A DNA stretch of 64,000 bases from Alternaria dauci (taxonomy: Eukaryota; Ascomycota; Dothideomycetes; Pleosporales; Pleosporaceae): NCBI RefSeq assembly GCF_042100115.1, contig NC_091280.1, forward strand, positions 434,001-498,000, read 5' to 3'. How positions within the stretch are numbered: position 1 is the first letter of the stretch; the number at the start of each line of letters is the position of its first letter. Both the position numbers and the translations under genes were made by a program. Of the stretch, positions 1 to 64,000 are shown piece by piece. Under the pieces are notes generated by a model that was not told the DNA's origin, did no database searches, and saw nothing but the letters and a program-made list of their open reading frames with translations.

Positions 1-837
1 GGTATGAAGTTGCCCGCTTGCACATGCAAGAACGAGGACCATCCCAGTCCCGGCAAGTCGCGAAGTGCTCCCGAAATCGATGCTCTGGAAGGTTCAGTCC
101 ATTTCCTTGGTCCCGGAGAGACCAACGCTATCGGTGTCGTATCTCAGTCCTTCCAAGCCGCGCCGTTCGACACCTGGTACATGCCTGACTATGGTAAGCT
201 CTCAGTCTCCCATCTTTCTTGGTCAAGCTAACATCAGCCAGAATACATGGAGCTCTACGATACCTCGATCACCACAATGAACGCTTACAAGGGTGGACCT
301 TTCCAGCAGGCTATTTCTGGCTTGACGAATCTGAACAACGACTGGTACGACGGCAAGCAATACCAGACTTATTCGTTCGAATACAAGACTGGCGACGAGG
401 GTTTCATTACCTGGTATGTTGGAGAGGACAAGACCTGGACCATGGACGCAAGAGCGACACGTGCCAACGGCAACATCGGCACCCGAATCATCCCCGAAGA
501 GCCCATGTCCGTCATTGCCAATTTTGGAATGTCGAACAGTTTCGCCGCCATCAACATTGAGGATATCGAGGCAAACGACCTTCCCGCTACCATGCGGATT
601 GACTACATCCGCATCTACCAGCCAGAGGATGCCCAGATCATGACTTGCGACCCAGAGGGTTACCCTACCACTGAGTACATCAGGACCCACCCTGAGCCTT
701 ATGCGAACCCCAACCTCACTGACTGGTAAGTTGTCATTACATTGAATCCACTATAACAACACATGCTAACACCAACCAGGAAATCTACAAAGTACGACTG
801 GCCAAAGAACTCCTTCATGGACGACTGCAAGGAGTGA
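1..837 (+). CDS. Kre6/Skn1-type beta-1,6-glucan synthesis protein (GH16), 3' part
   Basis: C-terminal 244 residues of a glycoside hydrolase family 16 protein of the Kre6/Skn1 group, a type II membrane protein of the secretory pathway needed for cell-wall beta-1,6-glucan. The 5' end lies outside the window. Exons are 1-193, 242-725 and 780-837; both introns have GTAAG donors and CAG acceptors and the joined frame is open. Family motifs seen include SAPEIDALE, the [16 protein letters not shown] stretch formed across the first splice, and [11 protein letters not shown] near the end, followed by a Cys-containing tail ([14 protein letters not shown]). The catalytic GH16 core would lie upstream of position 1, so activity cannot be judged. 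The choice between Kre6 and Skn1 cannot be made from this fragment. Confidence 0.92.
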
Positions 838-3732
838 ACGTACAGATTTCTGCACAGAAACTGCTGGCTTTCAGTTCTCTGTTATACTCTCTCTTATCGA
901 GAGACCTCTAATGTGGCACATGGCAGACGACAAATACCCCCCGCACCTGACCCTCAAGACTGGATTCTCTGATCGATCGCAAGAAAAGCACGTTAATTAT
1001 AGAATGTTCGCATCTCGTTTTCGACACCTTTTTTTTTTCTTTCCTCGCGAGGCATTTGCATGGAGCCTGGTGGCGTTTTTCTATATTTCGGATCTTACGT
1101 CTTCTTTCGCCTTCGCCTACAAGGACAACAACGAGACACATGACCCGCTTTGTCGCTCGCTTCGACGCACAGTTCCTCGACGTTACGCAAATACCCGATC
1201 GATACCTCCACCTTTCGGTGGTGGTGATAGCGGCATCGTCATCGTCGTCGGCAAAGAGAATGTGTTTCAGCCTTCTCGCACACATATACAACGGCGCGTG
1301 TCTTTTTGTATATCAACGGCAACCTGTTTACCCCGTTTTATGCATCGCCCTGTACAAAAGAAGAAAGCATTCTTTGACAAGATATGTTCAAGTCATCAAG
1401 ACCGTGGCCTATTCTTTATTTATTTTTGGGGGGCTTTCTAGATTGGAGTTGCTGGGCGGCTTTTCAATCTTTGTTTTTTGTATACTGTTGGATAACTTTT
1501 GGGAGCAACATGAGGATATTTGGGGATGATATGTGATGAATGAGGATACCTGTTTTTCTTTTTCTGCTATTGGTTGAAGATATATATGGGCGATTTTTAA
1601 TGTATAGCAGTGTGGTGGTAGATGGAAGAAGATGGTGGTGCGAGGTTGGAGTCGAGGAAAGGAAGACGAGAGTGTGAGAGGGGAGGAGATGAAAACATTC
1701 TGTCCTGGTGTTGTGGGATGTAAGGAGTTGCAATTTAAGCAGATTCAACAAGCTAGTGTCCTTGCGTGTATATGTGTGTGAAACAAAGCTGGCAGTAAGT
1801 GATGTATTGCTAGTTGGTCTTTTGTGGTTGTAGTCACATATGATGTTATTAGATCGTTCAGCGGGGGAGATTTCCACCTCCACTCCACTTCCTACCCACC
1901 GTCCTACACATCCATCTGAGAAGGACATGGAAAGTGTCTTCTTTCCCGGCTTCCACGAAACCCCTATCCGATTCTCTGAAACACCTAGCTTCGGAAGTTC
2001 ATAGTTGCCTCATGCTGGAAAAACACGAATTCATCCCTCATTTAGGCCCAAAGTTCCTGCCAAATCAACAAAGGAGATGTATGCCAATGCGGCAGCAACA
2101 ATCCGAAACGGTGTTGTATCTGTAGCACTAAACTCTCCGATGACTATGAGAAGAAGTTTGGTAGGAAGAATCTCTAGGGATCCTGGGCCACTACTTTAGC
2201 GTTCTGGGTTTACAAAGGCAGAGATCAATGATGATATGTGGTTTGGCGTGCGGTCAAAGAGGAGGCGTGGCTCTGTAATCATGAAATGTGTGCAGGTCAT
2301 GTGCTCGATTGATACATCTCGGACGGAAATCACGGTGACTTGCGATAATTGCGGAAGGGTTGTATATGGAGGTTGAGGGAGAGGGGAAGTCGAGTTTGTG
2401 CAGTACAGTGCGTAGAATGGCTAAGGAACATTTGGTAATCTGGAAGAAGCAGAAAGGACTGTGTACCGCACATTCTTCTTCAAGATGAACGATCCCTATT
2501 CGTAAGAGGACGCGTGGTTTGTGAATACAAGTTGTCAGGACTGCGTGTGATAGGCGCGTTGCGTTGCGTTACAGCCCAGCACTTTCATCCATCATCCGCG
2601 ATGGACACAACAATAATTGAACAAAACCATGGTTTTTTCTGCTAGTCATCACCTAAATTCAGCATGCTCTTTGTATCATGTTCCAGATCCTATAAACGAT
2701 TTCCGTTGTTCGGTATTACACGTCGCGGGATACGGCTGGTACTTAAGTGTTATGACAAAGGGGCTTGCAAGATGTGTAACCTGAGAAAGACGTATTTTCA
2801 TTCGAGGAACAAGGCCAAGTATGATTTCTCATGGGAAAACCGAGGTCATCAATGCACCATAAGAGTCGAGTGATGCTGGTGCTCGTGTCGCGGAAAAACG
2901 TTCCTGCACCGGTAACGGGCAGAAGCGACATCCATATCCCCACAATATCGACTATTCCCGTGTACTCAAAAGATCCATTGTCTTAATACAGATTAGTTCA
3001 GAAGCCGCGTACAACTCTCTCCAGATCGACATTGTCTTAGTCATGTTGCCCATCATCTCAATGACAAGTCCCACGATCACGATCGCCACACACGACCCTA
3101 CACTGAACCCTAACCGGGCGCGTACAGCGGAACAAGGCAAATGCCTCTACAGCTGCAGAGTCGTTCGAATTAAGAAACGGTAGACGGGGCGAAACCGGGG
3201 CGCGGAAGTGTTGTGGAGGAAAGTGGAGTCGTTCCACGGAAACCGGCATTGAACGATAGCTTCCGCGGAGGAGATGACATAGCGATTATTTAATATGCCT
3301 TTCTCGGAACACAGAGAGACTGGGGGCTATGTGCAGCGGGTATGGCGGGTCTGAGAGGATGTGGGCGTTCTTGTGCGGAGTTTTGCGGGTGATCAAGATA
3401 GATGTTGAGGATACGCACTCTTCGTTTCGAGTTGCGCGGAGGATTTTAGGTTCATCTCGAGTCATGTGGTAGAGGGCGTGGTGACATGCTTTACCGAGCG
3501 ATGTACTGCATAGTATGCCGGTATCGGTGGTGTGATCCTCCTCGCGGTACCTCCTCATTCTCCGGTCATTGTTCTGGTGTGGTCGAGAGATCAACGCTCT
3601 TGTTGGCATACCCTCCTATCCCCGTCTCTTCTCATCTCTCCGTTCTTGTCTACCAGTCTCAGACCTTCTTCTCTAGCGCCCACACTGTCCGGCCAACCAC
3701 GACGATTGTCTGATCCTATCTCATCCCACATC
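838..3732. other. intergenic region, no supported gene
   Basis: Contains the likely 3' UTR of the Kre6/Skn1 gene in its first few hundred bases, with T-rich tracts near 1030 and 1550. ORFs of 60-176 codons exist on both strands but show no recognisable domain and no plausible splice continuation. I see no tRNA or mobile element. Confidence 0.6.
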
Positions 3733-4097
3733 TCATTTCTCATTCTTCAGCACCTCCTCTTTCTCCCTCCTCCGCGCAGCAATCTGGCCCATCTTCCTTT
3801 CCATCTCATTCTTCTTGAGCACTAGTTCGGCGCGCGCGACTTCGAGCTGCGCAATTCGCTCTTCCGGTGTGGCTTCGAGGATTTGGCGTTTTTGCTACGG
3901 AGATCCATGTCAGTATATGAAGAAAGAAAGGACGATAGCAAAATAAAAATAAACATGCAGAACATGAGTGACTGCCAGCGTACCTGCTTGATCTCTTGCC
4001 GTCCTTTCAGTCCCGCACCGTAGATGGATCCAGTGATTGTAATCGCGGCGACGGCACCCGTCATGATCCATCGACGAACCGTCTGAGGGGTCGCCAT
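3733..4097 (-). CDS. COX14-like cytochrome c oxidase assembly protein
   Basis: Predicted 91-residue protein from two exons (4097-3984 and 3894-3733) with an 89-nt GT-AG intron. It starts MATPQTVRRW, has one membrane segment (about residues 11-30, rich in Ala, Ile and Thr, ending SIYGAGLKGRQ), then a charged C-terminal helix with TPEERIAQLEVARAELVL and a Lys/Arg/Glu-rich tail. Size, single N-terminal membrane span and charged tail match the fungal small proteins annotated as cytochrome oxidase c assembly (COX14 family), which act in the mitochondrial inner membrane in Cox1 synthesis and complex IV assembly. The family call is from memory of similar sequences and is moderately sure; the gene model itself is strong. 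It is divergent from the Hsk3 gene, 314 bp away. Confidence 0.65.
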
Positions 4098-4411
4098 ATC
4101 TCACAGGAGTCCAGAAGAAGACGTTTTCGGTATGGCAAGGTGTCAATGGCGGGGTATAGTCATGTTGCGATGAACGGTGATATTGGCCCAGGAAAAGTCG
4201 ACGAGTTTTGGCAGAGATTCCGAGCGCAACCCGCCAAGGCCGTTTCGCCGCGGGAGTCCCACCAAAGAAAGCCAGTGCAACGCGCTTCCCCCCACACGCA
4301 ACTCCAGCACAACAACAACACGACACAAACAAATAACCGTCTCTGAATCGAGCGAACCTCTTCTAGACTCGAACCACTGTCTTCGTCAAAGCAACGTCTC
4401 AGATTGCTACT
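4098..4411. promoter_or_regulatory. divergent promoter region of COX14-like and HSK3 genes
   Basis: This 314-bp gap separates two opposite-facing start codons and must hold both 5' leaders and both promoters. No TATA box or other clear element is seen. Confidence 0.5.
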
Positions 4412-4783
4412 ATGTCGGGTGTACCGCGCTCCCACACTCCGGCCGGCGGTTCGCGCCTCAGCACTGTTCCCTCGCAGAAACCACGCCAGCTCTCACACCT
4501 GCAAGCGCAACTCGCGCAGTTGACGGCGAATATGTCGGACCTGGAGAGCCTGATGCGAATGACGGCTGGTCAGGCACAAGATATGCGTGGGCTGGGTGGC
4601 TATGTTGGTGCCATGTGAGTTTGCGACACGACGTCTATCCACGGGCGACGGAAATCAAATGGGCAGATATGAACCTCAGTACTGATACGATTCGGCAGGT
4701 TCATGGCGTCGAGCAAAGTTCTGGGCGAAGAGACGGTCAAGGGTGGAGGCAGTGATAAGGAAGGGAGAGAGGGAGATAAGTGA
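4412..4783 (+). CDS. HSK3: DASH complex subunit Hsk3
   Basis: Predicted 95-residue protein from exons 4412-4614 and 4699-4783; the GTGAGT...CAG intron restores the frame (GAMFMASSKVLGEE). Recognisable Hsk3 features are the conserved block QLSHLQAQLAQLTANMSDLE followed by RMTAGQAQDMRGLGGYVGAM and MASSKVLGEETVK. Hsk3 is a small coiled-coil subunit of the fungal DASH/Dam1 complex, which forms a ring around kinetochore microtubules and couples chromosomes to the spindle. The length fits the family. The C-terminal tail (GGGSDKEGREGDK) is polar and probably disordered. The start codon is the first ATG of the open frame. Confidence 0.9.
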
Positions 4784-7700
4784 GGCTGCAGAGAGATTAT
4801 GCAGTATATCCCACCAATACCTCGACCGATATCACGATACAACCCTGCGAACAATGCGCCGCGGAGATGCGGAGAGAGTATCTATACCAGACAGTCGCGG
4901 CGGAGGAGATGGAAAGGGAACATGTCCGCGACGCAGATACGGTATCCTTGTCAGCAAGTGATGGACCGGGACGGACAATGGGAACAAACCTCACGTCTGA
5001 TGCATCCACAGTGCTCAGAGATAGGCCTCGCTACGCAACACGTACGTAGGCCATAAGCACGCGACGCGTCGTGGTGCACGGCTATGCGCCGGTGTAGATA
5101 TCCAGCAATGTACTCAGATGCCGCAATTCGATACAAAGTCTCGCCAGTCCCCCATCACATCCCCATCACAATGCGGCGAGGGACGCTTGCGGATCAAACG
5201 TGCCCTGACAATCATTCAAAGCAACCACTCTAATCACTCAGACGACCCAGTTGGCCGACGGCGAGGGCCATCTCATCTCATATCAAAGCAAAACGCACAG
5301 ATATCTCCGGCGTCCCCAACACGAACCCCAACATCCCCAGACAAGCGGACCACACGAATCGAAGCGACGTCGCAGAAAGCGCTCCCATTCGCCACGCCTC
5401 CCTGTCCATCTCCGTTATCCGCAGCCCTGAGCGAATGATCTGCCCTCTCCTCCGCAAAGAGGAAAAAAAAAGGGTATATGCTTGCTCCTGCGCGCGGTGG
5501 TGCCTTGCATCAGATAAGCCTTCGTTTTACCGAGAGATAGTACTATCTCTCCTGGTGTCCGCGATAGGAAGGCCAGCCATACACTGGCCTACCCAAAGGG
5601 ATCACGTTGGTACGGCTTCCTCGTATGCCATTGGCTTGATTGGCTTGCTCGGTGTGTTTCGACATATGGAAAGTTTGTGAGGCTCAAAAGGAGGGGGGGT
5701 GTGTGCGTGATGACCACTAAGAGTGGCGTTATCAATCGCGCAATGATAACGAGGGATGGTCTCACCGCGGCGTACCGCTGCTCCTATCTATGCGTTTTTG
5801 TCTGAGCGTGTGCTTAAGTAGGGGTCGTTGTCCTCCTTTGTTGTGGTGTTTGTTGGAAACTGTTGATGTTGGTTTCTTCTGTGCCTGGATCTTCGATTGC
5901 GCTTCGCTCAACTCGCTCTCTCCCACTCGGAACGCCAAGACTGGATGCCTCGAATATGACCTCGAACAAGACCTTACCTACCTGGGATGGATAGATGATG
6001 GAGAGATGATCGATGGCTGTGATGACGGCGATGCAAGACCGATGAGGGATTAACGGAAAGCCCGGGATTACTTTTTGTTTGCTCGTCCCATTCGACCTCG
6101 TTGCGGTCCAACCTCAAGCATGAGGCTATTCACATATTCACGCCGAGCGGCGCAATGCTCCGCCATCCATGTGCGCCGAGCACTTTACAACGGCCCAACA
6201 CCGGCGAGTACTGCCGCCAGACGTCATTCCATCCACTCGACATCGGCCCCGAAAAGGGCCTCTGATCGCTATAACGTCGTCGGAGTGACATCCAGGCGTT
6301 GTGCTGTGCTGACGCAAACCCGGGGACCATATACAGAAACGGAACGTGTGCACGCGAGCCTCTGCGTCAGCGACAAGAAAATCACGGCACCAAGCACACG
6401 AGCACGAGGGGGGACCCTTTCCCCGTTATCTCTCCCACACGTTTTACCCAGATCGTCCCGTTTTCCGCGATGGGCCAACCGTTGTGTGTGTGTGCGTGCC
6501 CAACTGTGGGCCGTCACCGTCGCTCTTTTTCCTTCAAGAGTAGTGTGTGGTCGAGAAGAGGCAGGCAATTCACCCCGAAATCCTTTGCTTCTGTTTATCG
6601 AATAAAGCACGTCTAAATGAATTATGTACACGGGAAGACCCCCACGGGCATCCCGCGTTTTGTTCGTATCAGAGAAAAGAGGGACATGCGACCACAACAA
6701 CCTGGCCCCACCAGCAGCCAATGTTTCAACTCGACAGAAGAAGATGTGCATCCGTCCTAGGTCCCTTTTGACGACTGGGGGGTGGGAGGGAGGGAGAGAA
6801 GGCGAAGGGGGGCTGTGTCGATGCATTGCTAGCGGGTCGGGCGGTTGGGTAGTTCCGCCATTTTTTGTTGTGGATTTTTGGGTGTTTTGGAGGAGACCTT
6901 GCATGCAAATCGGATATTGCGTGCTTTGGCAAACGGACATTTCCGCAGTTCCATGGAGACGCCGCACACAAAAAACACTGGAGACGGAGATGGAGACGGA
7001 GCGGAATGGCGACATCGGACCATCGTCGCTTCGTCGCATGCAAGAAAAATCAGGATAAAAGCCATAGGACCGCAGAAAGCAGAATAGCATGGTAAAATTG
7101 CAGCTTGTGTTGAACAACATCTGCGTCTGTAGCGTGGCCCAAGTCGGCAATGCGGCGACAAGCGAGGTTAGAGCGCATTGAGTCGGGTCTAGCAGAGCGT
7201 CTGGGCTCAGCATCCTTGCTGTATCGCGCTGCATGCAAGTCAGATGCAAGTGGCTTTTGAGGCTTGCATGAGACAGGGAATCACAGCTCAGGCCGGCTAA
7301 CTCTCTGGGGCAACGAGCGTGGGGTTGTGCTGCTGCTCAATATCTGGTAAACCTTGTCTGTGCATGGTGGTTCGGTCATCGACGATTGATGAGTAAATTC
7401 TCGGGGCGATGTTGTTGCTTTGCAGCAGATGCAGACTTGCAGACTTGCAGGATGAAATGTAAAATGTATGTTTATAGTTTCTTGTTTTATCGGTTTTTGG
7501 CATGTGAAAGTCCACCGATTTGGTCAACAGGGATCTAGCCGATTGTTTCCAAGTTAGCGGACGCGCAACACCAAACATTGGTGTTCGCGGCTGGTACTAG
7601 ATGATTGTCAGCCCGAAGTAATGCCATACTGCCACGGTCGAAAGTGGGTAGATCAACATCTCCCTGGACCCTTTTCTTTGGTGGGTAACCCGGTGGGTAC

Positions 7701-10165
7701 GAGCAGTTCAACCTGAAAAGCAATATGCTGCATCGAGAGAGTCCACCAATTGCCAGTACCGTGCAAGGTAATTTTAGGGACGACAGTTCGCGGCTAAACC
7801 TGACGTTCGTTTGGGAAATTGAAGGGACCGAGGGCGCCAGAGAGAGCCTCTCCGATCCACAAGTACCGGGAAAGTTGGGTCGAGATCGATGGGACTGTCG
7901 TTGCTAGTGAAGCACACAACGTAGTCAGTTGTCAGTCAGATGGTGTGTTCAAGACTGCGTCTAGGAGATGTAACCGTCGAGTCTTCCCTGCTCTCGATGC
8001 GGCCCTAGAGATGTTCGAGATCTTGAGTAGCACAATGTGCATGTGTTCTAGAAGAGGTACGGCCGAAGACAGCGCCCACAGGCTGCAAATGTTGTTCTCG
8101 ACTTTACAGTTTGGTAGTCTCCACCGTCCGCGTCACCGTTGGATCTCGCAGTGTCCTTGTATCTACCAGCTGTTCGGATACAACTGCGGAACCGCAGAAC
8201 GATACTACTTGCTCAGGCGCCCAGGCATTAAGTTGGATGAAATTGTGAACAAAGTGGACTGTGGTAGCATTAAAGGATTCGCTGTCGGAAGGAGCGCCCG
8301 CTACCAATGGCGTCAGCCGCATTGTCGCTGTTGTTGAGGGCGCCATAACTTTGGATGTATCTGTTGGTACCGGCAGGTGTTGTCGGATGCCACTAGGAGC
8401 GCAGTTCGCTGTCCACCACGTGCTTTGGCGCCATGGGCGGTGGATCCGTTGTCGCACAAGCCCGTCGATAGCTGTGGACCTGGTTACAGAGACCCTGAAA
8501 TTGTGAGGCTATCGGGAAATCTAGGAAAGGAAGTGCCGAAATCTATTTGCTCTCGGCACCATTCGGATGACATACTCCACAGTCGGGTAAACGATGGAGA
8601 AGTTGTAGGAAGTGTAGACGCGGTGAAAGCCCTTTTTTTTCTCTTTCTGGCGCTAATCACAAGACACGGGAGCACTCGTCCTGTATAAGCTATATGCAGT
8701 CGCGTGACAAGCTTCTGTTTGGCGGGCGGCGAGGCACACTTTCCTTGTGGTGTAAATTGCAGCGGCAGCCACTGCGTCCATCGACAACAAGTAGCGCGGA
8801 TCAGACACTCGAGGTAGCGCGCCCCCTTTGGCGTTAGGTAGCGTAGGCGTACAAAATCGGCTTGTTGTTAGACGCTGTAGACGGTCAGAAGGAGCGGGTA
8901 GGCAATGCACAGGAGCCAATGGAGGCGGGCGGTCGTCTCGCGTAAGCTTTTGCCGGCTGGTGTTGGTGGGTCGTAGTCGTGCAGTAGCAGAACATGTCAA
9001 GAGGGAACATTGGCGAGTCTTGAAGACGGTGACGTCCCAGGATCAGCGCTGTGCAGCTGGTACGGGAGTTCTTCTAGTCCTTCTCGAATCGACACACCGA
9101 GGACCTAGGGAAATGTGGTGTTCCAAGCTCAGACATGTGTCTTGTGAGTGGTGTACTCGTGTGCCCATCCGGAGGAGTGCAGTCCGACAAATTTCCCGCC
9201 CATACTCTGGCCTCCGAGACTCTGTCCGGGGTTCCCAAGTACTCTGGCAGCACGGTTCAGGCGGTCTCGATAGGAACAAGGGCGTGCATGCTAAGCGGCA
9301 AGGCAAGCATTCTCCCGTGCGGCCCAGCATGGCAAACGGCCGTCCGTCAATCGCATCTGAGGTGGTATTGCAAGCGGGCCCAGCATGGCAAACGCGTCAG
9401 GTAGACGTGTCGTGTGCTTGCGAGGATTGCTTTTCTGAATCGCGCACTTGACGACAGTTGTGGAGAGGGGGCGAGAGCACTGGGAGGGTAGGGAACGCCC
9501 CAAACCGGACCCTAGGCTGCACGTCCAGGCATAGCCCAGGGATGGGCCTCTGGCTGCACGTGTGATTGGTGTCCGAGAGTGAATGGTGGGGGCAGCGTGG
9601 GTGCCGAACACTCCACATACTGCATCTCATTCTGCTCACCAAGGCCCAGCGTCACGACTCACGACCCACCCAGTGCCACCGGCTGCCCGTCGCATGCTGG
9701 AGCCCGCATCGCTGCAATTCAATTATTGCGCCGCTCACTGGTCCCGGGAGCGTGACAATTCGAGGCTTGTTCCCCGTGGGCGACATCAGAGGCACTTGAA
9801 TATCTATTCAGTGTGACCAGGCCGTTGTCGCTGTGCGAGAGAGCCAACACTACACACGCACTCACTCACACACACTCGGGCTTCTGGAAGCTTACAGAGC
9901 GACTACTACTACTACTACTACTACTACTATCACTACTATTACTAGCACGCACCCGTCGGCTACGTACTCTTGCGTATTCAGCGCTCAGGGCCTACTTCGG
10001 CTGTGGTTGCAGTGAGGTCCGCAGCTAACGTGGGGTGCGCCCATCCGATTCAGAGCACGCGCCGACCCAGCTACATCATCGCCTTTCCCTTGAGAGACGG
10101 AGAGAGGCACACTCACAATTACTGCCGCCCACCAAAGAGGGCACCACCCCCGACTGCAAAAACCC
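4784..10165. other. 5.4-kb gene-poor region upstream of the areA-like gene
   Basis: No supported protein gene. Long chance ORFs occur, notably 326 codons on the minus strand (7249-6269) and 207 codons at 8828-9451, but their composition is irregular, they overlap other long ORFs and contain no known domain. An 18-nt direct repeat (gcccagcatggcaaacg core) occurs at 9321-9338 and 9377-9394. The last few hundred bases are probably the promoter and 5' leader of the GATA factor gene. Confidence 0.5.
9902..9928 (+). repeat. (ACT)9 microsatellite
   Basis: Nine perfect ACT units, followed by imperfect ones to about 9945. It lies 240-260 bp before the start codon of the areA-like gene, so probably in its promoter or 5' leader. 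Confidence 0.95.
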
Positions 10166-12965
10166 ATGGATTTTGCAACAGCAGCGGGCGCCATGGAGGT
10201 ACAGTCGGCCGCCGACGAGACATGCAAGAGGGGCGTGCTCCAGGACGCTATATTCCCAGCATTTGGCAACGATGCGGGCACGCCCAGCGTTGAATCGCCA
10301 GAGGAGCTGCAGAAGAACGACCCGCTAGGCACGCAAATCTGGAAACTGTATTCGCGAGCAAAGACGCAGCTGCCCAATGCAGAGCGCATGGAGAACTTGA
10401 CATGGCGAATGATGGCCATGAACATGCGGCGCGCCGAGATGGATCGCAATAAAGGGTACGCATTTCGCCATTTGCTTTTGCGTCGCTACCGCTGCCCGTC
10501 TCAACGACCAGCCCAGCTAACTGCCCTCTGTTGCTGAACAGGCCCGCGCCGGATGCGCAACACAGCGAAATGATGCCGCCGCCGCCGCCAGCAGCATCCA
10601 GTTCGAGCGCAAGACCGCCGCCAAGATCCGCCCCCAGCGGCATTGCCCAGCAGTTGAGGAAGTCGCAGGACCAGCAGGCGCAGGTACAGGCACAGGCACA
10701 GGTACAGAGCAACTCACCCCAGGACGCCATGAACCTGGACGATTTTATATTTCCCTCGTCGGTCGGCAGTCCTGCAGGCCTGTCGCCCGAATTGTCGAAT
10801 GAGGATGCGGCTCCATTTAATTCATCTGGCCCAGCGATACCGATAAGAAAGCCGCATCTAGCCAACGACCATAATCTCTCCCTCGCCCGCGCTTCCGCCC
10901 CTTCAGTGCCTCCTGCTGTCCACAAGGAGGATGAATTTGGCTACGTGCCCCGACACGTCCGCAAGACCAGCATCGACGAGCGACGAGTGAGTTTCCTTAT
11001 CTCCCGCCGCCTATCACATTCCCAACAGAGCCCTCACTAACCTCTTATCAGCCTCCCAAGCGGCGTGCTGAAGCCTCTCCTCTGGTCCCTCCCGTCAACA
11101 GTATCATGATACCCACCGACGCCCAGGCCGAGCAAGACTTGCACCACTACTCGCTCGACAACCACTCCATGCAGCCCCCCACCTTTCCAGCCTCGCAGGC
11201 ACAGGTCCCCTTCTCCATAGACACCTTCGCCATGCACGACCAGGACCCCGTCATACACTCGGCAGCGCCCTTCCAGCAGAGCTTCTCGGGCTTCTCGCCC
11301 GTCGGCTCGCCCCTCATGAGCCACAACGCCTTCAGCTCAAACATGTTCAACCAGCAGTCCATGGCCTCCTCGCTCAACTCCACCGACTACTACTCTCCAC
11401 CCAGCTCCGCTTTTCCCTCCACCGTCTCCACTCCCCAGCCTATACCCGAGGACAACCAGATGTACTTTGACAGGAGCGGCATGGACATCCGCAACACGCA
11501 CAGCAGCGCCTCATATGGCCCTCACAGACCCTCCAACCTGTCGACTTCCATGCGACCCCAGTTCATCTTCAACCCTAGCGGCAACGACTCCGTCTTCAGC
11601 CCCGTGACGAGCGCGAGCTCCTCACTGCCGTTCTCAGCCTCGTCGTTTGGCCAGTCGAGTCACGTAGATCCGTCTCAAGTGCTCCACAACCATCTGCCCT
11701 TGCGCCAGCAGCACGAGATGCAGATGGGACGTCAGGAGAACATGTTCACCTTTGGCGCAGACTCAGACGCCGAAGATGACGAAGGCAGCGCGTTTGCAGA
11801 CCGCACCATGCCATCCCAAGATTACTCGCATATGGAGGACGGGTCACTTGACTTCAACAACGGCTACCAATGGGAGACGAACCTTTCCAATCAGTTCAAC
11901 CCCATGCAGGCGCGGTACCCGGCCGGGCCCCCACGCAAGACGGTCACGATTGGCGGCACCGAGATGGTGCACTCACCGCAAGATCACTGGAGCCCTGGCG
12001 GCAGCCTTGGGCGGACGCATGGCTCCGCTGCCTCTGTAAGCGACATCCGCAATCGAGGGAGCGATCCACGACGCCAGAAAATACCCCGCACTAGCTCTAC
12101 TCCTAATGCTGCTGGAATGCTGCACCAGGGCATGCACGGCCTAGTTTCCTCGCCCAATTCACCGCCAGAGTCGGGCTTTAATTCGGCAGCCCCATCGCGA
12201 CCTCAAAGTCCGGGTGGCTCAAAGCAAGGCGATGGTGGTGCCCCCACAACCTGCACCAATTGCTTTACCCAGACGACGCCTTTGTGGCGCCGCAACCCTG
12301 AGGGACACCCACTCTGCAACGCATGTGGCCTATTCTTGAAACTGCACGGCGTTGTTCGGCCCTTGTCGCTCAAAACCGATGTCATCAAGAAGCGCAATCG
12401 GGGTAGTGGCAACGCACCTGTAGGCACGACATCGACGCGATCTTCCAAGAAATCGTCCCGAAAGAACTCTATCGCGCATACTCCAGTGACGACACCCACG
12501 TCCCACAAAGCGGCGGAGTCCGAGTCTCCAAAATCCACCGGCTCTGGTGGAGCTTCTGGGACCATGTCCAATGCCACCACACCGACATCTTCGAAACCGA
12601 GCGGTGTAGTTCCAATCGCGCCCGGTCCACCCAAGTCCAACAGCTCTGTGAACTTGGCCCAGACTCGCGGTGTCCCTGTAGCGCCGAGACGTGTCCGCGG
12701 TTCAAGTAAAACCGAGTCACAGGAGCTCGAGATGGCGGACGCGGACGACACGAACGGAAGAGCGCCTACGTTGCGCCGGAAGGATACTGCGATTGCGAGT
12801 CCCAGCCCTTTCCCAGGTCAGAATCTCGGTGCCCTTCCGATGGGTGCTATGGGCCAAGGCCTACAGTCATCTGGTCCTGCTGAATGGGTAAGTAATTCCG
12901 CGCCGAAGAAAAGTGGTCACATGCTAACAAGTATTGTACAGGAATGGTTAACCATGAGCTTGTGA
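10166..12965 (+). CDS. areA: AreA/NIT2-type GATA transcription factor, global nitrogen regulator
   Basis: Predicted 864-residue protein from exons 10166-10455, 10542-10986, 11052-12887 and 12942-12965. Domains in order: the N-terminal AreA block conserved in fungi (about residues 54-89, [20 protein letters not shown] and following); long Pro/Ser/Gln-rich regions, including a coded Gln-Ala/Val repeat; one type IVa GATA zinc finger (about residues 646-670, C-x2-C-x17-C-x2-C with [19 protein letters not shown]) followed by a basic tail; and the AreA C-terminus EWEWLTMSL, known to bind the co-repressor NmrA. AreA activates genes for secondary nitrogen sources when preferred nitrogen is scarce. 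The last intron separates the two EW pairs, is 54 nt long and has no in-frame stop. The length is close to other AreA proteins (about 860-1000). Confidence 0.95.
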
Positions 12966-14095
12966 TCTCGGCACACCTGCACACATTGCTCACCACCACC
13001 ACTACTACCAACTCCAAACAACTGATTTGGGGCCCTTTCGGGCTTATTAACGACCACTACGTCTGTTTTGCTTTCACGATGTAACTGGTGTCTGGAGTTT
13101 CCTCTGTCTCGGGCATGGTTCATGCTAGACCTATCTGCTGTCCTTTTTGTACTCACCGCCTTGATACCTCAAACCCTTTCCGCGATGCGAGATTTACCTT
13201 TGCAACGATAGACGCGGTCCGGCTTCCCTCTGTTCTGATTTTTTGTTTTGTGACATACCCTATTTGCTTTCTTTTCCAATCGATATCGGCCAGCAAATGG
13301 AGATGGAGGAGGCAGGCGCTCCATCGACGAAAGCCGCTCAGCATCATCAACCCGCTCTCTAATATCCGGACAATGGCGATGCTTTGGTACTCGTACCAGC
13401 TGCGCTCTTCGGAGTGGTCCCCTGCTTTTTCGACTGCATGAGCTTATGAGAAGGGATACGAGAGAAGAGAAGAAGAAATCCTGGGGTTCCTTGGTCTATC
13501 CTTTACACTCGCGAGGAAGCATAGAAGGTTACGCATCTTTCATGATGCCGAGTTCGACTCTGCTTTTTGGCGCCCGAGTTCTTCTGCACTGGGACGAATC
13601 TAGGTGGGGCGCTCGTAAACGTTTTTGATTATATATCAAAGGAAAGCACATAGGCAAGAGGCGTGTATATACGGAGACTATGGGTGTGCTTTTTCCAATG
13701 ATATCCTTGATGACTGAACTGTTCTGGCGTAATTTTCGGAGGGACCAGGATGGGGATGAGCGAATGCCATCTTTTATGACTCTTTTTTTGCGTATATGTT
13801 GTGCCTTTTGATGTTTGTGATGCATAAACATAAGTGATTTGGACATTGAGAGCTGATACGTGTCGTTTTCCAACATTTTGTAAAGTGGCATGTGCTAGAA
13901 ATGTTTTATGAAAAGTATGTCCCGAAATGCTGTTCCCGAGCCCCTCAGCATTAGTTACGTCACACTTGGCTAAAATGCGGAGAACGCGTTCGACGTTGTC
14001 TCTTTAACCATCAACGTACTTTCGCATACCTGATTGCAACCATTGCACTTTGAAGAGTGTGTAAAATCTTCTAGTGTTTACGAATTACAAACAAT
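12966..14095. other. intergenic region with likely areA 3' UTR
   Basis: The first several hundred bases are probably the 3' UTR of the areA-like gene. No coding region is supported; ORFs of 60-120 codons here lack known domains. Confidence 0.6.
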
Positions 14096-15150
14096 ATGCC
14101 GAGAGCTCTGATACTGGTTGCAGATGGATCCGAGGAGATTGAATTCGTCACTCCTTACGACGGTACGTTGTCAGCTGCCCTGTAATAGCATGAAACTGTA
14201 TTTCCTCTCAAATGGGCGAGAGCATTGTTCAATAGGGTTTTTTCCGAAGACTTTGAGTTGCAAGGTCTCGCATGAACGAAACTGCGCTACTGCCTGACTG
14301 TTACACTGTCTCTGGCACCTCTCACAGCAGTCATGCACGAGCTTGGGTAGATTCATATCAAAATGTTCTCCAAAGATGGGAAAAAGAAGCGAATATGTGG
14401 GTGATTAGTACTGACGCGCATTGCAGTCCTGACCCGCGCTGGCTTCGAAGTTAAATCTGCTGGTGTGTCCCTTAAGAATGAGAGTTATGCACAGTAAGTT
14501 TCTACACTCTCCTTGCTCTCATCCGTTCTCAATTTGTCCTCCTGTATTCGGGCACGAGAATGATGGCGTGGAACGTTATCTTATGTTTAGTAACAAATAG
14601 TCTTTTCCTTCGACACAACCTTTTCTACCACTCCCCCCTGTCTTCTCCGAGAAGTAACTGCAAGCAACTAACATCACGCACCAGTCTATCACGCAACATC
14701 CGCATCGTATCCGACTACCAAGACCTCTCATCCGTGCCCCCTGCAGCACACGAGCACTTCGACATCCTGATCCTCCCCGGCGGCGCACCAGGTGCAAAAA
14801 CCTTTTGCGAAACCAGCACAGTCCTGACCCTCATCAACAACTTCCGCAAAGAAAAAAAACCTGTTGCAGCTATTTGTGCCGCAACGACGGCGCTTGTGGC
14901 TGCGCACAAGGCAGATGATGGGACAGGGAGAGGCAAGACGAAGGTTACTAGTCATCCGAGTGTGAAGGACGAGGTGGTGCGGGCGGGTTGGGAGTATGTG
15001 GAGGATAGAGTCGTGGTTGATGGGGATGTTGTTACGAGTCGGGGGCCGGGGACTGCGTTGCTTTTTGCGCTTACGATTGTGGAGATGCTGTGTGGGAGGG
15101 AGAAGAGGGATGAGGTTGCGGGGCCGATGGTTTTGGCTGAGACGCTGTGA
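14096..15150 (+). CDS. DJ-1/PfpI family protein
   Basis: Predicted 199-residue protein from exons 14096-14162, 14427-14493 and 14685-15150. It shows the DJ-1 fold signatures: N-terminal strand PRALILVADGSEEIEFVTPY with the conserved glutamate, then VLTRAGFEV, the loop LILPGGAPGAKTF, and the nucleophilic elbow VAAICAATTALVAA with the reactive cysteine at about residue 109; a C-terminal SRGPGTALLFALTIVE completes the family pattern. Members act as glyoxalase III/deglycase-type or oxidative-stress proteins in the cytosol; which activity applies here cannot be told from sequence. The first intron is long for this genome (264 nt). Downstream ORFs appear unrelated. Confidence 0.88.
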
Positions 15151-17164
15151 GGGGGGAAGTGCTGTTTGATGGAGATTGTGCTGGTTGATTATGTAGGTGC
15201 GCTGAAGTCACTTAAAGGGCAGAGACTTGTGCTATAGCTAACCCGGTCTTACTATGAGGTAGAAAACCCCAGTGCAACTTGGGCAGAGCATATAACAAAA
15301 CGTTCGTTCTTTCCCAGACAGCAAGCATGAGATCCATATTTATGCGTTAGAAGCAGTCATATATTCATTGTTTGCAATAAAGGGAGAGGGGCCATTGTAT
15401 CAAGGTACAGCTCTGTCCTGTCGTGCTGCTTCGAGAGGCTGTCAGTTACTCTGATCTCACCGAAACAGGGTCAGCCTATGCTCGTATTGCGCACTTTACT
15501 TCAAGTGCTCAAAGGTACGTATGCTTGCACAGTTCCACAGCATACAATACATGCAATGATGCTGTCACTCGGCATTGTATTAACGGCAGATTGACACCGC
15601 TTGCCTCAAATGAGTAACCCGCAATATGGGTTTCGGACCGACGACGACATCTGGGACGATTGGCGAAGCGGGGGAATCAGGAGTAATAAAAGAGCTTGGA
15701 GTTTGCGGGGGATGTACAGGCCGTGCTGAAATCTCACCACATGAGTGGTGAGACGTTGAGAAAATAACACATCGCACAAAGTACATTGGTTGGAGGATGC
15801 TGATCCAGCGTGATGGTTGTTGCATCGCATAGTCTAAATGTTGTATTAATGCTGGCATGGGTGATGATAATCCATCGATCGAGTTCGTTACTGAATACGC
15901 GGAATACGGTGAAGCGAAGATCGTACAGGGTTGCATTGATCAGGAGTCGTTGCGTGGTGCGACTTCGTCATCACCATGGCGGTGCGCATATCGCTTGTAA
16001 CTACGTGATGAGTGAACATGCGTCTGGCTCGACGCGTGGAGATATCCCTCAAACGGCCTGTGCCCTTGTTGAGCGAGCGATAGATAACGGGGATGGACGT
16101 TTCGCGTCGAATGTTATTGTATGCACGGATGCTCTACAACTGACAGCTCGTATACTGTTTGCTTTCATTGGCCATTGGAGGAAGACGTCGTGCATCGCGA
16201 TCTCGCTCACCGAACATCGCAACACCAGCTCCACAAGCATGGTGTTGTGTCTGTGGATTCAATACTGCAACCTTTGGCTGGGACAATAACTAACGACTCA
16301 GGAAGTCAGGCCACAACCGCCAACCGCCTGGAAGGTGGATCGCAAAAAAGGAAAATTGCCTGTGGAGTACATGATAAGTCGTGCGTTCGGAGGTTTTCCC
16401 ATGTGAGATCGTACAGCAAACCCCGCAAAGGAATCTGCCTAACCGAGATGGACGAGGAGCGGAAGAGGCGCCATCCGCATCAGGGTCTCAGCTCCTTCTG
16501 TTTAACCTCACGACGACGCGATGTATTGCACAAAAACATTTTCAGGCGTGCACTGCGACGACACATCGCAGCGTTGCATACTCTTGCCGCCGGCACGGAC
16601 GCACGACGCGTGATGACATGTCGCTTGAGGACTGCCGACATGCTTCCGCCAGAGCTTTCTAACAGACTCTCCACAAGGAAAAGCTTCCTCCGAGGCGACC
16701 ACACACGCGTCACTAGAGGCTGCCTTATATGCACTTCGGTCGAATTGCAAGAACGGTAATTGGATGGCACGCGACGAGTTTATCTCAAGTGCTGCACTCA
16801 AGAGACCACTCCGAAACGCAACGGTAGGACTTGGCCTAGCGATCGGCAAGGCCCTTGCCTGAGACACACTAGCAGTAGAGTGACGGCTCTTTGGCTAACA
16901 GCCCCGTCGCCAGCACCGCCAAATAGTCGGCCTAGACAGTAACCGTGTCTAACGTATGAACCGTATGAGCCGTATGATGCAGATCGCGCCACGGGCCTTG
17001 ATGCTGGTAGATTGGGGACTGTTAGTTATAAAGGAGGACAATCACGGTGCGCCTTTCTGCGGGCCACATTTCATCCACCGTCCCGTCCCGTCCCAGACAC
17101 CAAGCACCAGCAAGGTTGGCAGTCGAAATCGGATTTAGTGTCTGCTTGACCGCTCATCGCAAAG
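15151..17164. other. 2-kb intergenic region, no supported gene
   Basis: ORFs up to 212 codons (16121-16759 on plus) are present on several overlapping frames without domains; none is convincing. The 3' end contains the promoter of the P450 gene. Confidence 0.55.
17027..17032 (+). promoter_or_regulatory. TATA box of the P450 gene
   Basis: TATAAA in the context gttataaagg, 133 nt before the P450 start codon; spacing is compatible with a short 5' leader. Confidence 0.5.
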
Positions 17165-19032
17165 ATGGCCAGCAAGCTTGAAAACGTCAATACTTCTGTG
17201 CCTTTCACACCCGAGCCTACGGCCATGGACCTCCTGAATCTCTCACAGTTGACGCACACGCTGCAGACTGTCGCGATAGCTGCACTCATCTTCGCAATAT
17301 GCGCATATGTTCCGAAGCTTAAACGTAAGGCCCAGTTGGGAAGTATCCCGACTCTCAGCGGCCTCCAGGATGGGGAGAAGCAGCGACAAGCATTCCTTGC
17401 GTCCGCGAGGAAGATGTATCAAGATGGATACACCAAGGTAAGTCACTCCAGCTATATGTGAATACCTCTGCTTACAATACTATTAGTTCAAAGACTCGAT
17501 ATACAGAATCAATGGAGAGGGTGGTATGTCAACCTTTCCTGAGTGCAGCTACCAACCATCACTCACATCCCCATAGGCGAAGACAACGTTGTCGTACCTT
17601 TGAGCCTACTTCCAGAACTACGAAAACTCCCTGATGATGTCCTCAGCTTTCCTGAAGCTGTCAGGAATGTAAGTAGATGTTAGCCGTTGATGATCCATAC
17701 AAGAACGCTAATTGCTTACAGAGCATGGAAGTCAAATACACTAGACTAGCGGTTGAGGGATCTACAGCTGTTCATTCGATCAAGTCTGACCTCACCCCTG
17801 CGCTACGTAAGTTCTGACAGGTACGATACCTACGAGTTAGTGAAGTTAACATGATGTCAGCTCGGTTGAACCCAGTCATCTGCGCGGAGGTTGACGCCGC
17901 AATTCGAGATTGTATGCCTCCTTGTGACGACTACACTGAAGTCTACATCAACCAGAAACTCGTCGAAGTCGTCGCAAAGGTCTCCGGTCGTGTTTTTGTT
18001 GGACCAGAACTATGCCAGAATCCAGAGTACCTCGACCTTGCGATCAACTATACCCTCGATCTTATGGGTGCAGTCACCGCCTGCAAGAAACTCCGTCCAT
18101 TCCTGAAGCCTTTCATGGCCCCTCGTCTCCCAGAAGTTCAACAGCTCCGCAAACGTGAGAAGCAACTGTCCGACTTCCTGCATCCGATTGTAGAGGAGAG
18201 GATGACCGCCAAGTCAAAAGACCCCAACTGGGAGGCACCAGACGATATGCTGCAGTGGATGATAACACGTTCTGACGGTAAAGACTCAGTCGACCAAATC
18301 GCTCATTTCCAACTCGGGCTCATCTTTGCTGCCATCCACACCACGACTATGACCGCCACGAATATCCTGTACCAACTTGCCGTCACACCAGAGTACATCG
18401 AGCCTATCCGTGAAGAGATCCGCAATGCCATGGCTGAGAACGGTGGAGTCATCACTTCCCGCGCTCTGCAACAGATGGAGAAGCTCGATAGCTACATGAA
18501 GGAGGTTACACGCTTTTACCCTCCTGGCGTCAGTAAGTCAAGCCCTACCAGCTCTCCTCCGGACGCATTATCCTGATAGAAAACACGGCAACTAACCCGC
18601 CATCTAGCATCCTTCGGCCGCCGCGCCCTCAAAGGCATAACTCTCAGTAACGGCCAACACATCCCTGCAGGTGTCCTCATTGAAGTCCCCGCCGCAGCCA
18701 TCTACCTCGACAGCGAATTCTACCCCTCATCCTCCGAATTCGATGGCTTCCGCTCTTACAAGCTACGTTCCAGCGGCAAGGCAGTGGACATCGCGCGTAA
18801 CCAATTCGTCACCACCAACGAGACTAACCTAGCTTTCGGCTACGGACGTCATGCGTGCCCTGGCCGCTTTTTTGCCGCCAACGAGATCAAGATGATCCTG
18901 GCGAGGTTGATTCTGGAGTACGATATTGGAATGCCGAATGGTGACACAGAGAGGCATCCCAATATTGAGATTGGAAGGCAGAGCATACCGCATCCAGGGA
19001 AGACGTTGACGTTCAAGAAGGTGCAGATTTAG
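17165..19032 (+). CDS. cytochrome P450 monooxygenase
   Basis: Predicted 527-residue microsomal P450 from six exons: 17165-17437, 17487-17523, 17577-17668, 17722-17806, 17861-18532 and 18608-19032. An N-terminal membrane anchor lies at about residues 35-50 (TVAIAALIFAICAYVP). Seen motifs: I-helix FAAIHTTTMTATN, K-helix ExxR in YMKEVTRFYPP, and the heme loop FGYGRHACPGRFFA with the axial cysteine at about residue 470. The I-helix with His-Thr-Thr resembles fungal P450s annotated as ent-kaurene oxidase-like, which oxidise terpenoids and other secondary metabolites; the substrate here is unknown. No terpene synthase, PKS or NRPS gene is nearby, so it does not sit in an obvious cluster. Confidence 0.93.
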
Positions 19033-19472
19033 GTTTTTCCACGCAACGTGAGGTTGTGCCATTCATAGCGGGTGACTAGATGAATGATTAGAGAAATTTA
19101 TACCTAATGCGCTGTGACTGAATTTCACATTAGGGTATTCGACACAACTTTGGTGCTCAACATGATACAATAGATGCTCCGCGGTACAATCTAGCAGATG
19201 TTCCCGTCTAAGCACCTATACTCAATGCTGTCATCCCATACCCTCATTGTAAACGCCCCTAGATTAACCAAGTATCTTGCAGAAGCCTGCTATATTGGTC
19301 CACCCATCATGAACCTCTCTCGGTCTGTATAGCTCTCTTTCCATACATCCATCCAAACATCTCTGTTCTTGTAAACTTCTTGTAAGTGTGGTCACCACAT
19401 CAAATACACTTCATTCTCGGGCACCCTCATTCGTGCTACAGCCTAACCGTCTAGCTACGCGATATCATTGAC
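19033..19472. other. convergent 3' region
   Basis: This gap lies between the stop codons of the P450 gene and the small minus-strand gene. It probably holds both 3' UTRs. Nothing else is seen. Confidence 0.6.
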
Positions 19473-19912
19473 TTAATAACCATCAACTTCGACCACGTCA
19501 GCAACGTCGCACATATCGAAAGTGTTCTTTCCCTCTGCGGAAGCAGTCGTAGCGCTGGTTTTGTTTTTGCTTGTAGCTGGATATTTCTGGGGAACTTTGC
19601 CTGATACAAAACAAAGCGATGTTAGCTTCTTCTCTTTAGTCTAAAACTATGAAAAATAACAGGATTCCTTGGAAAGAGGTATGAAAACGCACTGGGACTA
19701 GCATCACTTCTATCTCCATTGCCGCAGCCCGTGATCATAACCGCTTCCGCGAAAAGCCATACGCTACTCACCACAAGCATCACGCCGAGGAGCATGGCGC
19801 AGCCTGGGATTTTGTTGGTAGAAGAGGTGCTACCGTTGGTCACCAAGGGCCCGTCAATGGGAACCAAGGTTCCTGGTACCATGCTTGTGGTATTGGAGAT
19901 GAAGTGGTCCAT
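19473..19912 (-). CDS. small single-span membrane protein, unknown function
   Basis: Predicted 115-residue protein from exons 19912-19693 and 19600-19473. The 92-nt intron (GTGCGT...CAG) switches the frame into an open tail that ends TFDMCDVADVVEVDGY. The N-terminal half is Ser/Thr/Asn-rich and would be outside the membrane, followed by one hydrophobic span at about residues 38-60 (AMLLGVMLVVSSVWLFAE), then a Ser/Thr/Lys-rich tail. No domain is recognised. I favour this model because the spliced tail reads as ordinary protein sequence, whereas reading on without splicing soon meets a stop. It could still be a chance ORF. Confidence 0.45.
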
Positions 19913-20943
19913 GTTTGGACAGGTCGGGTGGGCGGTAAAATGTATTTGTCTGATTGTACTTAGGTAGGTCTGAGCAACAAAGAGAACTGAACGAGCGTAT
20001 GACAGAAACGAGCGTTAAGGTGATGAAATAAAATTCTGGGGCTGATTCTGTAGCGACTGGATTTCGGTCACCGAAGCGGACCGCGATGATGAATACCAAG
20101 AAACGATGACGGATCCCGGCTCTTTGTACACGAAAGTAGAGACACGGCATGAGACTGCGCAGATATTGTTCCTTGGTCATCGGTGAGAAAAATGCGATGA
20201 TTGTGTGTGGAGTTGTGTCTCGTCTTAAGCTCTGGTGAAGACGCTGTGACTGTCTTAGGAATGTCTGACTGAGACAGGAATTTCAACGTTACTCACAGGC
20301 TTCAGGAGATGATCGAGACCCCTCTTGCAACTTGAGTCGGTCATCTGTAAATTTTCTAGATGGGGTTCTGGTGGGTTGTTTGTTGTCAGTGACGGCATGC
20401 GCATGGGTTGGGCGAACGGACATGTCGATTGCTCGATCGTTAGAACTTGACACTTGAAATATTACATGAATGAAACAAGTGCGAGGAATCTTTTTCAGAG
20501 AATGCTAGGTTTGGTTGTAGTTTCTCTCACTTACAATGGGTTTGATCGGTACGCTCGTTGATTGCTAATATAAATACTAACATCAAATGTGTCTAGACAA
20601 GACAAAAGAAAGTCCTGTTTATGTAGCCAACCTCGACATCCAACATAGCTACATAATACACGATTATTTAGAATGAGTAGACGTACACAGATTCGACGAA
20701 AGTATTAAATGTGTGCATGTAGTCAGTTCACATGATCATGTCGCGAATAGATATGCCAAATAGTAAGAATAATCTCAAACTCAAAACGTGCATTGTGGGT
20801 ATATAGTAATTATCATATCCTCCGTCCATGTTTCGCCATGCATCATGGGCTCATAAGTCGAGCATTCATCATAGTGGAGATCTGCCTGCAGTACAGAATG
20901 CAGACAGCAACTCAAAAAAATTCGTACTGACTCTCCGTCTTCC
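19913..20943. other. intergenic region, no supported gene
   Basis: It holds the upstream region of the small membrane-protein gene and the likely 3' UTR of the sugar transporter. The part from 20560 to 20780 is AT-rich. No gene is seen. Confidence 0.6.
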
Positions 20944-22671
20944 CTACTCCTCGCGTCTACCCCTCCTGTTGTTATCAATGAACACCTTCTTGAACCTGAA
21001 GTGGCACAAGTCCTTAGTAACCTGCCACGAGCTCTTCGCGTTCTGTGCAACGAGCTGTCGGGTAGGCTGCTGGAACAACTGGTCAATTTCCTCGAGTGTC
21101 AAATCCTTGGTTTCAGGCATGAAGAAGATCTGGTAGAACCAGCCCAGTACAGCGATACCACCATAGAAACCGAGCGAAAGACCGGTCTTGGTGAAGGTGT
21201 TTTGCATCTCGGTAAAGTTGTAGGTGACGATGAAAGAAGACAGGAAGAGCCATCCGGTGGAGGTAGTCATTCCGTAGGAACGGAGGTAGGTTGGGTAAAC
21301 CTCAGAGGGAATGACCCAGGTTAGTGCGGCATAGGAACCAAAGAACAGTTCGTAAAGGATGAGACCGGTAAAGTAGGTACCGAGGGTGCCTTGCAGAGAT
21401 TCGATCTGGTATGACACACCAACAAGGACGAGGCCGACGAGGAAACCCGGCAACATGGCAATGGCCCAGAAACGACGGCCACAGGTTTCCATGAGGAATA
21501 TGGCAGGAATTGTACCGAGGAGAAGAGAACCACCTCCTACAAGCGCCATGTAGTTGGCGGTAATCTTGTCGAAACCGATTTGGTTCATCAACACCGACAT
21601 GTAGTACATGATGGCGTTGATACCCGTGAACTGTCCCAAGAAGATCATGATGTTGGCGTAAATGATGGCACGGCGAGCACGCGGTTTGGTGAAGAAGTCC
21701 ATCCATGGGAAGCGGTTTGTGCGCCCAGCAGCCACTTCGGCTTCCTCCATCTCAGTGCTGACCTTCATGACGAAGAACTCCTCGCGGGCCTCATGTGTAG
21801 CAGTGCCTCGAATGCGTTTCCAGACCTTGAACGCCTCCAGAGGCTTGCCCTTGTGCATAAGGTACCTAGGAGACTCAGGCATGAAGAGGATACCGATACC
21901 CATGATGGTGGAGAAGACGAGCGAGGAACCAAGAATGTAGCGCCAGTTACCCGGTACAGTGATGAACATGGCTGCAACGGCGTAGCCAAGAACTTCTCCG
22001 AGGGCAATGTTGAATTGGTAGAGTGAGACAAGGTTACCACGGAGTCTGCTCTCGACAGTTTCGGCGACGTAGACGGGGACAGTACCGCCTTCAAGACCAA
22101 CACCAGCACCGAGGATGACACGAGCAGCAACGATCATGCCGTAGTTCATGGCTCCAGCTTCGAGCGCACCACCGATAGTGTAGAGGATACAAGAGATGAG
22201 GATGGCCCAGCGGCGACCGAAGTATTCGTTGCATGGTGAAATGAGGAAGGCACCGGCAACAGCTCCTAGCGGCATACCAGAGTTGACGAGTGAGTTTTGT
22301 TGAGCAGTAAGGTTGAGGTCGTCGGGAAGTGTGAGGTTAGCACCAGAGATGAGCGACTGGTCCAAGCCAGAAAGCAGGCCTCCCATAGATGCGAACGCGA
22401 CAATCATCCATGTGAAATGCTTGGGGTTCTTGAACTCGATATCCAAGAAGCCCTTCTTGTAGTTGGCTTGCTCCAATTCCTTCTCGAGATCCTGAATCAG
22501 ATTCTCGGATTCCCATCCCCTTGCGTCTTCGAGTTGTTCGGTCTTGGCCTTGGGTGCGGAGTAGTCTGGTGTAGGGGCGACCGCGATGTTATCAAACTTT
22601 TCGTTTTGCATTGGCTGTTGCGGCGACGACGTGTCGTGCATCTCAACGACCTTGGTGTCTTTCTCGTCCAT
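20944..22671 (-). CDS. MFS sugar transporter (sugar porter family)
   Basis: Intronless gene for a 575-residue, 12-span plasma-membrane permease. A cytosolic N-terminus of about 90 residues precedes the first span (FTWMIVAFASMGGLLSGLDQ). Sugar-porter signatures are all present: NEYFGRRWAILISC after TM2, the ILGAGVGLEGGTVPVYVAE block, PESPRYLMHKGK before the central loop, GQFTGINAIMYYMSVL in TM7, a second GRR (METCGRRFWAI) and PETKDLTLEEIDQLF after TM12. Such proteins import hexoses, pentoses, polyols or quinate by proton symport; the substrate cannot be fixed from sequence. A TATA box lies about 116 nt upstream of the start codon. Confidence 0.93.
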   Translation of the reverse strand: MDEKDTKVVEMHDTSSPQQPMQNEKFDNIAVAPTPDYSAPKAKTEQLEDARGWESENLIQDLEKELEQANYKKGFLDIEFKNPKHFTWMIVAFASMGGLLSGLDQSLISGANLTLPDDLNLTAQQNSLVNSGMPLGAVAGAFLISPCNEYFGRRWAILISCILYTIGGALEAGAMNYGMIVAARVILGAGVGLEGGTVPVYVAETVESRLRGNLVSLYQFNIALGEVLGYAVAAMFITVPGNWRYILGSSLVFSTIMGIGILFMPESPRYLMHKGKPLEAFKVWKRIRGTATHEAREEFFVMKVSTEMEEAEVAAGRTNRFPWMDFFTKPRARRAIIYANIMIFLGQFTGINAIMYYMSVLMNQIGFDKITANYMALVGGGSLLLGTIPAIFLMETCGRRFWAIAMLPGFLVGLVLVGVSYQIESLQGTLGTYFTGLILYELFFGSYAALTWVIPSEVYPTYLRSYGMTTSTGWLFLSSFIVTYNFTEMQNTFTKTGLSLGFYGGIAVLGWFYQIFFMPETKDLTLEEIDQLFQQPTRQLVAQNAKSSWQVTKDLCHFRFKKVFIDNNRRGRREE

Positions 22672-22786
22672 GGTGGGCAGTGATCAGCAAGAGACCAGCA
22701 GAAAGGATAGAGAAAGGTAGAGGGAGAAGGTCTGCAGCAAAAGGCTGGTATCTCACAACCCCTCACCAGGGGATGAATCTCCGCTC

Positions 22787-22800
22787 TTTATAAACCCCAG
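22787..22800 (-). promoter_or_regulatory. TATA box and CreA-like site of the sugar transporter gene
   Basis: On the minus strand CTGGGGTTTATAAAG is read: TATAAA at 22792-22787 and, just upstream, CTGGGG, which fits the CreA carbon-repressor consensus SYGGRG. The TATA box is about 116-121 nt before the start codon. A single SYGGRG match is common by chance, so repression by CreA is only suggested. Confidence 0.45.
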
Positions 22801-24179
22801 TGGAGACGACCCATGCCCATGGAGAGCCTCCCCATGGCGCTCCTCATCCCGCCATTATGTGACGTGACGTACGCGTGGAGTCTCCATGGCACGAACGCGG
22901 CAAAATTTTTGTCTTTCGCGGATCGCAATGCCGGGGTAGTACGCACCAGTGCATAACCGGTTGTTGCAGACTTATCATGGGCCGCCCAGGAAGAGTCAAG
23001 GCGGGTGGAGAAAAACAAGCAAAGGACCGACCGTCTTGGTGGAGCTTGGCTGCAAAGAAGCTTCTAGTGGCCCACATGCGGCTCTGCGGTTGGATCCAAT
23101 ATTCTCCCCGAGATACTCTCCGGTCAAGTGTGGAAGGTTGCGCGTGTATTCGTATCGAGAAAGTCTTTCAATACCCCAACAAGACATCGCAGATGCTGAT
23201 CTTAAGAACGCCAAGTTCGACATGAAGACAAGCATTGCGGAAGGTGCGGAAGAGGCGCATGGCTCAACGTTCGCGACCAGTTCTGGTGTGCCCGGCTACC
23301 AGCTCCTCGAACGCCCAACCAATACCAAACTCTGCGCGCCATGACGTCGAGAGGCCTCGTGATGTGTCAAGAAACGGCGCAAGTTGCAAAATTCCAAGAC
23401 GAGAAAGTCCATGCGTCCCATCGGAACCGGAGGCATGGGTTGGCATGATGTGAAAAGCCAATCCCCATCGCCATCGGGCAACTGGTTCATTCGGCGCTCA
23501 TACTGTATTCGGACGACCCGGTGAGGTAGTGCAGAGGGAGCATACCTTACTAAAGTACGCCGTCCGACATGTTCCGCTCCAGCCTCGTGCTCCCCCATTC
23601 TCCAGGCTCTCTAGATCTTACTGTTGGGTGGATCTTGGAGGAGACCCGGGGTGCTCACACGCGGGTTGGGGGCCGCCTCGGGCAGAACCGGCGGCGACTT
23701 CTAACACCATCAAGCACTTGCGGGAGAGTATGCTTAGCAGGTCTTGTTGTGCCGAGCGGCTTTATGTTGGTGTTTACTCCCGAGTAACACTATTACCCCT
23801 CGTTTCCATTGCGAATTGCAATTGGGGCTTGTGATTACCTGGGCAAACATCATATCAGCGCAGACCGATCGTGAGGTCGGAGGTGGACCACGTCGCTAAA
23901 TCCTACAACATCATAGCGCCCACATCGGACCACGCGACTGCCTCCGATATTCTAGAGCTCCGATCCAATACGCTACTATAAGACTCCAGCCAAGCCATTA
24001 GCTGAATATGTTCATATCACAACTCCACACGGAGCCTCACGAACTACATCGTGTATGTGCGAAAGCGGTGTGACTGGTCGAGTAGCTGCGGTGGATCATA
24101 TCCTGACTCGAGCAAGAAGAATCCCATGTTGTGGCTTGATTCGCATAGCACAAAACCTGCTACACTTCTCTGGTTCTTT

Positions 24180-24491
24180 TCAGCATGATGTATTCGCATT
24201 CCTCTCTTGCATCGTATGCTTCGTGGCTGTCAACTCCGAGTACTCACTGTCACTATTATCATCGGAATCGGACAATGTCCCACCCGGAACAACATACCTA
24301 AGTTTTGCGTAGTACCGTTCTACAGTATCATGCAGCCCGACCTCCAGATCAGTCTTGAATTCTTCAATTCGTTCGTTATTGCATAATTCAGGCAAAGTCA
24401 CCTGGGTCACAGCACGCGGTCGCCACCGACAGCATCTTGCTCCACAAGACCCACGGTTCCAGACCCCTGGGAACACTACAAGTTGATACAT
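24180..24491 (-). CDS. possible short hypothetical protein
   Basis: An ATG-started ORF of 103 codons. Its second half reads like a real protein (CNNERIEEFKTDLEVGLHD, then an acidic Ser/Asp stretch TLSDSDDNSDSEYSE). The first half is Cys/Trp/Arg-rich and looks non-coding, so the true 5' end may be spliced. No family is recognised; it may be chance. Confidence 0.2.
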   Translation of the reverse strand: MYQLVVFPGVWNRGSCGARCCRWRPRAVTQVTLPELCNNERIEEFKTDLEVGLHDTVERYYAKLRYVVPGGTLSDSDDNSDSEYSELTATKHTMQERNANTSC

Positions 24492-24746
24492 GGACAGAAG
24501 AAGATCACAATGCTCAATCTCATTCTGTCACTTTCATACAATGTCTTTCTTCTTGAATATTTCAGTTCCATCCATAGTATGGTGGAAGCTATTCCGACAT
24601 GCCACTGGTCCATGTACTCAAGGAGATTCCAAACGTCCTAGCTGTCGAGACTATACGTCGACATGATACTGGATACATAGTTCCAGCAGTGGGTCGAGTA
24701 TATTATTCCGCACAAGACCACCCACCAACCAACCAAATGCCACCTC

Positions 24747-25969
24747 TCACTCCACCGCCGACGCCTTGAGCACCTCATCCAGCCTCACCACCGTCGCTGA
24801 AAACGGCGTATACACCCCCTTCCCCCTATCATCATACGTCTCCCCCCCATAAATCATCAAATGATTCGGCCTCTCCTTAAACACCTGAATAGCCCGACTA
24901 TACACCGCACCAGCCGGCGTACCATGTTCCTCCCACTTATCCACCGCACCACCCGCAGAATTAGTATACACCTGCCGTCGATCCGCATCACTAACTATAA
25001 TCGTACCGTTGGGCCCACCGAGCGGGCTCCAGACTACATACGGACTCGCATTCGGCACTGTGCTGTTGTTGATGACGATGGGTCTGCCGATGCTATTGCG
25101 GAAGTTTAGTGGACTGTCGGCCATGACGTAGTAGACGGGGTAGTTGGAGCCGTAGGAAGATGAGTTTCCGATGGGCAGTTCGTGGACGAGGATCCATTGG
25201 TTGAGAGGGGGGATAAAGGCTACGACTGTCATGCCTGGGCGGGCGAGGTAGTCTTCGTAGGCGACGTCGTTTACGACTGGGCCCCAGGTTTTGAGGTCGG
25301 TGGAGGTTTGGTGGGCGAGTTTTTGGCCGTGTAGGGGGTCGCGTTGGTCGGAGTAGTAGGCTACTAGTTGGCCTTGGTACTGTCTGGGTTCCGTATCAGC
25401 AACAGTCGGCCTAGGTAAGTAGATATGGATTGTGGTACTCACAGGAGATAAGGCTCCCAGATTGGTGTCGCGCCGTTTGTAGTATTCGGCCTCCCGCCTT
25501 CAGCAATATGGCTTACAAACTCCCACGTCCGCGCACCGTCTCTGCTAGCATAGAGATCGATCCTTGTCCCGTTGTTGCTCCAGCTGTTTCCGCTCCCTAG
25601 AACAGTACCAGCTTCGTATCCGGCCATTGGTTCTGTCAATTCTGTCAGCGCGGGCTGCGCACTGAATCCCCAGCCGTTGACTGTGTCGTGGAGATCGGAA
25701 ACGTGCTCCCAGGATGCGCCGCCATCTTTGGACTCAAATATGGGGAAGTAGTTTGGGTTGTGGCCGGAGAGGGACGCTGTAGCGATGATGGTTCCGTCTT
25801 GAAGCTCCGTGTAACGTGGATAGGTTATGCCCTCGTTGCCCGAGGTTTGGTAGATGGTGTTGTTAGTAAAGAAACCCCATGGCTTGGGGGCAGAGCTGTT
25901 GCAGGATAGAGGGTGAGCGATGGCTTTGCTTGCCAATGCAGCTGTCACTACTAGGAGCTTGAACAACAT
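24747..25969 (-). CDS. secreted BNR/Asp-box glycoside hydrolase, GH93 exo-arabinanase-like
   Basis: Predicted 387-residue secreted protein from exons 25969-25443 and 25383-24747, with a 59-nt GT-AG intron giving PYLLQYQGQLVAYYSDQRDP across the junction. A signal peptide (about residues 1-19) is followed by a six-bladed-propeller type sequence with two Asp-box motifs, S-x-D-G-x-x-x-W at residues 80-87 and 142-149, and several N-glycosylation sequons. The block YEDYLARPGMTVVAFI and the overall length resemble fungal GH93 exo-1,5-alpha-L-arabinanases, which cut arabinobiose from arabinan; sialidase-like GH33 is the alternative. Catalytic residues could not be placed with certainty. A TATATAA lies about 50 nt before the ATG. 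It is divergent from the feruloyl esterase gene. Confidence 0.8.
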
Positions 25970-26017
25970 CGCTCAACCTTCTTCTAGTATTGGAAGGGGT
26001 GGTTGAGTGAGCTGGGA

Positions 26018-26024
26018 TTATATA
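26018..26024 (-). promoter_or_regulatory. TATA box of the GH93-like gene
   Basis: TATATAA on the minus strand, about 50 nt before the start codon. Confidence 0.45.
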
Positions 26025-26636
26025 GATCGATCGTAACCTCAGCTTAAGTATCTACATTTCGTCTTGAACGCCACAAGATCATTGGTACCCAGTGGGTCGG
26101 ATCATCTCTAAAGCTTAGCTTTAAGAAGCAATGTGTAGTTCATCGCTAGTATTGACGATATACCCGGTGGGTCGTACAATGTGGTGCCAGTACCCCATGG
26201 GGCATTTTTACCGGTGGATGTAGCTCGTATGTTCTCGCGCAAATCGCTAACATGCGCCGAGTTTTGCTGTATCCCAAGATATTGGTGAGGGGAAGAAACA
26301 GTCTTCTTCCGGGGTTGGCTGGATCCTGTCGGGTGAGCCGGGTGTTGAGATCTTGTTTATGCGTTGGGTGTGTATAGCGGTAAATCAACGTCTTCAACGT
26401 CGCGAAGCGAACTCAGTAAAACCATACGGGTAGTCTCCAAGGACTTGGTTGAGAGTCTTGGGGTTCTCGGTGACCATGACTGCATTTGTGTTTCTGTGAA
26501 GTGCCATTAATTGAACTGATGGCTCTTATTTGGAGTTGATATCGACAAGCCAAGAAGATTTGAACATGCGTTGGCCTCAACGAAATTGGCCGACATGGCA
26601 TACTGTACCGGACGAAACATTGTGTTGGGTTCGGGG

Positions 26637-26642
26637 GCTAAA
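26637..26642 (+). promoter_or_regulatory. XlnR-type site GGCTAA
   Basis: GGCTAA (followed by A) matches the GGCTAR consensus for the xylanolytic activator XlnR, between two genes for plant-polysaccharide enzymes. One hexamer match can occur by chance. Confidence 0.3.
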
Positions 26643-27338
26643 GTGTAAATTCGTGGTGACGGATGCTGCATATGTAAACAGCCGCGGGTCTTTATGCCCT
26701 CCTACCCTGAACCAGGGGTTAAGTCGGAAAGTGGAGAGAGATTCCATATGGAGAATAGCATGTGTACAAGCCACCGTCCGGCAACGGTTTTCTTGTGTTA
26801 GTTGCAGTAGTCGAACAGTCGGTCAGCATCCGAGCGAAAGGATGGCGTAACTCGGCGGATTGCAGGATACTAGGCGTACTACCCCATGGGGAGAGCAAAT
26901 CAACATGCATGATGCAACGTTGGCCCATAAGTGTATCACCTGTCTCGTCCTGGACGAAGTGCCGCGAGTTTCGTCTCTTGGCATCGTTTACCTGAAATAC
27001 CTGTGGACTGGCGAAAATGCGACTTGTACAGTGTCCATTGGGTATAAAGGTAAAGTTACGAAGAATGACCTTGTCTGGTTTGTATCGAGGTCTTGGTGTT
27101 CTCGTACGGCAGACAATAACGGCAGACAACCCCTTGTGTTCGAGATGAAGGACTGGAGTTGATGCCTAAAGCAGAACTCACAACGGTCAACCCCTAGTAT
27201 ACCAAAGAGATCGACTGATGGGGTTGCCAGTATGGAAATTACCATGAAGTCGAACGCAGTAGATGGAAAAGTACTTAAGTGTCGGCTGCGGAGCCAACTG
27301 GCTGCCAACGCAACATTCAAGTCCAGCGATCAGCGACC

Positions 27339-28178
27339 ATGTTTCGCCCAGCCTCTTTCTTCGCACTAGGCGCAATTCTGTTCCTCACAATACTTGATCA
27401 CGCCTCCGCTGTCACAGCGGGCTGCGGCAAGGCGCCAAGGTTGACCAACGGTGTCCAGAGGACGACGGTGAACGGCAAGCAACGCCAGTGGACCCTCCGG
27501 ATCCCAAACAACTATGACAATGCCCATCCCTACAAGTTCGTTTTCGGTCTCCACTGGCTGAATGGCGACATGACATCTGTTTCCGGCGGTAGCGCACCAT
27601 ACTATGGCCTTGCGGCTCTCGCAAACGAGACTGCCATCTTTATCGCTCCCGACGGTATCAACAAGGGCTGGGGAAACCAGAACGGCGAAGACATCACCTT
27701 CCTCGATACTATTCGTAAGCAAGTCGAGGATGATCTCTGTGTAGACGAGACGCAACGTTTCTCCCTCGGGTTCTCGTACGGCGGTGCCATGAGTTTCAGT
27801 CTGGCCTGCAGCCGCGCGAAGGAGTACCGTGCCATCGCCGTGCTCTCGGGTGCCACCCTTTCAGGCTGCGCCGGCGGAAGCGATCCAATTGCTTTATACC
27901 AACAGCATGGAGTGAAGGACAGCGTGCTCCCCATCGCTTCAGGAAGGGAGATTAGAGATCGCTTCGTGAGGCTGAATGGGTGTCAGCCTAAGAATGCACC
28001 AGAGCCTGCGAGAAACAGTAGGCAGCGGATTACGACGGTGTACGATGGGTGCAAGTACCCGACGCAGTGGACTGCATTTGACGGAGATCATGTTGCGCTG
28101 CCTGGAGACGCGGGTAACGACGTTGGACCGCAGAGTTTTACACCTGGTGAGGTTTGGAAGTTCTTCTCTCAGTTTTGA
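27339..28178 (+). CDS. secreted feruloyl esterase-like carbohydrate esterase (CE1, FaeC type)
   Basis: Intronless gene for a 279-residue secreted alpha/beta hydrolase. I chose the ATG that directly precedes a typical signal peptide (residues 1-24, MFRPASFFALGAILFLTILD then HASA); an in-frame ATG 60 nt upstream would add a non-signal-like extension. Family marks: GCGKAPRLTNGVQ at the mature N-terminus, LRIPNNYD, FGLHWLNGDM, IAPDGINKGWGNQNGEDI and the nucleophile elbow GFSYGG with Ser146. Likely partners are Asp194 (GVKDSVLP) and His251 (FDGDHV). FaeC-type enzymes release ferulic and related acids from arabinose side chains of plant cell-wall polysaccharides. Cysteine positions match the family pattern. 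Confidence 0.88.
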   Translation: MFRPASFFALGAILFLTILDHASAVTAGCGKAPRLTNGVQRTTVNGKQRQWTLRIPNNYDNAHPYKFVFGLHWLNGDMTSVSGGSAPYYGLAALANETAIFIAPDGINKGWGNQNGEDITFLDTIRKQVEDDLCVDETQRFSLGFSYGGAMSFSLACSRAKEYRAIAVLSGATLSGCAGGSDPIALYQQHGVKDSVLPIASGREIRDRFVRLNGCQPKNAPEPARNSRQRITTVYDGCKYPTQWTAFDGDHVALPGDAGNDVGPQSFTPGEVWKFFSQF

Positions 28179-28540
28179 GACGCGAAACTCTTGGTTGGTG
28201 AGTTGATGGTAGGTGACTTGTTGAAGTTACGGGAAAATGGTAGTCGCCATGACCTTGGGAGAAGATAGGGACAGATCAGTATAGCCAGAGGTATACATGT
28301 CAGTTATCAGTATGATGAGGAGTCAGATTGAATGTGTGACACGTTTTCGAATGCGTGGTTATAGGGCGCGAGCCACATTGTACCTGTGAGGATGTAGTCG
28401 ATGGCCCGGTCATCGATGGATGTGGGAGTGAAGGGTGAGGGCTGCCCGCACGTGAAGAGGCGCCTGCGCTACTCGGCTCCTTCCCCACCAGACGCGAGTG
28501 TCAACACCAACCAGACGCGTCCCAACTCTGCCCCAACGTC
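28179..28540. other. short intergenic region
   Basis: Probable 3' UTR of the esterase gene and promoter of the CENP-Q-like gene. Nothing else is seen. Confidence 0.6.
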
Positions 28541-29639
28541 ATGGTAAGCATCAATATGTCGCTGTTCTATGCGCATACTGACTATGTTAGGCGCGTCTCA
28601 GCGATGCAAATGGGAAGAAGAGGCGAGGCCGGCCCCCAGGCAGCCGCAACTCTGGCGCTGTTGTCAAGTCGAAGCCGAAGCCGAAGCCTGCACCAAGGGC
28701 GGCTGCGGCGAAGAAAGGCAGACCCAAGAAGAAGCAGGCGCCAGAAGAAGTCGAGGATGAGCTCTCAACAGTTGATCCCACGCCAATACAACCGTCGAAA
28801 CCCCGCAAGCGCAAGTCGGATCAAATCGCTGAGCCCGAAGACGAGCCGCACAAACAGTACACGCAGTTGGAAACCAAGACAAAGAAGATACCGCAGGAGC
28901 TGATGGACACATGGCCGCAACTGCCGCCCCAGGTCTTGGAGCAGATCACCACGGTGGTCCGCAATGCGAAGAAGGACATCGCCGAGACACAGCGAGACGA
29001 GCGCAGGATCATGACCGCACACAACACACTCAATCCCCTCGTGCGGAAGCTGGCGCGCCAACTAGCCGAGTCGCGGATACCTCCCAAGGCCAAAGACATG
29101 CACTTCAACATCGATAAACTCACAGAGCGCAATGCTCAAGTATCACGAGAGGTCACGACAGCCCGGCATGCGAAGCAGCTGCTCAGCGAACAGGCCAAGA
29201 TTGCTCAGCACCTGCTGAAAAAGGACCAAGACAGTCTCGACGCTCTGAAGAGGAACGTCAAGAGCTGGAAGTCTGAGTGGAAACACCAGAAGAAGCATGG
29301 ACGGGTGCGTGTCGGTCTATTCTAGTCGAGCTGAATGCGTTGCTGACCTCCCTGCTATAGCTTCACCCCTTGCTTCAAGACCAAGGCGATGCGACGACGG
29401 ACAGAGACGGCCCAGACGATATACAGTTGAAGCGACCAGAACCAGTAGACTTCTCTCTGCTCGATACGCCCGATAACGACCTTGCGCCGGTGCTCGCCCA
29501 ACTGCGACGCAGCCTGGAGAGCATGCAGGGCAACCATACACAAGTAGAAGGTCTGGATACGGCCACGAGGGACGCGCAGGCTGCACTAGACCATGTCCTG
29601 TTCAAGCACGCCAGTGCAGTGCAGTATGCTGCTCTCTGA
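28541..29639 (+). CDS. CENP-Q/Fta7-like inner kinetochore protein
   Basis: Predicted 331-residue protein from exons 28541-28543, 28591-29304 and 29361-29639. The first exon is only the ATG (ATG|GTAAGC, then a 47-nt intron with CTGAC branch site), giving MARLSDANGKKRRGRPPGSR, which holds an AT-hook. A Lys/Pro/Ala-rich basic tail follows, then a long alpha-helical, coiled-coil region (about residues 95-240: KIPQELMDTWPQLPPQVLEQ, LNPLVRKLARQLAESRIPP, LLKKDQDSLDALKRNVKSW) and an acidic C-terminal part. This order matches fungal CENP-Q (Fta7), a subunit of the constitutive centromere-associated network linking CENP-A chromatin to the outer kinetochore. The family call rests on the remembered pattern. 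Confidence 0.75.
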
Positions 29640-30507
29640 AGCAGCCGTGTGCAGGTCCCGCGGCGACTTTTGTTCTTTCTATAGTCATGCATGACACGGC
29701 GTATGGGTTGGCTTCTGGCAGGGATGGATACCAAGGGCAGGGATGGATACCAGGGGCAGGTGTATGGCGTTGGAGGATATCGGCGTATTTCCAATACTCT
29801 AGAGAAAGCTGTGTGCGAGGCATTAGTCTTCTGGACAAGGCTGTACGAGGCTGTTTCGAGCGTGGCGGCTGCCTGAAGTTGGCAGCGAGACCATCCAGCT
29901 CTATCAATCTACTCCCAGTTTTAGAACAGCAATTCCGACAGTACGGTCATCGGAAAACATGCATTTGCGACCGAGTCCATTGATGTAGTGTAGCACCACT
30001 AGGAAGTGATTGGCTCCACCACCTTGGCATGGCCTCTCGGCAGAGCGGAGCCACTGCAGCTACAGCCATCCCATGCGACACTGGTGCGAACTACCACCTG
30101 TCAAGCACATTGCGATTCGAATAACCTGGAAATCATCCGAGATTGCCAGCCTTCCGCAGCGGAGCGCTGTCAAAATCTCCGCCCAGAAATTGTCGCGGTG
30201 CACTTCTCCGCTATTGGATGTTCTGACATCCGCCGGCATCTTCCTTCCAAGGTTCGGTTCGGCAAAGCACGCGACTGCAGACATTCACCTGTCCCTTGTG
30301 GCCTCTTAAACCATTCCTCTCCGCCACTCGTCAACCGCGACTGCAGGCCCTGCTGTGCCACCAAAGAACGTGTTCCTGGCGCATCTCGACCTTCTTTGCT
30401 CTTTCCGATGCTCCAGTGCCTGACGAGACCCCTGTCGTAACACACATGAGCCTGCGCGCCTCCAAGAAAAGCACCCGGCTCTGCCACCGACCCACTATCC
30501 GCACTTG
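29640..30507. other. intergenic region with a short tandem duplication
   Basis: No supported gene; ORFs here are overlapping and domainless. A 19-bp tandem duplication is listed separately. The right end is the promoter of the AcuK-like gene. Confidence 0.55.
29717..29753 (+). repeat. 19-bp tandem duplication
   Basis: Two near-perfect copies of ggcagggatggataccaag with a period of 19 bp, in the 3' flank of the CENP-Q-like gene. Confidence 0.9.
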
Positions 30508-32445
30508 ATGACGGAAGCTGCACGACGATCAAATGGAGCTTCGCCAGTCAACATGGCCGAACCCAAAGAAGCAGACAAGGACAAAGTCACTCCAGACCAT
30601 GACGTGTCCAAAGCCCATTCTCCTGCAAAGACCAAACCCAATGCGACCAATTCTGAGGCGTCTGCAAAGCCGCCAAAAAAGCGTAGAAAAGTAAACCATG
30701 GTAAGCCATCGACGCTGTGTAGCCGCGACGGCGTTCGCAAACCTTGCTGACCTCTATGCTTCCATGTAGCATGCATCTACTGCAGACGTTCGGTGAGCTC
30801 CACCCACATCCCCAATATTCGATACATGCCATGTACTAGCATGTGAGACAACCTTTCCTGCTTGCTGACCGACACCAATCAGCACATGACCTGTGACCTC
30901 GTAAGTGCACCGAACAAGGCATCATTTATTCGCAAGCTGATTGTGCCTTCGCCCAATGCAGGAGCGACCATGCACGCGCTGTGTAAAACGAAATATTGGA
31001 CACCTATGTCACGACGAGCCGCGTGAGGGTGTTAAAAAGTCCAAGTCTGAGCCAGAGAACGGCGATGGACAAAGCCAGCCCACTCAGGTCGAGTCAACCC
31101 CCTCCGATGCCGCATCGACGGCCGCTGCACCAGTTCCGGATGCAGGGCTTAACCTGGCGGCGCACCCAGTGCCTCCTAATAGGGAGGCCAGCACAACGTC
31201 AGGTACCCGAAATGACCCCGTATCCGCGCCACAATTGCCGGCCTTGACGGCTGGTAGTCAGCCTTGTAAGTTACACTCTCCTCAGCTCCTCGTCGTGGTC
31301 GTCACTGACACTCCTGGAGTTTTGGGTTACGATGGTTTGCTCTCCTCCCAAAACAACCTTCAGGACATGCAGTTCCATCCTTCATATATGTTCAATACCT
31401 CGGAAGTTAGCAATGAGTATAACCTGCTCAACGACTTCCTCAACAACAGTCTCATGGATGACGGTGCCTTCTACGGAGGCAATGACTTCCACAGTCTCTT
31501 CACTGATGCCTCACTCATGAACCAGATGGATTCCCTGAACAGCAATTCTGCCTATAGCGCGAACACATCAAGACCGCCCCAATTGCTTCCGCCTCCTGCG
31601 CAGAATGCCGCTGGTCATGCTGCATCACGACAAGCAGCTGGGGTCCCCATCGACAAGGCCAGAGAGAGATACCTCGTCACAGCCGCCGACCCTGCTGGAA
31701 ACGACAGCCCTGAAGAGCGCATGAACAAATTGCTCAAAGCCAAAGTCGACGCAGGGCTCCTGAAACCCTTCAACTACGTCAAGGGTTATGCCAGACTAAA
31801 CCAGTACATGGAGCAGAATCTACAGCAGGCCTCTCGCATTCGAGTACTCCGCCAGCTAGATCGCTTCCGACCCAAGTTCCGTGAGCGAATGCAGAGCCTG
31901 ACGGACGTCGACCTAGTACGCATCGAGATGTGGTTCGACAAGAGCTTGATGGAGTACGACCGCGTCTTTGCCAGTATGGCGATACCTGCGTGCTGCTGGA
32001 GACGAACAGGCGAGATCTATCGCGGCAACAAGGAAATGGCGCGGCTTATCCACGTACCGATGTCGAAGTTACGAGACGTAAGCTAGAATCACTATCGCTT
32101 GAATATAGAGCAAGCTAACAAGAACAAAGGGTAATATCGCTCTGCACGAGATCATCGCCGAGCCATCGCTGGTATCGTACTGGGAGAAGTTTGGCGCCAT
32201 CGCATTCGATCATACACAGAAAGCTATCCTGACGAGTTGTTCCCTCAAGAATCCAGATCCACATTCCAAGGATCCAGAGATACGGTGCTGCTTTTCATTT
32301 ACGGTTAAGCGAGATGCTTGGAATATGTAAGTAATGGTCGGGGTGTGGATGGGAGCTTAGACTGACTGTGACTAGACCGGCGTTGATTGTGGGCAACTTC
32401 CTTCCCATCACTGAAGCTACATCGGGGTCGCTACCGGCTTCGTAA
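30508..32445 (+). CDS. acuK: AcuK/Ert1-type zinc-cluster transcription activator of gluconeogenesis
   Basis: Predicted 520-residue protein from seven exons: 30508-30700, 30770-30792, 30883-30900, 30962-31265, 31320-32077, 32130-32326 and 32376-32445. The Zn2Cys6 cluster (ACIYCRRSHMTCDLERPCTR and onward, C-x2-C-x6-C-x5-C-x2-C-x8-C, about residues 66-94) is split over four exons, two of them 23 and 18 nt. The C-terminal half has the family block FDKSLMEYDRVFASMAIPAC with GEIYRGNKEMA and ALHEIIAEPSLVSYWEKFGA, a PAS-like region, ending IVGNFLPITE. AcuK and Ert1 activate PEP carboxykinase and fructose-1,6-bisphosphatase genes during growth on non-sugar carbon. The paralogue AcuM is the main alternative. 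A second in-frame ATG at 30553 is a possible start. Confidence 0.88.
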
Positions 32446-32809
32446 ACCTTCACGGTGGGTTCACTTCTCACAGGCAACGTAAGACTGTAGTTTGTAATGA
32501 GTTGAGGGTGTAGCAACACTGGGCTTGGGTGTCTCGATGCACCTGCCAGAAAAAGTGCGTACACATACACTGTGAAGGTAATCAGGACCGCGGCGATATC
32601 CACAGGCTTTACTTCAACATGTATATCCTATTGCTTGCATTTTTATCTGATTTTACTTGTTTTTCTATGTCCGGTTCAGATGCGCTCACGTGTTGCTCCT
32701 TCCCTGTCCTTCCGCGTGCGTGTGAAGTCACCTCCCAGAATCTCAGTCGCGACTTCACTTTCCAGACGTCAACTCTCCACATCTCTCTCAACCACTTCTT
32801 ACATGCAAA
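32446..32809. other. short intergenic region
   Basis: Likely 3' UTR of the AcuK-like gene and promoter of the SPO22-like gene. An ATG at 32803 lies in another frame just before the chosen SPO22 start. Nothing else is seen. Confidence 0.55.
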
Positions 32810-35800
32810 ATGTCTCATGCGCAGTCGACAGCAAAGCTGGAACGCGAGAAGAAGTTGAGAGCGGTTCTAAGTGAGTGCTATACTTCGCATCTACCCTACG
32901 CATGACACTCACCTTTTCTAGCATTCGCTTCGAATCTCAGCAAACGAATCGAAACCAGTGACAACGACGCGACTCTCATCAGTGAACTCCAAACACAGTT
33001 GCGCAGCCTCCCTCTCCAGGCATCATCCGCCCTCAATGCAAAGCAAGAAGAGCTCGATAAACTAGGAACTGAGCTATGGAACCAAGCCACACGCTTACGC
33101 CGCAACGACGACTCCGGTATCCATGCACATTCGAAAGATGCGACAGCGCACAAATTCCGCATTCTGCCTTTTCTGCGTGCTTACGCGTTCATGCTGCTCG
33201 ACTCAGCTGGCAGCCAAAGCTCCGAAGGGCGGCAACGGAAGAGCTGTGTTCGGCTGATAAAGGTTGCGTTGAAGGCGGCTAGAGTATGCATCGAGGGGAA
33301 TGAACTGGGTGTTGCGACGACTGTTCTTGGACGCGCCGCTGATTATGAAGAAATTCTGAGGAAGCGGGACGAAGCTGGAGATGGGAAAGACAGGGAGCTT
33401 GTAGACGGACTCAGGGCGCAGTATTTTGCTGTGCGTACAACTCTGGTAAGTGAACTATTAGGTGCGACGCTCCTGAGATGCGCCATTGAACTGACGCTCG
33501 TATAGGCATGGCGTAATGATCGTATGGACACGGCAGAGTACATGTTTAAGAAGTGTAAAGAGCTTGGAACAAGCTTCAACGCTACCACGACTGAGCAGCT
33601 TGCTGATCTATTGTACGAGATCGGAAAGGCCTCCCTGGCGAAGCGCACTTACGAGGTTGCTGCGAGGTGGTTGGAGCGTGCATATGATGTCCTTGAAGAG
33701 CAGGATCTGGACATGCTCAGCCCCGAGATTGGCGAGCTGAGACTTAGCATTATGCACAGTCTTGGTGAGAAAAACTCATCATATACAACTGGAGACGCGA
33801 CTGATGATACCATCAGTCAAGACATACATGAAGACCAAGACCGCGGAAACACAAGAGAAGGCGTGGCAAACGATGAAGTTAATGGAAACCGACTTTGGAG
33901 ACAAAATGATCGTCTCTCTGTTGAAGATCGAACTCTTATCCGAAGCCCAAACCCTGGACACGAACGAGTTCTACAATGTCCTTTTGCGCATGATACGCAC
34001 CGTTGTGCTGAATGATGCAAACTTCAAGACCATCATGCACCACATACACAAGCTGAAAGACCACAGCAACGCTACCGCCTGTAAAGCACTCGACGATCTA
34101 ATGGATATTCGACTCTTCCGAGAAGAAAACCAGGCTTGGATCGAAAAGGCTGTCATCACGCGTATCTGGATTGGTGTAAACAACAACTTCGCCGACAATA
34201 CGCTCGAGCAGCTACAAGAGCTCTTTGACACCGTCAACCAGAACTTGAAAATTCGGCTTTCTGCTCCTGCCACACATGCTGCGCAGACTCTATTGTGGAA
34301 GAAAGTAGGGGCCGCAATTAATCAGGAGCAATATCATGTGGCTGAGGCATGGTGTCGGATGTGCCTTCATGCTATCTTCGAGAAAGCTGGGGCTCAGAAC
34401 AAAGCCAAAGTTGCAAGGAAGATTATACAGTGTGCCTTGGCGACACATAACTATGAGGCAGCGAGGGAGGTACACCGTAAAATGCCCGAGACTGGGAAGG
34501 ATGAACCGATGACGAGGTATTTGATGTACAAGGCTGGTCTACGAGGCGGTGATGAAGACTTTGCGGCTGAATGTCTCGATCACGTTTGTCGGAGTTCCGT
34601 CAAAGATGCTACTCTGCTTTACGCTTGTGTTATGGAGGCTCAAAGTGCGGGGAACAAGAGACAGGCCATTCGTGCTCTGGAGAAGGTACTTGAGAAGTAC
34701 GAGCATAGTGCGCCAGCAGAGGTCAACCTGCCTGCGCTGTTGCGGTAAGTCGTTTGCTGAAGTTATTTTATATTGCTGACAGATGGCCAGGTCCACTGCC
34801 CGTATGCTGGAGTCTGAACTTATCAAGGATGGCAAGATTGACACCGGCGTCTTGGGACAACTTTGCAACATCTTCGAGGGAGGTAAGCGGCAGTACGGTC
34901 TCAATGTTGGGAATTCTTTAATAACATTCGCTAGCATGCCTTCGAGCCAAAGCCTCTCGTACCAGGCCGAGCACGCCGGCTAAAGAACTGTTCACAGCCG
35001 TGGAATTCGAGTGGTTCTCCAAGAATGCCTATAACATATCGCTCAAGTACTGTGCGGAGATGCCATCAGTGTTTCTGGTCAGGTTGCTCGGCTGCTGTAC
35101 CGAGCTCATCAAACTCCTCAAGGAGAAGACCCAACCAGATGCAGACGGTGATCTCGGCCTCCGACTAGTCTTCTGCGAGTTCCTCGCTGCATGTACCTAC
35201 ACCACTCTAGCGCGTGCAGAGGACAACATTGAGCAAAGCGTGAGTTGCGTATGGTGTCGCAGTGATCAATAGCTAACTATTCTAGATTCATTACTACCTT
35301 GAAACCTGCAAACACAGCCAAGAATTCCGACGAGTTGCAGCGGAAGGTATAGACAAACTAACTGGACCTTCTCAGGCCGACATCATTTCCAAACACTTTC
35401 AAGTCGTCAAGCTGGAGCTCGAAGCTGCACTCAAACTTCAAAGATGGGATGAACTTGACAAGCTGTTCGACCAATGCTGGAAATACAAGAGTCCAGACCA
35501 CTACGAAACGTTGGCAGATCTCGTCCTGGTTATACATGCGTGCATCGTGAAAGCGGGGGTAGACAAGAAGTACCGGACGAGTAAGACTGGAAGCTATGGC
35601 AAGGGAGCTGAACTGACAAGATTCGCAGAGGTACTGTCTGTTCTTGAGAAGATCATCAATCTGACATGCCGACAACCGAATCGGGACGTAACGAAGTTGG
35701 CTCGTTGGCTCCGGTGCCTGTTCAACATTTCACTTGAGCATGACGAGCAAGTCAGTCTTAGATGCATCGAGCAAGTAGAGCACATGGCAGCGAGACAGCA

Positions 35801-36161
35801 AGGCGTAAGTCCAGTTCCTCTTCCCCCTGTTCTATTTTAATTCATTCAGGCCTTCCATCCTGTCACTGCGAAGGCTGGAATGCACACACCACCGCCATCA
35901 TCTGATCCTGCGAAGAACGCGTATGCTGCAGACCCGGCTGACGATTGCATCAAGGAACTCGAGCGCTACCCCAAGACAGAGCTCGAATGGCTTGCATGCA
36001 CCCTGTTCAACCGTGCCGTGGACTACTATCTGCAAGAGAACGACGATGCGGCACGAAAATGGGCAGATCATGCGTTCTCCGTAGCAGGGTGTATTGATGA
36101 TGGCAATGCGACGAGGGATAATTTGATGAGTCGGTTCGCGAAGCTGAACTTTGGAGAGTAA
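32810..36161 (+). CDS. SPO22/ZIP4-like meiosis protein
   Basis: Predicted 983-residue protein from nine exons: 32810-32870, 32922-33445, 33506-33764, 33817-34744, 34791-34882, 34935-35239, 35286-35580, 35629-35804 and 35850-36161. The protein is almost entirely alpha-helical with TPR-like repeats, as in the SPO22/ZIP4 family, which works with ZMM proteins to promote crossovers and synapsis at meiosis. Typical stretches are LGTELWNQATRL near the N-terminus, AARWLERAYDVLEEQDLDML, YHVAEAWCRMCLHAIFEKAG and LEWLACTLFNRAVDYYLQEN near the C-terminus. The 48-nt intron 35581-35628 has GTAAGA, CTGAC and CAG signals but no in-frame stop, so retention would add 16 residues. The start at 32810 is the first ATG in the frame that continues into exon 2. 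Confidence 0.85.
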
Positions 36162-36838
36162 CCGGCACGGCAAGCGGCTTGAGGCGCCCCAACCCAGATC
36201 GTATCCAACGGGCAAGATAACCATTTCGCACGCTATAGGCATAGCGCATTGTTGCATTTGTGGCTTCACACCTGGGCATCGCTTGTCTTCCACTGACACC
36301 TATCGTCTAAAATTATACGCGTAAGGCCTTGAAATCTGCTCCACAGATTACGCCACTGGTGTGGGGCGCACGATGCCGACGCGGCCGTACCTTCCGCGCG
36401 GCCAAACCTCACGCCCACGCACTTATGTACGCGGCGCAGTGCAGATTCGGCGGCCTGACAGCGGTAGAAGAGGGGACAGCATCGCTAGGAAACGCCACCA
36501 TACGATACGTAGGTTGAATGTTCTTCCACTGGCAGAAAATCATAGGTTGACACTGCAGTCTGCAACGCGCATGCGACATGTATCCGCTTTCGGGCGTGGC
36601 AGACGTTTCTGATCCATGCCACCCCGGGGATGACACCCACAGCAAGGCTCACACTGCACAGGCGTCGTCATGTTCCTTCATGCCCAGCCATGTTGACGCT
36701 GGGAGTTCCCACAGTTATGGGCCTATACTTGCACAGAGGCTGCCCGCCATTTGCGTTCATTTGCTTGAGCGGATCGCGTTGCTAACACTTCATTCTCACG
36801 CGCTCTTTGAACCGTCAGCTAGCTAGTGTCGTGGCGCG
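36162..36838. other. intergenic region, no supported gene
   Basis: 3' flank of the SPO22-like gene and upstream region of the GDSL-like gene. Small domainless ORFs only. Confidence 0.55.
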
Positions 36839-38122
36839 ATGAGGTTCTTCTCAAGGCTGCACGTATGTGCGGCTCTGGCTATTCTTATGATCTTGTACTT
36901 CACCTGGGTTCACTCCGCCGACTTCGAAGACACCGTCCACACCGTCTGGCGCGGTAGCGCGCATCGCATTGTAGTATTTGGTAATGACTGGTCCGACACT
37001 GGAAGTTACCGCGTCTCGTCGCCTGTACTGTCTGCAGTCGTTGCCCGCGACGCTGACCGAGGCGATTTGTGGGTAGAGACACTATGCAAAGAGGTTAGTG
37101 AGAGTCAAGAACAGTGTGAAGACAGGACCTGACACACTTCAGCTCGCATGTGATACCATTGACAACTTCGCGCACTCCAAGCCGGCTGCCGCTGCAGATG
37201 TCGGATCGTTGGTTGACGCAGACGTTCACAAGGAAGCGAAAGGCGCCAACAACAACGAGACCACCGTAGCTCCGCTCGACTTCAAGACACAGGTGCAACA
37301 GTACATCACCTACGACAAAGGGCGACGAGTTATCCCGCAGAGTCTGCGGAAAGGGGAAGAGTGGACTTTCTTCACCGTGTTCTTCGGCCTATGGGATCTT
37401 TTGGAGTACTCAATATTGGAAAAGGCTGCCGCCATGTCTGCGGTGGACAAGAGCATCGCATCGCTCTTTCTGAACCTTGATGTACTCGCCGAACATACTG
37501 CGAATCCGCCAAAAGTCGTCATACCGAAGATGATTGATGCGAGCTTCCTACCCCAGTTCCAGCTGCAGAAGAAAGCGATGCGGGCAGCCGACTTTGCGGT
37601 GACCCAGCACCGAATGGTGTTTCTGTGGACGTATTGGAATACTGTTTTGGTTCGGACTGCTGCACAGTGGAACAAAGGCACTGTCTACATGCCTAGCCCG
37701 AATGACTTGATCATGGAGGAAGTTCGCGCCAAACAGCTGTATTCGAGACAGATCTCGGATGCAGCTGGTGCAGGCAAACAAGCCCCTCTTTTTGAACAGA
37801 TTGGACAGCCATGTCTGGTGCCGCAGCGAGGTAGTGCAACGGATCTGCAAACATCCGCCGTGCAGAAATGCTCCGTTCCAGCCGCCCACTTATTCTGGTA
37901 AGCCAACGGCCACACAAATGCATTGTTTCAACCTGACTAGGTAATAGGGATAACGTGCAACTCAGCGGCCCTGCCCACGAGCTAATCGGAAAGCAAGCCG
38001 CCAGCCTTGTGCGGCGAAACGAATCTGTCAATGAACGCGAAATGCAGGGCTCCGACAACAACGAGCAACCAAAGCAACAAGAGGGACTGAATTTCAAACT
38101 GAAATTTCCTCCAGGCTTCTAG
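36839..38122 (+). CDS. membrane-anchored GDSL/SGNH-like protein, probably a pseudoenzyme
   Basis: Predicted 394-residue protein from exons 36839-37093, 37143-37897 and 37948-38122. An N-terminal signal anchor (about residues 8-24, VCAALAILMILYFTWVH) is followed by an SGNH-like domain. Block I reads IVVFGNDWSDTGSYR where active enzymes have FGDSLSDTG, so the nucleophilic serine is replaced by aspartate. Block V at the end reads FWDNVQLSGPAHELIG where active members have D-x-x-H, so the catalytic histidine is replaced by glutamine. The fold marks (YDKGRRVIPQSLRKG, TFFTVFFGLWDLLEY) remain. It is probably located in the secretory pathway facing the lumen or cell surface. The function is unknown; loss of esterase activity is inferred. 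The last acceptor is the second AG of the ctagGTAATAG stretch, because the first gives an immediate stop. Confidence 0.72.
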
Positions 38123-38639
38123 TACGCCAGGGTAAAGACACTGTCTAGAACTTGGCCAAGGCTTCGTTAGGCTTTCTGGTTCTCAGCAACGTGGCATAGA
38201 TTGCGTCTCGCTTCGAAGGACGGCATATGAATGCAATGCGCAGCATGGCTGCGTAGATCCCGAGACTGAGTCACTCCTGCTCTTGTGAAAGACGCGTTGC
38301 ATTGTTGGAGCCCCCTTGCGTAACGGGCACAGGAATGCTGTCATGTCTCGCGGGCTGGCAGAGCGTATCTTGGCGAGACGAGAACAAAGAAAGTCCCTAC
38401 GAAGCTCCGTTGCGTCTGACTGGAACAATCATTTTACTGGATCGCAACGGCTGATTCGTCAAAGCGCCATGGCTTCCCAACTCCACGCACCGGATAACGC
38501 ATTCAAAGAGAAAGCACAGCATGTTGTATGGCTCGTCACCAACGCGTCTCCTCCCTTTCTGTCCGACGGGGGACAATGAACCGCGCCTTCTTCCAGCGAA
38601 CCTCATTAGATAAAGTGCTCCGTCGCTGAAGCTCGAAAA
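38123..38639. other. intergenic region, no supported gene
   Basis: 3' flank of the GDSL-like gene and upstream region of the HMG-box gene. Nothing is seen. Confidence 0.55.
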
Positions 38640-40820
38640 ATGCTAGCGAGTCGAGTGTTGCCACCGGTTGTTCGGACTTCACCACTCTCTTCCCAGCCTC
38701 CTGTTGCCATCTTCTTCCACGTACCTCGGCGGTACGTCAAGACAAACATGCAGGTCGGCGACGATTCTCCAGTGTCTCCAGTGGATAGTGCGAAGCCTTC
38801 GAGGAGTCTGCGTAAGAGCAGTCGGATTCATGAGACGCGGTCTGCTCCTACTTTTAATCCTGCTACTGCTGAGCGCAGCAAGAAGGAGGAGCAGCCGGTA
38901 TCTCCTGCTTCATCTTCGCCGAAAGCTACGAGAAAGAGACCTGCTTCGCTTGTTGCGGTTCATGAGAAAGAAGATTGCGATAGTCCAGTCGACGATAAGC
39001 CTCCTCCAAGTGCTACGTCTGCAACTGCAATGGGATCTCCAGACTTCTCGGGTCATGTCTGTCTTTGCCAGCCGGAGCCGAAAATACCACGGCCACGAAA
39101 TGGTAAGTTGATGGCTTTCCTTTGTCTTCCGGATACATCTTTTTCCTATTCGGGGTATATGACTTGGAGTGTGGACCGAATCTAAGACACAAGTCTTTGT
39201 CTGTGATCTTTGTTTCTCAGCCCGCTAACTGTTTTGATAGCGTTCATCCTTTATCGGCAGCATCACCAGCAGGCTATTACCGCTCGCAATCCTGATCTCA
39301 ACAACCCCGACATTTCCAAGATTATCGGAGAACAGTGGAAGGCTGAAGGTGAAGAGCAGAAGAAGGTTTGGCAAGATCTTGCGCAGGTTAGTGGTGAATT
39401 GTACTCGTCTTTGTCTTTCTTTTACTAACAGAAGGTGAAGGAAGAGAAAGCTAGGCATCAGGAGCAGTACCCCGACTACCGCTACCAACCGCGTCGTGTT
39501 GGCAAGCCGGGGTCATCTCTGTTGAACCCTACTGGTCAGCATACTACCGTCGACAAGTATCGCTGCCACAAGTGCGGTGGTCGTAGTCTCAGAACGCCTA
39601 CCAGTCCTTTTCTTGACGCCTCTGGTACACCAACTCTGCCGCCTCCCAATATATCGGAAGGTCTTACGCCAACAACCCGCTACCTGCCTGTGATTGGTAA
39701 CCTCAGTCTGCAGTCGCCTGTCATGCGCCGCCCCAGCAACATCCAAGTCACTTCAGCGATGCACGCGGACTCGATTATGTATAGCCCTCTGACACCGAAT
39801 AAGAAGCGTCGTTTCGACTACGGGCCGCCTCCGCCAACGAGTGCCGGTCGCAGACCGGAAGGGCCGTACTATGCCCCGACTCAGTATGCCCACCGACGCG
39901 AGTCTTTACTGCCTATCCATGTGCCACCTCATAGTGCGACCATGCCTCCTCCACGTACTCCTCGTGAGCTGCAACGGAATTCAATGGTTGAGTTGGGTCC
40001 TTTGCAACACGAAGGTAGCCCAAGAAGCGTGGAAGAAGTGCTCAGTGCGTTGCCATATCTCAATAAGATTAAGCTGCTTGGACGCATAACGCCTCCGTAC
40101 AGAGAACCTGGCTCCGCAAGTCCGTCGTGCCGAAGTAATCGCGGCGCCATCATCGCCATCGAAGGTGACGACATAGCCGCTGTCAAGGAACTGTCGGAGT
40201 GGCTGAATGAGTACCTCATTAAGCAGAAGGAGTACAAACCGCAGGTCGCCGAGCCCCCAAAAATTCCCAATGAGAATGACAAAGACGTCACCTTTGAGAA
40301 CTATCTCGACCTGATCAACCAGTGGCATGGCAAGAGCAAGGAAATGATCAAGTACATCACCACGCCCATTTCCTCGACACCCCCATCCCCAAAAGACACC
40401 ACTGTGTCTTCAAACTCGTCCACCACTCCTGTCACAACATCCACTGCCTCCCGCAAAGACTCTGCCACACCGCCCGACTCCCCCTCCACATCACCAGGCA
40501 TAAAACCCGTCATCATCCTCCCGACCTTTCAACTCCAAGCCTCGGTCGCATACGCATCCCGCATCCCGATTCAAGACGCGTACAGCCCGACAGACCACTG
40601 GCAGTGGATGGCGACGCTCTGGCGGGGAACGGTAGGACCGGATCTGACGCTGTATGTCAAAGGATATGATGCGAAGGAGGGGCAGGTGGGGGCTAAGCCT
40701 GAGATGGATGATGGGGTTAGGTGTTTGACTGTGTGGAAGAGTCGGGAGGCTGGGGCGAGGTTTGCGGAGGCGGATTTGAGGAGGGTGGGGTTTGAGGTTG
40801 GAGAGTGGGTTAAGGGTTGA
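38640..40820 (+). CDS. HMG-box (MATA_HMG type) transcription factor
   Basis: Predicted 665-residue nuclear protein from exons 38640-39102, 39241-39386 and 39432-40820. The HMG box (about residues 149-220) reads PRPRNAFILYRQHHQQAITA then NNPDISKIIGEQWKAEGEEQ and YPDYRYQPRR, typical of the sequence-specific MATA/ROX1/Ste11-like subgroup that binds and bends DNA. It is split by two introns. A small C-x2-C motif, YRCHKCGGRSLRTP, follows at about residue 235. The rest is Pro/Ser-rich and likely disordered, with a conserved-looking C-terminal block around DHWQWMATLWRGTVGPDLT. The first 36 residues are basic and hydroxylated and could be UTR; the ATG at 38748 is an alternative start. Target genes are unknown; relatives act in sexual development or as repressors. 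Confidence 0.85.
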
Positions 40821-41591
40821 TGTGGCTCATGCGGTGGAAGTCTTTTTTTCTTCTATTCTCTTCTTTGGGGTGTGATGCGTTTTGGCGGGGGACTGTTGGG
40901 CTTGGCATGATGCTATTACGGTCTTTGTACAGGGCCTTGACTGTCGAGGTCATGGCTTGTCGATGGGTTAACATAACGTGATAGGGTTTACAAGGTCATT
41001 GAGAGATGAATTGGAATTGGAAGACGTCGTGATGGATATCATGTGAATGATGTGGTGCCTCTGCAGCTCAATGGTACGAGTCAGAACGCTGCGTCACGTA
41101 AACATGTGCTCCGAGTGGTGCTGAACAAAGAAGACGTGACCTGGCTGCGGCGAGGGCGGCTGACGTTGGCGTGGTTAGCTCGTCGGAGAGAACGCAACAA
41201 AGCCGAGAAGATGTCATAGCGCGGCTTTCACATGGCACGCACGCATCCTCCGCAACCTGTCACATGCCGGACCCTCACCCAACCACAGAGCCTCAATACA
41301 GCTTATCCGCCGCGCTTGTCGACGGCGTGAACGGCTATTGCTGTAGTAGTCATGGACACACTGCGGCTTGATGACGGTAACGCCCATTGCGCCGCTGTTC
41401 CATGTCCTTCCCCCATAACCCCGGGTTTGCGCTGTCACGACCTGACCCCAGCAGGCATTCACATGCTTATGCCGACAGCCTTGCAACATACGTGAAGACC
41501 CCGACTCGACGCCTCCCATGACGCACAATAGGCCTGCGACTGCATCTTCTCGGTCCAAGACAGCGCTTTATGCTAGGAAAGAGATACGGCC
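40821..41591. other. intergenic region, no supported gene
   Basis: 3' UTR of the HMG-box gene and promoter of the hydrolase gene. Only short domainless ORFs. Confidence 0.55.
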
Positions 41592-43943
41592 ATGATAGAC
41601 CATGTACTGGGACGGCCATCGGTGCAGTTTAGGAAGATACAGGTCTTGGCCGTGGTATCCTTTTGGTCCTTTTACCTCTACAGGCAAGCTCTACACATAC
41701 ACACACATGCTTACCACCACAACACATACTAACAACCCCATAGAGGCGACCGCCATGGCCCACCAGTCCTCCGCCGCATATCCGCCCTCCTCTCCAAGAA
41801 ACTCACCGTCTGGCAATCCGTCCTCATCACCCTCCTCTATCTCTACGTCGCCCGCAATTTCGGCAAGCTCGTGGGCCTCGAGTGTCCCGAGCCCCTCGCG
41901 AGCCTCTACTCGCGCTCCTACTTCCGCGCCACATGGGTCACGACTGCGCTGGACGCAGGCTTCTGGTCAGCCATGCGCATCAAGCGCAAGGGCGTCCGGG
42001 ATCTGCTGTCCATCGTCTTCAGCATATACTACATGATCTGTGCCGAGCAAGCCGACGAGAAGGTCCGCAAGATCAGAGCGACGCTTACCGTCGATCATCT
42101 GCGCGTTGCCTGGAACAAAGGCACGACGCCGTATCTGGGTGCGCTGACGAGCATGATGCGCCCGAGGCTGATGGTGTATCCGCCGCGCCAGATTCGCATA
42201 CCACGACCCAGGGCCAGTGCGTACACGGAGCCCGTGACGGGGTGGCTGTACTTTAATGGGCCGCGGAGCGCACTGAAGAAGCAGGACAAGGTCGTCTTGG
42301 ACATTCCTGGAGGTGGTTTCATAGCCATGAACCCGAGGAATCATGACGACAAGCTCATGGGCTGGGCGGGCAAGACGGGGCTGCCTGTCCTGAGTCTGGA
42401 TTACAAAAAGGCTCCTGAGCACCCGTATCCGTATGCGCTCAACGAATGCTACGACGTCTATCACATGATCATCGCATCGAGGGGAACGTGCATGGGTCTG
42501 TCGGGAGAAGTAGAGCCCAAGGTCGTTGTCTCGGGTGATTCGGCGGGTGGGAATCTGGTCACGGCCATGGTGCTCATGATACTGCAAAGTGGCTCGACCG
42601 AGACGCGAAGGTGGCAGGGCGAATATGCGATTCCGCCTCCTATCGGCGTGGTGCTGATTTACCCTGCGCTGGACATGAATATCGGCAATTGGATGACGGA
42701 CGAGCAAATGGCACTCATCCGTGACCGGCGAGTGAGGAAGACGAATCGACCCATTTTGCGCCACAAGAGCGATGATTACAGACACCTTGCGCCGAACACG
42801 CCGTATGGTTCTGATGATTCGGATGGCGACGACGAAGATGAGCGCAACAAAGTCAGCATGGCTAATGGATCTATGCCGAAGACGAATGGGCTCAGGACGT
42901 CGCCGCAAACCATGATCAACCTCTCTGCCGCACACGCCAACCAAGACAGTACCCTCCACCAGACGCCCGGCCAAACAACTCCCGCGAATGCAAGTCTACC
43001 ACCCACACCGGTCGCCACACAGCCCTCCACGCCTGGCCCAACCGTCCGAGCACCCCCCGCCACAGCCATAAAAACCCGCCTCGCAATGTCCTCCAAGATA
43101 TCCTACTTCAGTGACCGCATCCTCACCCCCGAAATGATGCGTGCGATGATCATCCTCTACATTGGTCCGCACCACCGCCCAGACTTCACAACCGACTACC
43201 TCCTCTCTCCGTTACTCGCACCAGAGTCGCTCCTCGCAAAGTTCCCGCGCACGTGGATGCTGACGGGTGAGCGCGATCCGCTCGTAGACGACACGGTCAT
43301 CTTTGCAGGAAGGCTACGCCAAGCGAAGCGTGCGGAGTGGGTTGCGGCGAAGGATTTGGGATTAGACTGGGCGCGGGGTGAGTTCAGAGAAGGGGAGTGG
43401 GTAAATGTCGATCTGGTGCCGGGCATCAGTCATGGGTTTTTGCAGTTTGTTGGCGTTTTCCCAGAAGGCTGGAAGTACATTTTCCGGTGTGGCAAGTGGA
43501 TCGCTGAAGCGTTTGAAGATGCGACAGATGGGCGGAGGGGGGATGATGAGACGCCCATGTACACGCCTGCTACCGTGACTGCGACGCCGCGGCGACCACG
43601 CGAAAAAGGGGGTGATTATTTTGGCACAGTGGGCTTGCAGGATGCGATTGATGGCTTGACGTCTCCGCAGTCTCAGCGTAAGAGACACCATCGGCGTACG
43701 AACACGGCGTCTTCGGCAGAGGAAGATAGGCCGTTGGAGATGACGGTGCTGAACAAGGGGAAGAGGAGTCCGGTACAGCAGAATGGGTCTGGTGTGCGGG
43801 GGAGTATGAGGGGGAGGACAAGGAATGATAGAGGGAGACGGAAGAGCTTGGTTAGTCTGGCGAGCGAGGATGATTTGTTGGGCAGGAGGATGAAGAGTTT
43901 GACTGGGGGGTTGGGAGGTGATGGGGTGTCGGATGTTGTTTGA
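41592..43943 (+). CDS. membrane-anchored alpha/beta hydrolase (HSL/arylacetamide deacetylase-like lipase)
   Basis: Predicted 763-residue protein from exons 41592-41683 and 41744-43943. The intron is of the rare GC-AG type (AG|GCAAGC...TACTAAC...TAG); its use joins an N-terminal membrane segment (VLAVVSFWSFYLYR) in frame to ISALLSKKLTVWQSVLITLL, a second span. The catalytic domain has the oxyanion block LDIPGGGFIAM (in place of HGGG), the nucleophile elbow VVSGDSAGGNL with serine at about residue 297, Asp in LTGERDPLVDD and His in PGISHGFLQF. A Ser/Thr/Pro-rich insert of about 110 residues separates the two halves, and a basic, Arg/Ser-rich tail of about 130 residues follows. It is probably an ER or lipid-droplet lipase/esterase; the substrate is unknown. 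Confidence 0.85.
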
Positions 43944-44134
43944 TGCATGGGTCTAGCGAGTATGTTTGCATGTATAGATTTATCCAGCAATATGTTGTTG
44001 TTTTTACAAAGGAGCTTGTTTACCAAGTCATACTCATGTGCTAATACCTAGCGTAAAGATGTATAGCGTTGTCTCTGTCCATTTCAGATTAGAGACATCT
44101 ACATATATCGTTACGGTGGGATCTAGTTCTTTTC

Positions 44135-45865
44135 CTACGGATCAAAAAAGACATCCCGCTCATCCTTCCACCAAGCCTTTTCCTTGTTCCTTTCCATGGT
44201 CTTCAAGAACTCCATAATCGGCATCCGCCCCATCGGACACATGAACACCCCTCTCGCCGTCCACTCACACAAAAAATCCCGATACGCCTCGTACCCCGGC
44301 GGCGTAACCGGATTCCCCAATCGCGCACCCACATCCTCGACAACAACCAGCCTCAACGCATTCCTCCCCACCTCGGCCATATGCTCCAAAATCTCCTTTG
44401 TATTGAACACCTTTCGCTCAAGCGAAAGCCTCTTCAACTCGCTCCTCAAACACTTCTCCAACACCCGCGCCTCACAGCTCTCCACAGGATTATCCAAACT
44501 AAACCCATACGGCAGCATGGCCCAGATCCTCTTGGGCACTTGCATAAACGCGACTGCATCGTCATACCGAACTCGCACTCTGATCTCCTTGACCTGCCGA
44601 TCCGTATCCCAGTCCTGTGGTATATCACGGAACCATCCACTATGCGGCAGCGTCTGCAGCCTCACGAGCCAGAACACAGTTGCTTCTTTTTCCAGCCGGT
44701 GCATGCTGATTTTCCAGCGCCACCAGGGTAATTCATCAGGCCGCATCACGGCCGTTCGATCTACGCGCAGAGCAGTGATGTGTTTGCATTCCATGCAGCG
44801 AAAAAATTTCGTTAAAGGGTCTTTCTCGCCCGGAAGCAGTTTGCCGCGACCCGCGCTCGAGTCGACGTGCTGCGTTAGGCACTCGAGACAGAGAAAGTGG
44901 CCGCACGGGAGGCGACACGCGTATTCGCTCTCGGTGAACCAGGTGCGGCTACATGCTGGACATACGTCGGCGAGATACTTTGCTTGTGCGGGTGGGGGTG
45001 GCGTGTCACGGTATATGGTGGCGAGGGCTTCGATGTCCGGGCGCGGGCGCCAGGTGATGAGGGGCGGTGCGATTTGCAGGACGTTGTCGATTTGGTCGCG
45101 AGCGTGGAAGAAGGCCCGGTCGTAGCTTGCTTGGAAGAGGTTCTGCGAGGCTCTGTTGTTAGTTTTGTGCGTGGGTAGTCATGTCCATAGCCTCTGTCCC
45201 CCATCTCTGTTTCTCTCCCCTGTCGACACGCACAAGACCATGAGACTTACGTGTAAGCGCATCCACCAACAATCATACTCCTTCCCCCGAACCATCGGCG
45301 GCATCATCCCCCTCCACTCCCCACACGGAATAACATACCTCTCTTCTTCCTTCCCTAGCCCCTTTTTATCCCCATCCCCATCTCTTCCTGCCCCTCCCCC
45401 AAGCACAACAACACTCCTCCTCACAACCACAAAACACATACCCTCTCCCTTCCTCAGTTGAAACTTACCCGCGTCCAACACCGTATTCCCCACATACAAA
45501 CTCACCCTCGCCATCGCCCTCGCCAACGCATTCTTACTCTCCCTATCCCTTTGCACCTCTCGCGCCGACCACGCCGCAAACGAAACCGCATCGCGAGTCG
45601 GCCGCTGCTGCTGTTGCTGCCGCGTATTCGTGATGCTAAGAAATGTATGTCCATCTGTACCCCAGGACCCGGAACCTTGGGGCCGCGAGCGTGAAGATGG
45701 ATTAGACGGGGGTTGGAGGCGCAGACAGCCTGGGGGTAGGTTGCACAGCGAGGGGTAGATGTAGCGGGTTATGTGGCAGGGTTTTAGGACGGTGCCGTTG
45801 CCGTGGAAGAGGTATTCGGGGTCTGAGGATGGGGCGTGGGGATTCTTGTGGACTGCTTTTGCCAT
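44135..45865 (-). CDS. RING-type zinc finger protein, unknown function
   Basis: Predicted 540-residue protein from exons 45865-45251 and 45142-44135 (108-nt intron, GTAAGT...CAG). A RING-HC-like cluster lies at about residues 265-325: CPAC, then LPCGHFLCLEC and FRCMEC, giving eight possible zinc ligands (C3HC4 order). Such domains usually serve E3 ubiquitin ligases, but no partner domain is recognised. The N-terminal third is Pro/Gly/Ser-rich with a QQQQQ run; the C-terminal part is helical and rich in Trp/Arg (DELPWWRWKISMHRLEKEAT, EAYRDFLCEWTARGVFMCP). I chose the ATG giving MAKAVHKN; an in-frame ATG at 45976 would add 37 Pro/His/Lys-rich residues that look like leader sequence. Probably a lineage-restricted fungal protein. 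Confidence 0.7.
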
Positions 45866-46157
45866 GGGTGGAGGGGGGTTCTTTCTTGGAGGGGAGATTG
45901 TGGTTTGGGCGGGGCGGGTATGTGAGGATGGGTGTTGTTGTACATGCTTATGTTTGTCCTGTGAATGTTTAGACAATCGGGTTTTACCAATTGAATAGCA
46001 GTGAACACGGGGTTGCTAAAGGTAAAAGATGTCAAGTGACGTGGGTGAGAATGGTCTATAATTCTCACGTCTTTACATTCCCCCCACAAGATCAGTGTTC
46101 TTCGTACTCTAGTCTAAACACCCCCTCCGTCTTGAAATCTTCTTCCACACCAACGTC

Positions 46158-46846
46158 TTAGTTGCACGTTCCCCACTTGCTCTGGCACCAGTTTGCCTTT
46201 CCACAGAAATCCTCACCGGTACCACAGAAGTTGGATCCAGAGCAGCAAAGACCAGCACCACACTTCTTGTTCACAATAGGACCACAGGTATCTCCAGCAC
46301 CGGCGGTACCCTTGGGGGCGGTAGGCTCAGCAGGCGCCTTCTGGCTGTCACACTTTCCGAAGCCAGCCTGGCAGCCGGTGCCGCAGTAGAGAGCCTGGTC
46401 CTGGATGTCGTTCTTGGGGCCGCAGTGGCCGGCCGAGGAGCAGCAGCGGTAGAAGTAGCCGTTGGCACCGGCACCAGGGCAGGTTACACCGCCTTGGGCG
46501 TGTCCACAGACGTCGATCTCAGGGACGACGGCAGGGAAGGTGGTGGCAGGGGAGGTGGGTTGCCTGGTTGCGCTGGTCTTCATGGTTGTCGGGGTGGGCT
46601 TGCATGATGAAGAAGCGCCGGAGAAGGGGTGGAGGCAGGTCTTTGCGTCGCAGTGGTCGACGGTGGTTCCGCACCAGCCATACTGGGAGCCTGTCATGTA
46701 TGTTAGTAGGGATTCGAGAACATGGCGTCTGGATAGAACATACAGCATTCGTTGGCAGCGCACTTGGCGTTTCCATTCTGAGGTCCGCAGTTACCAGCAA
46801 AGGCAACCGACACAAGGGACAAGAGGGCGAAAGCGGAGAAGCGCAT
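46158..46846 (-). CDS. secreted chitin-binding protein with hevein-like (ChtBD1) modules
   Basis: Predicted 211-residue secreted protein from exons 46846-46744 and 46690-46158. A signal peptide (MRFSAFALLSLVSVAFA) is followed by three Cys-rich modules: NCGPQNGNAKCAANECCSQY with GWCG (a classical hevein core interrupted by the intron), a middle module with CGHAQGGVTCPG and CCSSAGHCG, and a C-terminal module TCGPIVNKKCGAGLCCSGSN ending GTCN. A Thr/Pro-rich linker joins the first two. Hevein modules bind chitin and GlcNAc oligomers in the cell wall or outside. Without a catalytic domain this is a candidate wall-associated or chitin-shielding protein. Cysteines are almost all in the expected spacing, so disulphide-rich folding is likely. 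Confidence 0.85.
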
Positions 46847-48248
46847 TATGACTATGATTAAGCTATTCGGGTAATTGGCCTGAAGCGAGTGACTGTCGAA
46901 ACGAGAGACGACGACGAAAGTGATGCAAGTTAAGAAACAAGAGTTTGCGATGGAGAGTAGTTCAACGGGTGGCAGCTCAGCTCTTTAATAATAACCCCCT
47001 CTCGTATTAACCCATGGCCCACGCATCCAATAAAGTTCGTCGCCTCACGGCGCTCGTACATACTCCACATGGACTGACGCTGGCCGCCAGCGTTAGGTTG
47101 GCGCTACATGAGCGCCAGCGCTGGTGCGCATGTCAGATACGGCGCTCGTGCCTGAACGCAGGGATGAGATGTTTTCCCAAAGGATGAGCGCTCGGAAATT
47201 TACCAATGGCATATTTCGGCCAGACTGATCCGGAAGGCCGGCATGATCTCACGAGGTCGAGGGCTGGCCTTGCGTCGTGATTGTGGAGGTTCCGCTGCCG
47301 TGCTTGTTGATCGCATATGCTGTGATCTACTAGATCGTCGGCGACGACAGCGTCATAGGAAACGACATTGCAGAACCGTTGAGCGCTCGATAATTACCTT
47401 TGAAAGGAGCCAGGATGCGGGTGGGTACGAGAGGGTTGGAAACCGAGGAAGGGGGGTCAGCCTTAAGAAATTAAGCACTCGCTAAAAGCTGACTAGCTGG
47501 ACGGACACGATGCCGCCCCCTGAACCTTCTCTTTTACTGGGGTACAAAGCTTTGAGGCGTGAGCTTAGCAGACAGGCGAGCCCTGATGGTCTGTATGCTT
47601 GTTGGCAAGCTCGCTGCCCGTGCAACGGCGCTGGCAGCGTGTGACGTTGTTGGAGGCCTGATTGACGCTGGCCGAGTGTAGCGAGCACCAAATATAGACA
47701 TTGATAGAAGATGCGCCGCATGGAGGAGGCACGTGGGCGGTACTGTAATGGAGAACTCGGCGTAGAGAAAAAGCAGCTAGTCAGGTCATGCAATGCTTGG
47801 TCCCTTCCCGATGATGGAGTTCAAGGCAGGTGCATCGGATGTGCAATATCCGCGGCAGGAGCACCACCATACGCACTGCCAGGCCAAGGAAGATACACGC
47901 AGTGAAGTCAAAGTAGTGAAAACAGAGGGCGTGGTCCATGTAGCTGAACCTTCAGGACTGCGTTTCATGCACGATGACAGTAAGCACCATGTGGCGCACG
48001 TGTACGCGCTGAAGGCTGAGAGTTTCTGTAGCAGCAACGCCTACGATGCACAGCATGCAAAAGATATCAAGGCCGGCGGTAACGCGCACTGCATACCAAA
48101 AAGATGTCGCTGCGAGCGTATGCGGCCTTTCTGCTTTTGAAGTTCTCGGGTACTGCTGTCACCGAGGCCCAACCAAAAACCTACCAAGAATGACCCTCTT
48201 GGCTCTCCAATGCCATGCCTCAACCACCTCCCACGCCGCACAAACAGC
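46847..48248. other. intergenic region with palindromes
   Basis: Upstream of the chitin-binding gene. A cluster of perfect short palindromes lies at 47077-47124. An ORF of 115 codons at 47793-48140 (plus) has moderately protein-like sequence but no domain and no further support. Confidence 0.5.
47077..47124. repeat. cluster of three short inverted repeats
   Basis: acgctggc-c-gccagcgt (47077-47093), ggcgct-acatg-agcgcc (47100-47116) and the perfect 10-mer ccagcgctgg (47115-47124). They share the core GCCAGCG. They could fold as hairpins or be dimeric protein sites; the gacgctggcc core recurs near 47663. Confidence 0.8.
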
Positions 48249-48255
48249 AAAAAAA
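48249..48255 (-). terminator. Pol III terminator of tRNA-Glu
   Basis: Seven T residues on the minus strand, 9 nt after the tRNA discriminator base. This supports an active Pol III unit that reads through the whole gene including both inserts. Confidence 0.75.
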
Positions 48256-48264
48256 GATGGTTGT

Positions 48265-48417
48265 TTCCGACACCGGGAATCTGATTGATTGTTAGAATGA
48301 TGAGTCGAACTCTATTGAGTTGGATGAACTTACCGAACCCGGGCCTTGCCGGCACTGTACAGTGAACTGACTCTGCAAGATGAGAGCGGCAAATCCTAGC
48401 CACTAGACCATATCGGA
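48265..48417 (-). tRNA. tRNA-Glu(CUC) with an anticodon-loop intron and a second insert in the T-loop
   Basis: Read on the minus strand. The acceptor stem TCCGATA pairs with TGTCGGA and is followed by discriminator A. The A box TGGTCTAGTGG lies in the D arm. The anticodon stem TGCCG/CGGCA encloses loop CTCTCAC, anticodon CTC at 48384-48382. A 28-nt intron (48380-48353) sits at the standard 37/38 site. The T stem CCGGG/CCCGG encloses loop TTCGATT, but the loop is split after TTCG by 53 nt (48333-48281) beginning GTAAGT and ending CAG. Removing both inserts leaves a complete 72-nt tRNA-Glu with every stem paired. Whether the T-loop insert is removed is unknown; if not, the gene is a pseudogene. 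Confidence 0.85.
48281..48333 (-). other. spliceosomal-like intron inside the tRNA-Glu T-loop
   Basis: A 53-nt insert between tRNA positions 57 and 58. It has donor GTAAGT, branch-site match TTCTAAC at 48296-48290 and acceptor AATCAATCAG, all with spacing normal for fungal pre-mRNA introns. It interrupts the B box (GGTTCG|ATTCC) and contains AGTTCGACTCA (48311-48301), itself 9 of 11 to the B-box consensus counting N. Confidence 0.75.
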
Positions 48418-48923
48418 CTTTGATGGAGGTCTGGGAAAATGGTGATGATATGATGATGGGTGTGGCGATAATTGATGTGGTGGTGAGTGGGGCGGGCAGT
48501 GGAAGAATTTTGCAAAACTCACCAATGAACATTAGGCTAGCGGAAACAAGATGCGACTGAACTTGAGCAATGGGTGCTGGGCAACAATCCCTTGTCGTAT
48601 TTAGACAATACAAACTCTAATTGGGTGGGAACAACGGGCTGAGAGCTACAGGCATACGACTGGAACTTGGCTCACTGAGAACTTGAAAGAAGCGTCTGCT
48701 AGGCAAGGCTAGTACGACCATATCCCAAGTGAAGCATGCATGTTGCCCAACTCATTCTAGTATGCGCCTTCCGTTGCTATTCAAAGTTGCGCCATTCTGT
48801 GTCGTCGTGCGGTTTGAGTACGGCATCACGCTTGTACCATGCAAACCAAGCAATGACCACTGTGATGATCAGCACCAGGGCCGTCGTCGCTTCGGTCGAC
48901 ATGATCGGGGAGGCGCTCGACAG
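48418..48923. other. intergenic region
   Basis: Upstream flank of the tRNA-Glu gene and 3' flank of the thioesterase gene. Nothing else is seen. Confidence 0.6.
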
Positions 48924-49786
48924 TCAGAGTTCCGACTTGTCGCTGAGGGGAGGGATTTGTTGATTGAGGTAGGACTCGAGGTGATCGATCTCGTCAGGAT
49001 CAGCGGAATGCACGAGGTTTCTATACTTTGTCAGTGGTGTGTCCCTCTCTCTACACACACGACGTACTTGTAAGTCCTGAAGTCGACCTTGAAGCCGTGC
49101 TTCTCCAGTTCTTCAGCGCTCAGCTTTCCCCACTTGTGCGCAACAACTTGGTCAGCGTCGCCGTGGCCCATGAAGATAGGTGTCTTCTGGTTGGGGTTCT
49201 CGGTGGGAATCATGTCTTTGATCTTCTTCTGCAGCAGGAGGTAGCAGCTCAGGCCGAAGATGCCTCCAAGCTGTTCCTTGTATGTCACACCCGACAGCAG
49301 TGACATGGCGCCGCCTTGGGAGAAGCCGCCAACGACGATGCGGTTTGCGGGTATGCCCTTTGCGACCTCTTGGTCGATGAGGGAGTGGAAATACTTCTGG
49401 GACTCGAGGATGCCCTTTTCGTCTTCTTCGCGGTCGTCGAGGGTGCTGAGTGACTTGATATCGTACCAGCCTGGCATGCGCATGCCCATGTTCTGTAGAG
49501 TCGCATATCAGCGCCCGTGCTGTGTGTTGGCGTCGGTGGGTGGTGGACGAACCAGCGTGATTGGGATGCTCGGAGCATTGGGGAAGATGAAGGAGACCTC
49601 CTCGAACTTGCTGCGCCTGCGCCAGTTCTCGGCGAGGAATATCCTATGTCGTTCAGTGTCTAGGCCTCAGATGGTGTTAAGGGCTCCCTACCAGCCAGCC
49701 CCGCTGTCGCCCAGCCCGTGCGCGACGATGACCGTGGCCGTGTGTCGCTTGAGCGCGGGAACAACCAAAGGCGCCTTGTGGGACAT
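48924..49786 (-). CDS. acyl-protein thioesterase 1 (lysophospholipase-like alpha/beta hydrolase)
   Basis: Predicted 235-residue protein from exons 49786-49692, 49643-49553, 49492-49068 and 49020-48924. APT1 marks: VIVAHGLGDSGAGW near the N-terminus, FIFPNAPSIPIT, MRMPGWYDIKSLS, nucleophile elbow VVGGFSQGGAMSLL (serine about residue 120), Asp in FMGHGDADQVV and His in NLVHSADPDE, which is formed across the last splice. The enzyme removes palmitate from cytosolic faces of membrane proteins such as Ras and G-alpha subunits and may also hydrolyse lysophospholipids. The length fits the family (about 230). All splice sites are GT-AG and the phases agree. It is divergent from the DNA glycosylase gene, 411 bp away. 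Confidence 0.93.
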
Positions 49787-50197
49787 GATGAAGTCGTCTG
49801 GAGTCGTGGGTTGATAATGGGTGGTATCGATAGCGGTGCGTGGGGTAGCTCTGGTCAGAGGTGACGGACTCGCGCCAGAGTGGACCTCGGTGCGCGCTCT
49901 GGACACGCGCTAAGGCAGGGTCAAGGGTCAAAGCTCCAATCATCGTCATCGACGTCATGATACTCGCCTTCACCCTTCAGCATCAGCCTCCCCCTTTCCA
50001 TTGCCTTTCACTTGCTTGAGGTTTGCAGCTCGCAAGACACCTCAGAATAACCCCTTCCATCACCCGTCTTTCATCCCTCTGTTTGGCGTCATTCTCCCAC
50101 CATTGCATTCAGGCTTGCTCATAAGCGACTGCTGGCATTGCGCCCAAGCCTCTTGACGATCGAACTCAATCAACTCGGCGTATCCACTGTATCAAGC
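49787..50197. promoter_or_regulatory. divergent promoter region of thioesterase and glycosylase genes
   Basis: A 411-bp gap between opposite start codons. It must hold both promoters and leaders. It has pyrimidine-rich tracts (cccctttcc, ttctccc) and no clear TATA. Confidence 0.5.
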
Positions 50198-51769
50198 ATG
50201 GCACGAGCAACGAGGAGCTCTGCCAGGGCCCGTGTCGTGCCTGAGCAAGTACAATTGTCCAGTCCACCAACTACCCCCGAAGCGACCAACACGCGAAAGA
50301 GGAAAGCAGTCAAGGTCGAAGAGTCGCCAGACGCAACGACCAAGAAAGCTCCCATTACACCCAAGAGGACAAAACGTGCCAAGAAGTCGGCAGTAAAACA
50401 AGAAGACATCAACCAGCTCCCACACAACCTCGGTGCTATTCCAGATGTTCCCGTCAAGAATGAGCAAGACGAGAGTGAGACTCCAGCAAAGAAGCCTAGG
50501 AAGTCTGCAACGCCCAAGAAGCCTGCCAAAGCCGCAAAGCCAAAGAAGGAGGAAGTCGACGACCTCGTTGCCAAAGCGACTACCACCACCGACGCGTCAC
50601 CCAAGAAGAAGACTAAAGCAAAGACAGGTGGTTATGGCCTTACTCCCGGCCAGACACCATACCCAAACTACCCCCATCCCACAGCCGAAGAGTGCGAAGA
50701 GGTGACCCGTCTACTCTCCAAAGTCCACGGCAAGATCGAAGCACCCAAGACCATCCCCGCGCCATCTCTCGACGTTTCGGGTTGTGGAGAAGTACCGTCC
50801 GTCCTCGATGCCCTCATCCGAACACGGCTTTCGGCCGCAACATCCGGCACCAACTCTTCCCGTGCATTCGCCGGCCTCGTCGCCAAGTTCGGTATTCTGA
50901 AAGAAGGCATTGGTAAAGGAAGCGTAGACTGGAATAAGGTGCGGCAAGCAGACCAAAAGGAAATCTTCGAAGCAATCAAGAGCGGCGGCCTCGCAGATGT
51001 AAAGAGCAAGGACATTAAGAAGATCCTCCAGATGGTCTGGGAAGAGAACCAAGCACGACGCGACGAGCTCCTGTCTTCTTCAAACAAGGTACCGGGTGAA
51101 ACAAACGAAGCCGAAGGAGAAAAACATGACGAGATTGAAAAAGCGGACCAGAACATCGTCTCGCTAGACCATCTCCACCTACTCTCCAACGACGACGCTT
51201 TCAACGCGCTAACCAAATACCCCGGCATTGGTCCAAAAACCGCGTCCTGCGTGCTCCTCTTCTGCCTCCAACGGCCCTCCTTCGCAGTCGACACCCACGT
51301 CTTCCGCCTGTGTTCATGGCTAGGCTGGGTACCGCCCCCAGGCGACGACAGAGGCCTTCCGCCCGGCAAAAAGGGAACTTTTGCCGGCCCAACACGTAAC
51401 TCGACATACGCGCACTGCGAAGTCAGAGTCCCAGACCACCTCAAGTACCCGCTCCACCAACTGCTTATCAAGCACGGAAAGAGTTGTCCCAGGTGTCGTG
51501 CTATAACGGGTGAAAGCAGCGAAGGGTGGGATGAAGGGTGTCCGATTGACCATTTGGTTCAGAGGACTGGGGTGAGGAAGGGGGCTGGAGAGAGTCCTGT
51601 TAAAGGCGGGAGCGCGAAGAAGGGTAAGGGTAGGAGGAAGGTGGTCGAGTATGTTGAGAGTGACGCGGTGAGTAGTGGGTTGAGCGATGCGGAGAGCGAG
51701 GTGTTGAGTGATGTTGTGAGTGATGCCGAGGTGGAGGTGACGGATGAGGAAGAATCGGCGTCTGAGTGA
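50198..51769 (+). CDS. HhH-GPD superfamily DNA glycosylase (endonuclease III-like)
   Basis: Intronless gene for a 523-residue nuclear protein. The N-terminal 150 residues are Lys/Pro-rich with many KRK/PKK stretches, likely nuclear-localising and DNA-binding. The glycosylase domain (about residues 165-450) includes the helix-hairpin-helix TKYPGIGPKTASCVLL with the expected lysine, and AVDTHVFRLCSWLGW with the catalytic aspartate. Members excise damaged bases in base excision repair. The usual C-terminal 4Fe-4S pattern (C-x6-C-x2-C-x5-C) is not seen: after HGKSCPRC the next cysteine is far away. The last 80 residues are acidic with Ser/Asp/Glu repeats. The start is the first ATG; upstream frame is open only by non-ATG codons. 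Confidence 0.85.
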   Translation: MARATRSSARARVVPEQVQLSSPPTTPEATNTRKRKAVKVEESPDATTKKAPITPKRTKRAKKSAVKQEDINQLPHNLGAIPDVPVKNEQDESETPAKKPRKSATPKKPAKAAKPKKEEVDDLVAKATTTTDASPKKKTKAKTGGYGLTPGQTPYPNYPHPTAEECEEVTRLLSKVHGKIEAPKTIPAPSLDVSGCGEVPSVLDALIRTRLSAATSGTNSSRAFAGLVAKFGILKEGIGKGSVDWNKVRQADQKEIFEAIKSGGLADVKSKDIKKILQMVWEENQARRDELLSSSNKVPGETNEAEGEKHDEIEKADQNIVSLDHLHLLSNDDAFNALTKYPGIGPKTASCVLLFCLQRPSFAVDTHVFRLCSWLGWVPPPGDDRGLPPGKKGTFAGPTRNSTYAHCEVRVPDHLKYPLHQLLIKHGKSCPRCRAITGESSEGWDEGCPIDHLVQRTGVRKGAGESPVKGGSAKKGKGRRKVVEYVESDAVSSGLSDAESEVLSDVVSDAEVEVTDEEESASE

Positions 51770-52206
51770 AGGAGACATGTACTTTTCGGTTTTGTTGGCG
51801 TATGGCATTTCGGATATAGTACGGCGGGACTCAGCGTGGTAAACAAGGAATTTCTTTACATGTACACTATTTCTCATATATATTCTTCGAATCTAGCAAG
51901 ACACATTACATTCCTACACCATTTTCATATTCGCTAGTGATCAAACGAGGTAAATGAATACAACAAGGCCGGGTAGAACAAAACGATAGTAACTAGCAAT
52001 CATCAAGCACAGCTGCTAGTGGACTATTCTTGGATCATCAAGACGCTGTATTTATCCTTTCGTTTTCAGACAGTTATAACAGTGTCCGAGTCATGGCTGC
52101 GCAAGCCTATGCCTGCCTTACAAAGCATCGGCATACCATCTATCATACATTGAAAAAGCCCATATCCGAGCGAGGTAAAAGAAACCGCAGAATATTACAA
52201 ATACAC
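51770..52206. other. convergent 3' region
   Basis: Between the stop codons of the glycosylase and SDR genes. Likely 3' UTRs; nothing else is seen. Confidence 0.6.
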
Positions 52207-53138
52207 CTAGTTGCCAACCTGAATCGCGTAGCCACCATCAACCGTAACCGTCTGACCATTAAGGTACTGGCAGCCAACCGCGAACAGGATCGCCGCAGCC
52301 ATATCCTGATCCTTTCCAGGACGTTGGGCCGGCAGACCCTCCTTGTGGTCCTTTGGCATCTCGCTCTTCTGGTTATCATCTCTGCTCTCCTGGGTCGTCA
52401 TCTCTGACGGGAAGACACCAGGTGCAATAGAGTTCACTCGCACCTTGATGCCGTTCTTGGCAATCTCCGACGCGAGCATCTTGTTCAAATGTATCGCGGC
52501 GCCCTTGCTGGAGTTATACGCAAAGTGGCCTTGTGAGATGCGGATGTGGCCTGAGATGGATGAGATGTTGATGATGGTGCCTGAGTAGCCGGGGTGTGAT
52601 TCTGTGGACTTTTGGAGGAGAGGGAGGAAGGCAGTGGACATGAGGAAGGGGCCGACAACGTTGGTTTGGTACACGTCCAGCCACTCTTGCTCGGTTGTGC
52701 CGTCGAACAGCTTGTCGACTAGCTCTTCAGCGCTTCCTTTTACCTCGGTCTTGCCCGGTGCGATACCGGCGTTGTTGACGAGGATGCATAGGCACTTCTC
52801 CTTTGACTCGATCTCTTTCTTGATCTTTGATACGCCCTCCTTTGTGCTGACGTCTCCTACAATAGGAATGATCTATTGGTAGCCCGTTAGTACGTATCCG
52901 ATATGTATAGCGTGTGTCGAGAACTTACCTGACCTGCAATGTTCTGACCGTGTGCCTCAACGACTTTCTCGAGCTTCTCCTCTGTTCGTCCAACAATGTA
53001 TACCTTGGCTCCGTTGACAGCAAGAGTCTGGGTAATCATGAGACCAATTCCTGAGCCACCACCGGTGACCAGGGCGACCTTGTCCTTGACAGGAAAGACC
53101 TTGTCCATCGTGAGCTCTGGGTTGTTGGTAGGAGCCAT
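52207..53138 (-). CDS. short-chain dehydrogenase/reductase (classical SDR)
   Basis: Predicted 291-residue oxidoreductase from exons 53138-52929 and 52872-52207; the 56-nt intron has a TACTAAC branch site. SDR landmarks: cofactor loop VALVTGGGSGIGL, strand IVGRTEEKL, NNAG in CILVNNAGIAPGKTE, catalytic serine in INISSISGHIR and YxxxK in FAYNSSKGA, then NSIAPGVFPSEM and the C-terminal GQTVTVDGGYAI. These fit NADP(H)-dependent 3-oxoacyl-ACP-reductase-like enzymes, often annotated RhlG-like in fungi; the substrate is unknown. In-frame ATGs upstream (for example the one giving MRSIERTKQF) would add a basic leader ending RNYANN that could be a mitochondrial presequence. Confidence 0.9.
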
Positions 53139-53929
53139 GTTGTTTGCGTAGTTGCGTTGTTGACTAGGTGACTGAAGTTGATTGATAAATTGTTTCGTGC
53201 GTTCAATTGATCGCATACGCTTTGGGAGTGTAGAGAGTAAAGAGGGGAAAGGTTGTGGTGCACACGTCGTGATATAGCGGGCACACGGTCTGACGTCACG
53301 GTATGAGCACCGCGATGCAAAGCGCGTCAATGTGACGTGTGGGGTGCTCAGCGACATGGCGAAAAGTCTGTGTCCAATTTTCAAAACAATGGAAATCTGG
53401 CGGATCGAATCTAATAGGAACAATCTCTGGATTGACGGGAATGGCACACAGAACGCCGTTTTCGACGCGTTGATGAGGGCCTCGAACGCTGGTGGTCATG
53501 ATTGCATCACTGCTACGGGAGATCGACCCGCACGCGCTGTCACGTTTTGATCATCGCGTCCACTTGGTATGAGTCTATTATCTAGTGCGTTACCAGTGTG
53601 AGAAAGCTCGTCTTTGAGATTGCGCACCGTGATAGACGGCAGAGACTAGAGGATTGAGGTTGAGATATTGAAAGCTATCGCCAAGGACGGTTGATGCTAG
53701 ACATGCAAAAAGCAAAAACAGCGCAATAGCGGACAGATAAAACGGGAAAGTTCGTTGTAGTATGGTGCCTGTAGGGATATGAATTGGTTGCTATGCATTA
53801 GTTGTTCTCTGGTGACTGTGATGACTGTACCACAAGTCTGCCAATAAAATCATCTCACCAATACCTACTGTTGTCTCTGATGGGTAACAGATCCTAGATC
53901 CATACACCAAATTTCTTACAAGAAGCTGG
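53139..53929. other. intergenic region, no supported gene
   Basis: Promoter of the SDR gene and 3' flank of the metallophosphoesterase gene. Only short ORFs. Confidence 0.55.
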
Positions 53930-54992
53930 TTACGCCTGCTCGAGATCCAGATCCACAAGCCACGGCGCGTTCCATGGCTTATACGTTACGCTCATGATAC
54001 TGGCGTTGACCATCAATGTCTCCCGTCCAAACTCGACCACGTCATCACTACCCTGACCAATGTCAACACTCGCTGCTCTTTGGTCCATGATTGCTTCCCA
54101 GTCAAGAGGTACAGCATCGGCGGCTTCGATATGCTCTTCAATCTTGACATCCAGCTGAGCGCTGTTGTTCCACCGTACTTTCTGCGCACCCCAGCCCTCA
54201 TGTATATGGCCAAAGCAATAGAGTCTGGGTTTGCAGCGTCGAGCTGCTCGTAGGAGATGCTCGCAACCGACGTGCTGTCCTGTTGTTGTCGCGTCCAGGA
54301 CACCCATTGGCGGCCCGTGGGTCATCATGACATCGATGTTGGGGAAGTCTGGGACAGGGTTCTCGGCGATGGGTCTGGCGTTTGGTGTGCACTGGTGGGA
54401 AGGGTTGAAGCGGTCTTCATTGCGAAAGTACGGAAAGGCAAAGTCGCAGAACTCTGGTTGGTAGGGGGATGCGTAGACCTGAAAGTTGTTAGTCTCGAAG
54501 ATAGTTGAACTATTCCAATACGCCTACCCTGAGCTTCGCCCCGTTCCGCAGCTGGAAAGTATGCGTTCCTTCTTCCAGATAAGTCACACCAGCCTTCTTA
54601 GCTCGCTCGCCCTTCCACATGTCTCTCGCCTTCGCGGGTAGGTCTTTGTCGTGTCTGCCTCTGTGCATGTGTTCGCCTTTTCTGGCATAGTATTCTTCAT
54701 CCAGAGTGATGTCATGGTTACCAGCTATCACGAGTTTCAGATGCGCATCGATACTCTCCAGCATACCAAGAGTCTTTTCATACTCTTCCAAATGGCCGAT
54801 CATGGTCAGATCGCCGCAATGTAGGAGCACATCTGCCTTGGGCAGCGGTGGACGGAAGGGGGCCCCATTGTCTCCAATGTTATCAGTGGGGGCAACGGAG
54901 TGCGTGTCTGAGATGACGAGGAACCGAGTCCTGACGTGGCCTGGCTTTGTCGGTGTGGTTGTGGTTGACATGATGGGGTCCTGGAGCTCCAT
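53930..54992 (-). CDS. calcineurin-like metallophosphoesterase
   Basis: Predicted 337-residue protein from exons 54992-54528 and 54478-53930, with a 49-nt intron (GTAGGC...CAG) giving AKLRVYASPYQPEFC. All metal-binding blocks are present: ISDTHS, VLLHCGDLT, VIAGNHD, MMTHGPP and CFGHIHEGWG, the order of the MPPED/UPF0046-type group. Two metal ions in such enzymes cleave phosphoesters; the physiological substrate of the fungal group is not known to me. No signal peptide or membrane span, so it is probably cytosolic. The start is the first ATG; the open frame upstream has only a TTG. Confidence 0.88.
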
Positions 54993-56513
54993 GAGGGGTA
55001 GCGGGGTTGGCAAGTGGTAACCCTAACAAATCGCGACTGCGTGCTGCGACCAGCCACTTCACCATGTATACACCAACGAGAACACTACCTTCGCTGTTGA
55101 AAGCGAGTCCGCCATTGTCTTGTCCCTGGGTAAGATCGCGACATTCCGTTTGAGGCGAACACATCATCCTACGTACGCGTTCGACTGCGCAGTCACGCTA
55201 TCGCTCTCTTCCGATGTGCTCACCATTTGCGGCGCCGATGGAGAAGTCGCGTGCAGAAACACGATTGCTCTTGTTGTGCGCACCGAGGTTGATTACAGAG
55301 AAACGCGACGGACACGAGTTGTGGGTATCCTTGCCTCACTCTCCTAAACTTACCCCATTGGATTGTGTCGGACCAGTGTCACGCCATTCTTGCGAGGCGC
55401 CCTACGCCAATTTTAACCCAGCCACATGTGCAGCAAAAGAACTTCTCGACTCCTCTCGTTAAGCCCGGATTATTCCCTGGGCATCCATGAATAGCGGGAA
55501 CGCCCGTTGGCATACCCTAGCATCTGGACGTGGTACTGTGACTGCTACAACAGGCGTTAGGACAGAACTCAACCGTTCTTGATTGACGCACAGCGATGTA
55601 ATGCAGATGCAGTTCCTAAAAAAACCGGCTCATGCTCTTCAAAAAGCAAGGTCTTACGTCAGAACACATCCCGTGTACATTAGTAACAAAGAGGGCGTCG
55701 TCCGGAGATCCCTCGCTGAAGAATACCCATAGATGCTAATACTGCAACGCTACCTGCTAACCACGCAATACAGTGATCGTATACCGAGATACCATCCGAA
55801 ATCAAAGGTGGCTTATGCGACCCTTCCCGAGCTTGCCGCGTAAAAGCGCGGTAAGCAAGATCCTGCATATTACCCTACCGACTACGGTACGCTCTTATAC
55901 GCAAACTGGGCCTTGAACTAGGATCAGCACAGTACCACTAGGGCAACGCACGTAAAGGAAGATTGCTGTCCTTGCGATGCGATTTCAGAGTCACACCGGA
56001 ATCTCGGGCTCGGAGCATACGCGGAATGCGGTGTTCGGCGCAGTGGAGCCTGTCCCGAGACTACACGACATGCTGCTCCTACCGGACTGCGCCGATGAGG
56101 TGCTTATCGTTCGACGTTCGCAGTTTTGTTAAAATTTCAATTCTATGACTGAGCGTCAGATGTTTCAGTGAAGCTCGCGGATGCGGCAGGCTCAGCTAGC
56201 CGTGCCAATTATGGTTGGGGAGTACATGGATCCACATGTCACTTTCGATTTTGGGTTTACCGTACAGCTACTGGAAGCATCTTGACTTGACGAGCCACTA
56301 CACCGGAACCTGGCACATCCTAGTGGTGGATTCTCAGCAAGTCACAAGGACCTATTACCTACTCTGTTGGCTGTGCAGTTCTCGAATCGTCGATACAATT
56401 ACGTCCTCGTATCTTTGCAATATTAATGCCTTGGTCTTTCCGAGCGACACCGATACACCAACCACCATACACCAACAAGTACCTTCCCCAATACACGAAT
56501 CGACAAAGTCTTG
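54993..56513. other. 1.5-kb intergenic region, no supported gene
   Basis: It holds the upstream regions of the metallophosphoesterase and bHLH genes. ORFs of 60-100 codons lack domains. Nothing else is recognised. Confidence 0.55.
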
Positions 56514-57407
56514 ATGAACGCCCCGAGCAATGCGCAGGGAACCAATACCGAACGTACCGACAATTCTCCACCACAAAACACCATGCCGTACACAAACTAT
56601 TTCGACAACCCCTACCTCAGCGAGCCAGTTCCGGACTACTCGCTCAACACCTTTTTCGACTCCGACTCATTCTTTGATCAAGCCTTAACATCAGTAGAGG
56701 GTGTAACCGATACGTCAAAAGCACAAGCAATATTCACCTCGACTTATTCCGCGACAAACATTCCGTCGAGAAGCAACGAACAACCTATGACGCAAACATT
56801 CAATACACACCCCAGTCAATCCGGACAATATCCATTCGGCTTCGCGATAGATAAAAGGCAAGTCGAGCCGAACGAACCAGACAGCTTCTCCCCTACAAGT
56901 ACGATCTCGCAACCCTCGTCGCTCGGTGGGGACGCGCCGCAACCGCTCATATCGCCGTCCCTTTCACCCCACATGTTGAAGCGCGAATCTCCATCATCGC
57001 CAACCTCTGCGTCTGAATCGTCTACCCCCAAACGCCCCACGAGGAAGCGGGGTCGACCGAAGATGGACCGTAGTAACACCGACAACGAAATCATGACCTC
57101 TCCAACCACTACAAAGTATCAGCGCGCGAAACGTCTACCGCACAACCAGGTTGAGCGCAAGTATCGAGAAGGGCTCAACTCGGAGCTGGAGAGGCTGAGA
57201 CAGTCTGTGCCGATTCTCAGACAGAGCGACGAGGCTGGTGCTATAGGGCAGCCGAAACCGAGTAAAGCCATGATTTTGGCATCAGCGATTGAGTATATCC
57301 AGAGTATTGAGAAAGAGAGGGATGCACTGATTGAGGAGAACGATAGGTTACGGCGGGAGAGATATGAAGCGCCGGCGCAAAACAACTGGGATGGAATGAA
57401 CTTCTGA
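56514..57407 (+). CDS. bHLH transcription factor
   Basis: Intronless gene for a 297-residue nuclear protein. The N-terminal 170 residues are Ser/Pro/Asn-rich. An AT-hook-like RKRGRPKMDR lies near residue 180. The bHLH domain (about residues 205-275) begins RLPHNQVERKYREGLNSELE; the His-Asn...Glu...Arg contacts predict E-box binding, and the Tyr in the basic region (ERKYRE) is the SREBP-type residue. The loop is long (SVPILRQSDEAGAIGQPKPS), and helix 2 (KAMILASAIEYIQSIEKERD) runs into a short leucine-zipper-like tail. Similar fungal proteins are annotated as HLH factors of the GlcD-gamma/Fus c 3-like group; targets are unknown. There are no transmembrane spans, so it is not a full SREBP. Confidence 0.9.
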   Translation: MNAPSNAQGTNTERTDNSPPQNTMPYTNYFDNPYLSEPVPDYSLNTFFDSDSFFDQALTSVEGVTDTSKAQAIFTSTYSATNIPSRSNEQPMTQTFNTHPSQSGQYPFGFAIDKRQVEPNEPDSFSPTSTISQPSSLGGDAPQPLISPSLSPHMLKRESPSSPTSASESSTPKRPTRKRGRPKMDRSNTDNEIMTSPTTTKYQRAKRLPHNQVERKYREGLNSELERLRQSVPILRQSDEAGAIGQPKPSKAMILASAIEYIQSIEKERDALIEENDRLRRERYEAPAQNNWDGMNF

Positions 57408-58245
57408 GGCATGTTTTTTGACGGTTTCTGGAAACGTTATCATCATGTTGCTGGGTCGCAGCGCAAGAGTCGGGTATTATAGAAGGTGTTTGCGTCTTTG
57501 GTTGAGCATCGAGATTGTATACCCTTGAGTACGATCGTATGCATAGACTGTACATTACGATACGACCAACCCCTCTGGAGATGACGGCGTTATGCTAGCT
57601 AGAGACAGCTTAATGATCAAATATATATCAGTGCGAATAATGTAATCTTAGATAGCTCAACGACAATGTACTGTTAGCTCGAGTCATATATGCAGTCAAG
57701 TCTAGCGTCCTTGTGAAGATGGTTGAGTTCAGCGTATACTTGGAGATTTCGCAGGAAACCTTGAAGCTTTCTCACGAGAAACGGACGCGGTCAGGGTGCT
57801 ATGATTGTTTAACGCAGGTTCAGTAAATATAGTGCGCAATAGCAGGTAGACTCATAATTAGGTAGCGTGAAAAAGACCGTTAGGGTCCCGAGTAATGCAG
57901 CGGTCCAACCGTCACGGATGATGTAGCAGGCATACCTATACTAGCGATCAACATAAAATACTAGTGTTCGCACTCAGGCTCTGTAGAGAGTTTATTTGCA
58001 AAAGTTATTGTTGGTGAGGTGTAGCAATGCTTCCAAACTTTGGTTGGGGTCTAACGCGGGGTTTTCCCAGTTCGGGCTCATTGCAGAGTTTTTCTTCTTT
58101 CACCCCACTTCGCTACGAGACTGTACCACCCAGACGTTCCGACAAAGAAGACGATCACTCGGGTCGTCATTGTTGAAAATTGAAAATACGAATATAATTG
58201 TTGAGATTTGCTAGAGTTCCATCAATCATCAGATTACTTCAAATC
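57408..58245. other. intergenic region
   Basis: Probable 3' UTR of the bHLH gene, then AT-rich spacer up to the tRNA-Lys. Nothing else is seen. Confidence 0.6.
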
Positions 58246-58347
58246 GCCCGGCTAGCTCAATCGGTAGAGCGTGAGACTCTTAGCTTTCACGTCCTGAAGA
58301 CTCGATTGGTTATCTCAAGGTTGTGGGTTCGACCCCCACGTCGGGCT
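58246..58347 (+). tRNA. tRNA-Lys(CUU) with intron
   Basis: Acceptor stem GCCCGGC pairs with GTCGGGC. The D arm has TAGCTCAATCGGTAGAGC. The anticodon stem TGAGA/TCTCA encloses loop CTCTTAA, anticodon CTT at 58279-58281. A 29-nt intron (58283-58311) sits at the canonical 37/38 position. The T arm GTGGGTTCGACCCCCAC is intact. The mature tRNA is 73 nt with discriminator T. Confidence 0.96.
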
Positions 58348-58359
58348 TGAGTATCTCTG

Positions 58360-58370
58360 TTTTTGTTTTT
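58360..58370 (+). terminator. Pol III terminator of tRNA-Lys
   Basis: Two TTTTT runs separated by one G, starting 13 nt after the tRNA 3' end. Confidence 0.75.
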
Positions 58371-61300
58371 GTATGCTGCTGTCCGGATAGGGGTGGTGGT
58401 GGTGAAGGATAGATAGACTTGCTTGCTTTTTTTACACTTCCCGCCAGACCACCCATAATGACTACGATAACGATGCCCACGCCTTATCTGTAGAGTTGCG
58501 CCTTGGGTATATGCTTCACTTTTTTTTGTACTCCCATCTAATGGTTAGAAGAGCTCCAGAGTACTTAGTCGTCTGTGTTCGATGTTGTTAGACTTCTACT
58601 TGATGTTTCCAGGTGTTTGACCTAATTCCGTAGTACTACCTCTTTCGCGTAAAAAAAGCTAAATAGCTGGTGCGGCGCGATAATTTAGTAGAAAACGTCC
58701 CAAATATACCTTGTGAACCTTTTGCAACAAAGTCGAATGTATGCAGAGCAACAATATACGCTACTTAGTAGGAGAGTGTAACGTCCAACCTGCTGTAGGC
58801 CTAGATGAGGAAGACCTTTCTTCACACTGGCAGATACCTAAAGTCGAGCGTGAACGAGATTTCTACTGAGTGAATGGATCGCTTTCGTCATGATGTCCCT
58901 TTTAACCACTACTATCTTGATTTCCGCTTCGAGACGAGCTACCACCGATTTACAAAGGCAGTGTGCTGACGAGAGTACAGATTCGGAACCAATCTCCAGC
59001 TTGCATGTAATACTATCGTAAAACTTAGACGATATCATAGAAGATTATGTGAAGTATGATAGATTTCGTTCTTCATGCAATATAGTGTGCGGCAGAATCG
59101 TGACTATAGGTACGTTCTGCTATCGCACAAATTTAAGGATTCTACCACCTCACTTTAGTATGGTTGGTTCTGTAAGACCACTGCTTGGTTACATGAGATA
59201 ACATGCGCGTGATCTCTAGCCTCATTCACGAGAAAGTTCAAGTCATCTCGATACTATGCATCACCAAGCGCTTGAACGGTCCTAGTCACGAAGACTTATT
59301 GGTCATACACGAATACGGTGCCATCTCTTTCTGTAGCTCCACTTCAACACCCAAACAAGCCTTTCACGAAGCTGTAGAGATCAGCAAGCGTGGACTGTCA
59401 AGTCAAGTAGGCACCGGCGACGTCTGCAGCCGGTGGAAGAACATGCAGCCTACAACCCACATCAAGCGCTGGCAGACATCTGCTAGTGTCTTGTGCTATT
59501 CGGGCCTTCTTTTCGACGTCGAGTCTTTGGAATCATATGCGCTAGGATGATTTGTTACCGATGTTTGAGATGCAAGGGGTCTGAGGAGAGAATGGGAAAA
59601 GAGTCGTGCGACATTTTACATTAGTGGAGACCTGAAGATCTTCACAGTCTTTCGCTTCTGCTGCAACGACGCAGTACTATGCACAAAAGACCATCTTCGC
59701 ATATGAATTTCCACATCCACAGGATTCACCGATATCAAAATGGTAAGCACCCTTGAAAACGACCTGGACCCTCCATCTTCCCTACCCTCTGGTTCAGCCG
59801 TGTCGTTACGATAAACGGCACATGCACATCACTGCCGCGTGCAAGTACGATAGCAACCGCAAGGCGTCTAGCTCTCCAACAGCCCAACGCCTGGGTCCCA
59901 TGGCGCGCGGAAGTAAGTTTGCGCAATACGCCATGCGTGAAGCCAAGAGTGTGGAGTGCATGCCACGCACCTGTACGAGATGGCACGAAAAGCACGACGA
60001 AAAGGTCCGAACGCGCATGATGCGTCTGTAGCGGATCCAAAGCAGCAGCGTCCAGTGCCTGTATCTAATGCATGCCGTATGTGCTGTTGCTGTACTTGAT
60101 GTGGGATTGGGGCGTAGCTCGGGAATCCTGCCAGGATCGGATGGAAGGATGTAGCAGTCGACATGGAAGATGGACGGCTAATGCTGCAAATGGTGGTCTT
60201 GCGGCGCAGTGCAGGATAGGCGCATTGCATACAAGTCACGCCGCCTTGTTGGTATGCAGTTTAGATTGTTTGATAGTCGTAAAGGTTGGGTCAGCGATGC
60301 AAGAGAGAGGCTATTGGTTGGAGACGGGACATGTAGTGGCTGCATGCTCTCCGACTCGTTGTATATGTCTCTGCAGCCTCTTAGCATACATCGAGAGGCT
60401 GGCTGCATGCGCCGACGCTTGATACTCGCAAATTAAGCCTGGATCATAGAAACGGCGTCAAGATCAGGCGGAACGGGAGGTACGGTGCGCATTCAATGAC
60501 TGACAGGAAGCACGGATAGGCGGATCTGACAAGGGTCAGTTTCCGCGGCTTTAGACGCGTGAATTTTCCATGAGTAACAGTGCAGAGACTGGAACTGTTG
60601 AGCGTGCGTAGGTTCGGCGAAGTAGAGGATAGTGTTCCCAACTCGGCACGCATCCATGGACGTTCTTTGCCCTGCAGAAGCGAATGCGACTGCGATTGCA
60701 ACACCTGTGGTGACCTTCCGGTGCAGGGGTCAGATGCCGGTAACTGTCACGCGGCAACGGCCGGTTTTTACGACGCTAAGAAGGTGGTAGTATTCGTGGT
60801 GGAATGTGATGACAGCATAGTGGTGGGTGTGTGTGCGGACAGACCGAGGATGGTGAGGATCAGGGTGGATACAGTACTAGCGACGGAAGACAACCCGCCA
60901 GCACGCCAAACCATGACAGGACAACCCAATCGTGCTCCAGTCTTCTGTATGGGAGAAATGTGCGATTGGATGCCTAGACTCGCCCCCGAATCCTACTAGA
61001 AATCCTGAACTTGTATCACCAGGAGATGATGTAACATTGTGCGGCGAGTGAGTCGGCCGCGCATAGGGCTGCAGTGGAGTGCGTGTACATTTGCGTAGCG
61101 TTGGAAGTCTGGGCGCACGAGGTTTGCATGTGCTGAGTGGTTCGTCAGTCTCACTGAAACTTGCGAACATGTTGAGCACCACCTCGTGTACGTAACCACG
61201 CCTGATACGACTAACGTGGTCGCTGCGAACTAGCAATTTTTGCGCACGTTTCTCCACAGACACCCTGGACGACGGCTGCAGTAGCCGCTGCTGGGAATAA

Positions 61301-63076
61301 GCAGCAGTGAATGCACCTTTTCGCATCCATGCCATGAGACCAGTGCCCACCTTCATGCTCTCTGATCCGATTTAGTTCGTATAGGCACACCTCCACCTTT
61401 GTGGTAAGAACGCCGAGAGGACTCGCAACCGAGGCCCACGAGTCAGGCGGAACGGATCAGCAAAAAAAATGGGTCAGAAAGGATCAAGTGCCATTCCGGA
61501 GCAAACGTCGACGGGCCTCCTTCCCGGCTGTGTGGTAGCGGGGAACAAGTCGTATAGGAAAGACTGGGAGAGTGAGCAAAAGCAATTTCCGTTTGGTTCC
61601 GCTGCCATGTCTCAAGGGCCGGAATTGAAGGAGGATTACTAGGTAGTAGCCCGAGCTCCCCCTCGTGTCTTGGAGAAGCGACTAGAAAAAAGTGGATCGC
61701 CAGCAACCTCGAATGACCGAGGCTCGGATACGATATTGGAGTCGCATACGACAATCTCAAGAAGTCTAGACAGGAGGCCTGGGCGCTTGCGCAATGTCCG
61801 CAGGTTCAGGCTGGGAATAGAATGTCATTCCGAGTTCTGGGATGCCAGCGTCGCTTGCACAGTAGCTCAAACGTCATGAGAAACTCTGTTGGCACCTGGT
61901 CATATCTGACATTCTACCTGAAATGGCCAGCATAGAGGGCCGAGGTAATAATATCCTGTTTTATAGATTTTTTTTTGACGCAGGTACGGGGATGCGTGGA
62001 AACCCCCAATTACATTGCTTAACGATCGCCGGTACCATACGGCTCCAGTGCACTGTCATTCGCTAACAGCTGGCCCGTAATATCTATGCATGATACAATG
62101 GACACAAAAAACTTCATGTTTGCATTGCTGGTATTCGCGTGAAGAGTGTTAATGAGATACACCGTCCCGGAAATTACGGAGCAATAGGATTCCGTGATGC
62201 CTGTATGAGATTAGATCTGTAGAGCGTATGCCAGTGTCCCAACCATGACGTGATCCAAGCGTGAGTACGTATGCTCAGCGTTGGGCGAATGCCTGAAATT
62301 CAAGGCCAGAAAGATGATGTAAAGCGTCTGAAGCAGGAACGCCACCATGGTAAGGAAGTACCTTGTCCGGCCACCAATTGTACCTGGCGGAGTGCCCAGT
62401 GTAAATTTCGACAAGGTTTCGCATTAGTCACTCCGCGTTCTCCGTGAAACCTTACGGGTAACGCATCCTCGCGAGGACGCCACACGTGAATGACAGGAAA
62501 CCGATATCGCAAACGTACCGAGGTGTTCATGTGGTCAAGTAGCAGTAGGTTGGAAATTTGGGTATCGAATTTAGCACGTGTGCTTGAGGCGTAATCAGAA
62601 GCTACATGTCGCGTTCCTCTAGATGCGATCCGATCGGTGCTGTTTATACATGTGATAGCCGGTGTGAAATGCCGACGGAGAGTGCAAAACGAAACCGCCG
62701 AAACATGGAAGATCAAGGCTTCCAAAGCGAAACTGGAATGACATGAAGAAGGCCACCTCTTACGGAGCGTTTGTAGAAATAGAAAGAATCGCAATACCAA
62801 TAGCGCCCAAGATCGCGTATTGGTCCATGTAAAAAGCATAATCCTCAAACCCTGTATCGTAGTTCCAGTCGTGTTGCGCCGAATAACTCCAGGAATGATG
62901 TTTTTCGATGATCAGCGGTCACACCCCAAGGTTGTCGAAACAGTCAAGAATTCATTCCATGTGCCGCCATGGTGAAAGTGTGAACCTGAACGTGTGGCTT
63001 CTGCCGCCGCCGCCGTGGTTGTATTATCGTAAAAGGCAGTGCCGTGACTCGCGACATATCTGCGTATTTAACCCGC
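58371..63076. other. 4.7-kb gene-poor region
   Basis: No supported gene. ORFs up to 182 codons are present but without domains. From 62211 to 62900 the minus strand has hydrophobic open stretches with splice-like signals that I could not join into a convincing gene. The last part is the 3' flank of the gene at the right edge. Confidence 0.45.
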
Positions 63077-64000
63077 CTATGCTCCAGTGTAGAACTGTGG
63101 TAAGCCCTGATGATGGTATGCCATTGCTGGAGTAACCTCCTCTTGTACCCGGTCTAGGTGTCCTGGCTCTGCGTACCACTGCGCACTCATAGACCGTCCG
63201 GATGAAGGCAGTGGCGGGCCGTGGTTCGGCATTGCGTCGTACGAAGTCCAGGGAGCTGGATAATAGGAGTGATTGGGAACGACGGGTGCGGACAGAGGCG
63301 CCGATGTAGATCCGCCTACCGTGGTTGTGTGTAGGGTAGAAGGGTTTGTGTCTATGGTAGTCGGATAGGGGTATGGAGAAGTTCTTCGGTAGTTTTCTTG
63401 CTGAATGCCAAGGCCTTGACCGGAATATTGTTGGGGAAGCCCTTCTATGTTGCCGTATGACATGGAGCGCGTTGGCGGTTGGAATGGTGGTTGTTGGCCC
63501 CAGTGAGAGTCTTGGTGGCCGTAGGACATGGTCGAGCTCGTACTCATTGCGGCTGGTGTATGACCACCTGAAACGTTTGACTCACTGCCGTATGCCGAAT
63601 TTGCTGTCGAAGGTGAGTTACGCCATGAAGGGCTCTCGGCTACGGTAGATGATGGTAGGAAACCGTTTGCTGGTGGCCACTGGGTTTCTATAGGAGGAGG
63701 GTATGGATAAGAAGGGTGTTGTACTGGGACTTTGTTCGTCAGCGTTTGCAAGCCTGAGACGACAGGATACATACGGCCACTGGAGACAGGCACATGGTGA
63801 GGGTCGCTTTCGTGTTCGCCGTGGTACCCAAAGCTTGGAGGCTGTCCGTTTGATGTAGATGCGGAGAATGGTGTGCGGAACTCGCCCATAGCATCGCTGT
63901 GCCGAGGTGAAGTAGCTACTGGCGTAGCTGGCTGTACTGCACTACCCGATTTCGACGAGATAGTTGGGACATGCGGCAGATCGGGGTTATGCTCAACTGG
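63077..64000 (-). CDS. C-terminal part of a probable transcription factor (possibly Con7-like)
   Basis: Open frame from the window edge to a TAG, giving 307 C-terminal residues; the 5' part lies outside. The sequence is Pro/Ser/Tyr/Gln-rich and disordered (PSYPYPPPIETQWPPANGF, PFQPPTRSMSYGNIEGLPQQ) and ends QGLPQFYTGA. No folded domain is visible, as expected for the tail of a fungal regulator. The SMSYGNIEG stretch and overall composition remind me of the Con7 C2H2 conidiation factor, but this is only a guess. Confidence 0.6.
   Translation of the reverse strand, partial: PVEHNPDLPHVPTISSKSGSAVQPATPVATSPRHSDAMGEFRTPFSASTSNGQPPSFGYHGEHESDPHHVPVSSGRMYPVVSGLQTLTNKVPVQHPSYPYPPPIETQWPPANGFLPSSTVAESPSWRNSPSTANSAYGSESNVSGGHTPAAMSTSSTMSYGHQDSHWGQQPPFQPPTRSMSYGNIEGLPQQYSGQGLGIQQENYRRTSPYPYPTTIDTNPSTLHTTTVGGSTSAPLSAPVVPNHSYYPAPWTSYDAMPNHGPPLPSSGRSMSAQWYAEPGHLDRVQEEVTPAMAYHHQGLPQFYTGA

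Follow-up and report, generated by a model that had tools for sequence, protein, structure and literature searches.

The window is a stretch of 64,000 nucleotides on contig C9 of the Alternaria dauci genome, which measures 34.9 Mb in 10 contigs. On its minus strand lies a tRNA-Glu(CUC) gene that is interrupted twice, as detailed in Table 1. One interruption is found at the usual place, between positions 37 and 38 of the tRNA. The other one coexists with it in the T-loop, between G57 and A58, which is not a canonical position for a eukaryotic tRNA intron. An earlier reading, made from the sequence only, had described a 72-nt tRNA-Glu(CUC) that is split in just this way, by the usual 37/38 intron and by a 53-nt insert that opens with GTAAGT, has CTAAC near its 3’ end and closes with CAG. 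All of this stands. The exons equal those of three intact paralogues, the 37/38 intron takes up the 28 nt from 48380 to 48353, and the T-loop insert runs from 48333 to 48281. The sequence-only reading was right, yet understated: there are three such split genes in the genome, not one, and the insert has a B box built in.

Table 1. Features of the split tRNA-Glu(CUC) gene in the window, and related tRNA genes elsewhere in the genome.
Feature	Position	Strand	Basis
tRNA-Glu(CUC) gene, two introns, 153 nt including the discriminator base, exon 72 nt	48265..48417	-	direct reading
Exon 1, tRNA positions 1-37, anticodon CUC close to its 3’ end	48381..48417	-	sequence
A box TGGTCTAGTGG	48400..48410	-	sequence; A box as D-arm positions 8-19 (PMC3978253)
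Canonical 37/38 tRNA intron, 28 nt	48353..48380	-	sequence, paralogue comparison
Exon 2, C38 to G57; its 3’ end is the native B box half GGTTCG	48334..48352	-	sequence
T-loop intron (putative), 53 nt, between G57 and A58	48281..48333	-	sequence; homologues in Glu on C5 and Gly on C2
5’ splice site GTAAGT	48328..48333	-	unvarying in 3/3 inserts
Substitute B box (candidate) AGTTCGACTCA, core GTTCGANTC, inside the T-loop intron	48301..48311	-	core unvarying in 3/3 inserts
Branch site CTAAC (in TTCTAAC), with the branch A 11 nt away from the intron’s last base, G	48291..48295	-	unvarying, with equal spacing, in 3/3 inserts
3’ splice site CAG	48281..48283	-	CAG in Glu on C5 too; TAG in the Gly copy
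Exon 3, A58 to discriminator base, 16 nt	48265..48280	-	sequence
Likely Pol III terminator, T7, 10 nt beyond the acceptor stem	48249..48255	-	sequence
Intact tRNA-Glu(CUC) paralogues	C1:3794314, C1:6248361, C8:627329	-, +, +	exons identical to window gene
Split tRNA-Gly(GCC)	C2:4391355	+	split-T-loop pattern match

With the 5’ part of the gene as query, and up to 3 mismatches allowed, a search of the whole genome finds 5 tRNA-Glu(CUC) genes. Three of these have an intact T-arm, and two carry a T-loop insert: the gene in the window and one on contig C5 (C5:1630464, minus strand). The pattern GTTCG/GTRNGT..CTRAC..AG/ANNC, where the slashes are the junctions of the insert, matches 3 times in the 34.9-Mb genome, always within a tRNA gene, and its reversed control matches 0 times. 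One of the three is a tRNA-Gly(GCC) gene. For that tRNA 6 genes were found, 5 of them intact. Together, 11 genes were found for the two tRNAs (5 Glu, 6 Gly), and 3 of them have a split T-loop. This fraction refers to the found Glu(CUC) and Gly(GCC) genes only; in the tRNA family search, 63 of 931 candidates were scored.

The insert is 53 nt long in the window gene and 54 nt long in both other split genes, and it always sits at the same T-loop position. Within each family, Glu and Gly, the exons are identical among all genes found, and the tRNA body is undecayed in 3/3 split copies. The 37/38 intron has 28 nt in the window gene versus 27 nt in the other four Glu(CUC) genes; ARAGORN puts a 27-nt intron after position 37 in two intact paralogues (C1b and C8). 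T runs follow the three split genes at +7, +10 and +21. The leaders of 5/5 Glu(CUC) genes, including both split ones, end in YCATCMAAG directly before the gene (in the window copy at 48418-48426, minus strand).

A looser search for a split T-loop (57/58 site, GTRNGT and YTRAY) gives 6 matches in the genome versus 4 for the reversed pattern, and the 3 extra matches have no tRNA around them by eye. Outside this genome, scans for the exact pattern returned 3 matches in viral contigs and 2 in genome contigs, with no tRNA context by eye; these scans demanded ATTCC after the AG, and so cover T-arms of this type only, in collections that are not meant for fungi.

With introns allowed, ARAGORN reports a tRNA over 8/8 intact copies (one misnamed as Thr) and over 0/3 split ones, so that others may sit unnoticed in public genomes. 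A plain ARAGORN run, without introns, finds 0 tRNAs in the window and is uninformative, since it misses an ordinary tRNA-Lys too. At five loci, the gathering score of the Rfam tRNA model is reached by 2/3 intact genes versus 0/2 split ones, which means that one intact gene is also missed. Over the whole window, the same model at the same score gives one tRNA, the tRNA-Lys, and misses the tRNA-Glu. This tRNA-Lys(CUU), at 58246-58347 on the plus strand, has a 37/38 intron and a normal T-arm, and is a control within the window.

The genome also contains mitochondrial-looking tRNA genes, densely grouped within some 55 kb close to the end of contig C3 (C3:3344209-3399162; loci L001, L002, L008-L010, L015 and L018-L023). 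Either mitochondrial DNA has been fused to a chromosomal contig here, or a large piece of it has been inserted into the nuclear genome. The genome further gives 2 matches to the AltA1 protein family, with a homologue that is nearer to the PDB entry named PevD1 than to Alt a 1.

The motifs of the insert can be compared to those of ordinary introns in the same genome. The series GTAAGT..CTAAC..CAG has 3 matches in the window versus 0.13 expected, and 0 of 100 shuffles reach 3. Genome-wide there are 289+417 = 706 matches versus 55+63 = 118 for the reversed pattern; both figures count matches rather than introns, and a site with several possible CAG ends enters more than once. By these counts, GTAAGT..CTAAC..CAG is the usual intron consensus of this genome. 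Among the matches listed, which are on contig C1 only, intron-like ones span 42-79 nt, and inserts of 53, 54 and 54 nt fall inside this range. All three inserts have the hallmarks of a U2-type intron, namely GT..AG ends, a CTAAC-type branch site at fungal spacing, and a fungal length. The spliceosomal-type T-loop intron put forward by the sequence-only reading gains support from this, as related inserts in two more tRNA genes keep the signals and diverge elsewhere.

No group I or group II intron was found in the window, where the sole Rfam match at gathering score is the tRNA-Lys; the insert itself is 53-54 nt. Between 48100 and 48600, an Rfam search with E up to 10 gives 5 sub-threshold snoRNA matches and no self-splicing intron. 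An antisense snoRNA was considered as well and rejected. SNORD67 reaches 17.9 bits and SNORD101 14.4 (on the other strand), versus cut-offs of 35 and 47, and three sR matches are weaker. By eye, a box-C-like TGATGA is altered in the Gly insert.

Neither of the two full-length U6 genes found in the genome has an intron, which means that U6 gives no independent sign of Pol III transcript splicing in this species. Two further U6 matches were found, one of them a fragment, the other a diverged copy that scores below the cut-off. At C1:5437718-5437778, a 3’ piece of U6 snRNA (L051) lies on the opposite strand, about 230 bp from the full-length U6 at C1:5438006; its 5’ part is different, and it has a T run of its own.

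The three inserts are related but far from identical, with pairwise identities of 81, 74 and 70%. Their alignment has 54 columns, of which 34 are invariant and 20 variable. The 5’ splice site, the B-box core GTTCGANTC, the branch site and the terminal AG take up 21 columns, and 0 of these vary. The hypergeometric chance of that is 1.8e-6, and 22 of 58905 ordered placements of equal-sized blocks do equally well (3.7e-4), while the splice columns alone give a P of 8e-4 and the B-box columns alone a P of 0.017; all these values serve as description only, as the choice of motifs followed inspection of the sequences and the three copies are related. The sequence-only reading would have been refuted by related genomes with a random insert that lacks conserved splice signals. 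Among the paralogues within this genome the signals are conserved, which leaves that reading unrefuted.

The exons behave differently. When the two split Glu copies are compared, 10 of 53 sites differ in the insert versus 0 of 72 in the exons, and if the exons had drifted at the rate of the insert, the chance of seeing 0/72 differences would be 3e-7. Exon identity could partly reflect gene conversion with intact copies. Such conversion could not preserve the signals in the insert, since the intact copies do not have one.

Insertion at 57/58 splits the native B box GGTTCGATTCC into GGTTCG and ATTCC. AGTTCGAYTCA is contained in all three inserts. In sequence terms, 3/3 inserts in these Pol III genes thus combine spliceosomal-type intron signals with a B box of core GTTCGANTC. 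Boxes were scored with a matrix of 8 distinct examples: 7 from 18 nuclear loci, and the box of the tRNA-Lys. These 18 nuclear loci came from 30 tRNA loci retrieved, the other 12 of which look mitochondrial.

The intronic boxes score 10.5-11.0 (window copy 11.0), and the split native half scores 3.5. Real nuclear boxes score 10.5-15.6 for 7 of the 8, and 6.7 for the eighth. The substitute box deviates from the consensus at both ends and scores under most real boxes. Of 366202 background windows, which are flanks of the retrieved loci and partly overlap, a fraction of 8.5e-5 (about 9e-5) reaches the score of the intronic box. At this rate, a B box would arise by chance on the right strand of a 53-nt stretch in roughly 0.4% of cases. 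The B-box core turns up in 0.03-0.05% of shuffled inserts. The distance from the start of the A box to the start of the B box is 88-99 nt for the intronic box, and 59-71 nt for the split native one. By eye, no T-stem can be drawn from the bases around the intronic box. This points to a box that is kept as a DNA element rather than as a second T-arm.

These patterns make it quite likely that the insert functions as a U2-type spliceosomal intron within the T-loop of a Pol III tRNA gene, equipped with a replacement B box. The evidence base for this is one genome with three related copies. Insertion between G57 and A58 disrupts the internal B box. The intron brings a replacement with it, and we propose that TFIIIC can therefore still pair this box with an A box whose start lies 88-99 nt upstream. 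The Pol III transcript would run to the downstream T run. The T-loop intron would be excised in the nucleus by the spliceosome, by way of GTAAGT, CTAAC and AG, so that the T-loop TTCGATT is restored. The tRNA endonuclease would separately cut out the 37/38 intron. Removal of the T-loop intron would have to come before T-loop modification, and probably before export. A point against splicing is that the last exon has only 16 nt plus trailer.

On balance we would also favour a wider reading, in which this is a tRNA-specific spliceosomal intron family with its own TFIIIC box, and in which a tRNA needs the spliceosome as well as the tRNA endonuclease to mature. An intron that carries its own TFIIIC box could enter and spread through Pol III B boxes without silencing them.

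The split genes may instead be pseudogenes, where a spliceosomal intron was gained by reverse splicing or conversion, but is retained, with the intact paralogues supplying the tRNA. Since both tRNAs have intact copies (3 Glu, 5 Gly), the split genes could indeed be dispensable. According to a review, an insertion in the D- or T-arm of a eukaryotic tRNA mostly affects a single gene among many synonymous ones, and such genes are presumed to be pseudogenes (PMC4090602). Conversion by intact copies may hold the exons alike. A recent pseudogene was the alternative that the sequence-only reading had kept in reserve, and it fits the data less well. The exons are unchanged in 3/3 copies while the inserts have diverged by 19-30%, and the variation avoids every splice and B-box column. 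Decay also does not sit well with a retained substitute promoter box, with T runs that can act as terminators, or with there being three such genes and not one. We therefore hold this to be unlikely. It is very unlikely that the loci are retained to bind TFIIIC, to act as insulators or to make Pol III transcripts other than tRNA, with splicing irrelevant. They do have an A box and a reasonable B box for such a role, yet it would leave the conservation of GTAAGT, CTAAC and AG, and that of the whole tRNA body, unexplained.

A tRNA-endonuclease intron at a non-canonical site, like those in red-algal, nucleomorph and crenarchaeal tRNAs, is highly improbable here. The fungal tRNA endonuclease measures the distance between the mature tRNA body and the anticodon loop, and GTAAGT, CTAAC and AG would all have to be coincidental. 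The junctions of the insert also lack a bulge-helix-bulge, with its two 3-nt bulges around a 4-bp helix: in the canonical register, 1, 0 and 0 of 4 pairs are found in the three inserts, with a maximum of 3/4 over 16 offsets. In the lineages named such introns do exist, including at T-arm sites, and related ones occur in several Thermoproteales tRNAs (PMC4090602, PMC3978253). Barely credible, finally, is an insert that is a stray copy of a genome-wide introner, without any tie to tRNA genes. Introner-like elements are known in fungi (PMC4457414), and such a family is apparent by eye elsewhere in this genome. That family has a different sequence however, and the core of the insert (a 23-mer, searched with up to 3 mismatches) is found genome-wide only in the three tRNA genes, where a reversed control of 2 matches puts 3 mismatches near noise. 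Many similar copies in protein-coding genes, as an introner-like element would have, are not what this search of the genome returned.

The presence of the insert in two isotypes requires either transfer between genes or separate gain. A small intron family would have spread among tRNA genes with the same T-arm (two Glu-CUC, one Gly-GCC). Glu(CUC) and Gly(GCC) have the T-arm CCCGGGTTCGATTCCCGG in common, which may provide a track for gene conversion. Flanks were compared for 55 pairs of genes, every pair against 100 shuffles. In the downstream flank, the split Glu copy of C5 comes closest to intact ones on C8 (z 8.7) and C1 (z 6.7), versus a z of 1.0 to the split gene on C9, and the split Gly gene comes closest to the intact Gly gene of C5 (z 9.2). 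In the upstream flank, the two split Glu genes resemble each other more (z 4.5) than C5 resembles C8 (2.5). These mixed flanks suggest repeated gain or loss in the split Glu pair. Probable routes of this spread are gene conversion along the common T-arm and reverse splicing. Since the genome has both split and intact paralogues, it allows a direct study of how introns are gained and spread.

Several of the intron-like matches elsewhere in the genome have, by eye, a longer core in common, which is approximately TGTACGAAATGCATGTGAGAC followed by CACTAACTTCGTA, with differences. These introner-like matches are found for example at C1:2632636, 2390675, 2257896 and 3002306, and are unrelated to the tRNA inserts.

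Spliceosomal-type introns in Pol III genes are in themselves not new. Work by Frendewey from 1990 is said to deal, to go by its title, with a B box match within the mRNA-type intron of the Schizosaccharomyces U6 snRNA gene. The fission-yeast U6 gene carries an mRNA-type intron (PMC10484740); the sequence-only reading had named pre-mRNA-type introns in Pol III U6 genes of some fungi as a precedent. By analogy, the fission-yeast U6 intron is the closest precedent: both cases have a spliceosomal-type intron in a Pol III small-RNA gene, with a B box within it. The host here is different, as it consists of tRNA-Glu(CUC) and tRNA-Gly(GCC), in three genes and two isotypes. Also unlike the Schizosaccharomyces case, the intron here splits the native B box and supplies a substitute, and the U6 genes found here are intronless. 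In 2017, U3 and U6 were described as the sole small structured RNAs then known to be often interrupted by introns (PMC5832005). The fungal U3 snoRNA introns in that work are likewise spliceosomal-type, interrupt a small structured RNA and have normal branch spacing, whereas the host here is a tRNA.

Among tRNA introns, those of the Guillardia nucleomorph, of Cyanidioschyzon and of crenarchaea resemble the present ones, with T-arm sites, more than one intron per tRNA, and related introns across tRNAs (PMC4090602, PMC3978253). They are ascribed there to the tRNA endonuclease with a bulge-helix-bulge, or to unknown means, and the available parts of both papers describe no GT..branch..AG and no intronic B box. 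The inserts here have both. Fungal introner-like elements are insertions in protein-coding genes. They are similar in that related spliceosomal introns are found at several sites of one genome (PMC4457414, PMC9860276). Unlike these, the family described here is found in tRNA T-loops only. As for a spliceosomal intron in a nuclear tRNA gene, the available parts of PMC11782384, PMC5148876 and PMC6461891 contain nothing of the kind. No description of one was found in the open-licence literature, mostly at the level of titles and the first lines of abstracts.

Nuclear tRNA introns are regarded as substrates of a protein endonuclease. Maturation of a tRNA by the spliceosome would, if true, break the partition that sets endonuclease-cut tRNA introns apart. 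It would also mean that U6 is not the only short Pol III transcript on which the spliceosome can act, and that the supply of two tRNAs is partly coupled to pre-mRNA splicing capacity. The candidate B box within the intron would be a concrete answer to the question of how an intron can survive amid an internal promoter.
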